Assembly (NCBI GenBank): GCA_032622095.1
Contig: CP136063.1
Coordinates: 69,665,980-69,729,979, forward strand
DNA from: Siphonodentalium dalli
Lineage: Eukaryota > Mollusca > Scaphopoda > Gadilida > Siphonodentaliidae
Direction of reading: 5' to 3'
Length of the DNA: 64,000 nucleotides
Part shown: positions 1-64,000 of the stretch, in pieces
Layout: each line of letters starts with the position of its first letter
Numbering within the stretch: the first letter of the stretch is position 1
Notes under the pieces: generated by a model
Told to the model about the DNA's origin: nothing
What the model saw: the letters and a program-made list of their open reading frames with translations, nothing else
The model's database searches: none
Program-made: the position numbers and the translations under genes

Positions 1-241
1 TATACAGAAATCTACGGGATTAGAGTAGGATGTAATAATAGTATATCTCCGCTAAAGCAGCCCCTGAACGTTAATACCGAGAGGTCAGTTGCACTGACAG
101 TTAAAAGTTCAGTGCACTGAGAAAAAATTTAGGTCAAGAGATAACACCAAGCTCAGTCTGTGAGGTACTGATTGAATCCGACCCACATGGTCAGATAGGA
201 TTGACTAGAATCACTTCTCTGCTAACGTTTGAACCGACGAG
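1..241. other. No gene recognised
   Basis: No open frame, repeat or structural signal is recognised here. It is probably the 5' side of the decayed ORF region that follows. Confidence 0.3.
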
Positions 242-1080
242 ATGGATAAAGTCGTTACAGTGAAAAAAGTGCCAGTCTTTATTAATTTAGAATTAGACCC
301 ACCGACTGTGGGTTCCCAGGATGGTCAACAAGACGACATCCTCAATATTTTCGACAGTGATTTGGATAAAGATAGTTTTTTGGGTTTGGCTAGATCAATC
401 GCTCACAAATCCTCTCCTGTTCAGATTCAGAGTCATTCTGAGGATTGTGCTAAAAGTTCTAAGAAAAGAATAAAATCTTCTACTAGTAGCTCAAACGCTT
501 CCTGATCTATTAAACGTTCGCGAGAAAACGTCAAACAACCTGAGGACCATGCTCATCAGTGACATTTTACAGTCCATTATGGATAATATGACCAAACTAA
601 ATGAAAGAATTGATTTGATCAACTCACGCCAAGTCATGGAGATAAGTCATAAGCGCATACATGTACTTCAGATACCGTTACACTGACTCCATCGACACCA
701 GTGGTAAATTCACAGGATGTGGAAATAACATTGGTTCAGCATCGAGTTACCTGCGCTGGGCTGAAGACAGAACTTGGGTCAAACTTTCACAACAAGTGAC
801 CCTACCAAGAACACACATCCGGGTATTTGACTTCATTACAATCAGTGGAGGCATCTAATAGTACTCAGTGAGATGTTTTTTCCAGGAACATGATCATTCC
901 AGCCGGAACCAAAGAACAATCATGTGCGGATTGTCTGACTCTGAAATGCAACAAAAAACTAAAACAACTGATAAACCGTGCAAAAGATATTAGCCCCATG
1001 AACCTGCATGAACAACTCTCTTCTTAATCATGACCAGCTTATGGAAAAATTGGAAGAAAAAAATGCATTAATTACAAAAT
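242..1080 (+). pseudogene. Unclassified decayed coding remnant, possibly gag-like
   Basis: An 87-codon frame at 242-505 (starting MDKVVTVKK, acidic then Ser/Lys-rich) is followed to about 1080 by protein-like sequence broken by stops and frame changes, with a second short frame at 661-858. The low-complexity hydrophilic start resembles N-terminal ORFs of retroelements, but no zinc knuckle or catalytic motif is visible. The stretch ends at a small inverted-repeat element. No function can be assigned; it is called coding only because of its composition. Confidence 0.3.
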
Positions 1081-1086
1081 CTAGAC

Positions 1087-1475
1087 TACCGCTATTCTCA
1101 AAGTAATTGACCAGAAAAACGGGGTGATACCCCGGTCATGACCGCGGTGATACCGGTAATAAACGGTAGCGGTATCGAGATGGTCACGGCGGTGGAGTTA
1201 CGGTATTGGGCGATAATGATACCGCGGTCTTTTAGCGGGCACCGCATTAATTTTTTTTAATACCGCGGTCTTTTAACGGGCACCGCATTAATTTTTTTGA
1301 ATACCGCGGTGATTTTCATGGAACTCTTTGAGGGGAGGTATTTACTCCCACATACTTGTTCGCATTAACAAGCGGTATCAGTACCGCGGTATTGGAGGAT
1401 ACCGCGGTATAGTACCGCGGTATTAACGGGGTGACACCACGTTATTGGTGGTCAATTACTTTAAGTATAGCGGTA
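1087..1475. mobile_element. MITE with TA target duplication and ccgcgg-rich core
   Basis: The left end taccgctattctcaaagtaa matches the reverse complement of the right end (ggtcaattactttaagtatagcggta) over about 27 bp. Both ends start or finish with TA, consistent with a Tc1/mariner-type TA insertion. The core holds a 42-bp direct repeat (about 1218-1304) and several accgcggt palindromes. There is no ORF, so it is non-autonomous. Confidence 0.75.
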
Positions 1476-2118
1476 CGTTCTCATTCAGTAATAAAACTAA
1501 TCAGCTAAACCCTCCAGCAATACAACACTTACTAAGTCTTCTGTCAGTATATTTTACTACAGGTGTGTATATTTGATTAGCTTGGTTTAATATAAGATAT
1601 TAAGACAGTATTTGTTTAAAAAATTGTTGTTACAAAATTTATGTTTGAATTTACCTTTGACTGACAGCTGGGACTGACACCCATTTGCAACAAAATACAA
1701 CACGATAACTGTCTGCAGTCAGTTTAGCAGTTAGAATTACATTATTTCTCTTATTCTAAGGTGTTTTAGGCCAAACTCATTGCACAAACAGTCAAAAAGA
1801 TTTGCAGGAAAAAAGATTTTGAGTTACGGAAAAAATTGTTTGTTGGTCCCATTGACTAACCCACCCACCCCAGCATATGTGCCCGGAAAAATATCCCCCC
1901 CCCCCCTGCTCTGACAGGACTTTTTAACCCAAAGTAAAATATTGAGTTTCAAAGGTATCAATTCAGACATTCTCATAAAGTGTTAGACGAAACAGTCAGA
2001 CAATATTATGCACAACTCGAGCTACTTTCGAGTACATGTGGTTTTCATGATGAATCAAAGGAAATAAAGTCGCAGGTCATTGATGGGAGTTCAAACACTA
2101 GGTCACGAAACGTGGGTT
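1476..2118. other. No gene recognised; contains a C homopolymer
   Basis: AT-rich sequence with a run of C near 1895-1908. No coding frame, exon signal or repeat family is recognised. Confidence 0.4.
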
Positions 2119-2332
2119 ATATGATACACAAATGACAAGCTAATTGATTTGAAATGAGTTATCTGCTATATGTGTCATATCGAAATTAGAGGGACATGAA
2201 GTGTATTCATAAAACATTTTAGATTATATCATAAGATGAATAAAGGGAGGCACAATATTGTACGCTTTCAAGATGGGTGCATGAGAACATTTAGTTTATT
2301 GTATAGTTTGAAGAGACACATTCTGAACAAGT
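2119..2332 (+). pseudogene. Decayed copy of a C2H2-finger gene exon
   Basis: This segment is nearly identical to 37548-37762, where it leads into an open C2H2-type frame starting at 37671. Here the ATG lies at 2236, and the first zinc-finger cysteine reads as arginine (IVRFQDGC versus IVCFQDGC). The copy is cut after SLKRHIL by a pearl-like element; sequence resembling the downstream exon resumes at about 2810. It is a second, broken copy of the gene near 37.7 kb. Confidence 0.7.
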
Positions 2333-2812
2333 GAACTCATATTCCAAAAATCTTTGAAATCCGTTGACATTTGTGGAAATGAGCTCTGTGACGTCGTCTA
2401 TTTGCTATTTGGTAAATTCGACAATAATAATAAACAAAGTCCAATAACTCCGGTAAAAATATCCATCAGATCTGGCTTGCAAACACATTCTAGGTAATGG
2501 TCAGGTGAACTCATATACCAAATATCTTTTTAATCTGTTTAGATTTGTGGAAATGAGCCCTGTGACGTCGTCTATTTGCTATTTGGTAAATTCGACAAAA
2601 AATAATAAACAAAGTCCTATAACTCCGGTAAAAATATCTGGCCAGACCTGGCTTGCGAACTCATTCTAGGTAATGGTCAGGTGAACTCATATACCACAAA
2701 TCTTTGCAAACCATTTACATTTGTTCAAGTTATGACGCTTACAAATTCGGGACGGACGGACGGAACCCATTACTATATCCCCCACAAATTTTAAATATGG
2801 CGGGGGATAAAA
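2329..2812 (+). mobile_element. Pearl-like (Helitron-type, non-autonomous) element, copy 1
   Basis: It contains about 2.7 units of a 173-177-bp tandem repeat (units begin gtgaactcatatacc at about 2330, 2503 and 2680). These are followed by a short ACGG microsatellite and the end block tatccccc...ggcgggggata, which can form a hairpin. Tandem core units plus an ACGG tract plus a terminal hairpin are the known layout of pearl-type elements in bivalves. It interrupts the C2H2-gene copy. Confidence 0.65.
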
Positions 2813-3355
2813 ATCACAACAAGGATGCACAAAATCTCAACTGTCTGTAGTTGTGCCTGCAAATTGCTCTAGCGCTGAATCAAGGGAAGTAATTCCTTCC
2901 GTCTTTTTACTTGATGTTTCCATGACTTGAAGCAGAAGAAATTTTTTGACATCTAATCTTAAGAAATGCAACATTCCTAACTGGGAATTATGACAACAAA
3001 ATATATTTGACGCTTTGAAAAGGCTATCAAACATTTTACTTGAATTATTTCGCGATGGAGCACTGGATTCGAACCAGAAATCCAAAACAGGTTGACTACA
3101 TAAAACTTCACAACGGTTGGAGGACGACAACGAGAGAGAGAAGCAATCAACCCACTGGATTCTGAGAATGAAATCACGGACATGAATGATTTGACACGGA
3201 CATCCGTAAGATGTATTTGACAAACAGTCGCAGACGGCGGTATCCCCTGCCGAAATGTGCAGTTGGGGAAGTGCATTGTCAATGTTTGCGTTCTCTGTCG
3301 AAATGTGCAGTTGGGGAAGTGCATTCTCAACAAGAGGTGGGATTTTGTCATAAAG
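2813..3355 (+). pseudogene. Decayed continuation of the C2H2-type gene copy
   Basis: It begins aatcacaacaaggatgcac, matching 37763 onward (aatcacaacaagcccaagga), so it continues the gene copy interrupted at 2329. Plus-strand frames give protein-like pieces (for example NIFDALKRLSNILLELFRDG) broken by stops. A 54-bp direct duplication (gaaatgtgcagttggggaag twice, about 3249-3335) lies near the end. Long minus-strand frames here are judged to be by-products. Confidence 0.4.
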
Positions 3356-3808
3356 CCTGGCTTGCGAACTCATTTTAGGACTGACATTTGTGGAAATTAG
3401 CCATATGACGTCATCCATTTGCATTAAAAAAGTCCAATAACACTGCTGAAAATATTATCCGACCGGACCTGGTTTTCGAACTCATTCTAGATACTAGTCA
3501 TGTGAACTCATATACCAAAAATCTTTGAAATCCATTGACATTTGTGGAAATGAGCCCTGTGACGTCATCTATTTGCTATTTGGTAAATTCGACAAAAATA
3601 ATAATAAAGTCCAATAACTCCGGTAAAAATATCCAGCTGGACCTGGCTTGCGAACTCATTCTAGGTAATGGTCAGGTGAACTAGCTCATATACCAAAAAT
3701 CTTTGAAATCCGTTGACATTTGTTCAAGGTATGACTCTTACAAATTCGGGACGGACGGAACTCATTACTATATCCCCCCGCAAATTTTCAATTTGGCGGG
3801 GGATAAAA
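3356..3808 (+). mobile_element. Pearl-like element, copy 2
   Basis: It shares the 170-bp-class repeat units (gtgaactcatataccaaaaa at about 3500 and 3675), the acggacgg tract and the ggcgggggataaaaa end with the element at 2329-2812. The two copies flank the gene remnant between them and lie in the same orientation. Confidence 0.65.
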
Positions 3809-4124
3809 AGGCTGATGAATTCCTGTGATGACGTGGACACTGGTTGTTTCAAAATAGCATGAATGATGGTAATGAACGATGAGTAACCTTTGACAAGAGC
3901 CAGTTTCAGTCTTGTGCAAAAAATAAAATCGATCCACACTGCTGCTGCTGATAATTTGAATGAATGTCGTATTTATGAATGCTTTATTGCTGTTAGTTTG
4001 GACAAATCCCTTGACACACGTATTGTGGAGCTGCAATACATGTATGTCCGGGAGGAAGAAAGGCTTCAAAACGACGAACAAAACAAGTTGGAGATCAAGC
4101 TGCTGGAGTAAAAGCTGGCTACAG

Positions 4125-5203
4125 AAATGTCTGAAAATGTTCATGGATTCTTATCAGTGCGCGGAGAAATGCAGGAGGACTTGTGTTATACTGCAAAAGA
4201 ATCGTAATTCCAGAAGGTTTAAAATCGGAAATCATCAACAATATTCACACAGGGCATCAGAGAATTCTCAAGTGTAAGGAACGTGCCACACAATATGTGT
4301 GGTGGCCTCAAATAAATGCGGACTTTAAGGAGCATGTCGAGAGATGCACCACTGCCAGATAAATAAACCAGCACAATGCAAGGAGCCATTAATAACCTCT
4401 GATCTTCCATCTGGACCGTGGATTAAATAGGTTACATACATGTACATGTAGGTATCAAAACACTATTTGATAGTAACAGACTTTTACTCTCAATTTATTG
4501 AAATAGCAATGCTGACAAGCATCTCGAGCAAGTAATTGGAGAGTTAATAAATATGCTGCTGGGGAGATCCTGTAAAACTATTCAGAGACAATTTAATGCA
4601 TCATATTTCACCTCACAGGAGTTCAAAGAGTTTGCTTCAGCTAGAAACTGTCAGTTGATGATGTCATCGCCCCATTATCAGGGAAATGGTTTCGCCGTGG
4701 CAGAGGTGAAAGTAGCGAAAAGCATTCTAAAGACGCGGGTTCCCTTCATAGCACTCGCCGCATATCGAATGGCAAGAGTGTAATCAACTGGCTATTCGCC
4801 TAGTGAACTGATGCTAGGGTGTAACATAAAGAGATCTACCTTGTTTACCAGAGACTTTGGAACCAAAGTCACCTCCACTCAAAACTGTTCAAACGAGGAA
4901 TGAGAAATATAAACATACTTATAAGCAGTTATTTGACAGGAAAAACTCAACAGTTCTGTCACCATATCTAAAACCTAGAGATTGCATGCGAATTCTGACA
5001 AGGAATCTGATTGGTCTAAAAATCGGAAAATTCAAGAGACTGACACTCCTAAGCATAGTTATATAGTGAAAACACCACGTGGAACATTTCGACGAAATCG
5101 GAGACACATTCAGGTCATACTGACCAATATTCATGGGACTGAACAAGATGTACAAAATAATGTCATCCATAACGAAACACAGGATGTGCCATCAGCGATA
5201 TGA
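4125..5203 (+). pseudogene. Ty3/gypsy pol remnant (H2C2 finger, integrase)
   Basis: Successive frame-broken pieces follow the order of a gypsy pol C-terminus. First comes the RNase H/integrase linker with an H2C2-type finger (HTGHQRILKCKERATQYVWW, then a C). Next is the integrase core end, with SSPHYQGNGFAVAEV at 4664-4710 retaining the catalytic-region Asn-Gly and Glu. Last is a piece ending YIVKTPRGTFRRNRRHI at about 5060-5110, typical of gypsy pol tails. The region with the second catalytic Asp is missing and many frame breaks are present, so the copy is dead. Confidence 0.75.
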
Positions 5204-5399
5204 AGCCGAAAAACCGACTTATCAGTCAACAATTATGCCACTCATTCAGTTCGATGCATACAGGCCCCAAATACTCATAGAAAATGCTTAACAATCACAA
5301 TTCTTGTCAAAAAAATGTAATCTTAATTGTTTTGAACTTGTAAAATGAAACATGCATGCAACATTATATTGGTAGTATAACATGCAACGATATCAGTGG

Positions 5400-5723
5400 T
5401 GTGTAAGCTGCGTGCGAGTTATGTCAAGTTATGCCAGGTAATGTCTGAGAATGAATGCAACAGTTTCATTGTGGTACTTATAAAAGAGGGAAGATGTTGA
5501 GTATGCCTGATGTTCGCATGAGCGTAGACAGTGCATGCTGTGAGTATGTGATTGACAGACTGCATGCATGGTATAAATACAGGTGGGTAGCTCGGAGAGA
5601 TTGAATAATACCGCCTGACATGATTATATGCTAGCAGAGATACAATGCTTTATGATCTAGAATAAAACTATATACACGACCAGCTTGTAACTGTCTCCGC
5701 GAGAACTCAATTAGGACTCCAAC
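5400..5723 (+). repeat. Candidate 3' LTR of the gypsy copy
   Basis: About 200 bp downstream of the pol remnant, this stretch begins with TG, has a TATA-like ggtataaatac at about 5570 and an aataaa polyadenylation signal at about 5661, and ends ...ggactccaaca. Those are LTR features in the right order. No partner LTR is visible in the window, so the boundaries are guesses. Confidence 0.45.
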
Positions 5724-5940
5724 AATTTTTCAACCAAAATATATTTGTTTCAGTCTTTTCAGACTCCCTTCTAAAATATTTTCATCATTCCAGACCAGAA
5801 GAGTCTCTTCAGACCAGCCGTAAAGATGGCCCGAGATATCCCTAGTTAAGAGAAGAGTTTACCAGACAGACTCTCAGTATTATATTGTGTACATTCCGAC
5901 AAGTTCAAAGGTAACGGTAAGTAATAAACAGACATTCTAG
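5724..5940. other. No gene recognised
   Basis: Short spacer with no recognisable feature; it has repeated agaccag/cagacc words near 5790-5820. Confidence 0.3.
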
Positions 5941-6334
5941 TATGGGAACCCAAATTCACATTTATTAATAATTGCGCTTCAGTGCAATTGAAAATTAATT
6001 GCGCTTCAGTGCAATTCAAAATTAATTGCGCTTCAGCGTAATTATTTTCCCCATTTATGGCTAACCCCCAGTTACTAAATAAATCCAATACAAAACTAAT
6101 TGCGCTGAAGCATAATTATTATCCCATATATGTCTACCCCCCCCCCCCCCCCCCCCCCCAGTTCAGGGATGTAAGCTTGTAATAATAATTGCGCTTCAGT
6201 GCAATTGAATTGCGATTAAGCACAATTTATATGAATCAGGCTGAATTGCGCTTGAGCGCAATTGAATTTCGCTTCAGCACAATTGAATTGCACTGAAGCA
6301 CAATTATTAATCAATGTAAATTTGGCCTCCCATA
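5941..6334. mobile_element. Foldback MITE built of aattgcgctt palindromes
   Basis: The left arm (tatgggaacccaaattcaca onward) and right arm form an inverted repeat of about 48 bp with TA at both outer edges. Inside are several copies of a 20-bp near-palindrome, aattgcgcttcagtgcaatt, on both arms around a C homopolymer at about 6134-6160. It has no coding capacity. The array of short palindromes inside a larger palindrome is unusual. Confidence 0.7.
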
Positions 6335-6588
6335 CAGACATGTCTTTATTTCAAAAATTTGCTTAGAAGTTTCATTAATATTTGGAAAAGGCCCCGAGCT
6401 TTTGGGAATCGGCATTGGGGAAAAATTGTGCCATGAAGGCTAAAATTGGGAATTCCTACATCTATATATTAGTGCAACTCTTACATATATTTGATATTTC
6501 CTAACTGTGGATGTTAAATTTTGTATGAATTTGCTATACAACGTAAGAATGAGTACTATATGCTGCATCAGGATGTCTCCAAATGAGA

Positions 6589-6755
6589 TACAGTAACGCC
6601 CTAAGTAATCGACCCTTTAACCACAGCAGAATTATGGGTAACTTTTCAGGATTTAGTCGGAAATATGGCTTGTTGCCATATTTCCGACTAAATCCTGAAA
6701 AGTTACCCATAATTCTGCTGTGGTTAAAGGGTTGATTACTTAGAGCATTACTGTA
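6589..6755. mobile_element. Near-perfect foldback MITE, cagtaatgctct family, copy 1
   Basis: The arms tacagtaacgccctaagtaa... and ...attacttagagcattactgta pair almost perfectly over about 80 bp around a short ttgttgcc centre. TA at both ends suggests a Tc1/mariner-type insertion. The same family recurs at 14086-14302. Confidence 0.85.
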
Positions 6756-6765
6756 TGGCACCCTC

Positions 6766-6977
6766 ACCCTTTCAGTGCCAAGTCCGATTTTTGTATCAAC
6801 CCATATTTCCTTGATTATTTTTCAAATTTATTGATTATAATAATGTGATACATTGATGGAAAGAGCTCTTACAGCTCTTTCCATCAATATATCACTTTAT
6901 TATAATCAATAAATTTGAAAAATGATCAAGGAAACATGGGTTGATACAAAATTTGAACTTGGCACTGAAAGGGTTAA
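6766..6977. mobile_element. Foldback TTAA-type MITE, gtgccaagt family
   Basis: Arms of about 95 bp starting accctttcagtgccaagt and ending ttggcactgaaagggttaa fold around gagctcttacagctc. The right flank keeps TTAA; the left looks mutated. The same ends (agtgcca, ttgatacaa, caacccat) occur at 48841 and 32957-33003, so this belongs with the piggyBac-like TTAA miniature elements of the window. Confidence 0.75.
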
Positions 6978-7296
6978 CCATATACTATACATTTGTCCAA
7001 TCATGCTTCCATTTCAGCGTTTCCGCTAGGGGTTAGGGGAATGTGGCCGTATTTGGGAAGCATATACCAGGTGCCCTGTCGGGGGGAAAAATTGGATGTT
7101 TATCACGGAAAAGTAGCTATATCCTTGCACTTGAGTCAACAAGCAGGAACATAGAAGCTTCGTATTGAAACCAAATTAAAACAGATCGTCTTTCTTAGAT
7201 CTCAAGTTAATGAACTAAAAGCATGTAAGCACAACAGCATAGAATGGATACAATCACTTTTATTTAAACAGTAGCAATATTAAAAGCCGACATTAA
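6978..7296. other. No gene recognised
   Basis: No coding frame or repeat is identified between two inverted-repeat elements. Confidence 0.3.
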
Positions 7297-10200
7297 CACG
7301 GGGGGAGAACTGCGACGTGAGGAACGGTGGCATTCCGATAAAGAGACGGTGGAATTCCGATAAAGAGACGGTGGAAATCCGATAAACGAGACGGTTCGCT
7401 TTCGGCGACAAACGAGATTTTCTTCGTGTTTGGGCATTCAAACGGAATTGCCGTGACAAATCAGGTTTCATATCATATCGCTATTTAAGTTACTAATATC
7501 CATCAAAATCTAGACGCTACAGTGACTAAAACCAAGAGAATAGCCATTTAAAAGTCACGCGATGGTTCGTTTTCCGATAAAAGACACGCGACGGTTCGTT
7601 TTTATCGGAAAACGAACCGTCGCGTGACTTTTAAATGGCGATTCTATTGGTTTTACTCACTGTAGCGTCTAGATTTTGATGGATATTAGTAACTAAAATA
7701 ACTATATGATGATATGAAACCTGATTTGTCACGGCAATTCCGTTTGAATGCCCAAACACGAAGAAAATCTCGTTTGTCGCCGAAAGCGAACCGTCTCGTT
7801 TATCGGATTTCCACCGTCTCTTTATCGGAATGCCACCGATCCTCAAGTCTTTTCGGTTACCTGCCTGGAATCATGCACTGGTCCCTCATTCACATACTAT
7901 CCATTCTGTACCATAGCATCACCTTCGCGAATAGACCATATCCTTGTGCCGAATACGATGGCGAATTTAATTGTCAACAGTGGTATTCTTGACGACCATG
8001 AACTGAATACGTCTAATCACTTGCCAGTGTGCTGCAGTTTTGAGATTCCCATGTAGTGAACCAGTTCCGTTCACGAGGTTAACTTTCAACTGGGATAGGA
8101 TGGACACCGATTTGTATCGTACCTCTCTAGACGAACTTCTTCCCAACATCATGTGTCACACTCTCGCGACACGGGACGATTTGGACAAACTGTACTCACA
8201 CATTGTTCAAACAATACTGCACGCCTCATCGATCGCCTCTCCATCGATGAGACGGCATATATCGCGAAAATCCTTCTGGAACAATGAACTACGGTCGTGT
8301 CACGCCGATGTTCGACAGAAACGTGTAACGTGGATAGCGGATGGTCGGCCTCACTCATATTGTGCCCAATCATACGTCCAATACAAAGCATCTAAACGTC
8401 TGTTCAGAAGGTTAGTGCGTTCTGCTGCTCGTTTAGAAGAACAGCGAAGATGTGAATCTCTTGAGTCATGTGCCGTCAGGGACCAAAAACAATTCTGGAA
8501 AATGCTGAGAGCACATGGTGCTAATCCAAATACTGAGTTTCGGTTCCGTCATGGATTTCGATGGTAGACCACTGAGAGATCATCGTAAAATACTAGAAGC
8601 TTGGAGAGCATATTTTCAAAAGCTATACACACCCGCTGCCCATTCTGATCCAGGATTCGAGGAAGCCATATGCATGCAGCTTAACTCACTACTCGATGAG
8701 TCTCATCCAGAATTTGATTCCGATGTGTTCTGCGAACCAATTACTGATATGGAGGTAACATCAGTTATACGACGACTGAAGCGCAACAAGTCCGGTGGAC
8801 TTGACCAGATCAGGAACGAACATCTCATTCATGGAAGTGGGTCGCTTGCGAACGCCCTGTGTTGTCTTTTCAACGGAATTATTAGATTGGAGTGGATACC
8901 ACATTTGCTAAAAACTGGAATCATCGTGCCAATATACAAAGGTGACCCCAAGCCGAAGCAACTGCCGGATAGCTACAGAGCGATAACTTTATTACCTGTA
9001 ATATATAAAGCATTTGAACATATCCTCCTCACTAGATTTCTTAATGATAGTGGTGTCGCAAAGTTTCCGCACGAAATGCAGCATGGATTCCAGAGAGGGG
9101 TTAGCTGCACAATGTCTGCATTTCTTGTTCAGGAATTCATACACTACACTGGTGATCTTAACTCTCGTGCATATGTATGTTTTCTGAACTCAGCAAAAGC
9201 ATTCGATCGAGTCTGGCACGAAGGACTACTAGTGAAACTGTACCATTTGGGGTTCTGTGGTAAAATACTGCGGATAATCGCCAATATGCACGTTGGCTGC
9301 ACGAGTCGTGTTCTGTATAACCAAGAACTCTCCGACATACTGACGATTAACAGGGAACAAGACAGGGGGCGGTCTGTTCCCCGTTCTTCTATCTGGCCTT
9401 CATAAATGACTTATTAAAAGACTTGAATTCGTCGAAGGATGGTTTCTCCATGGGATCTGTATCTTGCACAGCTCCGACGGCAGCAGACGACATTGCTCTT
9501 CTTTCACTGTCGAAAGCTGGAATGGACAGTCTCCTTAAACTGTGTTTTCATTATAGTCGCGTGTGGCGGTTTAATTTCTCTGACACAAAAAGCGTAGTCA
9601 TTGTGTTCAATGAGACAACAAGGCAGGATGTATTCCGTGATAGACAATGGTTCTTGGGTGATCAGCAATTGTCAGAAAAGTCTTCCTCCTTGCATCTAGG
9701 AGTCTCACACAACAAATTCAAAAATGAATATAGCAGAGCTACTGATCTATCACAGAAACTGAGAAAAAGTTATTTCGCCCTAGTTGGAAACAGACATCTT
9801 AAATCATGCTCTCCCATAACAATGGGGTCTATGCTCAAGTCAGTTGTTCTACCCAAGGCGCTCTACGGGAGCGAGCTGATGACAACCGACACCCGCTCGA
9901 CGAAGCACTGTCTAGAACGAGCACTCCGCTGTTGTGTGAAGCACATAGAAACTCTCCCGGAACGCACACCAACGGACATTGCTCTTAGCTTGTTGGGACT
10001 CCTCCCTCTCGAATGTGAAATTCACATGAAGAAGATGAATTTCCTTGGACACCTGATACATCTGCCGCAAACACACCAGGTGCCTTTAAAGATATTTCTC
10101 CAACGGTTTTACCAGTACACTCTGTTTGATCGACGGACAACTGGATTCGTGACCGATATAGTTCATATCCTCCAAGCGTATAAACTATACGACTTCCTGG

Positions 10201-11100
10201 ACACATTCACCAATACTGGTCAATTTCCATCAGAAGCAGCATGGAAAAGTATTTACAAGAAAGCTGTTTCGGATCATTACTCGACTGCCTGGTCGTTATC
10301 TGTTGACAGCAACCAATCCCTTAACACTTTCCGATTGGTCCACACAGACCCCACTACTAACTGGACGATATGGAAACTCCTGAAGCAACATCCCGACCGT
10401 TCAGCACGACTACGAAACCTTGGCCTATTACTCAACAAGACAACATACATGAATAATCTGAGATGCAATGCTTGTGACTGCCACTATAACAACGAAATCC
10501 TCCATGCTGTACGATATTGTCCATCAGAAGTCATACTTTCTCTCCGAAATAGCTACTGGGAATTCATTATAAATCACTTTGGTATTGGAATATTCCTTTT
10601 CATGCACGACTCCTTGGACGATAAATCACTATCTGCATTCTTACTCGGATGGAACGTTTCTGCACCTCCCCAGCATCTAACGGAGTGTGCGGACGACATA
10701 TTACTCCACTCAGCATCATTTCTTCTTGCAACTTGTTCTGTCATCAAAGGCCAAACTACACACAATGTTTCCTAGTTGATGTGACACTCGAACCTTTAAC
10801 GTGAGTTCGAACTCTCACAAAATCCACTGAACCTGAACTATATTTGAAAACGTGTTTTTACATCGATATCATTGTACACAAAGCGGCAACATTGTAAATA
10901 ACCTGTAAATACTCTTCTCCATAGTGGAGGTACTAGAATAAATATGATATGAAACCTGATTTGTCACGGCAATTCCGTTTGAATGCCCAAACACGAAGAA
11001 AATCTCGTTTGTCGCCGAAAGCGAACCGTCTCGTTTATCGGATTTCCACCGTCTCTTTATCGGAATGCCACCGATCCTCATGTCGCAGTTCTCCCCCGTG
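7297..11100. mobile_element. Foldback element (cacggggg ends) interrupted by a LINE
   Basis: The left end cacggggggagaactgcgac and right end gtcgcagttctcccccgtg are inverted and flanked by ATTAA on both sides (7292-7296 and 11101-11105), a 5-bp target duplication. The left part alone (7297-7853) is a giant palindrome with a centre near 7590; its arms carry repeated ggtggaattccgataaagag units. A 142-bp arm segment (7711-7853) recurs at 10946-11088, on the far side of the reverse-transcriptase gene. The simplest reading is a foldback element invaded by a LINE. Confidence 0.75.
7845..10945 (+). pseudogene. 5'-truncated non-LTR retrotransposon (endonuclease end, RT, C-terminal finger)
   Basis: The sequence opens inside an APE-type endonuclease: SRIDHILVPN... 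and LNTSNHLPV at about 7940-8030 are its last motifs. A linker follows, then reverse transcriptase with NSAKAFDRVWH (about 9186) and a YADD box mutated to AADDIALL (about 9482). The C-terminal region contains CNACDCHYNNEILHAVRYC (C-x2-C-x9-H-x4-C, about 10465). The stop is at 10775, followed by a short 3' UTR ending gaataaatatgatatg. Frame breaks lie near 8040, 8550 and 9355. It looks like a Jockey/I/CR1-type LINE; the clade was not determined. The copy is inactive. Confidence 0.85.
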
Positions 11101-11105
11101 ATTAA

Positions 11106-11668
11106 AGACTACGGCAGTTGGCAAAAGACACATTGTCACACTGTCTACCAGTAACAGGTGTTACATAATGAGATGAGCAAGACGTGCTATACACAAGTAC
11201 TGTATGGCTGCTTTCTTTGTATTTTGTTCACAGTACCGATCAAAACTATTTGTTGTAAAATCATTCCTCAGACGAAGATGACCTCATGCTGGATTCGTAT
11301 AATGGATAATTTAGTATTCATTGGATAGGGAGTAAATACACTGATAACTATTATTAATTATTTAATTGTTTAATTTTTAATCAAACATTTCCCTAATACA
11401 AATCTTGTTTTGGGGAAGAAGTTCTGCACTGTTCGTCACCCCCCCGAGTTGTGTAGCCGAGATAGAGAATGAGGTGGAAATTACAGGAAACCAAACTCCA
11501 ATAAAATATGGAATGATACATCTCCTCACTGCTTACTTCAGAGAAAAACTGGACAATCTTGTACGGTATTATGAGGTATAAGCATGTCAAATTTAAACAG
11601 CCACTGTCACTTCATTTTCATACATGATGCACATGGCTCATTTGAGGAATGACTGTAGTTGATGTAGT
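11106..11668. other. No gene recognised
   Basis: AT-rich sequence with no coding frame or repeat identified on either strand. Confidence 0.3.
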
Positions 11669-12110
11669 TTGTGGGTGATGGACATTCGGAGAAGCACTAC
11701 ATCCAAAAGCATGGCAGCAGATCGTAGTCAAATGGCTAATTTCGAGGTTAATGCCAGCATTCCATCTGCAGTTGAGCACATGGACATATGTAAGATTTCA
11801 TTGAGTGACAGACTGCTTGATGTTTCACAAGACAGTATTACAGATCAACCCCGCCAAAATTCTAGTTCTTTGGATTATGTGCTTGTTCACAATGGATCGC
11901 AGAAAGGGAAGTTGAAGTTAGTTTGAAATGACGGCTTTTCATATTGTGTCCGTTATGTGAAATATTCCAAATGATACTGGACATGTAGTGTCAGGAATAC
12001 CAAACAGCGTTGTCCAACGACGGTGATAGAAAGCGACAATGGCCAATTCAAAGAGGGGCAACATCGTCACATCCATCCAGATCAACCGTCATCTGTACAC
12101 ACAGTACAAA
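11669..12110 (+). pseudogene. FLYWCH-type zinc-finger remnant
   Basis: One reading frame from 11669 runs through GSQKGKLKLV, two in-frame stops (about 11924 and 11978), then YWTCSVRNTKQRC and GQHRHIHPDQP (about 12055-12085). The spacing of the Tyr-Trp, two Cys and the His-x-His pair is that of a FLYWCH DNA-binding finger. FLYWCH fingers often lie N-terminal in MULE-type transposases, and MULE exons lie at 23.8 kb in this window. Whether both belonged to one gene is only an inference. Confidence 0.6.
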
Positions 12111-12137
12111 TTAGAGCAGATATAAAACAGCAAGGTC

Positions 12138-13487
12138 TTGACAACATTTTCAAGTCAGCTACATGTAGGACAATTGACACGTTCAGTTATGTCAGATTGC
12201 CATTATGTCTTGGATGGTGGATCACTTCTAATGAGATTGCCTTGGAAAAACTGTGCCACATACAAAGACATTGCCCAGGTATATGCATCTTTCGTACACG
12301 GAAAATATAGTGCAGCAGCAACCGTTACTGTTGTGTTCGATGGTTACAATGGCCCTACCACTAAAGATGCGACACACGAACGACGTGCCAAATCAGTAAA
12401 ACCGATGTCCATTTTGTTGAGGATATGGCATTTGTTGGACAGAAGGAGAACTTCCTCCGTAACGCTAAAGACAAACAATCCATCATCTACATAATTGCAG
12501 ATAAATTGGTGAAATGTTCGTGGATGTATGGTTGTCCACGGGGATGCAGATACTGATATAGTATGAAATGCCGTGGAAAGTGCAAAATTGGGATCTACCA
12601 TAATGATCAGGGAAGATACGGATCTGCTACTTTTGTATTGGGCAAGCGAGATCACCTTCGACATTACTTTCCGGAGCGATAAGATGCAGAATAAACAAGT
12701 ATATCAGATTCGACAAATTCGACAGGCTTTGGGAGAAGACTTGTGGAGCTCCGTGGTCCAGTGGTTAGCGCGTTGGACTTTCAACACAGCGAGGGGAGTT
12801 CGCGGCTGTATGGTGGTCTATTGTGAGTATCCATACAACAGTGGTTTGGTCGCTTTGAGCGATGTACAATTGTTGGATTGTACACTGTTTGAATCTCGCG
12901 CCAAGTTGTGACCCTTGAGCAAGGTCGCACGTACTGTGTCTGCTTTGCACCACTCATGCATTATAAGGGTACCTGATAATGAGCAGTGAAAGATCTTGTC
13001 AGTATGCTAGCCATATGGTATCCTGGCATACTCCCGTCTGTACCTCCCCCTGTCCCCGGGGAGCAGTAGATGGTTACTGAATGTGAGGACACTTTGGTAA
13101 TGTGCCGTCGAGAGTATTTAATGGGAAAGGTGTTGTCTGCAAGACATGTTGTAAAGCCAGAAGAAAACTTACCACCATCTTCTGCAGCAGCTAAATATCA
13201 CAGCCGAAGGATATATGTTCAAACACATCTATGGGCCGGAAACAAGGCCGAACCCACCAACTGGGGGTGGACATTAGATGGGGAGGTAATGCGCCCGATG
13301 ATGACCGACTTACCACCAGCCCGGAATCACTCCTAAAAATGATAAGATGCAATTTTGTTCTTCTGGCTGTAACAACATGAAGTGTGGGTGCAAGCGTCAA
13401 GGGCTGAGTTGTTCGGCAGTGTGTGGAAAGTGCCAGGATATGGGTTGTTCAAATTCAAACATAGAAAGTGACGATACAGCAGCATAA
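12138..13487 (+). pseudogene. PIN-like nuclease / Cys-rich invertebrate gene remnant
   Basis: In order: CHYVLDGGSLLMRLPWK and TVVFDGYNG (about 12196-12350); a piece with HFVEDMAFVGQKENFL; then NAVESAKLGSTIMIREDTDL (about 12570-12630), matching a PIN/FEN-like acidic core (Asp-Thr-Asp). A SINE follows. After it come LPPSSAAAKYHSRRIYVQ and NWGWTLDGEVM (about 13165-13290), and a Cys-rich tail CSSGCNNMKCGCKRQG (about 13355). This block order matches a widespread uncharacterised invertebrate protein family. At least three frame breaks and the SINE make it a pseudogene. The function is not known. Confidence 0.6.
12744..13076 (+). mobile_element. tRNA-derived SINE
   Basis: The head contains an A-box-like gtccagtggttagcgcg (12756-12772) and a downstream B-box-like tttgaatctcgc (about 12888). 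These are followed by cccttgagcaagg, a sequence common in the central or tail parts of animal SINEs. The distance between boxes is longer than in a tRNA, so the head is rearranged. It is inserted in the PIN-like gene remnant. Confidence 0.6.
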
Positions 13488-13529
13488 TATATTGAAAATG
13501 AAAAATGTATGACACAAAATATAACTTAT

Positions 13530-13935
13530 GTTTACAGCAGATGCACTAGAAGTGAGAGATTCCATATTTCACAGATTTTAAAAATATTTTTCGCATATTT
13601 TACCCAAAAATGCAACCTTTATCAGATTATATCCTCACTGTTATTGTAACATGCAATTGATGTTGTATGGTTTGACAATGAGAAGAAAAATATAGCTTCA
13701 AACTACAACACGCGCCACAGAAAGTTGATATTCCACATTTCTCGGATTTAAAAAATATTTTTGCATATTTTACCCAAAAATGCAACCTTTATCAGATGAT
13801 ATCCTCACTTTTATTGTAACATACATGCATTTGATGTAGTATGATTTGACAATGTGGTGGAAAATATAGCTTCAGTCTACAACAGGTGCCACATAAAGTA
13901 GATATTCCACATTTCTCAAATTTGTCGTTATTTTT
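13530..13935. repeat. Tandem repeat, about 180-bp unit, 2-3 copies
   Basis: The phrase gatattccacatttct and near matches recur at about 13548, 13728 and 13901, each followed by tattttacccaaaaatgca and cagatgatatcctcac. The copies are diverged. No coding potential. Confidence 0.7.
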
Positions 13936-14085
13936 TCACTTTTTCACCCAAAATGGAGACTTTCTACATTGGGGATTCATTGGGGGTTTTAGTATGTTGT
14001 TGTGGAAGCTATGCTGAAACGATTGACACCAAAAAAGCTTCTATTGCAATTAGTTAGGGGTCTTTTTAATCTAGATCGACTGTAC

Positions 14086-14302
14086 TACAGTAATGCTCTA
14101 ATTAATCGACCTCTTAACCAAAGCAGAATTATTGGTAACTTTTCAGGATTTAGTCAGAAATATGGCTTGTTGCCATTCATCGGAAAGCTCTCGGGGAGAG
14201 CTTTCCGATGAATGGCAACAAGCCATATTTCCGACTAAATCCTGAAAAGTTACCCATAATTCTGCTTTGGTTAAGAGGTCGATTAATTAGAGCATTACTG
14301 TA
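14086..14302. mobile_element. Foldback MITE, cagtaatgctct family, copy 2
   Basis: The arms tacagtaatgctctaattaa... and ...ttaattagagcattactgta pair over about 105 bp around ctctcggggagag. It is the same family as 6589-6755 with a longer loop region. Its right TA coincides with the TGTA target duplication of the large element at 14303, so that element landed at the edge of this MITE. Confidence 0.85.
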
Positions 14303-15540
14303 TATCGTCGCTTTGCAATCAAAAGGTCGTATATCGTGTTTTGGCGCGAAATCGTTTTTTTGGCGGAATCATGATCTACGGAAAAAATTACGTCAGAAAA
14401 AATTAGACATGTGTTCATTAGCCAAACAAAACATATTTTATAAGGGTTTTAAAAAATGTGAATAATTCTATTGGTCAATTTTGTACTGTCAAATAGTCGT
14501 ATATTCATATACGATATATTGACAGCACAACATAAACGGGCGAAGCCAGTATCGTGACGTATGTCGGTTATTCCACATTTTGACATTACAGTTTTGAAAG
14601 CGCGCCGTTCAAAAAGATGAAACAGTAATTGTTCTGGTTCTGGTTCGACGTAAAATTTACACATTTAACGTAAGTTTTTATTCTCATTACTCATAACATT
14701 ATGTTATAGTCATTTATCTAATGTGTATCGCTTTCAAATTAGATATTTTAAGGCAGTTATTGAACACGTCTCTATTTTCGCGCTCATGGACGGGTTCCCT
14801 GTCAATTTCATACCACCTCCGCCTTGTATTTTATAGTTATTGCACTGTGCATGATCTTTTCTGCCTCATACGGTCATGTAATGTGCAAAATTGACATTCA
14901 TTTTGGACTAAATAGCTGTATCCTACCCCGCGTACGACATTTTGAATTTATAATTGGCGGCCGATATAAATATTATAGTGGTCAACAAGACGACATACGA
15001 CAATTTAACACTGTATGTGCATGCACTAAGAGTATAATTATTATACTGCTATTATCTCATGGTTTGAATGGTTATACAAATGGCTAACGATTGATAGTAT
15101 CTGGTGTAGTTTTAAATGTCATTGTTTCCAACCACGTTGAGAATACCCAGTCAGGTCTCGACCATTATTTTTGTAGTTCCCACCATGCATTATCCCATGC
15201 ATAAATCATGTTTCATCTGCATAATGAATTATTTTTCTACCAGAGGTATATGAATAATTATATTATGTTTACCAGCTAAAGGGGATTTTGATCCTTCTAT
15301 GGGCCTTTCCCATGTGATTATAGTTGCATGTTGAACTCTGCATATATATGCAAAAACGTTGACTTCTTCGATTAAGAACCTGACATTGTCTCCGCCTGCA
15401 TGTGTACAGTCATGTATATTATACATGTAAGGGTGTAGGGCTATATCACGACGTTTGCCAGTTTTATTGTGGAGGGAAAGTCAGTGCACTAAGGTAAGTC
15501 TGTCAGTGATTGCAATGGCTGGAAGAATGGCCAATTGTGC
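14303..15540. other. Left non-coding part of the large element
   Basis: No protein family is recognised. A palindromic tcgtatattcatatacgata lies at 14503-14522, and a weak frame at 14824-15087 has no recognisable motif. Confidence 0.35.
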
Positions 15541-15649
15541 ACCGCGAAACCACCGACCATCGGTGAGGAACTGACAACGCCCCCCCCCCCCCCAGATAGC
15601 GATATGGGGTACAAAGTTGCGTTTGAGTTACGTTCAAAACTTACAAGTT

Positions 15650-15900
15650 GCGGGTACACCTTAGATATACCACCCCATATATACAGCCACACCTTTGATA
15701 CACCACCCCATATATACTGCCACACCTTAGATATACCACCCCATATATACTGCCACACCTTATATATACCATCCCCTATATACTGCCACACCAGGGGTGG
15801 CGCCAAGGGGGGGGTCAGGGGGGGGGGGCTACAGCCCCCCCCTCCCCCATCGGGGATGGTCAGCCCCCCCGTCGGGGATATCTGCCAAATTCGTCGGGGA
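15650..15900. repeat. 36-bp minisatellite followed by G/C homopolymer tracts
   Basis: About four copies of a 36-bp unit (ccaccccatatatactgcca) occupy 15655-15792. After caggggtggcgcc come runs of G and then C (15809-15870) that can pair with each other. The caggggtggcgcc start resembles a hAT terminus, but no partner end was found. Confidence 0.7.
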
Positions 15901-16123
15901 GATAAAATTATGCAAAGACGATAAACATTGGAAAATCCGCGACTCGAAACACGTGCACTGGTGATTAACAAATCGACGTGGGCGTGCAGAGTTAATGAAT
16001 CACATTACCAGAGTTCTATTTTTAGTCCGACAGACTCGACACGAGTCACTCGTGAGACTACCGTGAGTCATATCGTATACTTATTAAATTCGTGCATGGA
16101 ACTATAGGGTTAGGGTGTCATAG

Positions 16124-16411
16124 ATGCCGTCACCATCCTCGTGTGTGTCGTGTTACATGTATTACAAATTCCACACAGACTCACACTGCCGAATCTTCAC
16201 TTTCCCGTTCCCTATGCGTCGCCGAAAAAACAGCCCTGTAATGGGTGTCAAACAAGAAGACCAAATATTATTTGACAATGACGTCATAAAATTCAGAAAT
16301 GCTCGAAATGATCAAAGGAACACACCCATCAATGTTTTGCAAACGCAGGTTTCAAAGTCAAATCTTGCTAATCATTACCTATTGACTATTGTTTATACCA
16401 ACAAGTGGTAA
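16124..16411 (+). other. Unrecognised 95-codon frame
   Basis: An open frame with no recognised motif (Cys/Met/Phe-rich start, then VKQEDQILFDNDVIKF). It could be a decayed exon of the large element or chance. Confidence 0.15.
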
Positions 16412-16523
16412 ATGCTATGATTCTCACAGAGGTTCTCTGAGGTTGTCTAGAGGTCGGATGTCACGTTCTATGGGCCTAGTATAGTGTCATGCCATACAGT
16501 CATGGCGAAGTCCTCGCGTTTCA

Positions 16524-18178
16524 ATGTGCAGTTTCAATACCATCAGTGTGTCAAGTGCCATTCCGATCAGTGCATCAAGTATACTTTCATCCGAACATGA
16601 AATTCCAAGGGACGATGCATGTAAACCAGAGGAGTCGTGTTTACTTGGTGATTTTGGGGAAATTGTTTCTGCACCTGATGTTTGCGCGAGTGATTCCGTT
16701 ATGTCGCCAGGGGAGTCGTGTTTAGGCTTACTTTGTGATTTGGGGGCAATTGTTTCTCCCGATGTTGGCGCAAATGATTCCGGCATGTCACCAGATGAGG
16801 CGTGTTTACTTGATATTGAGGGAATTGTTTCTGCACCCGATGTTTACGCGAATGATCTCGGCATGTCACCAGGGGAGTCATGTTTGCTTGATGATATTGA
16901 GGGAATTATTTCACCTGATGTTCTCGCAAATGATTCCGACATGTCCCGAATTCGTATAGAAGCCGGTAAGATATTCGAGTCTGCACAACTTGATGATTCG
17001 ATGACAGACCCGGACTGGTTTCCCCCTGTAAAGGCAAAGCGCTATATATTCACTGACAGACTTCGGAAAAAAACTGATTGCCCAGATAGCTCTGAAAATT
17101 CTAGTGTCTTTTGTGATTCCGGCACCGAGGCTGCTGGCAAACCGCGTGAGTCTGCATCACCTACTAACCAACCTAAAAAACGGAAATCAAAATACTCAAA
17201 ACCAGGGACTTGGATAAGAAATGTAAATAAAAAACGGACGATGAATGGGAACCAGTATGAAGGGATGAATTAAAATGTTGAACTAGGGAAATGGGGCTTT
17301 TCAAAGGCACGTCCGCAACGGAAACTACGGGATCGCGGGTGTTCCGCTAGATGTGTAAAAACTAACCAGTGTAATGATTTCACCGACACAGAGAGAACCG
17401 AAATATTCAAAGCTTTCTGGGAAATGGATTGGAAAGAGAAAAAATCATATGTCGCAGCACTGGTGTTTAAGGCGTCATGCGAACTTCAAAAAGGTTCCAG
17501 GAAGAAATATTCATTTAAATACCATCTGCGGAGAAACAATGAAATGAAACAAGTATGTAAATCTATGTTTCTGAGAACTCTCGACATTGGTGAGAGATCA
17601 TTATACAAGTGGGTCGCTGACGTTCACCACGGAATCCGTAGTCCAGAAAACAAATCGCGATCATCCGCCGAACAGCCAGAAATGGTAGCAGCAAAAGAGT
17701 TTTTGAATGTATTGCCAAAACTAGAGTCACATTACTGTCGAGCAACGACGAATAAAATTTACTTGGAACCGACTTTCACTTCCATTTGCCGAACTGCACA
17801 GGGAATGTTTGAACTTTATTGCATCTCGAAAAGGCCCCACTGTGTCACGCAGTATCCTGGAACGTGCGTTCAAGGACATGGACTTGGGTTTATATAAGCC
17901 GAAAAAAGGATCGGTGCGACTTGTGTTGCGGGTACGAGGTCGCTAATGTTGACCAACATGACTATGATATTCATATACAAAAGAAGAATGAAGCAAGACA
18001 AGAAAAGGAGCTCGAGAAGAGCAGAGGTATTTCATCAGACGGAAGTATAGCAGTACTGACTGTGGACGTTGAATCGACATTACTGTCGCCCTTATTGAAT
18101 GCAAGCGCGTTATACTACAAGATGAAATTGGGATGTCATAACTATACTGTTTACGACTTGGTTTCACACGATGCTACA
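16524..18178 (+). pseudogene. Sola/DUF7869-like transposase gene, truncated copy 1
   Basis: About 1,595 bp (16580-18176) is almost identical to 19204-20797 of copy 2, including the same TAA stop in the N-terminal part and the same two frame breaks. It differs by a few substitutions and 3 extra bases near 17964. The original N-terminus is replaced by unrelated sequence (MCSFNTISVSS...), and the 3' third, with the later catalytic residues, is absent. The copy ends abruptly at gatgct|acactg. Confidence 0.8.
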
Positions 18179-19058
18179 CTGTAAGAAATGCGGACGCATT
18201 ACGCGTAACTTTGTGTTCTACACAGAACACGTACATGTTCTAGGTAGAACACGTACCTGTTCCACACAGAACACATACGTGTTCTCTCCGTGTTCTGACA
18301 TATACCATTTAATAGAGATGTATACCATTAATGGGGGGGGGGGGGGTGGTTACACTTGATTTTATACGGTACGGTACCAAAACCTGGCCAGATACCTCAA
18401 ATTTGGACCTGTGATCACCTGCGTTCATAACTGTTGCGATCGTGTTGCGTGCGTAGCGTACCTGATGCGTCCCTGTTGCGTATACATTGATCGCAGGCAT
18501 TCGCAGAGAATTATTGAACATGTTCAAAATTTCCGAACTTACTCTGCGTGTGTCTGCGATCACCTGCATGCTTGTTGCGTACTTCAAACCATTGCGTGAG
18601 TTGCGTTCGGAACTTATGACCACTATGTTTTATTCGCAACCATACGCAACTGGTGGTCGCTATGGTGTGAGGGTAACATTAGGTCGCATAATCGTCAGTT
18701 ATAGGACCATGTTTATACATAACATTTGTGTAGTTTAACACCGCATTCATGAATAGGCTACCTGCCATCATGGTCAAATCTCAGACATATATCCTTTTTC
18801 CATTTCAGACTTTATATATTATGTCGTCGAAGTGGTTAAGAGGACCGCAAGATATCAGAATTTCTGAAATCCAGCCCACCGTGCGTTCGTTACATCTAAG
18901 AGAAATAGGAAATTACGCCACCAAAGGTCGACAATATCAGTTTCACGAACAAATATATTACAGTTGGTTCAAGGAGACTACCCCAAGGTACATTGTAAGC
19001 AGTCGCGAACATGGGGAGTATAGTATTTTGGAATTTCGTTTCCATCCTAACTGCAAAA
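18179..19058. other. Spacer between the two transposase copies, with gtgttct palindrome array
   Basis: At 18210-18298 the words gtgttct and agaacac alternate (gtgttctacacagaacac, and so on), giving a cluster of short palindromes exactly at the copy-1 breakpoint. A G run (18336-18349) and TTGCGT-rich sequence (18420-18660) follow. No gene is recognised. Confidence 0.5.
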
Positions 19059-21470
19059 ATGGATGTTGACAGAAGCGTGTCGAGGGGGAAAAGATTGGTC
19101 CAGTTAGCCCTAATGAGCAAATCCCGAAATGAGAGTCACGTAAATCCACAAGAGTTGCACGAGTCTACGGGCTGTAGAGTGATAACTGTCTTTCCGGAAG
19201 ACTTACTTTCATCCGAACATGAAATTCCAAGGGACGATGCATGTAAACCAGAGGAGTCGTGTTTACTTGGTGATTTTGGGGAAATTGTTTCTGCACCTGA
19301 TGTTTGCGCGAGTGATTCCGTTATGTCGCCAGGGGAGTCGTGTTTAGGCTTACTTTGTGATTTGGGGGCAATTGTTTCTCCCGATGTTGGCGCAAATGAT
19401 TCCGGCATGTCACCAGATGAGGCGTGTTTACTTGATATTGAGGGAATTGTTTCTGCACCCGATGTTTACGCGAATGATCTCGGCATGTCACCAGGGGAGT
19501 CATGTTTGCTTGATGATATTGAGGGAATTATTTCACCTGATGTTCTCGCAAATGATTCCGACATGTCCCGAATTCGTATAGAAGCCGGTAAGATATTCGA
19601 GTCTGCACAACTTGATGATTCGATGACAGACCCGGACTGGTTTCCCCCTGTAAAGGCAAAGCGCTATATATTCACTGACAGACTTCGGAAAAAAACTGAT
19701 AGCCCAGATAGCTCTGAAAATTCTAGTGTCTTTTGTGATTCCGGCACCGAGGCTGCTGGCAAACCGCGTGAGTCTGCATCACCTACTAACCAACCTAAAA
19801 AACGGAAATCAAAATACTCAAAACCAGGGACTTGGATAAGAAATGTAAATAAAAAACGGACGATGAATGGGAACCAGTATGAAGGGATGAATTAAAATGT
19901 TGAACTAGGGAAATGGGGCTTTTCAAAGGCACGTCCGCAACGGAAACTATGGGATCGCGGGTGTTCCGCTAGATGTGTAAAAACTAACCAGTGTAATGAT
20001 TTCACCGACACAGAGAGAACCGAAATATTCAAAGCTTTCTGGGAAATGGATTGGAAAGAGAAAAAATCATATGTCGCAGCACTGGTGTCTAAGGCGTCAT
20101 GCGAACTTCAAAAAGGTTCCAGGAAGAAATATTCATTTAAATACCATCTGCGGAGAAACAATGAAATGAAACAAGTATGTAAATCTATGTTTCTGAGAAC
20201 TCTCGACATTGGTGAGAGATCATTATACAAGTGGGTCGCTGACGTTCACCACGGAATCCGTAGTCCAGAAAACAAATCGCGATCATCCGCCAAACAGCCA
20301 GAAATGGTAGCAGCAAAAGAGTTTTTGAATGTATTGCCAAAACTAGAGTCACATTACTGTCGAGCAACGACGAATAAAATTTACTTGGAACCGACTTTCA
20401 CTTCCGTTTGCCGAACTGCACAGGGAATGTTTGAACTTTATTGCATCTCGAAAAGGCCCCACTGTGTCACGCAGTATCCTGGAACGTGCGTTCAAGGACA
20501 TGGACTTGGGTTTATATAAGCCGAAAAAAGGATCGGTGCGACTTGTGTTGCGGGTACGAGGTCGCTAATGTTGACCAACATGACTGATATTCATATACAA
20601 AAGAAGAATGAAGCAAGACAAGAAAAGGAGCTCGAGAAGAGCAGAGGTATTTCATCAGACGGAAGTATAGCAGTACTGACTGTGGACGTTGAATCGACAT
20701 TACTGTCGCCCTTATTGAATGCAAGCGCGTTATACTACAAGATGAAATTGGGATGTCATAACTATACTGTTTACGACTTGGTTTCACACGATGCTATACA
20801 TGTTACTTTTGGCACGAAGGGGAGGGCAACATGACAGCCGATACCTACGCGTCATGTATAACTGACTACATTACCAACTTATCGAATAAAACAACTCTGA
20901 CCGAAGTGGTGATATTCAGTGACGGGTGTAACCCACAGAACAGGAATTGCGTCTTAGCGAATGCGTTAGTAAAGTTGTCTAGGGAACTCAACATCTCCAC
21001 CTCGCAAAAATACCTCGAAAAGGGCCATATGCAAATGGGGTGCGACTCGGTGCATAGTTCTATCGAACGAAGTAAACGCAACAAACCAATATATTCGCCA
21101 TTTAACTATGTCGAGCTTATTAAGGCAGCCCGCAAGGAAAAGCCGTACAAGTACTTAACACACGAATTCTTCAAAAGCTACAGGAGTCTTAGTTATTACA
21201 AGTCGATTAGACCCGGTTGTTGTCGATCTTCGAGCCCTTATGTATACACCGGATGGAAATATTCAATACAAGTTGAAGTTTTCGGATGTCTATAGTAATA
21301 TACCTAGAAGAAATAGCCGTCGTTCCAATAACAGTGCTAGCGACCCTGATGAGGTACCTTCTCTGCCAGCAATACCCATCAACGAAACCAAATACCGACA
21401 CCTACAAGAACTGAAAGCGGTCATACCCCGTGACTATCACGGATTTTATGATTCCCTCATTCATGACTAG
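19059..21470 (+). pseudogene. Sola/DUF7869-like transposase gene, near full-length copy 2
   Basis: It starts MDVDRSVSRGKRLVQLALMS. Next come four acidic repeats of about 28 residues (SCLL-D-EGI-SAPDV-AND-MSPGE), then a basic stretch YSKPGTWIRNVNKKRT, a Cys-rich linker and a C-terminal RNase H-like part. Candidate acidic residues are VDVEST (about 20683), FSDGCNPQNRN (about 20910) and GCDSVHSSIERS (about 21040). The tail HLQELKAVIPRDYHGFYDS matches the family's usual end. An in-frame TAA (19893) and frame breaks near 20410, 20527, 20797 and 21210 interrupt it. The family is a transposase type with DUF7869-like motifs; the name is from memory. Confidence 0.7.
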
Positions 21471-21806
21471 CGCGCCCTCACTTGTGCAGATGCGTGGTTG
21501 CAGTTTCTTTATAGAATATTTGTGTTTGAAAACAGACATATTGTTTTGCTAACAAGGGTTCCTTTCGCGACGTACACCTTTACCTTTATCAACAATATTT
21601 CCAAAGTGTAGTTTAATTGAATGGAACTTTTGCTGAAAATAATATATAATAATTTGATATCAAAAATTCCTGGGGAACAAACATTCACGTCACAGCAAGG
21701 TAGACTCGTCGAACATGGCATACATGTAACATTTATCCAGTTCATTTTAGTCGTCAATTGTTCTGCTTTGATTAATTTATAAACAAAGAATATAGTCGTG
21801 TAACCA

Positions 21807-22140
21807 ATCTTGAAGGGGTATTGTACACTAAATATGGCCAGTTTTGAGACCATCTCCCATTATACGCAACAGGATATATGCATCAAATAAATACATTTGA
21901 ACCATGAGAGAGTGCAAAATACACGAATGTGCTCTGAGAATGACATAAAGAACATGGTAATCACAACGAAAATGAGTTAATAACTCATTTTCATTAAAAT
22001 TACTGTGTTCTTTCCATCATTCAAAGAGCGCTTGTGTGTATTTTGCGCCCACCCATCATGGCTCGAAATTATTCACCTCCTGCATACATTCTGTTGAGTA
22101 TAATATGATATGGCCGGATTTAGTGTACCGTATCCCTTTA
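21807..22140. mobile_element. Imperfect foldback MITE, aaggggtattgtacactaaat family
   Basis: The arms of about 160 bp (left aaggggtattgtacactaaa, right tttagtgtaccgtatccctt) pair imperfectly around gagttaataactcatt near 21975. There is no ORF. It lies inside the large Sola-like element. Confidence 0.7.
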
Positions 22141-23741
22141 ACAAATGCTTGGGCACATTATAAATAATAAAGCAAAATATACACCCGAAAGTATGTATAT
22201 AACGCGCAAGATAGTCGTCAGTTTATTTTAAATAATTGTACATTTTTGTACGCAGTTAGCGATATTTCCTTTCGATGTTATTTTTGTATTATATATGTTC
22301 TGAATTATTTTCCAGTTAATAAAACTTTTAGATCCCATGCAGTCCAATATTACCCATCATAGGAACATGTGGGCTAACCCAAGTTTCCTTCGGCGTAAAC
22401 CAGTTAGTGAAATCGTTGGGGTAGTGATTGATTTACACCGAAGCCCACTGCGTATAAAGTATATATATGGTGGTATTTACGCCCAAACCAGGTCTGGGTA
22501 ATTCTCCTCCAATAATAATCAAATAAAAAGGATACTATATACATCGGGCAAAGTATTATCTCACGATCATAATGATGTATTACATATTCCATTTTATATT
22601 GAGCTCAGAATATACCAGGTATACCTAGAGTATTGTCGCTTTGTTTACATTCAATTCCCTGTGTAACCGTGCGAGGTCAATTTTAAATGAGTTCGTATTT
22701 ATGTAAGCAATGCGATATATTTTATTTTTTATATTAAATTACTTCTTTAGTTGACAACTCTTGTGGAGTTCAGAACAAATATAATAAAATTTATGTAAAA
22801 GACCAGTTTACTGTCACAATTCTGACATATTATTACAGTTATTAGGGATGTTACATGTATGTGAGCTGGCCAAAATCGACAAACACCGTCATATACTAGT
22901 AACTATATGCGGACGGGGCTTCGGCGTAAAACCATGCAGCCATGTCCCAACCGATTGCAATAGCTGGTTTACTTGGGCTATGTATATGTGGGTGTGATTT
23001 AGTTATGTGTACCGTATAGTGTGCAGTATATATTAATACAAAAATAATTTGAGATAAGACGACTGTATATAAATACATCGTTGTGGCCTGTGTGTATTAA
23101 GTGGAATGCTTATGCCTGTCGCCATCTTGGAAAGGTCAAAGGTAAATTGGGATATTATTGCAACTATTGGTCATTTCTTCATCTTTTCGTTTTCTTGTGT
23201 GTTTTTGATGAGAATACTTAATATAGAACACACATAATTTATGCTTGAAGTCGAGTTGAAAATTGATAAAAATCATGATTTAAGTTTGATTTTTTTCTCC
23301 CAATTTACCTTTGATCGTTCAAATATGGGGACCGACATAAGTATTAAACTTATTTCATAATATAGGGGCAACTGATAGTCATTTTTCTTTGTAAAATAAA
23401 TTATGCCAATGACTGTTCTATTAATAATGACCAAATCTTACTCACGTTACTACTGACAAAAGGTCGTATAACAAAACAATTATATCCACATTACCACGAT
23501 GTCTGTGACAAAATGTCGTATACAGTTTTTCGCATTTTTGATGCCATGTTACTGGCGTCAAAAAGTTGAATCACAGCAAATCAGCAATTATCTCGAGAAA
23601 TTGCTCCAGTTTACTCATAAAACTGCTTTGGGATTAACACTCGTTCATGTGTGGCCACTATGGTATCAATAGTATATCCAGTTTAACTTCTGTGTTCCCA
23701 TAAAACAGTTTTTTGTCTCTCCTGTAAAATTGTAAAAATGC
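22141..23741. other. Right non-coding part of the large element
   Basis: AT-rich; no gene recognised. The phrase cttcggcgtaaa occurs at 22388 and 22920 and its complement at 22432. Three aggtcgtat-like words near 23460-23760 are probably subterminal repeats of the element. Confidence 0.35.
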
Positions 23742-23782
23742 TATATACGACCTTTTGATTGCAAAGCGACGATATGTAATAA

Positions 23783-24652
23783 TGTCCATCAGAACAACAC
23801 TACGAGCAGTGAAGCTTCAGGGATGTGTATTCCATCTAACACAGGCCATATGGAGAAAATGCCAAGCTCTCGAACTTTCAGTAAGTTAAATTATTACATT
23901 GATTCTCGATATATTATACACATTGCTTTATTTTTAAGTTTTGTTGTTGTTGGCTACTGACATATCTAACAAACATTTACACATCAAATCTCTATTTTAT
24001 TTGCAGGAACCATACAGAGGGAAGGGTGAAACCCATCGAATCGTCCGCCAGCTGATGGCATTGCCTTTCCTGCCTGTCAGCGATATACCTTCAGAATTCC
24101 AAAATATCGAGAGATTGATTCCACAATTCGGGAAAATGCGAAGGCTCGTTGATTACTTCAGGCGACAATGGATGCATAACACAATGTTCCCTGTACGGAC
24201 ATGGACAGCATTCAACCAAAGTGTCAGAACAAACAATCACGTCGAAGGTAGATATATTTTTATATTTGTTATCTTTGTTTAAAGATCCCTTGTCTAATGT
24301 GATAACATGTGGCACGAGTTTCAAATATGGAAGTTTCAGTGCATTTATAATTTGCAAGCCTGTGGTAAGAACAAGTGGTAGCCAATAAAGAGCGTTCTCA
24401 AATATGATATTTTGTTTTCAACATTAAATAAATTTAACTAGATAACTAATAGATTAGTTGAACATTCTAATAAAATTTCACCATTTTCTGATTATCTCTC
24501 AATCTACCAGGTTGGCATCCACGGATAAACAATAAGTCAATGGAACAACAATTGGGGTTCTACAGGCTATCAATCTTCCTGCACAAAGTAAAGCTCGTGC
24601 CATTGCACGCGACGATGGTACAAGATCGAAACATACGACAATATGTGACAAA
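23783..24652 (+). pseudogene. MULE transposase C-terminal exons
   Basis: Three exon-like blocks join at consensus splice sites. The first, 23783-23872, reads LQGCVFHLTQAIWRKCQ and has a donor gtaagt. The second, 24007-24246, reads EPYRGKGETHRIVRQLMALP and ends VRTNNHVEG before gtagat. The third, 24512-24652, starts GWHPRINNKSMEQQ. GC-F-H-x-TQAIWR, LMALPFLP and RTNN-VEGWH are hallmark strings of the MULE transposase C-terminal half. The N-terminal part, including the catalytic Asp residues, is missing, cut off at the large element. The third exon runs into hAT-like sequence. Confidence 0.75.
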
Positions 24653-25770
24653 GAATATTCGATATTCGATTCGAGATTCGATTCAAAAGTCAAATTCGAT
24701 TCGAATTTGAGTCGAAATTCCCAACTAAAAATTTTGAATATACTCTGACGGAAAAGTAGGCTGTTTACAGACAAGTACACACGTCGATCTTAGCTGTTTT
24801 GTGGCATTTAATCCCAGAAAATTATGTATATATGCACATTGTAATTCTTATTGTACATCGCGGATGTTCAAGTACATGCTATTAAATATAAGAAAAGCCA
24901 TTATAGGACAACTAAATACGTCTGAATTCTAGCTTTGAAATGGTAGTAAAAGCTCACAGATTGCCAATGGACCGACGACGCGGTAAATTATAATAGATAT
25001 GAGACTGAGCAACCGATAGTGTTATCCGCTGTCTATCCATCTCAGATTACGCGATATGTAATATGGGTGAGAATGTAAACAACATGTGTTCCCGGTGTCG
25101 AAAAGTGCATTTTGGCGCTGTTCTCTTTTGAAGTTGACTTTCAGTTTCGGAGCTTTCTTTTACACTGGACAAAATGTCGACCGTCATTCATGGTTATTTT
25201 AAACATGATAAAGCTGCATGCAGTGCATGGACTTACACATGTGATGAATGCAACATGGTGTATAAATCGCAAATATCTGGGACAACGACCCATCTATGGA
25301 ATCATCTGTTCAAGAAGCATCAACCACTACATGAAGAGTCTACCCTGCTACTGTTGTTTTTCGTCTTCAAGTTTATAACGGGTGTTTCCGAATGCCGATT
25401 TGCAATTTTGCATATACATGCAAACTAGAAATTCCACGTGATTTTAGTTCCGATAATACGTTTAGAACTTTAGAGATAATATATTAATCGTTGTGATGGC
25501 TGCATGGATGTTTTAATCTGTTTTGTTTTCTCGACAATTATCAATTGAAGTTTAGTATCTCAAATGATGGTTCATCGCCACATAAGTTGTGATGGAACTT
25601 CATGCATGTAGTTTCACAAATGGTCTAATCATTGACAAAACTTGCCTAATCGAGAATGCAGCACACAGATGTGATTCGATTCGATATTCGATTCAATATT
25701 CAATTCAATTTCGTGAATTCGATTCGATATTCGATTCGATCAAAATATCCAATTCGCAGGACCCTACAGG
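24653..25770 (+). mobile_element. Decayed hAT element with attcgatattcga ends and BED-finger exon
   Basis: Clusters of gattcgatattcgattcga sit at 24655-24720 and 25676-25745, the latter ending caattcgcaggaccct, like a hAT right terminus. Between them the frame 25174-25428 begins MSTVIHGYFKHDKAA and holds a BED finger: CDECNMVY... then HLWNHLFKKH. No catalytic domain remains. The left terminus is not clean. Confidence 0.6.
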
Positions 25771-26415
25771 GAACTCCTGTGACGGGCTGCATAGGTGCAT
25801 GGGGTGTAATCTCATAGTGTGTGTTATCATTATATATAGTAGATATCAGAGTGTATATGTAAAGTTGTTACGCTTTAAAATGTTCACCATGTTTTATTGC
25901 TGTTGTTCGTAATTAGATATCAAAATAAAAAAAATAATTAAACAGACTGCTCTTTTTATTCTCAAGAAGAGGTCAATTAACCAATTTGAATGGAAATTTC
26001 CATACAAATATCTGGAGCAAAAGTTAAATGTGGGAACTCCAGATATTTGCATGTATATCTCCATTTATATTAAATTGCTCGCCCTCCCCTTAATCATATC
26101 AGCTTCAGTATAGCATTTGGAGTTTCGTCCATTGCTATGTGGTGTTCTGACCAAATTTAGGTGGCGTTTTGACCACGGACTGTGGCATTCTGACCAAATT
26201 AAAATGTGGCGTTTCGCCGGTGTGGCAATATGACAACATGTAGTATCCCCTCACCTGCAAACTGGCTTGTTTGATTGCTCTGTGCACTGCGCAGCATAGT
26301 CAAACGCTAACAGTTTTAGATTGGCTCATGTCAAAGTTAATCCACGCCAGGTAGTTTTCACCTTCTCCACCTTATTGAAAACCTCAAAACCTAATAAACC
26401 ATTGCTGACTGTTGA
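25771..26415. other. No gene recognised
   Basis: Contains a small inverted repeat (aaatatctgga ... tccagatattt, about 26008-26048) and repeated gtggcgttttgaccac/gtggcattctgacc phrases at about 26140-26210. No coding sequence is recognised. Confidence 0.35.
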
Positions 26416-26418
26416 AAT

Positions 26419-27493
26419 ATGTCTAATTATGTCCTCTGTGTGATCCACAAACTGATCCACAAATCTCGTTCGCACATTGACAGCACAGACTTGTTCCAAA
26501 TTGTTTATTTCATCGCTGATCGATTACGCTTGCGACAAACATTTTCGCCAAATTTTTTTGTCGCAAACATGGCTCATGCCGACAGGCTTACGCCGTTTCC
26601 AGATAATCCAGTTTTGGAAATACCTGTAGATACACCTGTTGATGAGGAATTAATAGCTGAGAAGGACCTCCTTGACTTGTTGGTTCTGGGAGGATTCTAG
26701 TTATCATGGATTTATAACAGACGATGTTCCCTCAGTGGGAAAGTCGGCACCAATAGATAAACGTCTCGACCCTCAATGGGTCGAAAGGCCACATTTGTGC
26801 CAAAATTAAGAAACCCTCCGTGGCGACATCTAAACCTAACACTAAACCAAAAGATAGGGCTGCTGCCTCTGCTAGTTCATCTATGGCAAACCCGAAACGA
26901 CCGAAGACGAGTACTACTCAAGGGGATCTGCCATGTCTCACCCTGGAGATGCTTCTCTTAATGGCAGACAACATGGCGGCTATTTTTGCCAGTTTGCAAG
27001 TTCTTCAGGATGGCACACCCATGACGCCTACCCCATCTGTAGTCGCCAATGCATCTGTGACAGGTAACGGAATTCACTCTTGTAACAATGACCCAGATCT
27101 AATTTTCGGACAGATTGATGGCTCCAAGGCTACCGATAGTGATGCTCTTCCGAATATCTCAGTTTCTGAGTTTGATTTCAAGGTGGGACCAGATGTTTCA
27201 GAATGCATTGCAGCTTCTGCCACACGTACATGCACATCTCACAGATCAACAACGTTAAAGGCTGCTACCCATTCATGCATGACAAACCAATCATATTCTC
27301 GTCGGAGCTTCCAGCCTCAAGTTTTTTTAGGCCGAAATCAGGGAAGTTTGAGATTCCCAAGTTCTTACCAGTCCCAATGACAAGGTCACGGCCAAAGGAA
27401 GGGGTACTTCGGGAACCGTTGCAGGCAATCTTACAAGCCAGTGACAGAATCCCACGGTCTGCTGAACAATACAAAGTTCACACGAAAGACAGA
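26419..27493 (+). pseudogene. Unclassified decayed ORF group, possibly retroelement N-terminal gene
   Basis: Frames at 26419-26700, 26820-27380 and 27203-27496 give partly overlapping protein-like pieces: an acidic start (NMAHADRLTPFPDNP), a Lys/Ser/Ala-rich linker, and a conserved-looking segment PASSFFRPKSGKFEIPKFLP. No finger or catalytic motif is visible. The composition resembles gag-type or first-ORF proteins, but this is not established. Confidence 0.3.
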
Positions 27494-27495
27494 TG

Positions 27496-27780
27496 ACTAA
27501 ATGAGGTTTGATTGATTGATTGTGGTTTAACGTCATTTTAGCAATAAAGCCATATCACGAGAAGAAACAGATTATCAAAATCGAGTGAAGCAACTGTGAA
27601 TAGAAATGACAGTGAATTAGACCCAAACAAAACAGATTATATACAACTAAAAACACCCTGACAGATTTTGTTTGATTCTCTGTCTGAGTGCTGGCATTAA
27701 CATACAAGATAAAGGGTACACCAATTTGGTCACAGTGGTCTACCTTCCAAGGGATCAATAGTCCGAGGGAATTGAACAGT
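27496..27780. repeat. Dispersed repeat beginning ttgattgattgattgtggtttaacg, plus cccteggac-type hairpin
   Basis: The gattgattgattgtggtttaacg opening is a phrase I associate with a repeat common in molluscan genomes (recollection, not tested). Near 27755-27805 the words gtccgaggg and ccctcggac form a short hairpin directly before the 33-bp array. Confidence 0.35.
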
Positions 27781-27861
27781 CCGAGGGTATTGAACCCTCG
27801 GACTAACGCATCCGTTCCACCAAGATAAAATGGCCTATATTTATGTGTCGGCTGTGCTGAT

Positions 27862-28320
27862 ACCAGTACTACTAATAGAGCTTATGTCTGATGACAGTAC
27901 TACCAATAGAGCTTATATGTCTGATGCCAGTACTACCAATAGAGCTTATATGTCTGATGACAGTACTACCAATAGAGCTTATATGTCTGATGCCAGTACT
28001 ACCAGTAGAGCTTATATGTCTGATGACAGTACTACCAATAGAGCTTATATGTCTGATGCCAGTACTACCAATAGAGCTTATATGTCTGATGACAGTACTA
28101 CCAATAGAGCTTATATGTCTGATGCCAGTACTACCAGTAGAGCTTATATGTCTGATGACAGTACTACCAATAGAGCTTATATGTCTGATGCCAGTACTAC
28201 CAATAGAGCTTATATGTCTGATGACAGTACTACCAATAGAGCTTATATGTCTGCTGCCAGTACTACCAATAGAGCTTATATGTCTGATACCAGTACTACC
28301 AATAGAGCTTATATGTCTTA
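27862..28320. repeat. 33-bp tandem array with 132-bp higher-order structure
   Basis: About 13.5 units of a 33-bp repeat (containing agtactaccaatagagctta). Units alternate gatgacagt and gatgccagt, and every fourth unit carries accagtagag instead of accaatagag, giving a 4-unit (132-bp) higher-order period that decays in the last two units. Three frames stay open through it (for example MSDDSTTNRAY repeats). No evidence favours translation of any of them. Confidence 0.9.
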
Positions 28321-28540
28321 GGATTGGGCGCCTCATGTTTATTTTTATTACAAGGTTCGCCGGATCATTGATGATTGCGAACAGAATGATTCTTTCGTGC
28401 AAGAAATGAAGCTGTGGCTGAAGTTGTAACTGATCGGAAAACTCAGATAAAGAAGCTCATGAGTGACTTAATTCATAATAAAATACATAATTAACACAAT
28501 GGAAAAAAACCGAGTGCTTCAAACCTAAGATGTCTGGACT
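28321..28540 (+). other. Weak coding remnant or spacer
   Basis: A short protein-like stretch (VRRIIDDCEQNDSFVQEMKL, about 28354-28413) is open for one frame before stops. No family is recognised. Confidence 0.2.
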
Positions 28541-28941
28541 TTAACCCTTTACCCAACAAACCGGCCAAAACCGGCCAAATAAAGCTTCAACAGCCTAAAA
28601 TATCTTCGGTCTGTCTCAATAGAACCATACAAATATGGATATCATTGGAACCGGCTCCTTGACCACATTGTGATAGTTACAGTTATGCCCTGTGCCAATG
28701 CATTCTCTTATATATGCGAGTCGACCATAGGTCGCCTCGCATATATAAGAGAATGCATTGGCCTAAAAAAAATCTTTTTTTAACACTTTTTACCATTTTT
28801 TTCTTACATTCTTTAACAATTTTATAATTTTTAATGTGTTAAGCCAATGCATTCTCTTATATATGCGAGGCGACCTATGGTCGACTCGCATATATAAGAG
28901 AATGCATTGGCACAGGGCCCTTCTGTTGGGTAAAGGGTTAA
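28541..28941. mobile_element. TTAA MITE (piggyBac-like ends) with two palindrome modules, copy A
   Basis: The ends ttaaccctttacccaacaaa and ctgttgggtaaagggttaa are inverted and bounded by TTAA. The interior carries aaagcttcaacagcctaaaa and two 69-bp perfect or near-perfect palindromes (28694-28762 and 28843-28911; arm gccaatgcattctcttatat). The TTAA duplication and CCCT-starting ends are those of piggyBac-like elements. Confidence 0.85.
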
Positions 28942-29319
28942 ACTGTTTTGAGATACTTAATTAATTTCCTACAAAATGTTGAATGTACATCGCCCAAGCT
29001 GTCAATGGAGTTTCTGAACAGAATGATGTCAGTCAAGCAAAAGAGAAGATGTCAACGCACACATAGTCAGCAAAGATACTCAGCTGTTGAAGGAAGAACA
29101 GGTGGTTGATATGAGGGAATTGTACACCAGAAGGATCAATGGTATGCCAGTAAGAACTAGAGATGGGCTTGTCCCAGATGGGACTAAGTAATACCCCCCG
29201 TATTCAAAATGTTATTTGAATGAAGTAGCCATTACCATATATTTGGCACTGAAATTATGTCAACAGGTAACCATAATCCTAAACCCCCTAACCCCTAACT
29301 CTAATCATAAATTTATTGA
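28942..29319 (+). other. Coding-like remnant interrupted by later insertions
   Basis: Protein-like pieces (AVNGVSEQNDVSQAKEKM near 29000; EEQVVDMRELYTRRINGMPV near 29100) occur with stops. A related phrase (acaccagatgaatcaatgg) recurs at 29930-29995, on the other side of the pearl-like element. No family is recognised. Confidence 0.25.
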
Positions 29320-29930
29320 CTAAATAAAAGCTGGGACAAAATTATGCATGTTGTGAAAAGATTTCTAAGTCGAAAAAGGGGGATAACTCCACCAAAAATT
29401 GTTGGACAGACGTCATAAACGCAGGTGCACAAGCTCCCATGGTACTAAATATCTGTGCCAAGTTTAAAAACAATTGACCAAAAAATGTAGGAATAATGTA
29501 TGCATGTTGCAAACAAATTTCTAAGACGAAAAAGGAGGATAACTCCACCAATAAATGTCGAACAGGCGTCATAATCGCAGAGGCACAGGTTCCCATGGTA
29601 CTAAATATCTGTGCCAAGTTTTAAAACAATTGACCTAAAAATGTAGGAATAAAAGCTCGGACAAAATTATACATGTTGCGTAAATTTCGAGTCGAAAAAG
29701 GGGGGTAACTCCACCAAAAAAAGTCTGACAGACGTCATAATCGCAGGTGCACAGGTTCCCATGGTGATAGATGTATGTGCCAAGTTCCACGGAAAATGAT
29801 CATAAAACGACTGAGAAAAACTCTGGACAAAATTGTGTCCACGGACAGACGGACGGACGGCTCGTCGGACGGACGGACAAGCTGATACCAGTATACCCCC
29901 CCCACAACTCGTTGCGTGGGGGTATAATTA
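29320..29930 (+). mobile_element. Pearl-like (Helitron-type) element, second family
   Basis: Three tandem units of about 170 bp (ggggataactccaccaaaaa ... gtgccaagttt) occupy 29325-29800. They are followed by an (acgg)n microsatellite (29842-29878) and the terminal hairpin tatacccccc...gtgggggtata (29892-29925). This is the pearl layout again, with a sequence unrelated to the copies at 2.3-3.8 kb. Confidence 0.75.
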
Positions 29931-30019
29931 TACACCAGATGAATCAATGGCTTGCCAGTAAGAATTATACACCAGATGAATCAATGGTATGCCAGAAAGA
30001 ACTTGCAGAAGATTGCAAA

Positions 30020-30440
30020 AGAAAGGACCATACTATTACTAAAAAAATTTATACCATAATTGCCTGTATAGTACTATTGTGTGTAAAAACACCTATTTTG
30101 TAAACTTTACCTTTACATCATACTGTGGGTATACAGATTCCTAATGTGAGTATAAATATCTACTGTGGGTGTAAATGTTCAAACGTAATCTCATTTGTTA
30201 AAAAGTTTGGACCCATGCTATAACATTGTAGTTAGCAAAATCGGTAGCCGCATCCTGACTCCAAGTCCACAGACAACTGCTCACTTAGTATGTTTGGGTG
30301 ACAACTTTTCCAGTTCAGGTTCATTTGTTTATCTGATGGTTTCCAATATAAATCTGTGTCATGCGACGGATCTGTGAGAGGCAAAATGACTACCAGCGTC
30401 ATAGGTGTAAACTAAAGCGACAATTGAGAAAGTGTGGTTA
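30020..30440. other. No gene recognised
   Basis: AT-rich spacer; ctgtgggtataca/ctgtgggtgtaaa repeats near 30122-30175. Coding-like sequence starts near 30440. Confidence 0.3.
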
Positions 30441-32162
30441 ATGCGGAAAATTCATCGAAATTCAACTTAAAAAGGTTGACAGGCTGGACCGCGAGCAATT
30501 GTTACTACCGAAGAGGAAGCGTAGTAAACAGAATCGGGTTCCATTGGTCATGACCTTCTCGCAAGTTCTCCCGAATGTCAGTAAGATAGCGTGTAATCAT
30601 ATGCAGGTGTTACATAGATCAGACAGAATGAAACAAATATTCGATGCCCCGATGGTGGTCTATAGAAAAGATAGGAATATTGCAGACAAGCTGGTGCATG
30701 TGAAAACCTGGCGTATTGTGAACCTGCCACAGAGAAAGTGTGAGACCTCGTGTGAAACTAAGCAGGGTTCACGCTGCCTATTGCCAATTTAGCAAATTGC
30801 TATAAAAAAAAAATTGCTAAAAAAATATCACGATTGGCTACAAAAAGTGGCACCTAGTTGTTTGGTATTTGGCAATCAGTACCCATCGGGCATATAATAA
30901 AGCTTGCAGTAAATCGGTCAGAAACAAAACACACAACGATATCCGGTCGCGACATAGCTAATCGGGTCCTAATTGAAAGCGTATAACATATTCACGGCTT
31001 ATGTCAGATCGATTTATGTTATCGCTGTGGTGAAAGGGTTCCGAATTTCTACTTGATAAAAACACTAAGTATGTTGTAAAATATAGAGATCCGGGGCTAT
31101 AGACTCCAATTTGACAAATATTAGATAAACAAAGGACTTCCTGAAGTCTTCATCGTTAGGAAGTTGTGTATTGATAGTAGGTGTTAAGATAAATTATCAT
31201 AAATATGTCCTTTGTAACTCAGCTTTCACAAACTGTGACATACAGCAAATATGAATCGTAGATGCAAGTTAGATTTCAACAACAATGCATCATACACGCA
31301 ACATCCTTCTAAAATGAAGAAAGTTACTGTTTTCTTCAGACATTCAGACATTATCGATAGTCAAAATACAGTGGTTGATTTAACAACGACGTGTGCTACA
31401 CCACCTATACCGAGCAACATGCTAGTGTCCAATGTCACAAGGTTTCACGGAAACACTTTATTGTGCTCCGGTCTCCACAGTTAATAGTGAGAGGGCATTC
31501 TCGTATCAGAACCTGATTAAGACGAGATTAAGAAATAGACTGTCAGTGTCTCACTTAAATGTACTCATGAAAATTGTCAGTGAAGGACCTCTAATGCCAG
31601 AATTTGACTTTGGCAAGGACTTTCATAAATGGTCAGAAATGAAATCATACATGTACATGTATATATACATGTATATATATAGTTTTTCTGAACTGAAATG
31701 ATTACTTTGTATTTCTTGTTAATTATTGCACATCATTGATACAATGAATATATATACATATAATAAGTAATTGGCTTGTTTTTTGTTTTTTTCAAATTCA
31801 TAAGTGGCACCAAAAAATATTGGTCGGAAAAAAGTGGCAACAGAAAGTATAAAGTGGCTCTAAAAATAATTAAATTGGCAACAGTGTTGGTACTTGGGAA
31901 TTTTGGGCCAGCGCGAACCCTGAAACTAAGAGGCAGATTGGTGATAGGTATTCCGAACATTTAGGGGATGTCCGACTCGATAGGAAAAACCTATAAATGG
32001 ACATTTTAAGTTGCATGGGCATTGTATAGACAATATCTCTGTACAGGTGCTATGCATAGCCAATGGAACAAAACGGTTGCGACTGGTAAAGGAAGATTGC
32101 TGGGTTAGGAGATTGAAGACGATGTACCCGAACAGTGTAAATGCTAAAATAAGTAATCCAGA
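30440..32162 (+). pseudogene. Penelope-like retroelement 3' part (RT tail + GIY-YIG), split by a hAT
   Basis: The first part (30440-30762) contains LPNVSKIACNHMQVLHRSD and VVYRKDRNIADKLVHV, the pattern that ends the RT of Penelope-like elements. The second part, after the hAT, reads RQIGDRYSEHLGDVR (about 31931) and later VKEDCWVRRLKTMYPNSVN (about 32085-32140), both typical of a GIY-YIG endonuclease. The two halves join cleanly across the hAT target duplication. A stop in the second part shows it was probably already decaying. Confidence 0.65.
30763..31922 (+). mobile_element. hAT element with AAACTAAG target duplication and hATC domain
   Basis: The ends cagggttcacgctgcc and ggccagcgcgaaccctg are inverted. 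They are flanked by the 8-bp duplication AAACTAAG (30755-30762 and 31923-31930). Frames from 31251 encode the C-terminal dimerisation domain: PVSTVNSERAFSYQNLIKTR and LSVSHLNVLMKI (about 31468-31575), with one frame break between two pieces. No RNase H core remains, so it is a deletion derivative. Confidence 0.85.
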
Positions 32163-32349
32163 CAGTTTATGTTATTAATATATACACACATACATACAGT
32201 GCATGTGCGTCACTAATCTGACGCAACTTGACGCGGGATTAACTATAACGTTTTTTTTACTTTGGGAGTTAATTGGTGTTACATCGTCTAAGGAGTTGAA
32301 CAATTAAAGCAGGTTAAAGCTGGTTAAAGAGGAACATGATTACCACAAA
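32163..32349. other. No gene recognised
   Basis: Short AT-rich spacer with acacacatacataca and tgacgcaacttgacgc phrases. Confidence 0.3.
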
Positions 32350-32354
32350 CGAAT

Positions 32355-32487
32355 CAATAGGACTCAGATGTACATGTATGTGTCGTTCACAGGCAGATTA
32401 AGGGAGATAACCCAGTCTGGTTTCTAAATAAGACTCAGATGTATGTGTCGTCCACAGGCAGATTAAGGGAGATAACCCAGCCTGGTT
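32355..32487. repeat. Direct duplication of about 60-70 bp
   Basis: The phrase cacaggcagattaagggaga follows gactcagatgtatgtgtcgt at about 32352-32412 and again at about 32429-32475. The two copies differ by a few bases and a 7-base catgtac insertion. Confidence 0.8.
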
Positions 32488-32583
32488 GTTACTAGCAGAC
32501 ACTCTATATATCTGAGTCTGGATGGGAGCGGCTGGTAACCAACCTGCGGGTTATCAATTTGAACAAAACAACATCTATTTGGC

Positions 32584-32790
32584 AAAACCAATATTACACC
32601 CTCTGGCTTCATCCAAGGCATCACCCTCCGACCAATATTACACCCTTCAGCCAATATTACACCCTCCGACCAATATTACACCCTCCGACCAATATTACAC
32701 CCTCCGACCAATATTACACCCTTCGGCTTTGAAGACCAATATTACACCCTCCGGCTTCGAAGACCAATATTGCACACCCCCCCAGACCAA
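32584..32790. repeat. Minisatellite of accaatattacaccctccg
   Basis: A 19-bp unit repeats about five times (32631-32720) between longer variants that add ggcttcgaag before the unit. It is open in one forward frame, but only because of the repeat composition. Confidence 0.85.
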
Positions 32791-32904
32791 AATCCGGCTT
32801 TCTCAATTTCCAGATTCTGAATAATTAAAGAATATAAGAAGCAAAATATTAAAATTGTACAAAATATTGTAAAAAATAATAACAATTGATAAAAAATTAT
32901 GACA

Positions 32905-33003
32905 AATTGTTAGGCCAATGCATTCTCTTATATATGCGAGGCGACCTATGGGTATATGGGTTGATACGATTGCCAAAATCTGACTTGGCACCGATAGGGT
33001 TAA
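32905..33003. mobile_element. Partial TTAA-type MITE
   Basis: Holds half of the gccaatgcattctcttatat palindrome (from 32914) and the right end gggttgatacgattgcc ... ttggcaccgatagggttaa. The left half is missing. Confidence 0.7.
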
Positions 33004-33036
33004 TGTTTTCTGATTATTTTAATTTTTTCAACATTT

Positions 33037-33266
33037 TGTGAAGCAGCCGACCAAAGAAAATTGTTACGTGATGATAGTGAATGGAAAAGGTGTTTGGATG
33101 AATCTGTAGTATTTCGTGAAGCAGCCGACGAAAGAAATTTGTTACATGATGATGGTGAATAGGAAAGGTGTTTGGATGAATCTGAAGTATTTCGTGAAGC
33201 AGCCGACCAACGAAATTTGTTACATGATGATAGTGAATGGGAAAGGTGTTTGGATGAATCTGCAGC
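33037..33266 (+). repeat. 75-bp in-phase tandem repeat encoding a charged 25-residue unit
   Basis: Three copies of a 75-bp unit keep a common reading frame: REAADQRNLLHDDSEWERCL with variants such as KLLRDDSEWKRCL. One unit has a TAG. The last copy runs into SAALQMLCQLKQTFAFICVF and stops at 33360. Length divisible by 3 and mostly conservative changes suggest former coding sequence. The family is unknown. Confidence 0.7.
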
Positions 33267-33632
33267 ACTTCAGATGCTGTGCCAACTCAAACAAACCTTT
33301 GCTTTCATATGCGTATTCAATCAACCTGCTACCAACACCCGCCAATGCCCCAACAGATAAACCCAGGCAACAGTGCGCCAGGTCAGCCTTGTCAGGCTCG
33401 CAGCCACCACGCGGGCCAATTCTCATTAGACTACATTACAGAGGACAGCGATCGTCACAAGTCATTCAATCGCAGAAAATTTACTATTTTTAAAGGGTAT
33501 ATTAGTCTTACATCTTCGTATTAATCCTAACAATATTTGATCATGACAATTAATGTATTGCTTAGTTATTAAGTCATAGCCAACTGACCAGTCCATCAAA
33601 AACATCACATACCTTCGTATTGCTCTTTCTCT
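33267..33632. other. Possible coding tail, then spacer
   Basis: Weak protein-like sequence (TEDSDRHKSFNRRKFTIF near 33440-33490) and no recognised motif. Beyond 33530 nothing is seen. Confidence 0.2.
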
Positions 33633-34072
33633 TTGAGATATTGTTTTTGTAGAACATCCAGCTATGACATTACATTGAATATTGTAATAGAGAGTGATGA
33701 ACCCGCTGCTCTTAACCAGATTTTATCAGAGGCAATTTTGGCTCACTCACTTCGCTCTTTTTATCTTTTAGCCTCTTCAATTTGTCAACCCCAAGGATTT
33801 TTTCTCAAATGCACATCTGTGTTAGAGGCATTGGACCTTGCCTTTAAGGCCTATTATGTCTTTGACATTGAATATCCAGGAGCATCAAAATGTATTTGGG
33901 AGTTTTTGCAGGAGGACAATCTGTGAAAGTGGTCAACAAGATCAATTTTGGACGTGCGAATATTTTGAGGCTGATCGGTATCAGTGGCTTTGATGTGAAA
34001 GATAGCAGACTTATTGAAGAAATAATCACACTGGCACGCGACGATGGCACTGTGGTGAATGTTGAGGTATGA
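33633..34072 (+). pseudogene. Remnant with LDLAFKAYYVFDIEYP motif
   Basis: The frame 33633-33926 contains VLEALDLAFKAYYVFDIEYP near its end. That motif resembles the C-terminal LLFKA-x-VFN-YP-x-FLQ segment of a family of uncharacterised, mobile-element-associated invertebrate proteins. A second frame (33890-34072: FAGGQSVKVVNKINFGRANI) overlaps it out of phase. The assignment is tentative and no function is claimed. Confidence 0.35.
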
Positions 34073-34539
34073 AAAACACATGGACTGTGCACATGTATTT
34101 GTTGACTATTGTTGTGAAAGATCATGTGAAAGGTCACAACATCAGGGGACATAATCCAGGGCGCTGTGTGGATGCACGAGATGAGAGAAAAAGGATCCAT
34201 ATTAGGGTGTGCAGGAATACATGACTTTCTCTCTTGTTTGATCGCGATTTGAGCAAGTCGACATTGGACTTCTTCAGATCTTATTTAGGACGGTTGGCCG
34301 AAACAATCTACTTCATCTATCATCATAGCTGCCATCACCGATGACCACGGACAAGCCCCATGACTACGACTGTTCTAAACAGACCACACTGGATACAGAC
34401 GGGAGGAATTAGGTGAGTCATCCTTATTTTTACCCCTCTTTTGCCCCGATTGTATTCAGTGTTGAATATATAACGCGATCTTCAATGCAGTTAGACTTGG
34501 TCTAATCAGGCAAAGTAATAACAACGGCGCTGCGAGCAG
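34073..34539. other. No gene recognised
   Basis: No coding frame or repeat is identified before the TTAA element. Confidence 0.3.
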
Positions 34540-35010
34540 TTAACCCTTTACCCAACAGAACGGCCAAAAACGCCCAAATAAAGCTTCAACAGCCTAAAAT
34601 ATCTTTGGTCTGTCTCAATAAAACCTTACAAATATGGATATCATTGGAACCGGTTCATTGACCACATTGTGATGGTTACAGTTATGCCCTGTGCCAATGC
34701 ATTCTCTTATATATGCGAGTCGACCTATGACCATAGGTCGCCTCGCATATATAAGAGAATGCATTGGCCTAAAACAATTCTTTTTTAACACTTTTTACCA
34801 TTTTTTCTTACATTCTTTAACAATTTTATCATTTTTTCTTACATTTTTTAACATTTTTTATAATATTTTTCTACATTCTTTGACAATTTTATCATTTTTA
34901 ATATGTGTTAAGCCAATGCATTCTCTTATATATGCGAGGCGACCTATGGTCGACTCGCATATATAAGAGAATGCATTGGCACAGGGCCGTTCTGTTGGGT
35001 AAAGGGTTAA
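34540..35010. mobile_element. TTAA MITE with two palindrome modules, copy B
   Basis: Same ends as the element at 28541 (ttaaccctttacccaaca / tgttgggtaaagggttaa). Palindromes lie at 34693-34768, with an 8-bp extended centre, and 34912-34980. A cattctttaacaattttat-type spacer between them is expanded by duplication. Confidence 0.9.
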
Positions 35011-35600
35011 AACTTTATATGCATGATTTTCACTCAGGTTATTTTGCCTGTTTCCGTCTCAGCATATCATTCGTAAATATTGTGAACTATTTTTTATAAT
35101 TGCCGCCATCTTGAAGAAGTGGTGATTTGCCCGGTGGAAAGAAAAATAATTCCATCTTTGACATTTGTTTGTTATGATCAGTTTATTTCACTTGTTTGCC
35201 AATGTGTGCGGCCAGAATGCAGTCATTTTGGTGAAGTAAATGTGATATTGTTAATTTGGTAATATAAGTTATATAACCCATTTTGGTAGTAGTACTTGTA
35301 CTACTGTGGAGTTTGTGTTTAATGTCACTGGAATACTAGTTGGTTAGAATAGGTATTCTTTCAGGGTACAGTTTTGTTGGTAGTAATAAACGCGAAGCAT
35401 TGCTTAGTCTATTTGTGTTTCAGATTGAAATTTGTGTAGTATATAGTCGCTGTATATCTGTTGTTTTTCAAGTTGTTGAAAACAGAGACAAATTGAAATC
35501 GCAAACAATGCCATTTGGCGTTCCTTTAAAATCATTCATTGTGGCAACCCAGATCTCACCACTTCCAATGTTCTCAATACATTGGATTTTATTTTTAGCT
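35011..35600. other. No gene recognised
   Basis: AT-rich. A frame at 35340-35633 has no recognisable motif. The end of this stretch is the target flank of the following element. Confidence 0.25.
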
Positions 35601-35848
35601 CGAGAATCACTAGTCCAAGTCTTCTTGTACTAAAACCAGCTAAGATATTGGGATGGCGATGCTGGCGTTTAGTCCAAGCCCGCTTGCATACCAATCCTAC
35701 CACACAACTTACGCCCACGATCTGTGGCGGGAATCTGTGGTGTATTTTACTCGATTTACCTAGCAAATCAATACATGATGCTATATACATCGGAAAGGCT
35801 TACATCTTATGGTCACAATGGTGTATAATAATCTAACTTTAATGTTAA

Positions 35849-36340
35849 AGGTACTCAACCCGTAAAGAGGGTCCCCATCTCAACAGATTCCAACAACAAC
35901 AATCCGATCAGAGGGTCCTATATTACTATTTCTTTGGCTTTGGGGGTAAAAAATATTTGATTCGAGTCGAGGAACCCATCAAACAAAGCTCAGAGTTATT
36001 AGATATTGATTTTTGAAAATTCTTATGTTCTCGAGATGAGTACTTATAACTGCCGTCAATTTGGTAACATGCTCGAGATTTTACGCCAAAATTCTATTCA
36101 AACAGACAAGGATGGATAACTCTATAATCAAGTGGTAATAATTGATATAATCAAGTGGTAATAATTGACTACGTACTGGGCCAGTAAGAATTCCCGATAA
36201 TGAAAAATAATAGATTTCTAAAATCGATATCTAACAAATCTGAGCTTTGATGGGTGACTTCTTCGACTCGAATCAAATTTTTTTTACCCCCGAAGCCATT
36301 GAAATAGTAATTGAGAGGAGTTTTATCGGGTTGAGTACCT
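35849..36340. mobile_element. Foldback MITE with TTAA duplication, aggtactcaacccg ends
   Basis: The ends aggtactcaacccg and cgggttgagtacct are bounded by TTAA (35845-35848 and 36341-36344). The arms pair imperfectly over about 200 bp (both contain gattcgagtcga and caaagctcaga). The element is nested inside 35611-37470. TTAA fits a Kolobok- or piggyBac-like origin. Confidence 0.85.
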
Positions 36341-36344
36341 TTAA

Positions 36345-37401
36345 ATTACACATAGAATATTCCGGTTGATTGCCATAAACATCGATTTGTTTCTCTGTTT
36401 GTTTACGTTTTAACCGAAAGCCGAAGTGGTCCGAATAAGTTCGGCATAATCCGCTGTTTGTTCTGGGAATTTTACTTTCCGTTTCTATATATAGCGCGGG
36501 TTTTCCGAACAAAAATGGCGAAAACCAATCGCCCGAAAGTCCAGTTTCTATGTGCTTTCAGAACAATTCCCGCACTAAAAACTTAATGACATAATGGAGG
36601 ATCAGAACGGTAGTTTTGTTGACAATTTTCGCAAGCAACTTGTCAAAATTGGAGCAAATTAGAACTCTTGTGTCTGACTTTCCATCCGTGTGATTTTCAT
36701 CCATGTGCATTTTGACTTTTGTGTTGATAAAATAATCGGAGAACCGAATCACACAGTTTCGAAATATAGTTCTCCCGTTTTAGTGGGACTTTTCAAACTT
36801 AAGGTTAAAAATTTATACAAATTTTGTTTGATTTTTTGTGTGCTTAACAAGAGCAGTATATTGCTCTGTTCGCTTAGTATATAACTTAATTTCGCCGAAG
36901 TCCACCAAATGTGGGAAATGTAGCACCATATTATTTATTCTAATACTCGTTGTGTTTACACTGTTTTAAACTTTGAGAGGGTTGTAATTCCCCGTAATTT
37001 ATTTAATGTATTACATTTATATCTTCAATGTTTAATTAATCTATTTATTATTTTATTTATTGACACACATAATTACGATTACAATGGAGAATTCTTCGTA
37101 ATTTGCGTTGTTGTCCAAAATCTACGGAATATTTTCAACGGAAAATGCCGAACACAGTTCGCGAGGTCAACCGAGTTCGCATACTTTTAAAAAATTGTAA
37201 ACATTGAGGTAAATGTCTCTTTTCGCATTAAATTACTGTTTTAAATTCACAACTGATGTGGGTTTCAGATAAAATAGCATGTCTTCTGCGGAAAATATCC
37301 GTTTATTGTCGCAATTGTGATATTTTATTTCATATAATTGTGGTTTTATTTGAGCGGGTCACTAACGCTTAAGCCGTGTCATAAGCGAGCATATAGGGCG
37401 G
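36345..37401. other. Interior of the MULE-like element; no gene recognised
   Basis: AT-rich. The frames at 36273-36512 (minus) and 36690-36884 (plus) show no motif. Confidence 0.35.
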
Positions 37402-37547
37402 TCTTGGACTAAACGCCAGCATCGCCATCCCAATATCTTAGCTGGTTTTAGTACAAGAAGACTTGGACTAGAGAATCACCTGCTGGTACATTTGAAGAAG
37501 ATAATGTAGCAAGTAGATTCTGGTGCCAGAGAGAAGACCAGACTATG

Positions 37548-38102
37548 TGATACAGACATGACTTTGGACAAGCTAATTGATTTGAAATGAGTTATCTCTG
37601 CTATATTCGTGGTAGAGAAATTAGAGGGACATGAAGTGTATTCATAAAACATTTTAGATTATATCATAAGATGAATAAAGGGAGGCACAATATTGTATGT
37701 TTTCAAGATGGGTGCATGAGAACATTTAGTTTATTCTATAGTTTGAAGAGACACATTCTGAAAATCACAACAAGCCCAAGGATGCACCTGTTGAGCCACA
37801 ATCTGAAGGGAGGGAACTTGGATGTTCCTGAACTCGACACATTTGAGGATGATAAAGATTTGCTTGCCGATGATAATGAAGATACACAAACAAATACCAG
37901 TATTGATACTGCCATAGAAGAGTTTGATGTCACCTCCCTAGCCTCTACTATGTTGTCTAAGCTTAAGAGTAACCCTTCATGTTCACTTTCAACGGTTCAA
38001 TTAAACCATGATATGATGAGAGTGTCATCTCAGCTAATCATTGAAATCCTGGGATACATAAAGCAGAAGACTATGGCAAGCCGTGTTCACATTTTTGATT
38101 GA
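37548..38102 (+). CDS. C2H2-finger protein, uncharacterised family, single-exon piece
   Basis: From ATG 37671 the frame encodes MNKGRHNIVCFQDGCMRTFS with finger residues C-x4-C ... SLKRHIL (the second His is not clear). A Ser/Asp-rich linker follows (ELDTFEDDKDLLADDNEDTQ), then a helical-looking tail ending IIEILGYIKQKTM. The last residues (ASRVHIFD) come from the palindromic repeat next to it, so the gene is probably cut. Upstream sequence 37548-37670 is shared with 2119-2235. The family occurs in multiple copies, suggesting it belongs to a mobile element. Confidence 0.5.
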
Positions 38103-38104
38103 TT

Positions 38105-38240
38105 TGAACTTAAGTCCAATTATTTGGACTTAAGTCCAAATGAATTGGACTTAAGTCCAAATGAATTGGACTTAAGTCCAATTAGCGAATTGATTTGGAC
38201 TTAAGTCCAATTCATTTGGACTTAAGTCCAATTCATCTGG
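38105..38240. repeat. Array of ttggacttaagtccaa palindromes
   Basis: About seven copies of the perfect 16-bp palindrome ttggacttaagtccaa, spaced by 4-6 bases (atga, attc). They are arranged as two inverted halves around aattagcgaatt (38179-38190). It truncates the C2H2 frame. It is built like the palindrome array at 5941-6334, with a different core. Confidence 0.9.
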
Positions 38241-39028
38241 TTTGAAACGATAGTCCCCTTCTTTGTAATGGTATATTCCTGCAAGTTTTGATTGACAGTC
38301 AAACTCCGTACTAACCAGGGCATTCCTGACTCCAAGACTAACTCCGTACGTCCCCTTTGCCACGTGGCTTGTTTTCGGCATGCCGAGATTGAAAATGTTT
38401 CGAATCCGAATTGGCATCTTAATAAATACTAACTGCATGCATGAATGAAGTAAAATTAATTCACGACTTGATTCAATTGTTATTTGACAGCATGTAGTGT
38501 AGGCTACACGCAGTTTCGTTTATTGCATTTACTAAGTGTCTTATTTGTATAATTTGCTCGGTTTTCAAAGTCAATGTAATAAGGGTGTACTCGAAAGTCG
38601 AATTATGCCAAAACAATAGATTAGAGTGACTCCCCTTCTATTGCTATTGTAATGACTGCGTGAAGCACAGCCTCGGTTAACCTCGAAGTCAAAATTACTC
38701 TATCTTGTTCACATTTTGGAATCTCCTAGAATTGTAGTAGTGTAAAAAATTTCTTTTCAGTAACCAGTTAAGGATTCCATCTTTTAGTTCATCAGTAATC
38801 CATTAACATAAAATCTCAGTAAACATATGCTCAGAATTGCTTCATTAGCACAAGATAATTAAGCTGCAAAGGTACGATCTGTTACCCATGCCATGGTCAA
38901 CTTTGGAAATTTCAGGGCGACTTCAACTTCGCCCGGCTGCAAAATTAGGGCGAAGTGAGCAAGAAATTATTAAGGGAGACTTCTTCGCCCACATCGCCCC
39001 CTCGGCTGGTCCCTGGATCCAACCAAAG
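38241..39028. other. No gene recognised
   Basis: No family is identified. The pair gggcgacttcaacttcgccc / gggcgaagt at 38912-38955 is a small inverted repeat. Confidence 0.3.
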
Positions 39029-42000
39029 GTACGACCTAAAACCTGTGCTAATGGGAATTGTTGAGGGACATCATGATGAACACAAGCTCGATGGATACCA
39101 ACCCATGGTAATAGCTCAAATTTTACAATGTAAAGTTGAGCTAATAACTGAGTGATATTAGATGGTATGCTGTTAGAGTGACATTCTGGCAATTTAACAT
39201 GATTTTGGAAGGTTTGAGAAAGTCGTCATTTGACAACGTTGTAATCTATATATAATTTTTTTGCAGGAAAGAAATTCAAATCTCAGCTCACCAATTGCAG
39301 AAGTGAGTAGCAATTGTAGTACTAATAGCTGGATTCAATAACTGAAATTATACCTGGAAAATGAGTATGTCAGATGTATAGGTGCCACGATTATTGATTT
39401 TGATAATTGGGGGGGGGGCATGGGGTGATTAACTGCTGCAGCTGGTTATTTTAGGCATCGGCTGATGTAATGTTACGTTAATAAAGTTGATCATAAAACA
39501 CCGGAAATGTCCATGAGCACAATGTATTCAAAACCAATTACACAGTTCTCAATGATGTCATCATAGTCATGATTGTAATGTTTGTGAGTTCTTTGCGTAG
39601 TTCTTAGCGATTAATTTCAGTGTTATGAGTAGCCAAACATAAAAACAACATAAAACTAGGAATGCACAATGGTTCCTAAAAATGGGAATCTAATTTTATG
39701 GAAACTATAAGTTTCAGCAAACTTCCAGACCGTGAATAACAATCACAGAGGTCTGCACTACAAATATCATCCGAAAGTATTTGAGTTTTATTCACCGGTC
39801 ACCACATTATAAGCGATAGCCTGTACTAGTAACATTTAAGTATACGTATATGCAAACAAGGTATACTCGCAAATGATATTGTGCATAATAAGGGAAGTAC
39901 TAGTATTGCTGAAGAATTATTAAAGGGATACAGTTCACTTGCATTTGGGGACACCAATATCATATACTGGTATATGCACAATGTCAATCAACTCCCCACT
40001 GGTCCAATCAAGGGCGAGTGCATTCAGTTCATTGAACACGATGACAATTGGCACATTTTAAAGACGTAGTGCTGCCTTTCTTGTAGAAATAGACAATGAC
40101 GTTGCATAAGTTCAGAGGTACAGTGTCGCCAATTTTGATCGTGATCAAGGATTGTTAACCCCTCGGTTGTAGATTAAACTGTCACTGTAAAACAAACGCA
40201 GTATTCAATAATACCTGGCATTTTCAGACGTCCGAAATAACACAGTTTAATCAACGACGCAAATGGTAATCAATTATCGGCTTTATCAACGGTTCATCGA
40301 TTATACGATTAATCGTGGCACCCCTAGTCAGATTATTATTGTTCGGGACATTATGACATTACAAGGCATTATGCATGCTAAATGTCAAGATATAATGGTT
40401 TTACCTTAATTTTAAAAATAACTTTACTGTAATAAAGGCATGCAGTGGAAGGGTCTTTGATAGCGTGAACTCCTCTATATATGCTTAAAAGATATTGCAT
40501 TCTTTCCAACTGCCCAAGTAACAAGTAACAATTAATACTGTTATGCAGACAATGGGACAAGTGTACTTAATGCTATTATGCAGACAATGGGACAAGTGTA
40601 CTCGACAAGAGAAAACTTATTAGAACTTCTAAGTCCTCGGATTATCTTGTCCATTACTAAATATATTCGCTGTCAATATATCAAACCAAAATTTAAAATC
40701 ACTTTCTTTTTATACTGACACAGCCTGTTCTTGATAATATGGGGCTTTCAACTACCAACCTTCGAGAAAGACAAAATGAAGAATACAGGCAGAGTCTGCA
40801 TGTGGATCGACAGAGATCTAATGTTAGTGTTTACTGAAAACCTAATTCTTTTTCCACATAAAAATTGTCATAAATTAATTTTAAAAATTAATTAAAAAAA
40901 TTAAAATTGTCATATTTCTGACGATTGCCGCCAGTGGCGGGCTAACATGCTAGTCTACTATATATTTTGAGACTTCCGTATATGTGTATATATGTGTGTG
41001 GGTACTTTATAGAATCGAAAACGGCTGGTCAGATCGAGCTCAAACTTCCTATCTAAGGGTAAAATCCCATGGGGATCGTCAACGTTGCATTTTGGACAAG
41101 CTCTGAACACTCATTCTCCACTCCCAATCATCAAAATCACTGCAAACGGCACTTCGGGGGTTAAGGCATCAACGATCTTTATATTGACCATATTTGGAGT
41201 TGTTAACCGACTAACGCTCTTTATTGTCATCGACGTTGCTAAACAGTTACCCATGAGTACGAAACTATGGATGCAAAACGCGAAATGCATTTATCTCGAT
41301 TAAAAAGGCAGAATTAACGTGTTGTGTGATTCTTATGTCTGTCGTTAGGGACGGCTACTGCGTGTTGTGTGAAAACAAAAAATGCGTGTTGTGTCATTCT
41401 TATGTCTGTTTATTCCAATGGGACTATGAATTCCCCCCCCCCCCCATGTTTTTAAAATACTAAGATGTTTCGCATGTCAGTAAACCTTGCGAGACCAGAC
41501 CGGCTAACGTAACCAAAACATTAGCTCACCAAGTAAGCCCGACCACGGCTTACACTCATTAACACTAATCACAAGCCTTTAGCATGTGATCGACAATGAA
41601 CAACAACTCAGTTGTACTCATATGTCATGTTTCAGACAGAAGATTTGTACTATACTGCGAAACGTCCAAAACAGATAGCAATAAAAGCTCCGACAAAATT
41701 TTTGGAATGCTTAGAAATGTGGGTGATTTCTGAGAAATTCTGCGCATTAATGTATTATTATTTTTTTCAGTCTGTTCAAGTTGAAAAACCCGAAGAGGAT
41801 TTAATTCAGGTAAAGTCAACATACATTCCCCCAACATATATCATTAAGCAAAAAAATCACACTTTCAACTTTGACGATCAACAGAATTAACTGGGTGATC
41901 AGTGTTTGCCAAGTGTCACTGGCCTGATTACTGAGTGGGATTTTCTTTAATTGAACCAGGTGTCACAATATTGAACCACATCCATAACTGTTTCACTACA

Positions 42001-44740
42001 AGCACTTGAAGGGTATCTGCCTCATATGATGGACCAAGTACTAGTATGTGTTATCGCCATCGATTTATTGAAGGCACACACCCCTGTAATGCAGGTCCCC
42101 TGAAGAATTTATGTTTTCTTTTTCACCAAATGCGATAAGAAAAATCTTTATCAATAAACTGTGAAGAATGTCCCATTTTGAAGCATTCTTTTGTATAGCC
42201 AGTTGATGAATAACATAGGAAATATAGGGTATTACATGCAGTGTGACTTACTTTTTTGAGTTTTTTTTTTTTACTACATTGAGGTTTTCTCAGTGAGTAT
42301 AGCAGACAGCATTTTGAAGATTAATATTTCACTTTCTGATAGTTTTGAATGTGTTATTTCAGTTAAGAGCAAGGAGGGCTGCACTAGAATCCCAACCAGA
42401 AAGTGGAGTGGTGCTGAAGATCCGGGGAGGGTCAAAAAGAACCTTCAGGCCAACAGCAGAAATAAAGGTACAATTTTCAGAAAATGAAAGTGTCAATGAC
42501 ACTGTAGCTCAACTTAGGTAGGGGAATAATCCATAAGATTTTTATGACAATCGGATAAGAGATATGGCCTGTAGGGGTAACATACTCTTATAAGGCCTTC
42601 ACCTTTTATCCAAACAATACTTTTGATTTTACCTGTATTTAAAAAAAATCATAATTTTGTGTAAAATTAAAAGTTTGTTTGCATACTATACATATTACTC
42701 ATTTAACTAGAGCACTCAGGGTGGTTTATAGGACTCTAACCTGATTAAGGTATCAATTGACTGTACCTCACATTATACGAGTAATAATTATAATCAAGTG
42801 TAAATTCCAGGACAGCTGTAGAGCATGCCAACAGATCTAGTTATAAAATGATTTAATGGCAATGATGGCTTCCTGCATCCATATCGAAAATAAATCAAAT
42901 TTGATGTATCATATTACTTTTTACAGAATGTCATGGATTTCATAGGAAGTGAACAACAAGCCACAAAATACTTTAAAATAACAATACCAGGCATGGCAGC
43001 CCCATGGTATTCCTGGGAGAGTGCTGGCACTCTCGACTCCAGAGGATTGACAAACTCGACTGTCATGGAGGTGGAATGGGATGTCCAGCCTCCACATACA
43101 TCCACATATACAAAGTATGTCACAAAACATTACTATAAATTAATTACTAAGTTATAATACACCACCACAAATCACAATGAAGATCTAAATAATGTTCGGT
43201 GACAAATGGATGAGGGATCTCCAACCCCCTTTTAAACAATACATACAGGTAGGGAATTCATATAGATCTCGAGAAGAAAACAATTGTTGATAGATGGATA
43301 GACAGAACAATGGATGGAAGGACACTCTGACAGACCAACACTTCTAATCCAATATACCCCCCACTTTTTTTTATCCATAATCGGGTATAATGAGTTCACA
43401 TAGATAAGTGGTTAAGAAAATAATATTGGAACAGTCAAGAATGAATGTCAGTCACCTAGGGAATATCCACACCAAATATGAACCCATTTGGCCCTCTTGA
43501 TCTAAAGAAGATTTTCAAAGAATTGTTGGCAGATGGACGGACGTACAGACGGATGGACAGATGACGGACGAGATGTGATGACTAGAGCTCCACCGGAGAC
43601 TTCGCTTCAGGTGAACGAAAAATGAAACGAAAAAAGAATAGGATGACAAGGCTATACACATGTAATTCCATTGTAAACATACTTTGCATTGTGATTGCCA
43701 TTCAAAGAATTTACCTTATCAATAATAGTTTAATACTTAATATTGGATTTAGTTTTATCTCAATTTAACCAGACAGTCTTCATAATTGAACTCATCTTAG
43801 ATATTGGAGACCACCATTGAAATGAGAGAGATTGTTTTGTTCTTCATTCAGTATTATCCCTGGTTATGATATATTGAAGTATAAATACTGACCAGTATTA
43901 AATATTAAATAGCTGCAATAAACCATCATTCCAGATTCTAATGATTAAATCTATTTGGATTATTTTCAGTCCATATGAAGAGCTTGCAGCAGTGATAGGG
44001 GCTCCAAAGCCAATACTATCTGATGAGGAGATGGAGGAGACAACAAATAATGAGTAAGACTCTTGGTGATTTAGTCAGTTAGTTTGATGTTACTTTTAAC
44101 AGCCATGGTCATATTGACATAACAGATCTAAAGTCAGGAGATGGAATATATTTATTAATTTTCCTAATTTTAGGAGACTTCTACTTCAAACAGTGACTAA
44201 CACGGTACTATTCTTTACTTCCAGTCTTAGACTTAAATGAATTAAACATCTATGCTGAAAAACATATTTCTTTGAAAATAAATTACCATATTTTTATTCA
44301 TGTGCGATGAATTTAAATTTTTATATATACATAAATCTTTAATCTAACTAAATTTGGTCACTGGCGGCCATGTATTTTTTCCGAATGACCCCAAAATGAC
44401 TCGTTCCTATCTACATGTCAATGCCCATAACAAATTTCCCGTGCTAAAGGAAATTGTTGACGAATCACGCACACACAAAGTAAAGTTGAGCTAAATATTA
44501 AAAAAATTTGAATAGCCAGATTTAGCAGGAAATAAAAACAAAACATGTATTACTGTCTAAATTTTCAGACCTACCAACTCCACCACAGATATCAATCTCA
44601 TTATTAACGAAATGAGAACAGAGTACATTATACAGGATGAAATCCAGAAGGTAATTGTATCAAGGAGGCCAGAATATCTGTGGGATAATGCAGTCCGTAT
44701 GTTCAAGCGGTCATCATTCAACTTTCTAAAACAACTGAAA
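39029..44740 (+). CDS. Spliced gene: UBX-like domain followed by start of a HECT E3 domain
   Basis: Predicted exons are about 39029-39107, 39267-39302, 40724-40822, 41771-41809, 42363-42467, 42927-43114, 43970-44053 and 44569-44740. All have AG/GT borders and compatible phases, with no in-frame stop. LRERQNEEYRQSLHVDRQ resembles the helix before a UBX domain. LRARRAALESQPESG...RTFRPTAEIKNVMDFI is UBX-like. YIIQDEIQKVIVSRRPEY and AVRMFKRSSFNFLKQLK match the first helices of a HECT ubiquitin ligase. The catalytic HECT C-lobe is not found downstream. The start is uncertain; ATG 39051 is possible. This is the most intact gene of the central window. Confidence 0.65.
39379..40326. mobile_element. 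Non-autonomous hAT, taggtgccacgatta family, copy 1
   Basis: The left end taggtgccacgattattgat and right end attaatcgtggcacccct are inverted; gtcagat occurs on both flanks (39369 and 40327). Its interior is homologous to 61560-62220 (gctgatgtaat, gttaataaagt, atgagcacaatgtatt). It lies in an intron of the UBX-HECT gene. A 62-codon frame at 39881-40069 is probably chance. Confidence 0.75.
43200..43625 (+). mobile_element. Pearl/Helitron-like remnant in an intron
   Basis: It has two decayed units ending in gatggacagaac/gatggacggacgtacagacg microsatellite-like tracts, and the end stretch ctccaccggagacttcgcttcaggtgaac, which can form a hairpin. It resembles the pearl-like blocks but is more degraded. 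Confidence 0.45.
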
Positions 44741-44872
44741 GTGAGTATTTGTAGCCCGTAAAATTGACTTGGCCAATGAACAAAACAACCTCTTTATATG
44801 TCAAGATGTCATGATAAATTTCACAATGATCAGACAAAAGGTACCATCATTGAACCATTGGTATGCCCTCTA

Positions 44873-45068
44873 TTAGAGGTGCCACGATTATTGATTTTGA
44901 TAATCGATAATCAGTCGTCAATAATCGACCATAGGTCGCCTCGCATATATAAGAGAATGCATTGGCCTAACAAATGTTTTTTAAACAATTTTTTACAATT
45001 TTAATAATTTATTCTTATATTCTTTAACAGACTTATTTTGTAGGTTTAGGGCCGATGAGGGTTAAGGT
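44873..45068. mobile_element. hAT left end fused to a TTAA-MITE fragment
   Basis: It begins attagaggtgccacgattat (the end of the hAT family at 39379). At about 44927 it switches to the palindrome half gaccataggtcgcctcgcat...gcattggc, followed by the TTAA-family tail ending gggttaagg near 45065. Two elements share a breakpoint at the gacc of the palindrome centre. Confidence 0.7.
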
Positions 45069-45166
45069 TTAACATATGATGGGGAACAGTGGCTTCCAAT
45101 CTTCAAATCATTTGTATTGACATTTGAGCCCAATGTTTTCATGATTCTCACCATCGACAAAAGAGC

Positions 45167-45483
45167 TTAACCATTTACCCAACAAACCGGCCAAAAACGC
45201 CCAAATAAAGCTTCAACAGCCTAAAATATCTTCGGTCTGTCTCAATAACACCATACAAATATGGATATCATTGGAACCGGTTCATTGACCACATTGTGAT
45301 GGTTACAGTTATTATACAGTTTTTAACACTTTTTACCATTTTTTCTTACATTCTTTAACAATTTTATAATTTTTAATATGTTAAGCCAATGCATTCTCTT
45401 ATATATGCGAGGCGACCTATGATCGACTCGCATATATAAGAGAATGCATTGGCACAGGTCCGTTCTGTTGGGTAAAGGGTTAA
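45167..45483. mobile_element. TTAA MITE with one palindrome module, copy C
   Basis: Bounded by TTAA, with ends ccatttacccaacaaacc and ctgttgggtaaagggt. Only the right palindrome (45385-45453) is present. The left one is absent, and the sequence goes from gttacagttat directly to the spacer. Confidence 0.9.
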
Positions 45484-46014
45484 ACTGCTACGTCAGTTAA
45501 AATCATGGAATCGAAACATATGAATGTAAACCGCTTAAATAATTGGACACTGTAGATGCAACAAGGTTTCCTTGAAGTTGAATTCATGTTTATTCAACTG
45601 ACAATGCAGCAAGTGAAACTCTTCAACAATACTCGTCAACATACATGTGAAGTTCAAGATTAATTCAGTATGCCATTATTGATGCGACATCGATATCCAT
45701 TCGTTCACTAAAATTGAACTGACAATGCATCAAGACAAGCCGTTGACATGGATCTGTTCGGATTGAGCAAGTTGTATATACGCCAAATCCAAGGTATTTT
45801 AGTTTGTGTTCTCAATAACTCACATGTCAGACTCTCTGACATCATTTAGATTTTGTTACTCAATTTAACGCCTCTCTTGTGAATATTAATTCGACAAGTG
45901 AATAAACAATGTTTCCGTTAGGTCAATATAAATAAATGCTAGATTTACATCCAAGTGTTTTCAGAAAAATGGGAATTTTCTGGCATGCTTTATTAAAGTA
46001 GATTCATGGTTCGC
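45484..46014. other. No gene recognised
   Basis: Weak direct repeats (aactgacaatgca at 45596 and 45717). No coding sequence is recognised. The expected HECT continuation is not here. Confidence 0.35.
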
Positions 46015-46465
46015 GCTGCCACTTGCCAATTTTGCCAATGGCAAAAATAATTCACATTTGGCAAAAAAATATTTTCATTTGGCAAAAGTTTTGGCAAGTC
46101 ACTTTTTAGTTCCTCAATAAAGTTAAAAATTATCAGTCAATCAATACCATTAATTTTAGGAAACTACTACACATCATTAATCTCCGTTAATCTGGTAGCA
46201 TTATTAGCAGTGGGTGGATGGATTAACAGTATTTAGTGTGGCGGTGGTGGTGTTTACATAGCTAACCCTCTTGTGATGTTCCCTTCTGATGTACATGTAG
46301 CAACTCTTCTACCATTTTATTGTTCGGTGCATGGTTTATTGTTGTATGATAAACCACAATAGATATGTGAGTTTAATTATTAACTAAATACTATCCTACC
46401 GATATCAAATGTCGTTCAAATTATTTGGCAAAAGTAAATTTTGGTCCAGCATGGTAAAAGTGGTA
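46015..46465. mobile_element. Truncated relative of the 30763 hAT
   Basis: It starts ggttcgcgctgccacttgcc, matching the hAT end cagggttcacgctgcctatt, and carries repeated tttggcaaaa words like the interior of that family. No opposite end is identified. Confidence 0.45.
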
Positions 46466-46526
46466 AAAGCATGCCTTTCAATTTTCACCGGACCAAGAGT
46501 AGAACAATAATTTAATGCTATGAATC

Positions 46527-47665
46527 ATGTCATATCTAAGAGATCAAACAGAATGGCTGTCGAAACCTATTCTGCTATTCAAACTGTCAAATATGTTTTT
46601 ACTGAAATTCTTTCGCATATATGCCAATATTGTGAACCCATCTGTTATACATGTAGATCCAAAGAGCGCAAACTACGATCCTACAGCTAAATTCATGCCA
46701 ATTGTCAATCATGCCAAAACTATTTTAAAATTAAATTATGTTCTTGGGAAATTGCTAAGTGTTGATGGAAGTCTCGTTGGTACACAGATACATCAATATA
46801 TGTCAAACATCATGCTCAATTTGGAATTAAGAAATGGATGTTGTGTGAAGTGATGTCTGGATATTACTTTCGTTTATTTTCTCTTACTTGGGCAAGAAAT
46901 TAAAAATACTTTGGTAGTGATATAGACATGGTTCATACATCTACCGTTGAACAAAATATTCCATAACTTTTCCATACCTTTTCCAGACTGACTGATCATT
47001 GTTTCAATGAACAACTTCAATAACTTTCCCATACATCACATCAGGGAATTTAAAAAAAAAATTGGGAAAAACTTTACAATTTCCTTATTTTGAAAAGGTC
47101 ACTGGAATTAGTGTTCGAATTATAGGAAGATGAGTAGCTATTGTGTTTACCATCCATAAAGTCTATGCTTTTATATGTTTTCATGGTTGATCACTGTGGC
47201 CTCCTCCATGTTTGCTGCAGTGATATATTATCCCTGAACAAACAGTTGTCAGTCGTTTAGACGTCATGTAAGTAATCAGCACCGATATTTTATATTATTC
47301 CATGACTTTTCAAGAACTTCTCCCAGTCCCCCACCAATTTTCAAGACCTTTTCCATAACTGAGTGAGAAAAGGTCCCATTTTCCAGGGTATGAAAATAAA
47401 ACTTTTCCAGGATTCCAGACCCGTGTATGAACCCTTACCAGGTGGTTACGTGATGCTTGCAAATGTGTAACTTTCTAAATAAAGGGTACCATGTTGTCAT
47501 TGACAATATGTTCACATCCGTTCAACTTGCATGGGACCTCCTTGAACAGAGCACATACTTTACAGGAAGGATCCAAACCAGAAGTTGTCAACCAGTACAA
47601 TTGTAATACATGTATGTCAGGTGTTGACATGGTTGATATGATGATGTTACTTCCGCATTCTTCAA
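46527..47665 (+). pseudogene. piggyBac transposase remnant
   Basis: The first part (46527-46853) contains YDPTAKFMPIVNHAKT and LLSVDGSLVGTQIHQYM, like the piggyBac YDP-K-P and SVDE-MV-QYMP segments; the catalytic SVDE reads SVDG. The second part (47486-47660) contains GYHVVIDNMFTSVQLAWDLL, like the piggyBac DNFFTS block with its Asp, and, in another frame, KPEVVNQYNCNTCMSGVDMV. A hAT-like insert separates the parts. It is inactive, but it supports the piggyBac assignment of the TTAA MITEs in this window. Confidence 0.75.
46930..47437. mobile_element. hAT-like MITE inside the piggyBac remnant
   Basis: The ends tggttcatacatctac (left) and cgtgtatgaaccct (right) are inverted, and the inner sequence on both sides has ttccataacttttcca/ttttccaggattcca words. 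No ORF and no clear target duplication. Confidence 0.5.
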
Positions 47666-47682
47666 TCAAAGTAAACATCATG

Positions 47683-48217
47683 GATGCCGGTAAATCAAAG
47701 TGGTTCGCAGATGTTTCGCAAGAAGATATTTCCAAACTTATTGATGAAAAAGACAGTCAAAGCATAAAGAGATGCATCGCAAGCAGCAAACGTATGTTTG
47801 ATGACTTTCTGAACGGAAACGGAACAAATACGGACTTGAAATGTTTATCAAAACTGGAGATGAATGCAGAGTTGAGAAAATTTACGCCTCTCTTCGAACT
47901 AAAAATGAAGATTTCAGAATTTGAGGTTTGGACTTAATAGATATATCCTCTCAGAAACAGGAATTGATGTAACGGACAGTGAGGAATTTCAAAGTTCAAG
48001 GGAAGTTTACCGTGCCGTGTTGGTTGATTTAAAGGAAAAGGGTTTCGGTGACACTGATCACATTGTACATTGGGTGAGGAAGAATGTTACATATGGAATG
48101 TGCATAAAGACACCATTGAGTTGTGTTGAAAGAGCCATAATGCTAGAATTTGCTATCCACCCACCCTATAGTTGGTTAACTGTTTTAACTTGTGGGTATA
48201 CATGTATGTACTTGTAA
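47683..48217 (+). pseudogene. Crypton/DUF3504-type protein N-terminal remnant
   Basis: The order WFADVSQEDISKLIDEKDSQ, ...KRMFDDFL..., then after a one-base frame break GLNRYILSETGID and EEFQSSREVYRAVLVDLKEK follows the SAM-like N-terminal half of Crypton-derived tyrosine recombinase-like proteins (QRICH1/ZMYM type). The catalytic C-terminal half is not present. A frame break at about 47926 makes it a pseudogene fragment. Confidence 0.55.
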
Positions 48218-48503
48218 AAATGAATCCAATATAATAAATGATATGTGTACTTATAACATGTATTTTACTTCGCAGTAAATCATGCTTCGGTCTTAAATTA
48301 AGATACTAAGTAGCGTTCTGTGAATGCGCCGACATACTTCTCTTCACTTTGTGCTTTGCGATCATCGTGAGAGGTCATGTCGTACCTCTGCCGATATAGA
48401 ACTTTTAAGTTTTATAGTTATATTTGCCGATTGCACGCAGTCCATTCCATATAATTAAGACACAGAGATATAATGTCACAAAAGGCATCTGAAGCCAACG
48501 TAG
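48218..48503. other. No gene recognised
   Basis: Spacer with no recognised feature. Confidence 0.3.
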
Positions 48504-48840
48504 TTGGGGAGAAAAAAAGTCAAAAGTACCGATAAAAAAGCACAACAAGATGCCTCGAAATTTAGTGATCATGCACGTTGTGCACGCAAATCGGTCGGCA
48601 AAGATGGTGGAAATAGTGAAATACTGTCACACCTAAAACAAATTTCATCTTGTCAACAGCAACAACAGTTAATTGACATGGCCGCATGTATCACTTCGCT
48701 GGAACAGAATAAAAACAAGCCTTACTCTAGTCATGATGACTATTATTATGATGAAGTTCATGATGAAGGTTTTGATGTCACCAACGAAGTTGACTCAGAG
48801 TGTGGACACAAGTCCGACATACCATCAACATTGTCAAGAC
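48504..48840 (+). pseudogene. Unclassified N-terminal ORF cut by a TTAA MITE
   Basis: An open frame with a Lys-rich start, a Gln run (SSCQQQQQLIDMAACI) and an Asp/Tyr-rich stretch (HDDYYYDEVHDEGF). It is interrupted at 48841 by a TTAA element, and the rest of the frame is MITE sequence. The composition resembles linker ORFs of mobile elements. The family is unknown. Confidence 0.3.
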
Positions 48841-49324
48841 TTAACCCTTTGAGTGCCAGGTCTGATTTTTGTATCAACCCATATACCCTGTGCCAATACA
48901 TTTTCTTATATATATGCGAGTCGACCATAGGTCGCCTCGCATATATAAGAGAATGCATTGGCCTAACAATTTTTCATCATTTGTTATTATTTTTTACAAT
49001 TTTTTACAATGTTAATAATTTTTTCTTATATTCTTTAACAGACTTATTTTGAAGGTTTAGTGCCAGGGAATCTTATGTTTTTCATGGGCATCAAAATTAT
49101 TACTATGAATACTTGGTGATAGTTTGAGTTATAAAATGCCCCTAAGGTGTTATCCAGTTTGTTTTTAAATTCGCTATAGCATGCTTAAGCATACCTAAAA
49201 AAAATTCAACCCAAAAAAAAAAATCTAAAAAAAACAAACAATTATTTTAAATTTTTTTTAGGGCCAATTTTACAGACCGTAAATTAGGGCCAATGAGATC
49301 GGCCCCTGGTACTGAAAGGGATAA
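48841..49324. mobile_element. TTAA-type MITE, gtgccagg ends, with palindrome module
   Basis: The left end ttaaccctttgagtgccagg and right end ctggtactgaaagggataa are inverted; the right TTAA is mutated to ATAA. It contains one full palindrome module (48892-48962) and the phrases tttgtatcaacccatata shared with 6766-6977. It links the two TTAA end types to one palindrome. Confidence 0.8.
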
Positions 49325-49759
49325 GTCATTGTCACAGTGATTAATATAACAAGAGATTGTGCGCCAGCCAGTGATGGCACTCTGGGCACCTCAATCACAG
49401 ATTGAAATCGCCGATAAAAGGCCCACTGATCATGCACATGACGGCCGACATACGGTTTAATAGCATAACTTACTATCATGTACATATTAACTGTACACCC
49501 AAAGCGAAACCCCAGGACCGGTTTGAACTCAGTCCTGATGTGACTGAGTATAAAAACATGCTGTGGTAAATGAAACAGAAACAGACGCAACCAGGAATCA
49601 CTACAATGGATAATTATCAGTAAAAAAATGGGGGAAAAATAATAGATTAAAGAAATAATTGACACCCATCTCCATGCCTTATTTTACTCCCAACCAAAAA
49701 CGCCCGAAAAGTCCTGAAGGGGGACTTTTGACATGCCTGAAAGACAATCAAGGTTAGTA
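49325..49759. other. No gene recognised
   Basis: No coding frame with recognisable motifs. Its right edge is the target of the hAT-like element. Confidence 0.3.
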
Positions 49760-50687
49760 TAGTGGGTAGAGATGGGCGGTACTCGGTATTTACCGTGCGG
49801 TATTGGTATCAGCGTAATACCGATTTACCGTACCGAATCAAAACTAAAAATACCGTATTTTCGGTAATGAAATTATTCATGTGTTGCCAATGTATGTGCG
49901 TCACCTTGTCACCGCTGCAAGTATGATAACTCGGTGTAACAAGTCGGTACTACATGTATTAGTCTATAATTGCAACATTGTTACATCAAGGGCACAGCTG
50001 CCCGACGGCATCTTTGATCTTTACAACATATTAATGACAATGTAACTAACATCATGACGTATGACTACTCATAGCTGGAGCGTTATGTGTCAATTTCGGT
50101 ATCCGTCCAAATGGAAAATGCGTGGGTAACTCGGTATCTGTGTCCCAAGTTGGATCGAAGCATGTGGAATCGAAGCACGTGTTATGGGGGGTCCCCGTGC
50201 ACAACAAATTGAAAACCCCACAGGTTACTTTATAATTAGACGGTGATGCAATAGCGATTGCTATATGCATTGCAGATTTTTGATACAACCTGATCTTGTC
50301 AATTGCAAATAGCACATCTTCTTGGAAAGTTGTGCACAAAATGTCGGTATAAATATGTTTCTACTTCGTACTAGAATCCCACTACGGGATTCAATGAGAT
50401 GTAATGCTATTGCGCATGCGCGAGTCACAGTTAATGCTTGCGTTATGTGAGACGGACGTGTAAATTTTTGTCCGGTATTTTCTCACCATTCTTTGAAACC
50501 TCGTTGAAGAACGTTTCAAGTCTTTTTGATTTACTTTTTCGCAAGATTGTATACAATTACTGTATACTATATCTGAATTTATTTGATCGCTAGCTGAATA
50601 GCGAATTATATATTTTCAATCTGAACTCGCCATTTTAGGGGCGACTTCAAATTTTTCGCTTTGCTTCGAGAGTCTGCCTCTATTAAA

Positions 50688-50906
50688 ATGGCGGACAAGA
50701 AGGAAGTCGACGAGAAACTTAAAATGTCAGAAAAACCCTTCCTGTCACCGGCTGAGGTGGAAAAGTTGAATAACACCGTCAGTATTCCTGCTAGTACAAG
50801 GAAACGGTCATCGAAGACCTCTGAATCCACTGACAATCTTTCTGACATCGAAGTTAGTCTTCTTGCAATAACACCTCTACGAGGGCCGCAAAATAACAAC
50901 GTGTAG
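50688..50906 (+). CDS. Possible first exon of a gene in the nested element
   Basis: From ATG 50688 (ttaaaATGg context): MADKKEVDEKLKMSEKPFLS, then AEVEKLNNTVSIPASTRKRS and an acidic end SDIEVSLLAITPLRG. A candidate splice donor, gaa|gttagt, lies near 50854. It is hydrophilic and coiled-coil-like. No family is recognised; it may be an N-terminal exon of the element's own gene. Confidence 0.35.
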   Translation: MADKKEVDEKLKMSEKPFLSPAEVEKLNNTVSIPASTRKRSSKTSESTDNLSDIEVSLLAITPLRGPQNNNV

Positions 50907-51355
50907 TCCACCATTTCCAACTTGTGAGTTAACTCGTTGGTCTTGTTCCATGTATTTTTCCACGAGAACATTTACAACTGTATACTTTCGTGTGGAGATT
51001 ACTTATAGATTATCTGTATATCTCAATATGAATATGCAACTTTATTGCTTTTTTGCCAGCGGACACAAAGTCTTGGTAAATTTTGACGACATAAATGCTG
51101 CTGCAAACTTGTCTGAATTAGGTCAATGGCTGACCCTGATTTTTATACAGGGAAAAATGCACTCAATATAATCGGGTCACCTGTTAAGCTCATGACAACC
51201 GTTTTTCACATGGCTTAATAATTAGGCCATGCCCTCAAGTGTTTGCGGAAAGTGTCCAGGAACAATGACGCAATATTTTTCCTGCTGCCATTATTAATCG
51301 GGCCTGACTATGTGTCAACGTGCAGTTGACCTTTTGTTCGTGACCTTTCCTTCAA

Positions 51356-52006
51356 GTGCATCTCGGTTTTCGCCCTGTCGGAACTAGAGCCTTCGTTGAC
51401 CGCATCGAAGCGTATAATCTGTTAGACATTGTGCTGATCACTCTGCGTGGATTTTGTCGCATTATATACTTGAATAATATTACACAGGGATATATCTCAT
51501 CTGAATTTGCGAGAATCCATATATACTTTTTCACTAGAATCCAGGGTAATTTGCGAGAATATTTACGAGAATCTAGATTTGTATTCTCGGCGAAATATAA
51601 GCCCTGTTACATGACGTGTTATTTGTCGATACAACTGGATACGATGAGCATGATATCAATCATTATGTTTCCGTTGTGGATCTTAATTACGCACACGTTT
51701 CGTAGCGTTATTTACCACACGCCGCGAGACCGGGCCGTTCGGCGAACCTCGTCATTTTCCGTACAGATCTATAGACCCAGAAGTCATAGGTCGAAGTTAT
51801 GTAACATGACGAGCGCGTGTGGTTGTCTGGTTGAGAACCAGATTACAATACTTAGCCGTGATGGTTTTCCTTTCAAATGTTGTTTCACTCAACATAAGTT
51901 GTCAATGTGGGCTTTAATGGTTTACCCACAACTCTTGAGACTGTTAATTGATTACCAGTTGAACGATTTATTAAGAATTCAGTGTATGCTCACTGGAGCT
52001 GTGTAA
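51356..52006 (+). other. Unrecognised 216-codon open frame
   Basis: A long frame in AT-rich DNA with several hydrophobic stretches (SIIMFPLWILITHTF) and Cys-rich patches. No motif is recognised. The length is notable for this base composition, but codon use looks random; it could be chance or a decayed exon. Confidence 0.25.
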
Positions 52007-54367
52007 GTACACAGTCGCACAGTTTGTTCAAATGAACATGTTAGTTTATATACTATATTACAAAATACGTTTCTAGTATTCATTAAAGGTCCATGTTCAT
52101 GTAACATAATGATTTCAAATCATTTTATGAGAGGTTCAGGTTTGAAGTCTGAACTTTGTAGATATAGAGGCATCTATCATTATACCCATACTATCGGCAT
52201 AATCTATATGCATGCATATATACATGTACATATATATGCATGACAGTCATGCAGTCCGTCTTCTGGACCACTGATCTTGCTTCACCTTTTTCGCCTGCAG
52301 CAAGTTATGGTGATTGGTTTTAGCGTGTTTAAATATATTTGCCTCCTTGTGGCATGATCGTCAAATGTACACTATGTACAGTGCTGCTGCATGCAGCATA
52401 ATTATACTGCCATATTTGTCCTGACACTTTGAACTTGAAACACGTTCAAATTTCCACCCCTTACTGGAATGAACTCAACTTATACTTGTACAGTATGCTT
52501 TTAATGTATTTCTAATGTGCATTATATATTCAGGTCTATTGTGACCACTGAACAGTATAACATGTTTAACCTGCTTGTGCTGAGACAAGTTTATGCCGTT
52601 GATAACCACACATGTATGATACATGTATCCTTATTTACATCTAGTCTCAATGGTTCCATATTCCATATCGGTTGGTGGGAACAAATGACTACTAGTGTCA
52701 AACCAACTTAATCCATAACTGGTTATCAATTACCTACATGTGTATCTTAAAGATAAAACCTAATTATATGAATTTATATCTGACTGATTATCATTATACA
52801 GTGTTTATTAGCATATGCATGGGCACGATTTTTTCCGACCTGTTAACTTAACAGTGCATGACATTGGCATGTGTTACAACCCATAGAAGATAAATGTGTG
52901 TTTCACTATATATAGGGCGTACAGAAAATGTGTGGTTTGGTGTGTACCCTTTAATATCGGGTAATGATGCTTTATACTATTGGGTTTTGTTTTGAAAATT
53001 TAAGAAACTTGAGTTGTTTTCACTATTACTAAATAGTATGTGTGGCCTCTTCGCCTGGTCTGGGTACTTCAGAGTCACCCACACTGCGAAACTACAATCA
53101 ATTTTTGATTGTGAGTTATTGTCACGTTATCAGACTGTTATGTCTGAGTAAATGATTCCAATTGATTTGGCTTCAACGTGAATCTCTACTGGTACATGCG
53201 ACCGTCTACACAAAATACGAGTACTTACAATGTGTATCAGTTTTTTGATTTCATGTGCAGTTTCCTGCCCAGATGAATATATTTATGCCAGGCTTTATGC
53301 ACTGCATATGACTGGCACTCTCCATATTAACATACATGTGTATGTCTAAAGTTTTTATAGTATGTCTATTTAATTTGCGACATGACTATGGCAGATTTAT
53401 ATCTACCCGGTTTGTTCCGGACCAGACCCTGATTAAATAATGGATTTTTATGAAGTCTATATATTTGGGACGTTGAACCCCACGTTTGCATTGGAAATGT
53501 CAACCCATTATCTTTTCTGGCTGTGGCAATACTACATCTCATAAATGTTTTTTGTTTTTGGTTGCATTTGACGCAGATCATTCAGCGTTCATCGTGAGAT
53601 GTGTGCCTAGGGCTTTCACAGCTAATTTAACCTTCCGACAGTTAGCAATTTAATCCACAACATTTGCTTAGCATGGGTTTTATGTACATGATGTGCTGTC
53701 ACCTATAGTTTCATGTTTCCCCATTACATGTATCCACATCAAATGTAAACAATCACTGACAATCTGCGATTTTGCCTGGATATTCAGATGTTACAACATT
53801 TGTCAGAATCAAAATATTTTCACTTTGATTCTTGTCATGCGAAGTTGACACAATAAAAAAATGTGTCTATGAGTGTATCTCACCACTTGAGTATCTTGAT
53901 TGGACACAGGCAATGACGCATTCACATGATTGGTTTTAGTTATGACTATACACCTTCTGAGTAGGCTCTTATGCTATATCTATTCAGTCCATTGCTTATA
54001 TCCTATACAACTTTGCATATTACTTTACTTAATATACATTTGTACATGCCAATGTAACCTCGGTTTTCTTTATGGCGATATAATAGTATATATACATTAT
54101 ACTGGTTTCTCACATGCTGTAGGCAATTTTCATCCAGAAAAAGGGGGGGGGGGTGCATTGATTCCCCTCTTCCCTATAGTGGTATATCACGCTATGAGTG
54201 GATCTGAGTAAGGAAAATCAGGTTGTTCCATTTCTCCACCTGTCTATGCAGGGGAACACATTGATCATGTATCGTGTCCAGACAACAGTTTTACACCTTT
54301 TATGCTTTTCTTCAAAGCCTTAAAAAAGGTTTGAGTTCAGGCTGAATTATTCCATACCTATATATAT
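52007..54367. other. No gene recognised
   Basis: AT-rich, with many catgtacatgta/atatatgcatg palindromic words (52207-52245), a G run at 54144-54154 and no supported coding sequence. It lies inside the nested element. Confidence 0.35.
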
Positions 54368-55590
54368 TAGGGGTGGGAAGATACACCGATGCACCGGTGT
54401 ATCGCGATACGGTAACATACGATGCATGCACCGATACAAATCCTTAAATATTGTCGTATTGCGATACACGTATAATTCATAATAAATGTTTACTGTACAA
54501 AAACTTCGAAAAGCATAGTCACTTGATCGGCTATTAAGATATATTGAGAGTTTCAGTCCTAAAACAAAGTTAAAACAAGACTTCGCATGTGCATATATAG
54601 CTTCGCGCGAAAGTGATGAAACGTACTATAATGTGTCCGTGCTGCACGTGCATCGCGTGTTTGATTAGAGCCTGTGCATATTTACGCCACATGGCACAAT
54701 TGATATATAACTTCCCATTTCGTTTTCGGAAGCACATGTCACGTGCGCTCGCAGCTGACGCACAACAACTGCCTTCTAAATATACCGGTACTTTCCGCGG
54801 TACCCTTCATTTTGACCGCGTAATCGCGTGTCACTCGAACTCAATTCGTATAGTTACGAGTCCAGTGGTCTGAATCTAGTACATTGTATTTAGAGTTACT
54901 CCTCTTACATTGGCAGCTCCGCGTTTTGTGATTTATTAACAAGTGATTTCAAGCATGATCACTTACGGACTTTCTTTGTGCAAGTCTTGATTACCCGATT
55001 TTGTGGTCATCGTCCTTGAACTCTTGAGTTTCAACATCCGTTTTTTTTAAATAAGCTTTGTAAATGTAATGGCGTCTACGGAGCCAGCAGTTGAGATTCC
55101 TCAGCAATCGCAGGAAAAATTCATTATAAAACCCAAACCCGCAGACAAATACAAGTCTAAAGTTTGGCAGCACTTCAGTTTGTTAGCTACCCTAGTAAAT
55201 GGGATAAAGAGTGTTTTCGACTGCTGGCGATATTATAAATGCTCAGCGCTCAATGCTGAACTCAGAAAATGTTGACACTTTAATTTTTTTGAGAAAGAAC
55301 CTGCGTTACCATTAACTTAACAATAAATAGTCGATCTTGTATTTACTGTTTAGAGTAGATCAGACTCATAATAACTATTGACTTGTTTCAGTTGCAAGTA
55401 GGCACAGTAATGCTATTTGCCCTAATAAGCTTGTGTTTGAGTTGTCATGTTTGATTTTATTAAATTCTGAAACAATGTCTGGAGTGTATCTATGTAGTAT
55501 GTATATATGTATCTAGATACGCACTCGTATCGCGAACGGTGTATCGAGATACGTATCGTATCGTGGCACTAGCGTATCTTCCCACCCCTA
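54368..55590 (+). mobile_element. hAT deletion derivative with ATATATAT duplication
   Basis: The ends taggggtgggaagatacacc and cgtatcttcccacccctA are inverted, and both flanks are ATATATAT (54360-54367 and 55591-55598). Subterminal gatacacg/cgtatcg words are frequent. A short frame at 55069-55275 starts MASTEPAVEIPQQSQEK and has SKVWQHF, like the start of a BED finger of a hAT transposase first exon. No catalytic domain. Confidence 0.85.
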
Positions 55591-55623
55591 ATATATATAT
55601 ATATATATATCTCTCTCTCTCTC
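55591..55623. repeat. (AT)n(CT)n microsatellite
   Basis: A run of AT dinucleotides followed by CT dinucleotides next to the hAT right flank. The AT run supplies the hAT target duplication. Confidence 0.9.
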
Positions 55624-55649
55624 TGGCGATACTTTAATCATCAGTGAAT

Positions 55650-55814
55650 ATGGCTGATAATACCGAGTGCAATCCGTCCTCGAAAATGTCCAGAGCAGCT
55701 AACGCTGAACGAGCAGTATTCACAGCGCTATACGAGAGTCCACGGTTGAACAAGGTGGTAAGAAAGTCTAACACGGCTTTCACAAACGGGAGATACGGAT
55801 TAATCTGTCTTTGA
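55650..55814 (+). other. Short frame of unknown origin
   Basis: 54 codons from ATG 55650: MADNTECNPSSKMSRAANAE then VFTALYESPRLNKVVRKSNT. It begins with MAD like the 50688 frame, but no homology is evident. It could be a small exon of the element. Confidence 0.25.
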
Positions 55815-56120
55815 TCACAGAAGAAAAACCACTGTTTTTGGAATGTGGATTATTGTTTTTGCGTGCTGTGTCGCCAAGAGGAAGCGAGGATCAAGGCTGT
55901 GTCTGAAGAAATTCCAAGAAATTCCAAGTTGTGCATAGTGTCTCCTGATAACCGCCAGGCCATCAAAGTTAACGTTTCCTGAAGAGGATGGGCTTCGGAC
56001 GTCTGAGGCTTTCACCCCAAGTTGTCGAAGAGTTGCAACAACGGCCCTTTTTTCAAATTGTCGTGTTGATGCTTTAAAGTCTCATTGAATCCCGTAGTGG
56101 GATTCTAGTACGAAGTAGAA

Positions 56121-56429
56121 TTAATAAAATTAAACTAGCCTTCCCCATGGAAGGCGCAGTTTGATTGTGATTCTACGAGTGATAGAATCACACGGAGGGA
56201 TTAAATGCCGCCCTCCCTCCCGATCCTTGGAGATGCCTGTAGATATTTCGTCAGATCGTTACTACAGCCTTTGGATTTCTATCAACTCTCCAATTTTTAG
56301 CTTTAAAGGGTGACTCGCGCATGCGCAATAGCATTACATCTCATTTAATCCCTCCGTGTGATTCTATCACTCGTAGAATCACAATCAAACTGCGCCTTCC
56401 ATGGGGAAGGCTAGTTTAATTTATTAATT
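56121..56429. mobile_element. TTAA-bounded MITE with about 90-bp arms
   Basis: The arms ttaataaaattaaactagcc... and ...ggctagtttaatttattaa pair, including gatagaatcacacggaggga. The interior gactcgcgcatgcgcaatag is shared, inverted, with 50384-50415. It abuts the right end of the 50359-56120 element. Confidence 0.75.
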
Positions 56430-57059
56430 ATATCCTACTATAAATTACTTTATTAAACATATATATACTTACCGGTTTATTATACATATGTGCCTACATG
56501 TATATATCTGACAAAAAAAGATCGCGTGATAATTTTAAATTAACACTTGGGCACCATGTGCAACCGGTAGCTTGCCTGCTACAAATAAGAGGGACTCTTA
56601 AATTGTATACATGAATGGTACCGGTATATCACGCTGCAAGGAGGAGAATATGAACCACCCGCAGGTTTGGGCATCTGCAGTTCGGAAATTGTCATGGCCG
56701 GTTTGCCTATTTTCATGACATCGAGCGAACGTTCATAAATTTGTGAATTGTGATCACTGATTACTACTCACAATTCTATTCACTCATGGAAATGTTACGA
56801 AATTCAAATTGACATGAAAAAATATTGTAGTCATGCTCTTATTCTTTTCAAATCAGTGCGACGACATGCGTGTAAATCATCAAAGAGATGTGTGAATATT
56901 ACTTAATTGCGTAGGTCATTTTGTTGCCTAATTTAGGTATTGTCACGAATGTAGTAAATCCGTGGACCGTGGTCATATATACATGTATATTGTTCAGCTA
57001 AAAACTTGAATTACAATAATTTACCGGGATATCTGCTTTGGTCTTATAATTTAATAGCA
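56430..57059. other. No gene recognised
   Basis: AT-rich right-hand interior of the 7.4-kb hAT-like element; nothing is recognised. Confidence 0.35.
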
Positions 57060-57654
57060 ATATCGATTACCGTACTGATACCGAGGTAAATCGAAGAAAA
57101 TTTACCGATACCGAAATTTCAATACCGCCCATATCTAATAGTGGGTGAGAATAAAAATACAATGAGACTAAATATCAATTTGATATTCGTGATGTAAATG
57201 CAATGAATGCCAATTAGTTGGTGAAAAACAATAAATTCCACCTGTAGGATGGGTTAAATGATACTAGTAAAATATATTTTACCTCCTATTTTGATATTAA
57301 TCTAATCAGCTGAGTTCAATTGTTCAAGCAGCTAAATAATAATGTTTACTATATAGATTCCATTTGTACAATATTAAGACTGAGCCACGAACAGTCATTT
57401 TAAAACCCAAATTTTGTTGAACTATTTTACCCAGATTAGAAGACTTTGCAAAATCGCTCAACATTCTTTCTTGATGAAATATTACTCCATTTAGTCTTTA
57501 TAGGCTGAGTTTAAGCATCATGTTTGTGTGTGGCATTCGTCATTATGTTAGTGATGTGAGTATTACATGTAGTATAGCTTCTATTTTATGACAAATAACA
57601 TTGTCTCTAATCTGTCTGGTAATCAGTTTCAAATTAACCATTCATAATTTTCAG

Positions 57655-57825
57655 TATCACTGGATAGGATGCTTTGCAGCAGATGTGGTTCTGACAGAGC
57701 ACTAACAGCAGACAAAATTCATGGTTCCTGCAAGGTTGTTCCTTTTGGACCTGCTGTGAGCAATAGAAGAATACAGAGCGAGAAGCAGCCGCTCTATTTC
57801 CAATCATTTCTGTGTGATTGTGAAG
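57655..57825 (+). CDS. Candidate internal exon, family unknown
   Basis: Acceptor ttttcag (57654) and donor gaag|gtaaga (57825) bound one open frame: MLCSRCGSDRALTADKIHGS ... SEKQPLYFQSFLCDCE. The CSRC and CDC pairs suggest zinc binding. Its phase does not match the P2RX7-type exon at 59645, so they may not be adjacent exons. Confidence 0.4.
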
Positions 57826-58264
57826 GTAAGATGCACTGTATTTTAATCAATTAGATAATTATGTGACAAAGCCACTTTTTATCTGCAATTCATCATGTAC
57901 TTATCAAAAGACACCAATGAGGGTCATGGTACCTGCTCATGTAATAGCAATTTGATTTAGTCAGCAGTCGAACGATACAGATCACTTAAGGTCTTTGTCA
58001 ACCCATTTTTCCAAAGTACTTAAATAAAGGACAACTGCATTTACAACAGGCATTCAAAACAAGCTTCCAACTCGAACTAAGGCCATTACCAACTGCATTG
58101 AGTTGTTCAGAGCTATGGACATGTACATGTATATGCCACTGTATACTTTTAGAAGGGAATGGGAGAAATCAAGCCTTGAAATAGTGTGTCTGTCATTTTC
58201 AGAATGAGTTTAATTACGCTACCCCACACAGTGGGCTAGAATCACTAAATTCACCCTCTGGGGA
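57826..58264. other. No gene recognised
   Basis: Probable intron or spacer. From about 58265 hAT coding sequence starts. Confidence 0.3.
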
Positions 58265-58677
58265 CCTCATTCTGCTTAGGAAGAGCTAGATTCAAGATTT
58301 GAGTTGCTGACCCATAAGTATTACAATGATACTGTCATCCCAAAAATATATGACAAATGTAAACAGGACTTGATCAATATCCTGAATGAGGCGGACGCTA
58401 TCAGATTGACAACTGACTGTTGAACATCAGAGCTGTCAAAGTATACATGACCGTCACTGCGCACTGTATGTTAAGTGACTGGACAATAGGCAATGATGTT
58501 CTGAATACATACACGGTTCTGGGATCGCATTTAGGTATAAATGTCGGGGAGGAATTGAAGAAAGTGATGCAGGAGTGGAACATTGGACGCCATGGTATAC
58601 CCCACGTCATTACGACCGACAATGTGGCGGCAGATGGAATAGCACCCTCCCTACCCATGTCTATCAATATAATATAG
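58265..58677 (+). pseudogene. hAT transposase core fragment (ZBED-like)
   Basis: FELLTHKYYNDTVIPKIYDK and EADAIRLTTDC (catalytic-region Asp) lie in one frame to about 58415. After a frame break come VYMTVTAHCMLSDWTIGNDV and GSHLGINVGEELKKVMQEWN, ending HVITTDNVAADG, with the second Asp of the hAT RNase H core. The C-terminal dimerisation domain is missing. Confidence 0.8.
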
Positions 58678-58750
58678 GCTGCAGTAAATCATCCTCTCCA
58701 TGCACAGAGCGTAAACATGTAAATAGTTAGTAATTTCCTAGTGTGATAAC

Positions 58751-59142
58751 TTAACCCTTTGCCCAACAAAATGACAAAAAATGCCCAAATAAAGCTTCAA
58801 CAGCCTAAAATATCTTTGGTATGTCTCAATAACACCATACACATATGGATATCATTGGAATCGATTCATTGACCACATTGTGATGGTTACAGTTATGCCC
58901 TGTGCCAATGTATTCTCTTATATATGCGAGTCGACCATTTTGTCTTACATTCTTTAACAATTTTATAATTATTTCTTACATTTTTTAACAATTTTTATAA
59001 TATTTTTCTACATTCTTTGACAATTTTATCATTTTTAATATGTGTTAAGCCAATGCATTCTCTTATATATGCGAGGCGACCTATGGTCGACTCGCATATA
59101 TAAGAGAATGCATTGGCACAGGGCCGTTGGGTAAAGGGTTAA
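58751..59142. mobile_element. TTAA MITE with one and a half palindrome modules, copy D
   Basis: TTAA at both edges. The left end ttaaccctttgcccaacaaa and right end ttgggtaaagggttaa are inverted. The left palindrome is cut in half at 58914-58937 by a deletion; the right one (59049-59117) is complete. Confidence 0.9.
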
Positions 59143-59644
59143 GAGTTACCTTTCTCAATTGGAATATTGAGATAAATTTGGCTGCAAAGAGTGAAGAGGT
59201 GAGACGGCATGCACAGAGAGCTATCCTAATTTAATCCCTCAGCGATTTCCTACATGTAAAATTAATGAAAGTGTCAATGAGTGATTTTTACAATTACCTG
59301 TGTTCCAAATAGGGTACTGGCAAATTTTATTCACATATTAATTTAACAAGAAAAGTATTGTTTGAAAATTTAAATATTACTAATATCTTTGACGTGTAAC
59401 AATTTTGAATTGTTAGTGACAATGCACATTTTAAAGTTTTGATTTGATACATGCGCATTGTTTGTGTCTGACCATCGCTTATATATAGAACAAACAAAAT
59501 AGAAGCCTTGGAATGTTACTGTTTGTGACAAAAATGTCCAGACATCAAATAGTTAATATGAAACTTGTACTGAAATTGCTACAAGTTTTGGAAGGCTATC
59601 CTTTAGAATCAGTATAACACTCATCACATATCTTTCTTTTGCAG
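59143..59644. other. No gene recognised
   Basis: AT-rich, ending in a polypyrimidine tract and the tttgcag acceptor of the next exon. Confidence 0.35.
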
Positions 59645-60300
59645 GTGTTCTTGTGGACAGTGTTACTCTCAGCAAACAACCACTGAATCGAGATGCTGCA
59701 GAGAAACAGAGAAAGTCAGCACAAAGATTGTTGAAGTTGATGCAGTTATGAAGAAGAAACACTCCTGCATCACAGACTCTGATGCTTTTAGAGATCTGTG
59801 TCTCAACCCATGGGTGTTGGAAGTTGCTTGGTTGGGGGTACCGACAGCACTACCCAAAAGCATATGAGGGACCTCTTCACAGGAAGTATAGACATGTTGA
59901 TTATCAGCAATTTGTTAAATGGTGCTGGGGATATTGCGGGAAGTTCATTCAAGTCCCTGTTCCCGTGTGTGTCTTATCTGCTGTAAGAGCCCGATTGCCA
60001 ATCTTGGACTGATTGATCCACATAGATAATAATTAAAAATGGCTAAAGTGCCCAAAGTTTAGCGTCATTCACAACATGGGACAATATATATACCCAAAAG
60101 CATATGAGGGACCTCTCCACAAAAAATATAGACATCTTACATATCGACAATTTGTTAGATGGTGCTGCGATACGGCAGGAAGTTCATCAGAGTCCGGTTC
60201 ATGCATGTGTCTTACTAAGTATCTGCTGTAAGAGCCAGATTTCCCAGTGATGCTTACACTGGATTCCGATTGCCAATATTGGACTGATTGATCCACATAC
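59645..60300 (+). pseudogene. P2RX7-type C-terminal (Cys-rich) domain remnant with partial duplication
   Basis: After the acceptor at 59644 one frame reads CSCGQCYSQQTTTESRCCRE, then CITDSDAFRDLCLNPWVLEV. A one-base break (about 59825) leads to YRQHYPKAYEGPLHRKYRHV and FVKWCWGYCGKFIQV, ending at 60012. The CxCGxC / ESRCCRE / LNPWVL / FV-W-WG order is that of the P2X7 intracellular-type zinc domain found in many invertebrate genes. A second, diverged copy of the last third lies at 60093-60285 with more stops. Confidence 0.7.
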
Positions 60301-60319
60301 ATGTAGATTAAACAGAGAC

Positions 60320-60612
60320 TTGCTCCAAAACAGAATTGTGCTCATCAAAATCGTCCGATTACAGTATCCGAGGACGCATAATTTGCGTCATGACCAGGTG
60401 TCGCTTCTTATTAGTTGGGTTAAACCACATAAAAAAGTTTCTAGGGACACGATAGCTCATTGGATTAAGGAAGAGCTGTCAAATTCCGGGATTGATACCA
60501 AAAGCTTCACTGCTCATAGTGTACGAGCAGCCAGCTCCAGTAAAGCCTTCAAGCAGGACGTATCACTAAAGGAGATCATTGATAAGGCTGGGTGGACAGT
60601 GGAATCTACTAG
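60320..60612 (+). pseudogene. Tyrosine recombinase C-terminal fragment (DIRS/Crypton type)
   Basis: VSRDTIAHWIKEELSNSGID, then FTAHSVRAASSSKA with the H-x-x-R catalytic motif (about 60510), then VSLKEIIDKAGWTVEST before the reading is cut by a hAT end. The usual catalytic Tyr that follows is therefore lost. The context is typical of YR retroelements such as DIRS/Ngaro or of Cryptons. The N-terminal part is not visible. Confidence 0.75.
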
Positions 60613-62230
60613 AGGTGCCACGATTATTGATTTTGATAAGGCCAAAACAAAAATGATGTGTGTTTCCCATAACCCGACCGACCGTCTTCAAAACCCCCCG
60701 ACCCAAGTTCATTTTATTGGTTTTAAATAAAAAAAATCAATCTATAAACCGACCGACCGCGCTGATAACCAAACTATGTACACGTGGTTCCATTTTATCT
60801 GATTCACCTCGCGAGATAAATAATATCTTTGATATATTTATATATTTTTCGCAAAGCCACATCGTCACTCTATTAACGGAGTCAACTTTAATACGATCTG
60901 ATGCAATACCGGAAGATCACGAGTTATCCTCCCTCTTCGCTGACCGGAAGTACGTGTTTGTGTTTATATTTACATTAAACATGATGGATGTTTCGGTTGA
61001 TTAGAATCGAACGAATCGATTCGAACAAGTTCATCTCAACGATGGCGAGCGCACATGGGTCTATTCCCTGTCCATAATCCACGAGTGTTGCGGGAAGAAA
61101 ACCCGGATTTAAAGATTCTAGAAAATAAAGCTATTATAGGACTGTTTTTCCAATATGTATTGATTGTTCAAATGCAGGGCTGATGCCTGTTGTGGCCAAG
61201 CCACATGGCAAGGCAGTGCCCGTTTCGCGCTTATTAAATTAATTTTAGTAAATTGTCTACTGTTATCTGTTTTATGTTTCCCCTCAATATATCAGTTTAT
61301 CACCAATTTGTCGGTTGCTCTGGGTCATTGTATGGTGTTTGATGGTGGTTAGGCATGGCCCACACGAGACCATTCAAAAATAAAATAAAATGAAAAGCCT
61401 ACCGCCCGCCCATATTTTTTTGGGCTCGTTACGGGAAACACGCATTCATTTTGTTTTGGCCTAATCGATAATCGGTCGTCAATAATTGACTATAATCGAT
61501 TAATCGTACCTAATATTAATAACATCAGTGGAAGTATACAGTAATATGGCCAATTGCATGGGTGCTCATTAACTCAATAACTGCACTGTCGCTGGTCATT
61601 TGAGACATTGGCTGATGTAATTTTTACGTTAATAAAGTGCATCATAAACCACTGTTAATGACTAATGAGCACAATGTATTATAATTGAATACCAACACAG
61701 TTTGTGATGTTATGGTTATAATATTTGTGAGTTCATTAGAATGAACGTAGCGATTAATTTCAGTTTTAGGAATAGCCACATATACAAACAATACAAAAGT
61801 AGGAATGAACGATGGACCGCCGGTGGTTCCTAAAGAAAGGAATCAAATGTTATGGAAACTATAAGTTTCATCAAACTTCCAGAGCGTGGTTAACAATCAC
61901 AAAAGTGTGCCCCCACCTGCAAATTGCATGACTCAGAACAAGCTAAGTATTTGATAACAGTCGGTTTCATTCAGCATTCACCACACGATATCCGATAGCC
62001 TTTACTAGTAACTTCTAGGTATACATTTGTACTTATACAAACAAAGTACACTCGCAATACAATTGCGGAGAACATCACTGATTAAAATGCTATATATATA
62101 TTGTTCCCTGGTTTTAGAGAGAATGTCAATCAACTTCCCATTGGTCCAATCAGATTCAAGGGCGAGTGCATTCAGTTCATTGAACATGGTGACAGTCGGC
62201 ACATTTCAAAGACATATTGCCACCTTTCAA
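60610..62230. mobile_element. Non-autonomous hAT, tagaggtgccacgatta family, copy 2
   Basis: The left end tagaggtgccacgattattg (60610) lies in the recombinase gene. The interior from about 61465 is homologous to copy 1 (39379-40326), for example gctgatgtaat...ttaataaagt and gagcacaatgtatta. The right end is not recognisable. A Harbinger-like element splits it near the left end. Confidence 0.65.
60640..61461. mobile_element. Harbinger-like element with TAA target duplication
   Basis: The ends ggccaaaacaaaaatgatgt and ttcattttgttttggcc are inverted, extending through the gtgtttccc words. TAA flanks both sides (60637-60639 and 61462-61464). A 3-bp TAA/TTA duplication with GGCC-type ends fits PIF/Harbinger. 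No transposase frame is seen. It is nested in the hAT at 60610. Confidence 0.75.
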
Positions 62231-62439
62231 GTATATTAAAATATATTACAAATGTTTCCTGACGTTGTGTTTCTTTTCAGTGCATTATCTGTTAGTTTCA
62301 CCATTTCGATATGTTATAGATTAAATTCATGATAGTATATGCAATTAATTAAGATGTTTTAACATATGAATTCATCCTCGTTCATAAACGATGACCAAGT
62401 AAAGTTATCAAATGCAATGATCAAGAAAAATGTTCAGTA
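62231..62439. other. No gene recognised
   Basis: AT-rich spacer before the tandem duplication. Confidence 0.3.
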
Positions 62440-63000
62440 TGTTTCTTGTGTTCAGTTTTTTATGTATAAAATATGTACAATTCCAAAACAAAAACTAGAA
62501 AAACATTCCATATTTTCCTAACGAGGTAACAAATATATCAAATCATGTGTACCAAATAATAGATAATGATCTAACGAAATTAAAAACATTTGTTTGATCG
62601 CTATACAATAATGATCAAGAAAAATATGCATGTTGATCCGTCTCTGAAAAAACACAACTTGAGGAAATACTTGTCAATTTTTAAGTTCAATGCTTTGTGT
62701 TTTCATTGACGCCCGTGTAACAATCTTGTGTTCAGTTTTTTATGTATAAAATATGTACAATTCCAAAACAAAAACTAGAAAAACATTCCATATTTTTCCT
62801 AACGAGGTAACAAATATATCAATCATGTGTACCAAATAATAGATAATGATCTAACGAAATTAAAAACATTTGTTTGATCGCTATGCAATAATGATCAAGA
62901 AAAATATGCATGTTGATCCGTCTCTGAAAAAACACAACGTCAGGAAATATTTGTCAATTTTAACGCCAACGCGACATGTGATTTCATTGTCGCCCGTGTC
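62440..63000. repeat. 280-bp tandem duplication upstream of the stem-loop gene
   Basis: Two head-to-tail copies with a 280-bp period share cttgtgttcagttttttatg, atgatctaacgaaattaaaa and ttcattgacgcccgtgt, at about 95% identity. The second copy ends about 60 bp before the ATG at 63058, so the duplicated segment is likely promoter/5' flank. No canonical TATA box was identified with confidence. Confidence 0.85.
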
Positions 63001-63057
63001 AAATGTATACAAATATTTTCGAATTTGATCAACCTTACATTGCATTGCTATCAAGAG

Positions 63058-63546
63058 ATGGATCCGTTAACAGAATTTCTTCAGAGTGAGATATACAGTG
63101 ATCCTGTTGCACAGAATACATATGCTGCGCCACAGTCAACAGTCCAAGCTAATACGACAATGACTATAGGTGGTGATACACTCATTTTAAAAGCGATTTT
63201 AGATGAACTGAGATGTCTTCGCAGGGATATTGACGTGAAAACGCAAGTAACGCATCATGAAGTGAAAGTGAGTCTTCGTTTCGTTGCAGAACAGATAGAT
63301 ATCCCAATCAGGGTTCATGATGTTCAGAGATCGAAAGAGCAGAAACAGATCAAAAAAGCAAAATCATCGGCGACGAAAGAAAAACAACCTAAGAGTATCA
63401 TGAATGCTTCTACTGAGACAAAAGTCAGATTTCATCTTCCTTGTAAAGAATCTAGAGATACAGAGAAATGTGATGAATTCGCAAAAGCTCTCGGTTCTCA
63501 TGGGAAAGATATGTCAAGATATAAGAAAAACACAAAACGGTGTTAA
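63058..63546 (+). CDS. Unrecognised basic protein with histone-type mRNA 3' end
   Basis: An intact 162-codon frame from ATG 63058 (gagATGg); an in-frame ATG at 63025 would add 11 residues. It starts MDPLTEFLQSEIYSDPVAQN. A middle helical part is LKAILDELRCLRRDIDVKTQ. The C-terminal third is Lys/Arg-rich (QKQIKKAKSSATKEKQPKS) and ends MSRYKKNTKRC. No histone fold or linker-histone winged helix is visible. A perfect histone stem-loop begins 23 bases after the TAA. It may be a replication-dependent, chromatin- or germline-related protein, but that is inference from the 3' end only. Confidence 0.6.
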   Translation: MDPLTEFLQSEIYSDPVAQNTYAAPQSTVQANTTMTIGGDTLILKAILDELRCLRRDIDVKTQVTHHEVKVSLRFVAEQIDIPIRVHDVQRSKEQKQIKKAKSSATKEKQPKSIMNASTETKVRFHLPCKESRDTEKCDEFAKALGSHGKDMSRYKKNTKRC

Positions 63547-63568
63547 AGTCAGATGATAAATTTAAAAC

Positions 63569-63584
63569 GGCCCTTTTCAGGGCC
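63569..63584 (+). terminator. Histone-type 3' stem-loop (plus strand)
   Basis: ggcccttttcagggcc: a 6-bp stem with a TTTC loop, exactly the metazoan replication-dependent histone consensus. It is preceded by aaaac and followed by acacaca. In the known pathway SLBP binds this loop and the RNA is cut just downstream. A clear purine-rich downstream element is not obvious. Confidence 0.85.
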
Positions 63585-63794
63585 ACACACATTTCCCAAT
63601 AGGTTACTCTTTCATAGCTGAAAAAAACAAAACACGATTGTTCAATTCATAATTTATTCAACAACAAATATTTGCAAGTATATTTTGTTTTAAATTATTC
63701 GTGGCGTGATTTTTTCAAAACGAAACATAGGGTACAAGGAACATTATTAGTTCTTAAGCAATGCTAAAAGTTTTTCTTTTTGAAAAAATTGGTT
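63585..63794. other. Convergent intergenic spacer
   Basis: AT-rich sequence between the plus-strand stem-loop and the minus-strand stem-loops. On the minus strand tttcaaaaagaaaaactt, just after the second loop, resembles a purine-rich histone downstream element. Confidence 0.4.
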
Positions 63795-63810
63795 GGTCCT
63801 GAAAAGGACC
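63795..63810 (-). terminator. Second histone-type stem-loop (minus strand, distal)
   Basis: On the minus strand it reads ggtccttttcaggacc, a 6-bp stem with the same TTTC loop. It lies 11 bases beyond the first minus-strand loop; the purine-rich stretch follows it. Confidence 0.75.
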
Positions 63811-63821
63811 GTTTTTGTTTT

Positions 63822-63837
63822 GGCCCTGAAAAGGGCC
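63822..63837 (-). terminator. Histone-type stem-loop (minus strand, proximal)
   Basis: On the minus strand it reads ggcccttttcagggcc, identical to the plus-strand loop at 63569 and preceded by caaaac. It marks the 3' end of a minus-strand gene entering from beyond 64000. Confidence 0.85.
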
Positions 63838-63856
63838 GTTTTGTACGACATCAAAT

Positions 63857-64000
63857 TCACTTCCCAATTTTCTCAGAGTGAGAATTTTGCCTTTGTTGTC
63901 CCGCCTCAGATAAAATAGGACAGCTAGGCTCGGCTGGTATGGTTGCTGTTCTTTTTTGCATGATCAGCTTTGAACGGGCGGTCACTTCTCTTGCATACCT
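63857..64000 (-). CDS. Possible 3' end of a minus-strand gene (partial)
   Basis: One minus-strand frame is open from the window edge to a TGA at 63857-63859, 19 bases before the proximal stem-loop, the usual spacing for histone genes. It ends EKIGK. A second frame (ending NHTSRA, stop near 63924) is also possible. Neither matches the C-terminus of H1, H2A, H2B, H3 or H4 as I know them, so the identity is open. Confidence 0.35.
   Translation of the reverse strand, partial: RYAREVTARSKLIMQKRTATIPAEPSCPILSEAGQQRQNSHSEKIGK

Follow-up and report, generated by a model that had tools for sequence, protein, structure and literature searches.

The histone mRNA stem-loop is usually regarded as almost exclusive to the replication-dependent histone genes of metazoans. 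In the scaphopod Siphonodentalium dalli it is carried by several non-histone genes of a virus-like element, and in numbers well above those of the host H2A/H2B genes. We arrived at this element through g162, a 162-codon gene close to the end of a 64,000-nucleotide stretch of contig C3 (hereafter the window) in this 2.23-Gb, nine-contig genome. Judged by the genes that accompany it, g162 belongs to the left arm of a virus-like integrating element of the Maverick/Polinton type and is not an ordinary host gene. In this element and its diverged sister family, a particular set of small genes terminates in the replication-dependent histone 3' end of the host, and the transcripts of these genes are quite probably SLBP/U7-processed, non-polyadenylated and S-phase-linked viral mRNAs. 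The original prediction, which was made from the window alone, had read g162 as a single undescribed gene. This part of it has to be given up, given that g162 resides in an element with at least 150 copies and that its 3' end is common to four genes of that element.

Other parts of the prediction stand. The frame of g162 is intact, and it is followed at a short distance by a perfect histone stem-loop, although the gap between stop and hairpin measures 22 nt and not the 23 bases originally given. The Rfam family Histone3 (RF00032) matches the g162 3' end at 63564-63608 with 38.8 bits (E 7.8e-8) against a cut-off of 34 bits. Two additional stem-loops, both on the minus strand and absent from the prediction, follow a convergent 98-aa gene (gm98) that extends past the end of the window (Table 1). 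Three consensus stem-loops were thus observed in the window, all inside 270 bp, where a first-order Markov model of the window sequence leads one to expect by chance 0.018 loose-consensus sites and 6e-6 exact 16-mers over the whole window and both strands. At the HDE-like position of the window copy of g162 the sequence is weakly purine-rich. The direct repeats upstream of g162, which also occur upstream of the 116-aa gene of the element, are its probable promoter region.

Table 1. Element features in the window and the small left-arm genes that end in a stem-loop
Feature	Position in window	Strand	Basis or remark
Element portion inside the window	62236..64000	+	element runs on past 64000 (L011)
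Direct repeat of ~280 bp, two copies, 5' of g162; also 5' of the 116-aa gene	62444..62999	.	blastn self and cross matches
g162, 162 codons plus stop, intact	63058..63546	+	ORF list
g162 stem-loop GGCCCTTTTCAGGGCC, perfect histone type	63569..63584	+	22 nt past stop
HDE-like position, +14 to +26 from the g162 stem-loop	63598..63610	+	comparison with host H2A/H2B/H4 3' ends
gm98 stem-loop 2 GGTCCTTTTCAGGACC, then AAAAAGAAAAAC	63795..63810	-	RF00032 at 63769-63815, 37.1 bits
gm98 stem-loop 1 GGCCCTTTTCAGGGCC, no HDE of its own	63822..63837	-	19 nt past stop; under Rfam threshold
gm98 (98-aa gene, two stem-loops), C-terminal part; convergent to g162, extends past the window	63857..64000	-	L011:1357-1653 minus = window 63857-64153
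116/117-aa gene (start MPSLKKF)			stem-loop 18-19 nt past stop
179-aa gene		-	stem-loop 19 nt past stop

The g162 protein starts with MDPLTEFL and has a basic C-terminus. As predicted, it bears no similarity to histones in Pfam, PDB sequences or NCBIfam. Its best Pfam match was ASL_C at E 0.011, far under the cut-off of that family, its best match among PDB sequences was a ribosomal protein at E 1.5, and NCBIfam returned nothing at E 0.1. From PHROGs only a match at E 0.027 to a family of unknown function was obtained, and AlphaFold modelled the protein alone with a mean pLDDT of 40. The dN/dS values of 0.48 for g162 (one pair of copies, from two subfamilies) and 0.46 for the 116-aa gene (one pair of copies) are in keeping with functional proteins.

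The genes that surround g162 point to the nature of the element. In the DNA that continues past the end of the window (L011), we found a Pox_A32-type ATPase (E 8.3e-9, 35.7 bits against a cut-off of 22.8) and an rve integrase with a chromodomain frame (rve E 8.6e-13, chromo E 4.3e-6, both over their cut-offs). Other copies contain a PolB-like frame, which matches DNA_pol_B_2 at E 6e-4 (19.2 bits, under the cut-off of 25.8) and has the YFDTDS motif, as well as an adenain-like frame that matches Peptidase_C5 at E 6e-4, where its 20.0 bits likewise fall short of the cut-off (21.3). Integrase, ATPase, PolB-like and protease-like frames together look like the gene set of a Maverick/Polinton. A candidate capsid frame was matched at all 115 places scored, out of 1,968 candidates; the candidate capsid ORFs in the DNA past the window (L011:7666-8253 and 8862 on) had no Pfam match, and the larger of them had no match among PDB sequences.

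Copy numbers from protein searches are lower bounds (at least 150 for g162). All 150 g162 matches that were scored, of 486 candidates, are 89-100% identical and they are spread over all nine contigs, with no in-frame stop in 140 of the 150. Since the homology of the window copy to the other copies compared begins only at about 62236, its left end seems to be missing or truncated. A stretch of ~300 bp at the left end of one copy recurs at the right end of a second copy, with 97% identity and in inverted-repeat orientation; as this stretch is close to a palindrome (95% over 218 nt), its orientation says little, and inverted termini are no more than likely. It is worth adding that in one piece (L013) a PolB-like and a CCHC-knuckle frame are divergent (4373-4996 minus; 5153-7999 plus) and have the same first ~40 residues, that is, they form an inverted duplication around a common start region. 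Searches of IMG/VR with the capsid candidate, the ATPase, g162 or the PolB alignment yielded no relatives. A two-row ATPase alignment gave one match of 28 residues there, on a 79.7-kb contig with no Rfam match at the gathering cut-off. One IMG/VR contig matched the stem-loop pattern; it is phage-like by its translated frames and the match was taken as chance.

Other parts of the window have repeats and mobile DNA of their own. A frame at 60320-60730 resembles the C-terminus of a tyrosine recombinase (HSVRAASSSKA...GW; by eye from the ORF list) and probably belongs to another mobile element, and two frames at 8515-9405 and 9423-10775 look like a broken non-LTR reverse transcriptase (by eye). 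The frames at 16524-17273 and 19011-19895 are near-identical over most of ~250 aa and are followed by near-identical 157-aa frames (17424-17897 and 20046-20519, respectively); as read from the ORF list, this arrangement is a direct duplication.

The stem-loop ends four small left-arm genes, in each case on the coding strand of the gene itself and 18-22 nt past its stop (Table 1). In the region C1:0.44-56.3 Mb the site lies exactly 25 nt past the last codon in all 12 scored copies of g162, and 21-22 nt past it in all nine scored copies of the 116-aa gene. The core-gene pieces had 0 stem-loop sites, both in 15.9 kb from three pieces (L028, L029, L030) and in 10 kb from two more (L082 and L083), and 0 were found in L011 downstream of the 116-aa gene. 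On this evidence, and for the pieces examined, the element appears to have two classes of gene ends. The 98-aa and 179-aa minus-strand genes have an N-terminus in common. An OTU-like character of the 179-aa protein, which had been proposed by eye, was dropped when Pfam and PDB sequence searches gave it no support.

The variation among g162 copies suggests that the stem-loop is constrained. The alignment was found with 33 rows, of which 31 were used; L041, which ends before the flank, and L045, which has no start codon, were left out, and the 31 rows represent 30 loci, as L027 and L048 are the identical locus. Only 1 of the 21 columns made up of AAAAC and the stem-loop is variable, whereas 18 of the 36 columns past the stem-loop vary, in part owing to four copies with exchanged flanks (L004, L006, L007 and L008), and 26, 28 and 40 of the 162 columns vary at the three codon positions (16-25%). 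The stem-loop is exact in 29 of the 31 rows, the exceptions being one with T for C in the stem and one that lacks a loop base. This lower variation than in the surroundings lends modest support to constraint.

Genome-wide, the pattern GGYYYTTTTCARRRCCA occurs at 2,951 places, against 11 for its reversed control. Of these, 626 have the exact flank of the first-family 162-aa and 116-aa genes and 153 the exact H2A/H2B flank (control 0 for either), while the other 2,172, outside both exact flanks, include those of H4, of further element genes and of the second family, as well as copies in decay. Among the sites with the H2A/H2B flank, the 100 listed of 153 fall into clusters on C5 and C8, with none on C1. 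Of all 2,951 sites, the first 100 cover C1:0.44-56.3 Mb and group into 33 clusters, and the modal five-site layout is seen in 12 of these; given that C1 is without a listed histone array, this sample says nothing on the genome-wide share.

We also fetched 14 isolated or paired sites (L064-L077), and 13 of them follow a recognisable gene of the first or second family. The remaining one (L069, C1:26380320-26381320) has a consensus stem-loop with 37.5 bits, a purine block and ATTGCT, and no recognised element gene stands beside it; 5' of the site lies an Ulp1/PHD-like transposon-type frame (judged by eye). Seven of the 14, L069 among them, reach the Rfam cut-off. A tandem-like array with 34 pattern sites was observed at C8:110.91-111.43 Mb (L081, C8:110916300-110921300). 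Its gene has a 118-aa frame (MGRFNKKREDSK...) without a Pfam family over cut-off, and 48 nt past the end of this frame stands a stem-loop GGCTCTTTTCAGAGCC, which has a purine block (L078); other open frames are present too. This may be a further case of a histone 3' end on a non-histone gene.

The original prediction had proposed to look for conservation of the loop downstream of orthologues, and a second, diverged Polinton family of the same genome provides the strongest test of this kind. A frame that starts with MDPVTEFL precedes six of the 14 fetched sites, and all six were also listed by a protein search. In a pairwise comparison it is 27% identical to g162 over 83 aa (E 3e-6), with the N-terminus, an IDIPI motif and the C-terminus in common; tblastn with the g162 protein at E 1e-3 did not find these homologues. 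Counterparts of the 116-aa protein (30% identity) and of the 179-aa protein (25-26%) precede two and three of the 14 sites, respectively. Between the families the ATPase is 70% and a piece of PolB 65% identical, and for the ATPase dS is ~2.5, i.e. saturated, with a dN of 0.19. Nevertheless, representative stem-loops of all three second-family genes consist of the same 16 nt. As these sites had been reached through the stem-loop, we picked 20 second-family copies from all along a list of protein matches, with no regard to the stem-loop. A stem-loop or its remnant (at most 4 mismatches) stands at the same place in all 20, and the consensus is retained in 13; many of the 20 copies are decayed, so losses of the consensus are expected. 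The second family thus supports conservation of the stem-loop.

The 3' ends of the host histone genes offer a direct comparison. In two array pieces the H2A, H4 and H2B genes have the same 16-nt stem-loop 29-36 nt past the stop; H3 was not found in these two 5-kb pieces (L019, L020), in which frames for the other three are present. In element and host 3' ends alike, the stem-loop is flanked by AAAC on its 5' side and by A on its 3' side, and a block rich in purines begins at about +14; several of them have an ATTGCT- or AGCT-like motif further on. Positions +14 to +19 are purine-rich in eight element representatives and alike in three host genes, in a comparison that leaves out the first gm98 stem-loop; the block is weak in the second-family counterpart of the 179-aa gene. 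Such likeness may have come about by capture from a histone gene or by convergence on the same U7, both of which are possible. As for the processing machinery, the SLBP_RNA_bind domain is matched twice on C2, at E 3e-13 and at E 4e-4; both matches exceed the cut-off, and the second contains an in-frame stop. For U7 snRNA, all Rfam matches in the genome were sub-threshold, and a pattern search gave 14 sites against 31 in the reversed control, none convincing. With a host SLBP domain and a purine block at the host histone position, the S-phase-regulated, non-polyadenylated mRNA that was originally suggested for g162 would be a natural reading of its 3' end.

Several other readings have to be weighed against this one. 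The intact frame and the perfect stem-loop would also be expected of an undescribed S-phase-regulated host gene. However, all 150 scored matches are near-identical copies dispersed over nine contigs, and the same DNA holds integrase, ATPase, PolB-like and protease-like genes, which makes such a gene very improbable; it is disfavoured for the g162 family as a whole, and a single domesticated copy is possible. Alternatively, instead of forming an RNA 3' end, the hairpin may act at the level of DNA, where it could mark a recombination or module boundary or serve in replication or packaging. In the four copies with exchanged flanks, the usual 3' flank of g162 is replaced by a different one directly past the stem-loop, and one 3' flank is common to the 162-aa and 116-aa genes, indicating that exchange at or near the stem-loop has happened. 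Yet the genes examined have the motif on their coding strand and keep it at a fixed, short interval past the stop. Moreover, the replacement flank also has purines where the histone genes have their block, and host histone genes have the identical sequence. Orientation and stop distance of the stem-loop favour an RNA role, and a role at the DNA level appears unlikely.

A histone 3' end might also have been captured and then copied within the element as a passive, functionless passenger. In favour of this, the host H2B 3' end shows 84.6% identity to 65 nt that span the second gm98 stem-loop and, over 61 nt, 88.5% identity to a 3' end of the second family (L073). In contrast, the 16 nt are unchanged after several different genes in two families that differ by an ATPase dS of ~2.5 and have small proteins of 25-30% identity. 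A sequence free of constraint would hardly outlast saturated divergence with all 16 nt intact, unless the 3' end was recaptured or exchanged later, and we regard mere hitch-hiking as quite improbable. A further alternative has the stem-loop serve stability or translation via SLBP only, with poly(A) tails added downstream in most cells. Some histone genes do make polyadenylated forms in differentiated cells, and AATAAA/ATTAAA occurs 199 nt past gm98 and 12 nt past the 179-aa gene. Against this, neither g162 nor the 116-aa gene has AATAAA/ATTAAA at a distance of up to 250 nt, and the purine block, which stands where host histone genes have theirs, points to cleavage of the U7 type; the hexamers are poor discriminators, as over the same distance 7 of 10 core ORFs have one and so do 2 of 4 stem-loop genes. 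We therefore give this alternative little probability.

The reading that we prefer is that the small genes of the element make use of the histone route. The 16-nt stem-loop, in most of these genes followed 13-14 nt on by a purine-rich HDE-like block, would be bound by the host SLBP, and the HDE would pair with the U7 snRNP. The pre-mRNA would then be cut a few nucleotides past the hairpin, and SLBP would mediate export and translation of the resulting non-polyadenylated viral mRNA with its uninterrupted frame. Since the activity of SLBP is linked to S phase, expression of the stem-loop genes would be tied to cells that copy their DNA, and also to eggs and early embryos. Such mRNAs would suit small viral genes needed during host DNA copying. 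Transcription, processing, the lack of a poly(A) tail and the S-phase timing of these genes are inferences. The replication and capsid genes of the same element would have other 3' ends. We lean towards the view that two 3'-end codes coexist on one lineage of animal DNA-virus-like elements, namely tail-less ends of the SLBP/U7 type for the conserved, probably early, small genes of the left arm and ordinary ends for the replication and capsid genes.

If the signal is used, viral genes obtain an S-phase-linked, tail-less mRNA, and RNA-seq based on poly(A) selection would be blind to these genes of the element. The element would then also provide a natural test of which parts of the 3' end (stem-loop, HDE, distal motif) are needed. 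If there are indeed two codes, viral expression would be tied to host S phase or the egg, and this would be a naturally occurring case of viruses using the histone mRNA route of metazoans, older than two families with saturated ATPase synonymous sites. Moreover, the element stem-loops, 626 against 153 for host H2A/H2B, could compete for SLBP and U7. Another consequence is that a match to Rfam Histone3 does not by itself mark a histone gene.

The element resembles the animal Maverick/Polinton and adintoviruses in its rve integrase with a chromodomain, its Pox_A32-type ATPase and its dispersed high copy number, and by weaker matches also in its adenain-like protease and PolB. It differs from animal Maverick/Polinton in that four of its left-arm genes end in histone stem-loops. 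We know of no description of such ends on animal Polinton genes, and searches of open-licence PMC papers listed none, although a report may exist elsewhere. The replication-dependent histone genes of the host itself are like the stem-loop genes in the 16-nt stem-loop, in AAAC before and A after it, in the purine block at about +14, in their uninterrupted frames and in a short distance from stop to stem-loop, which is 29-36 nt in the histone genes read and 18-22 nt in the element genes. In contrast, the element proteins are without histone similarity, and the element genes are dispersed with the mobile element, outside the histone arrays read on C5 and C8.

Two statements on natural Histone3 matches in viruses came up in these searches. 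In the passage concerned, PMC7786107 places a Histone3 match of 14.7 bits in coronaviruses, inside the nsp3 coding region. That match is in an RNA virus and lies far under the Rfam cut-off of 34, which the window site exceeds. For a collection of 8,300 genomes of protist Polinton-like viruses and virophages, six Rfam histone 3'UTR stem-loops were given in 2025 (PMC12220804). Where that paper reports them, these hits are a bare count without gene context or discussion, from a protist-centred collection, whereas the sites described here number in the hundreds and occupy fixed gene positions in one animal genome.
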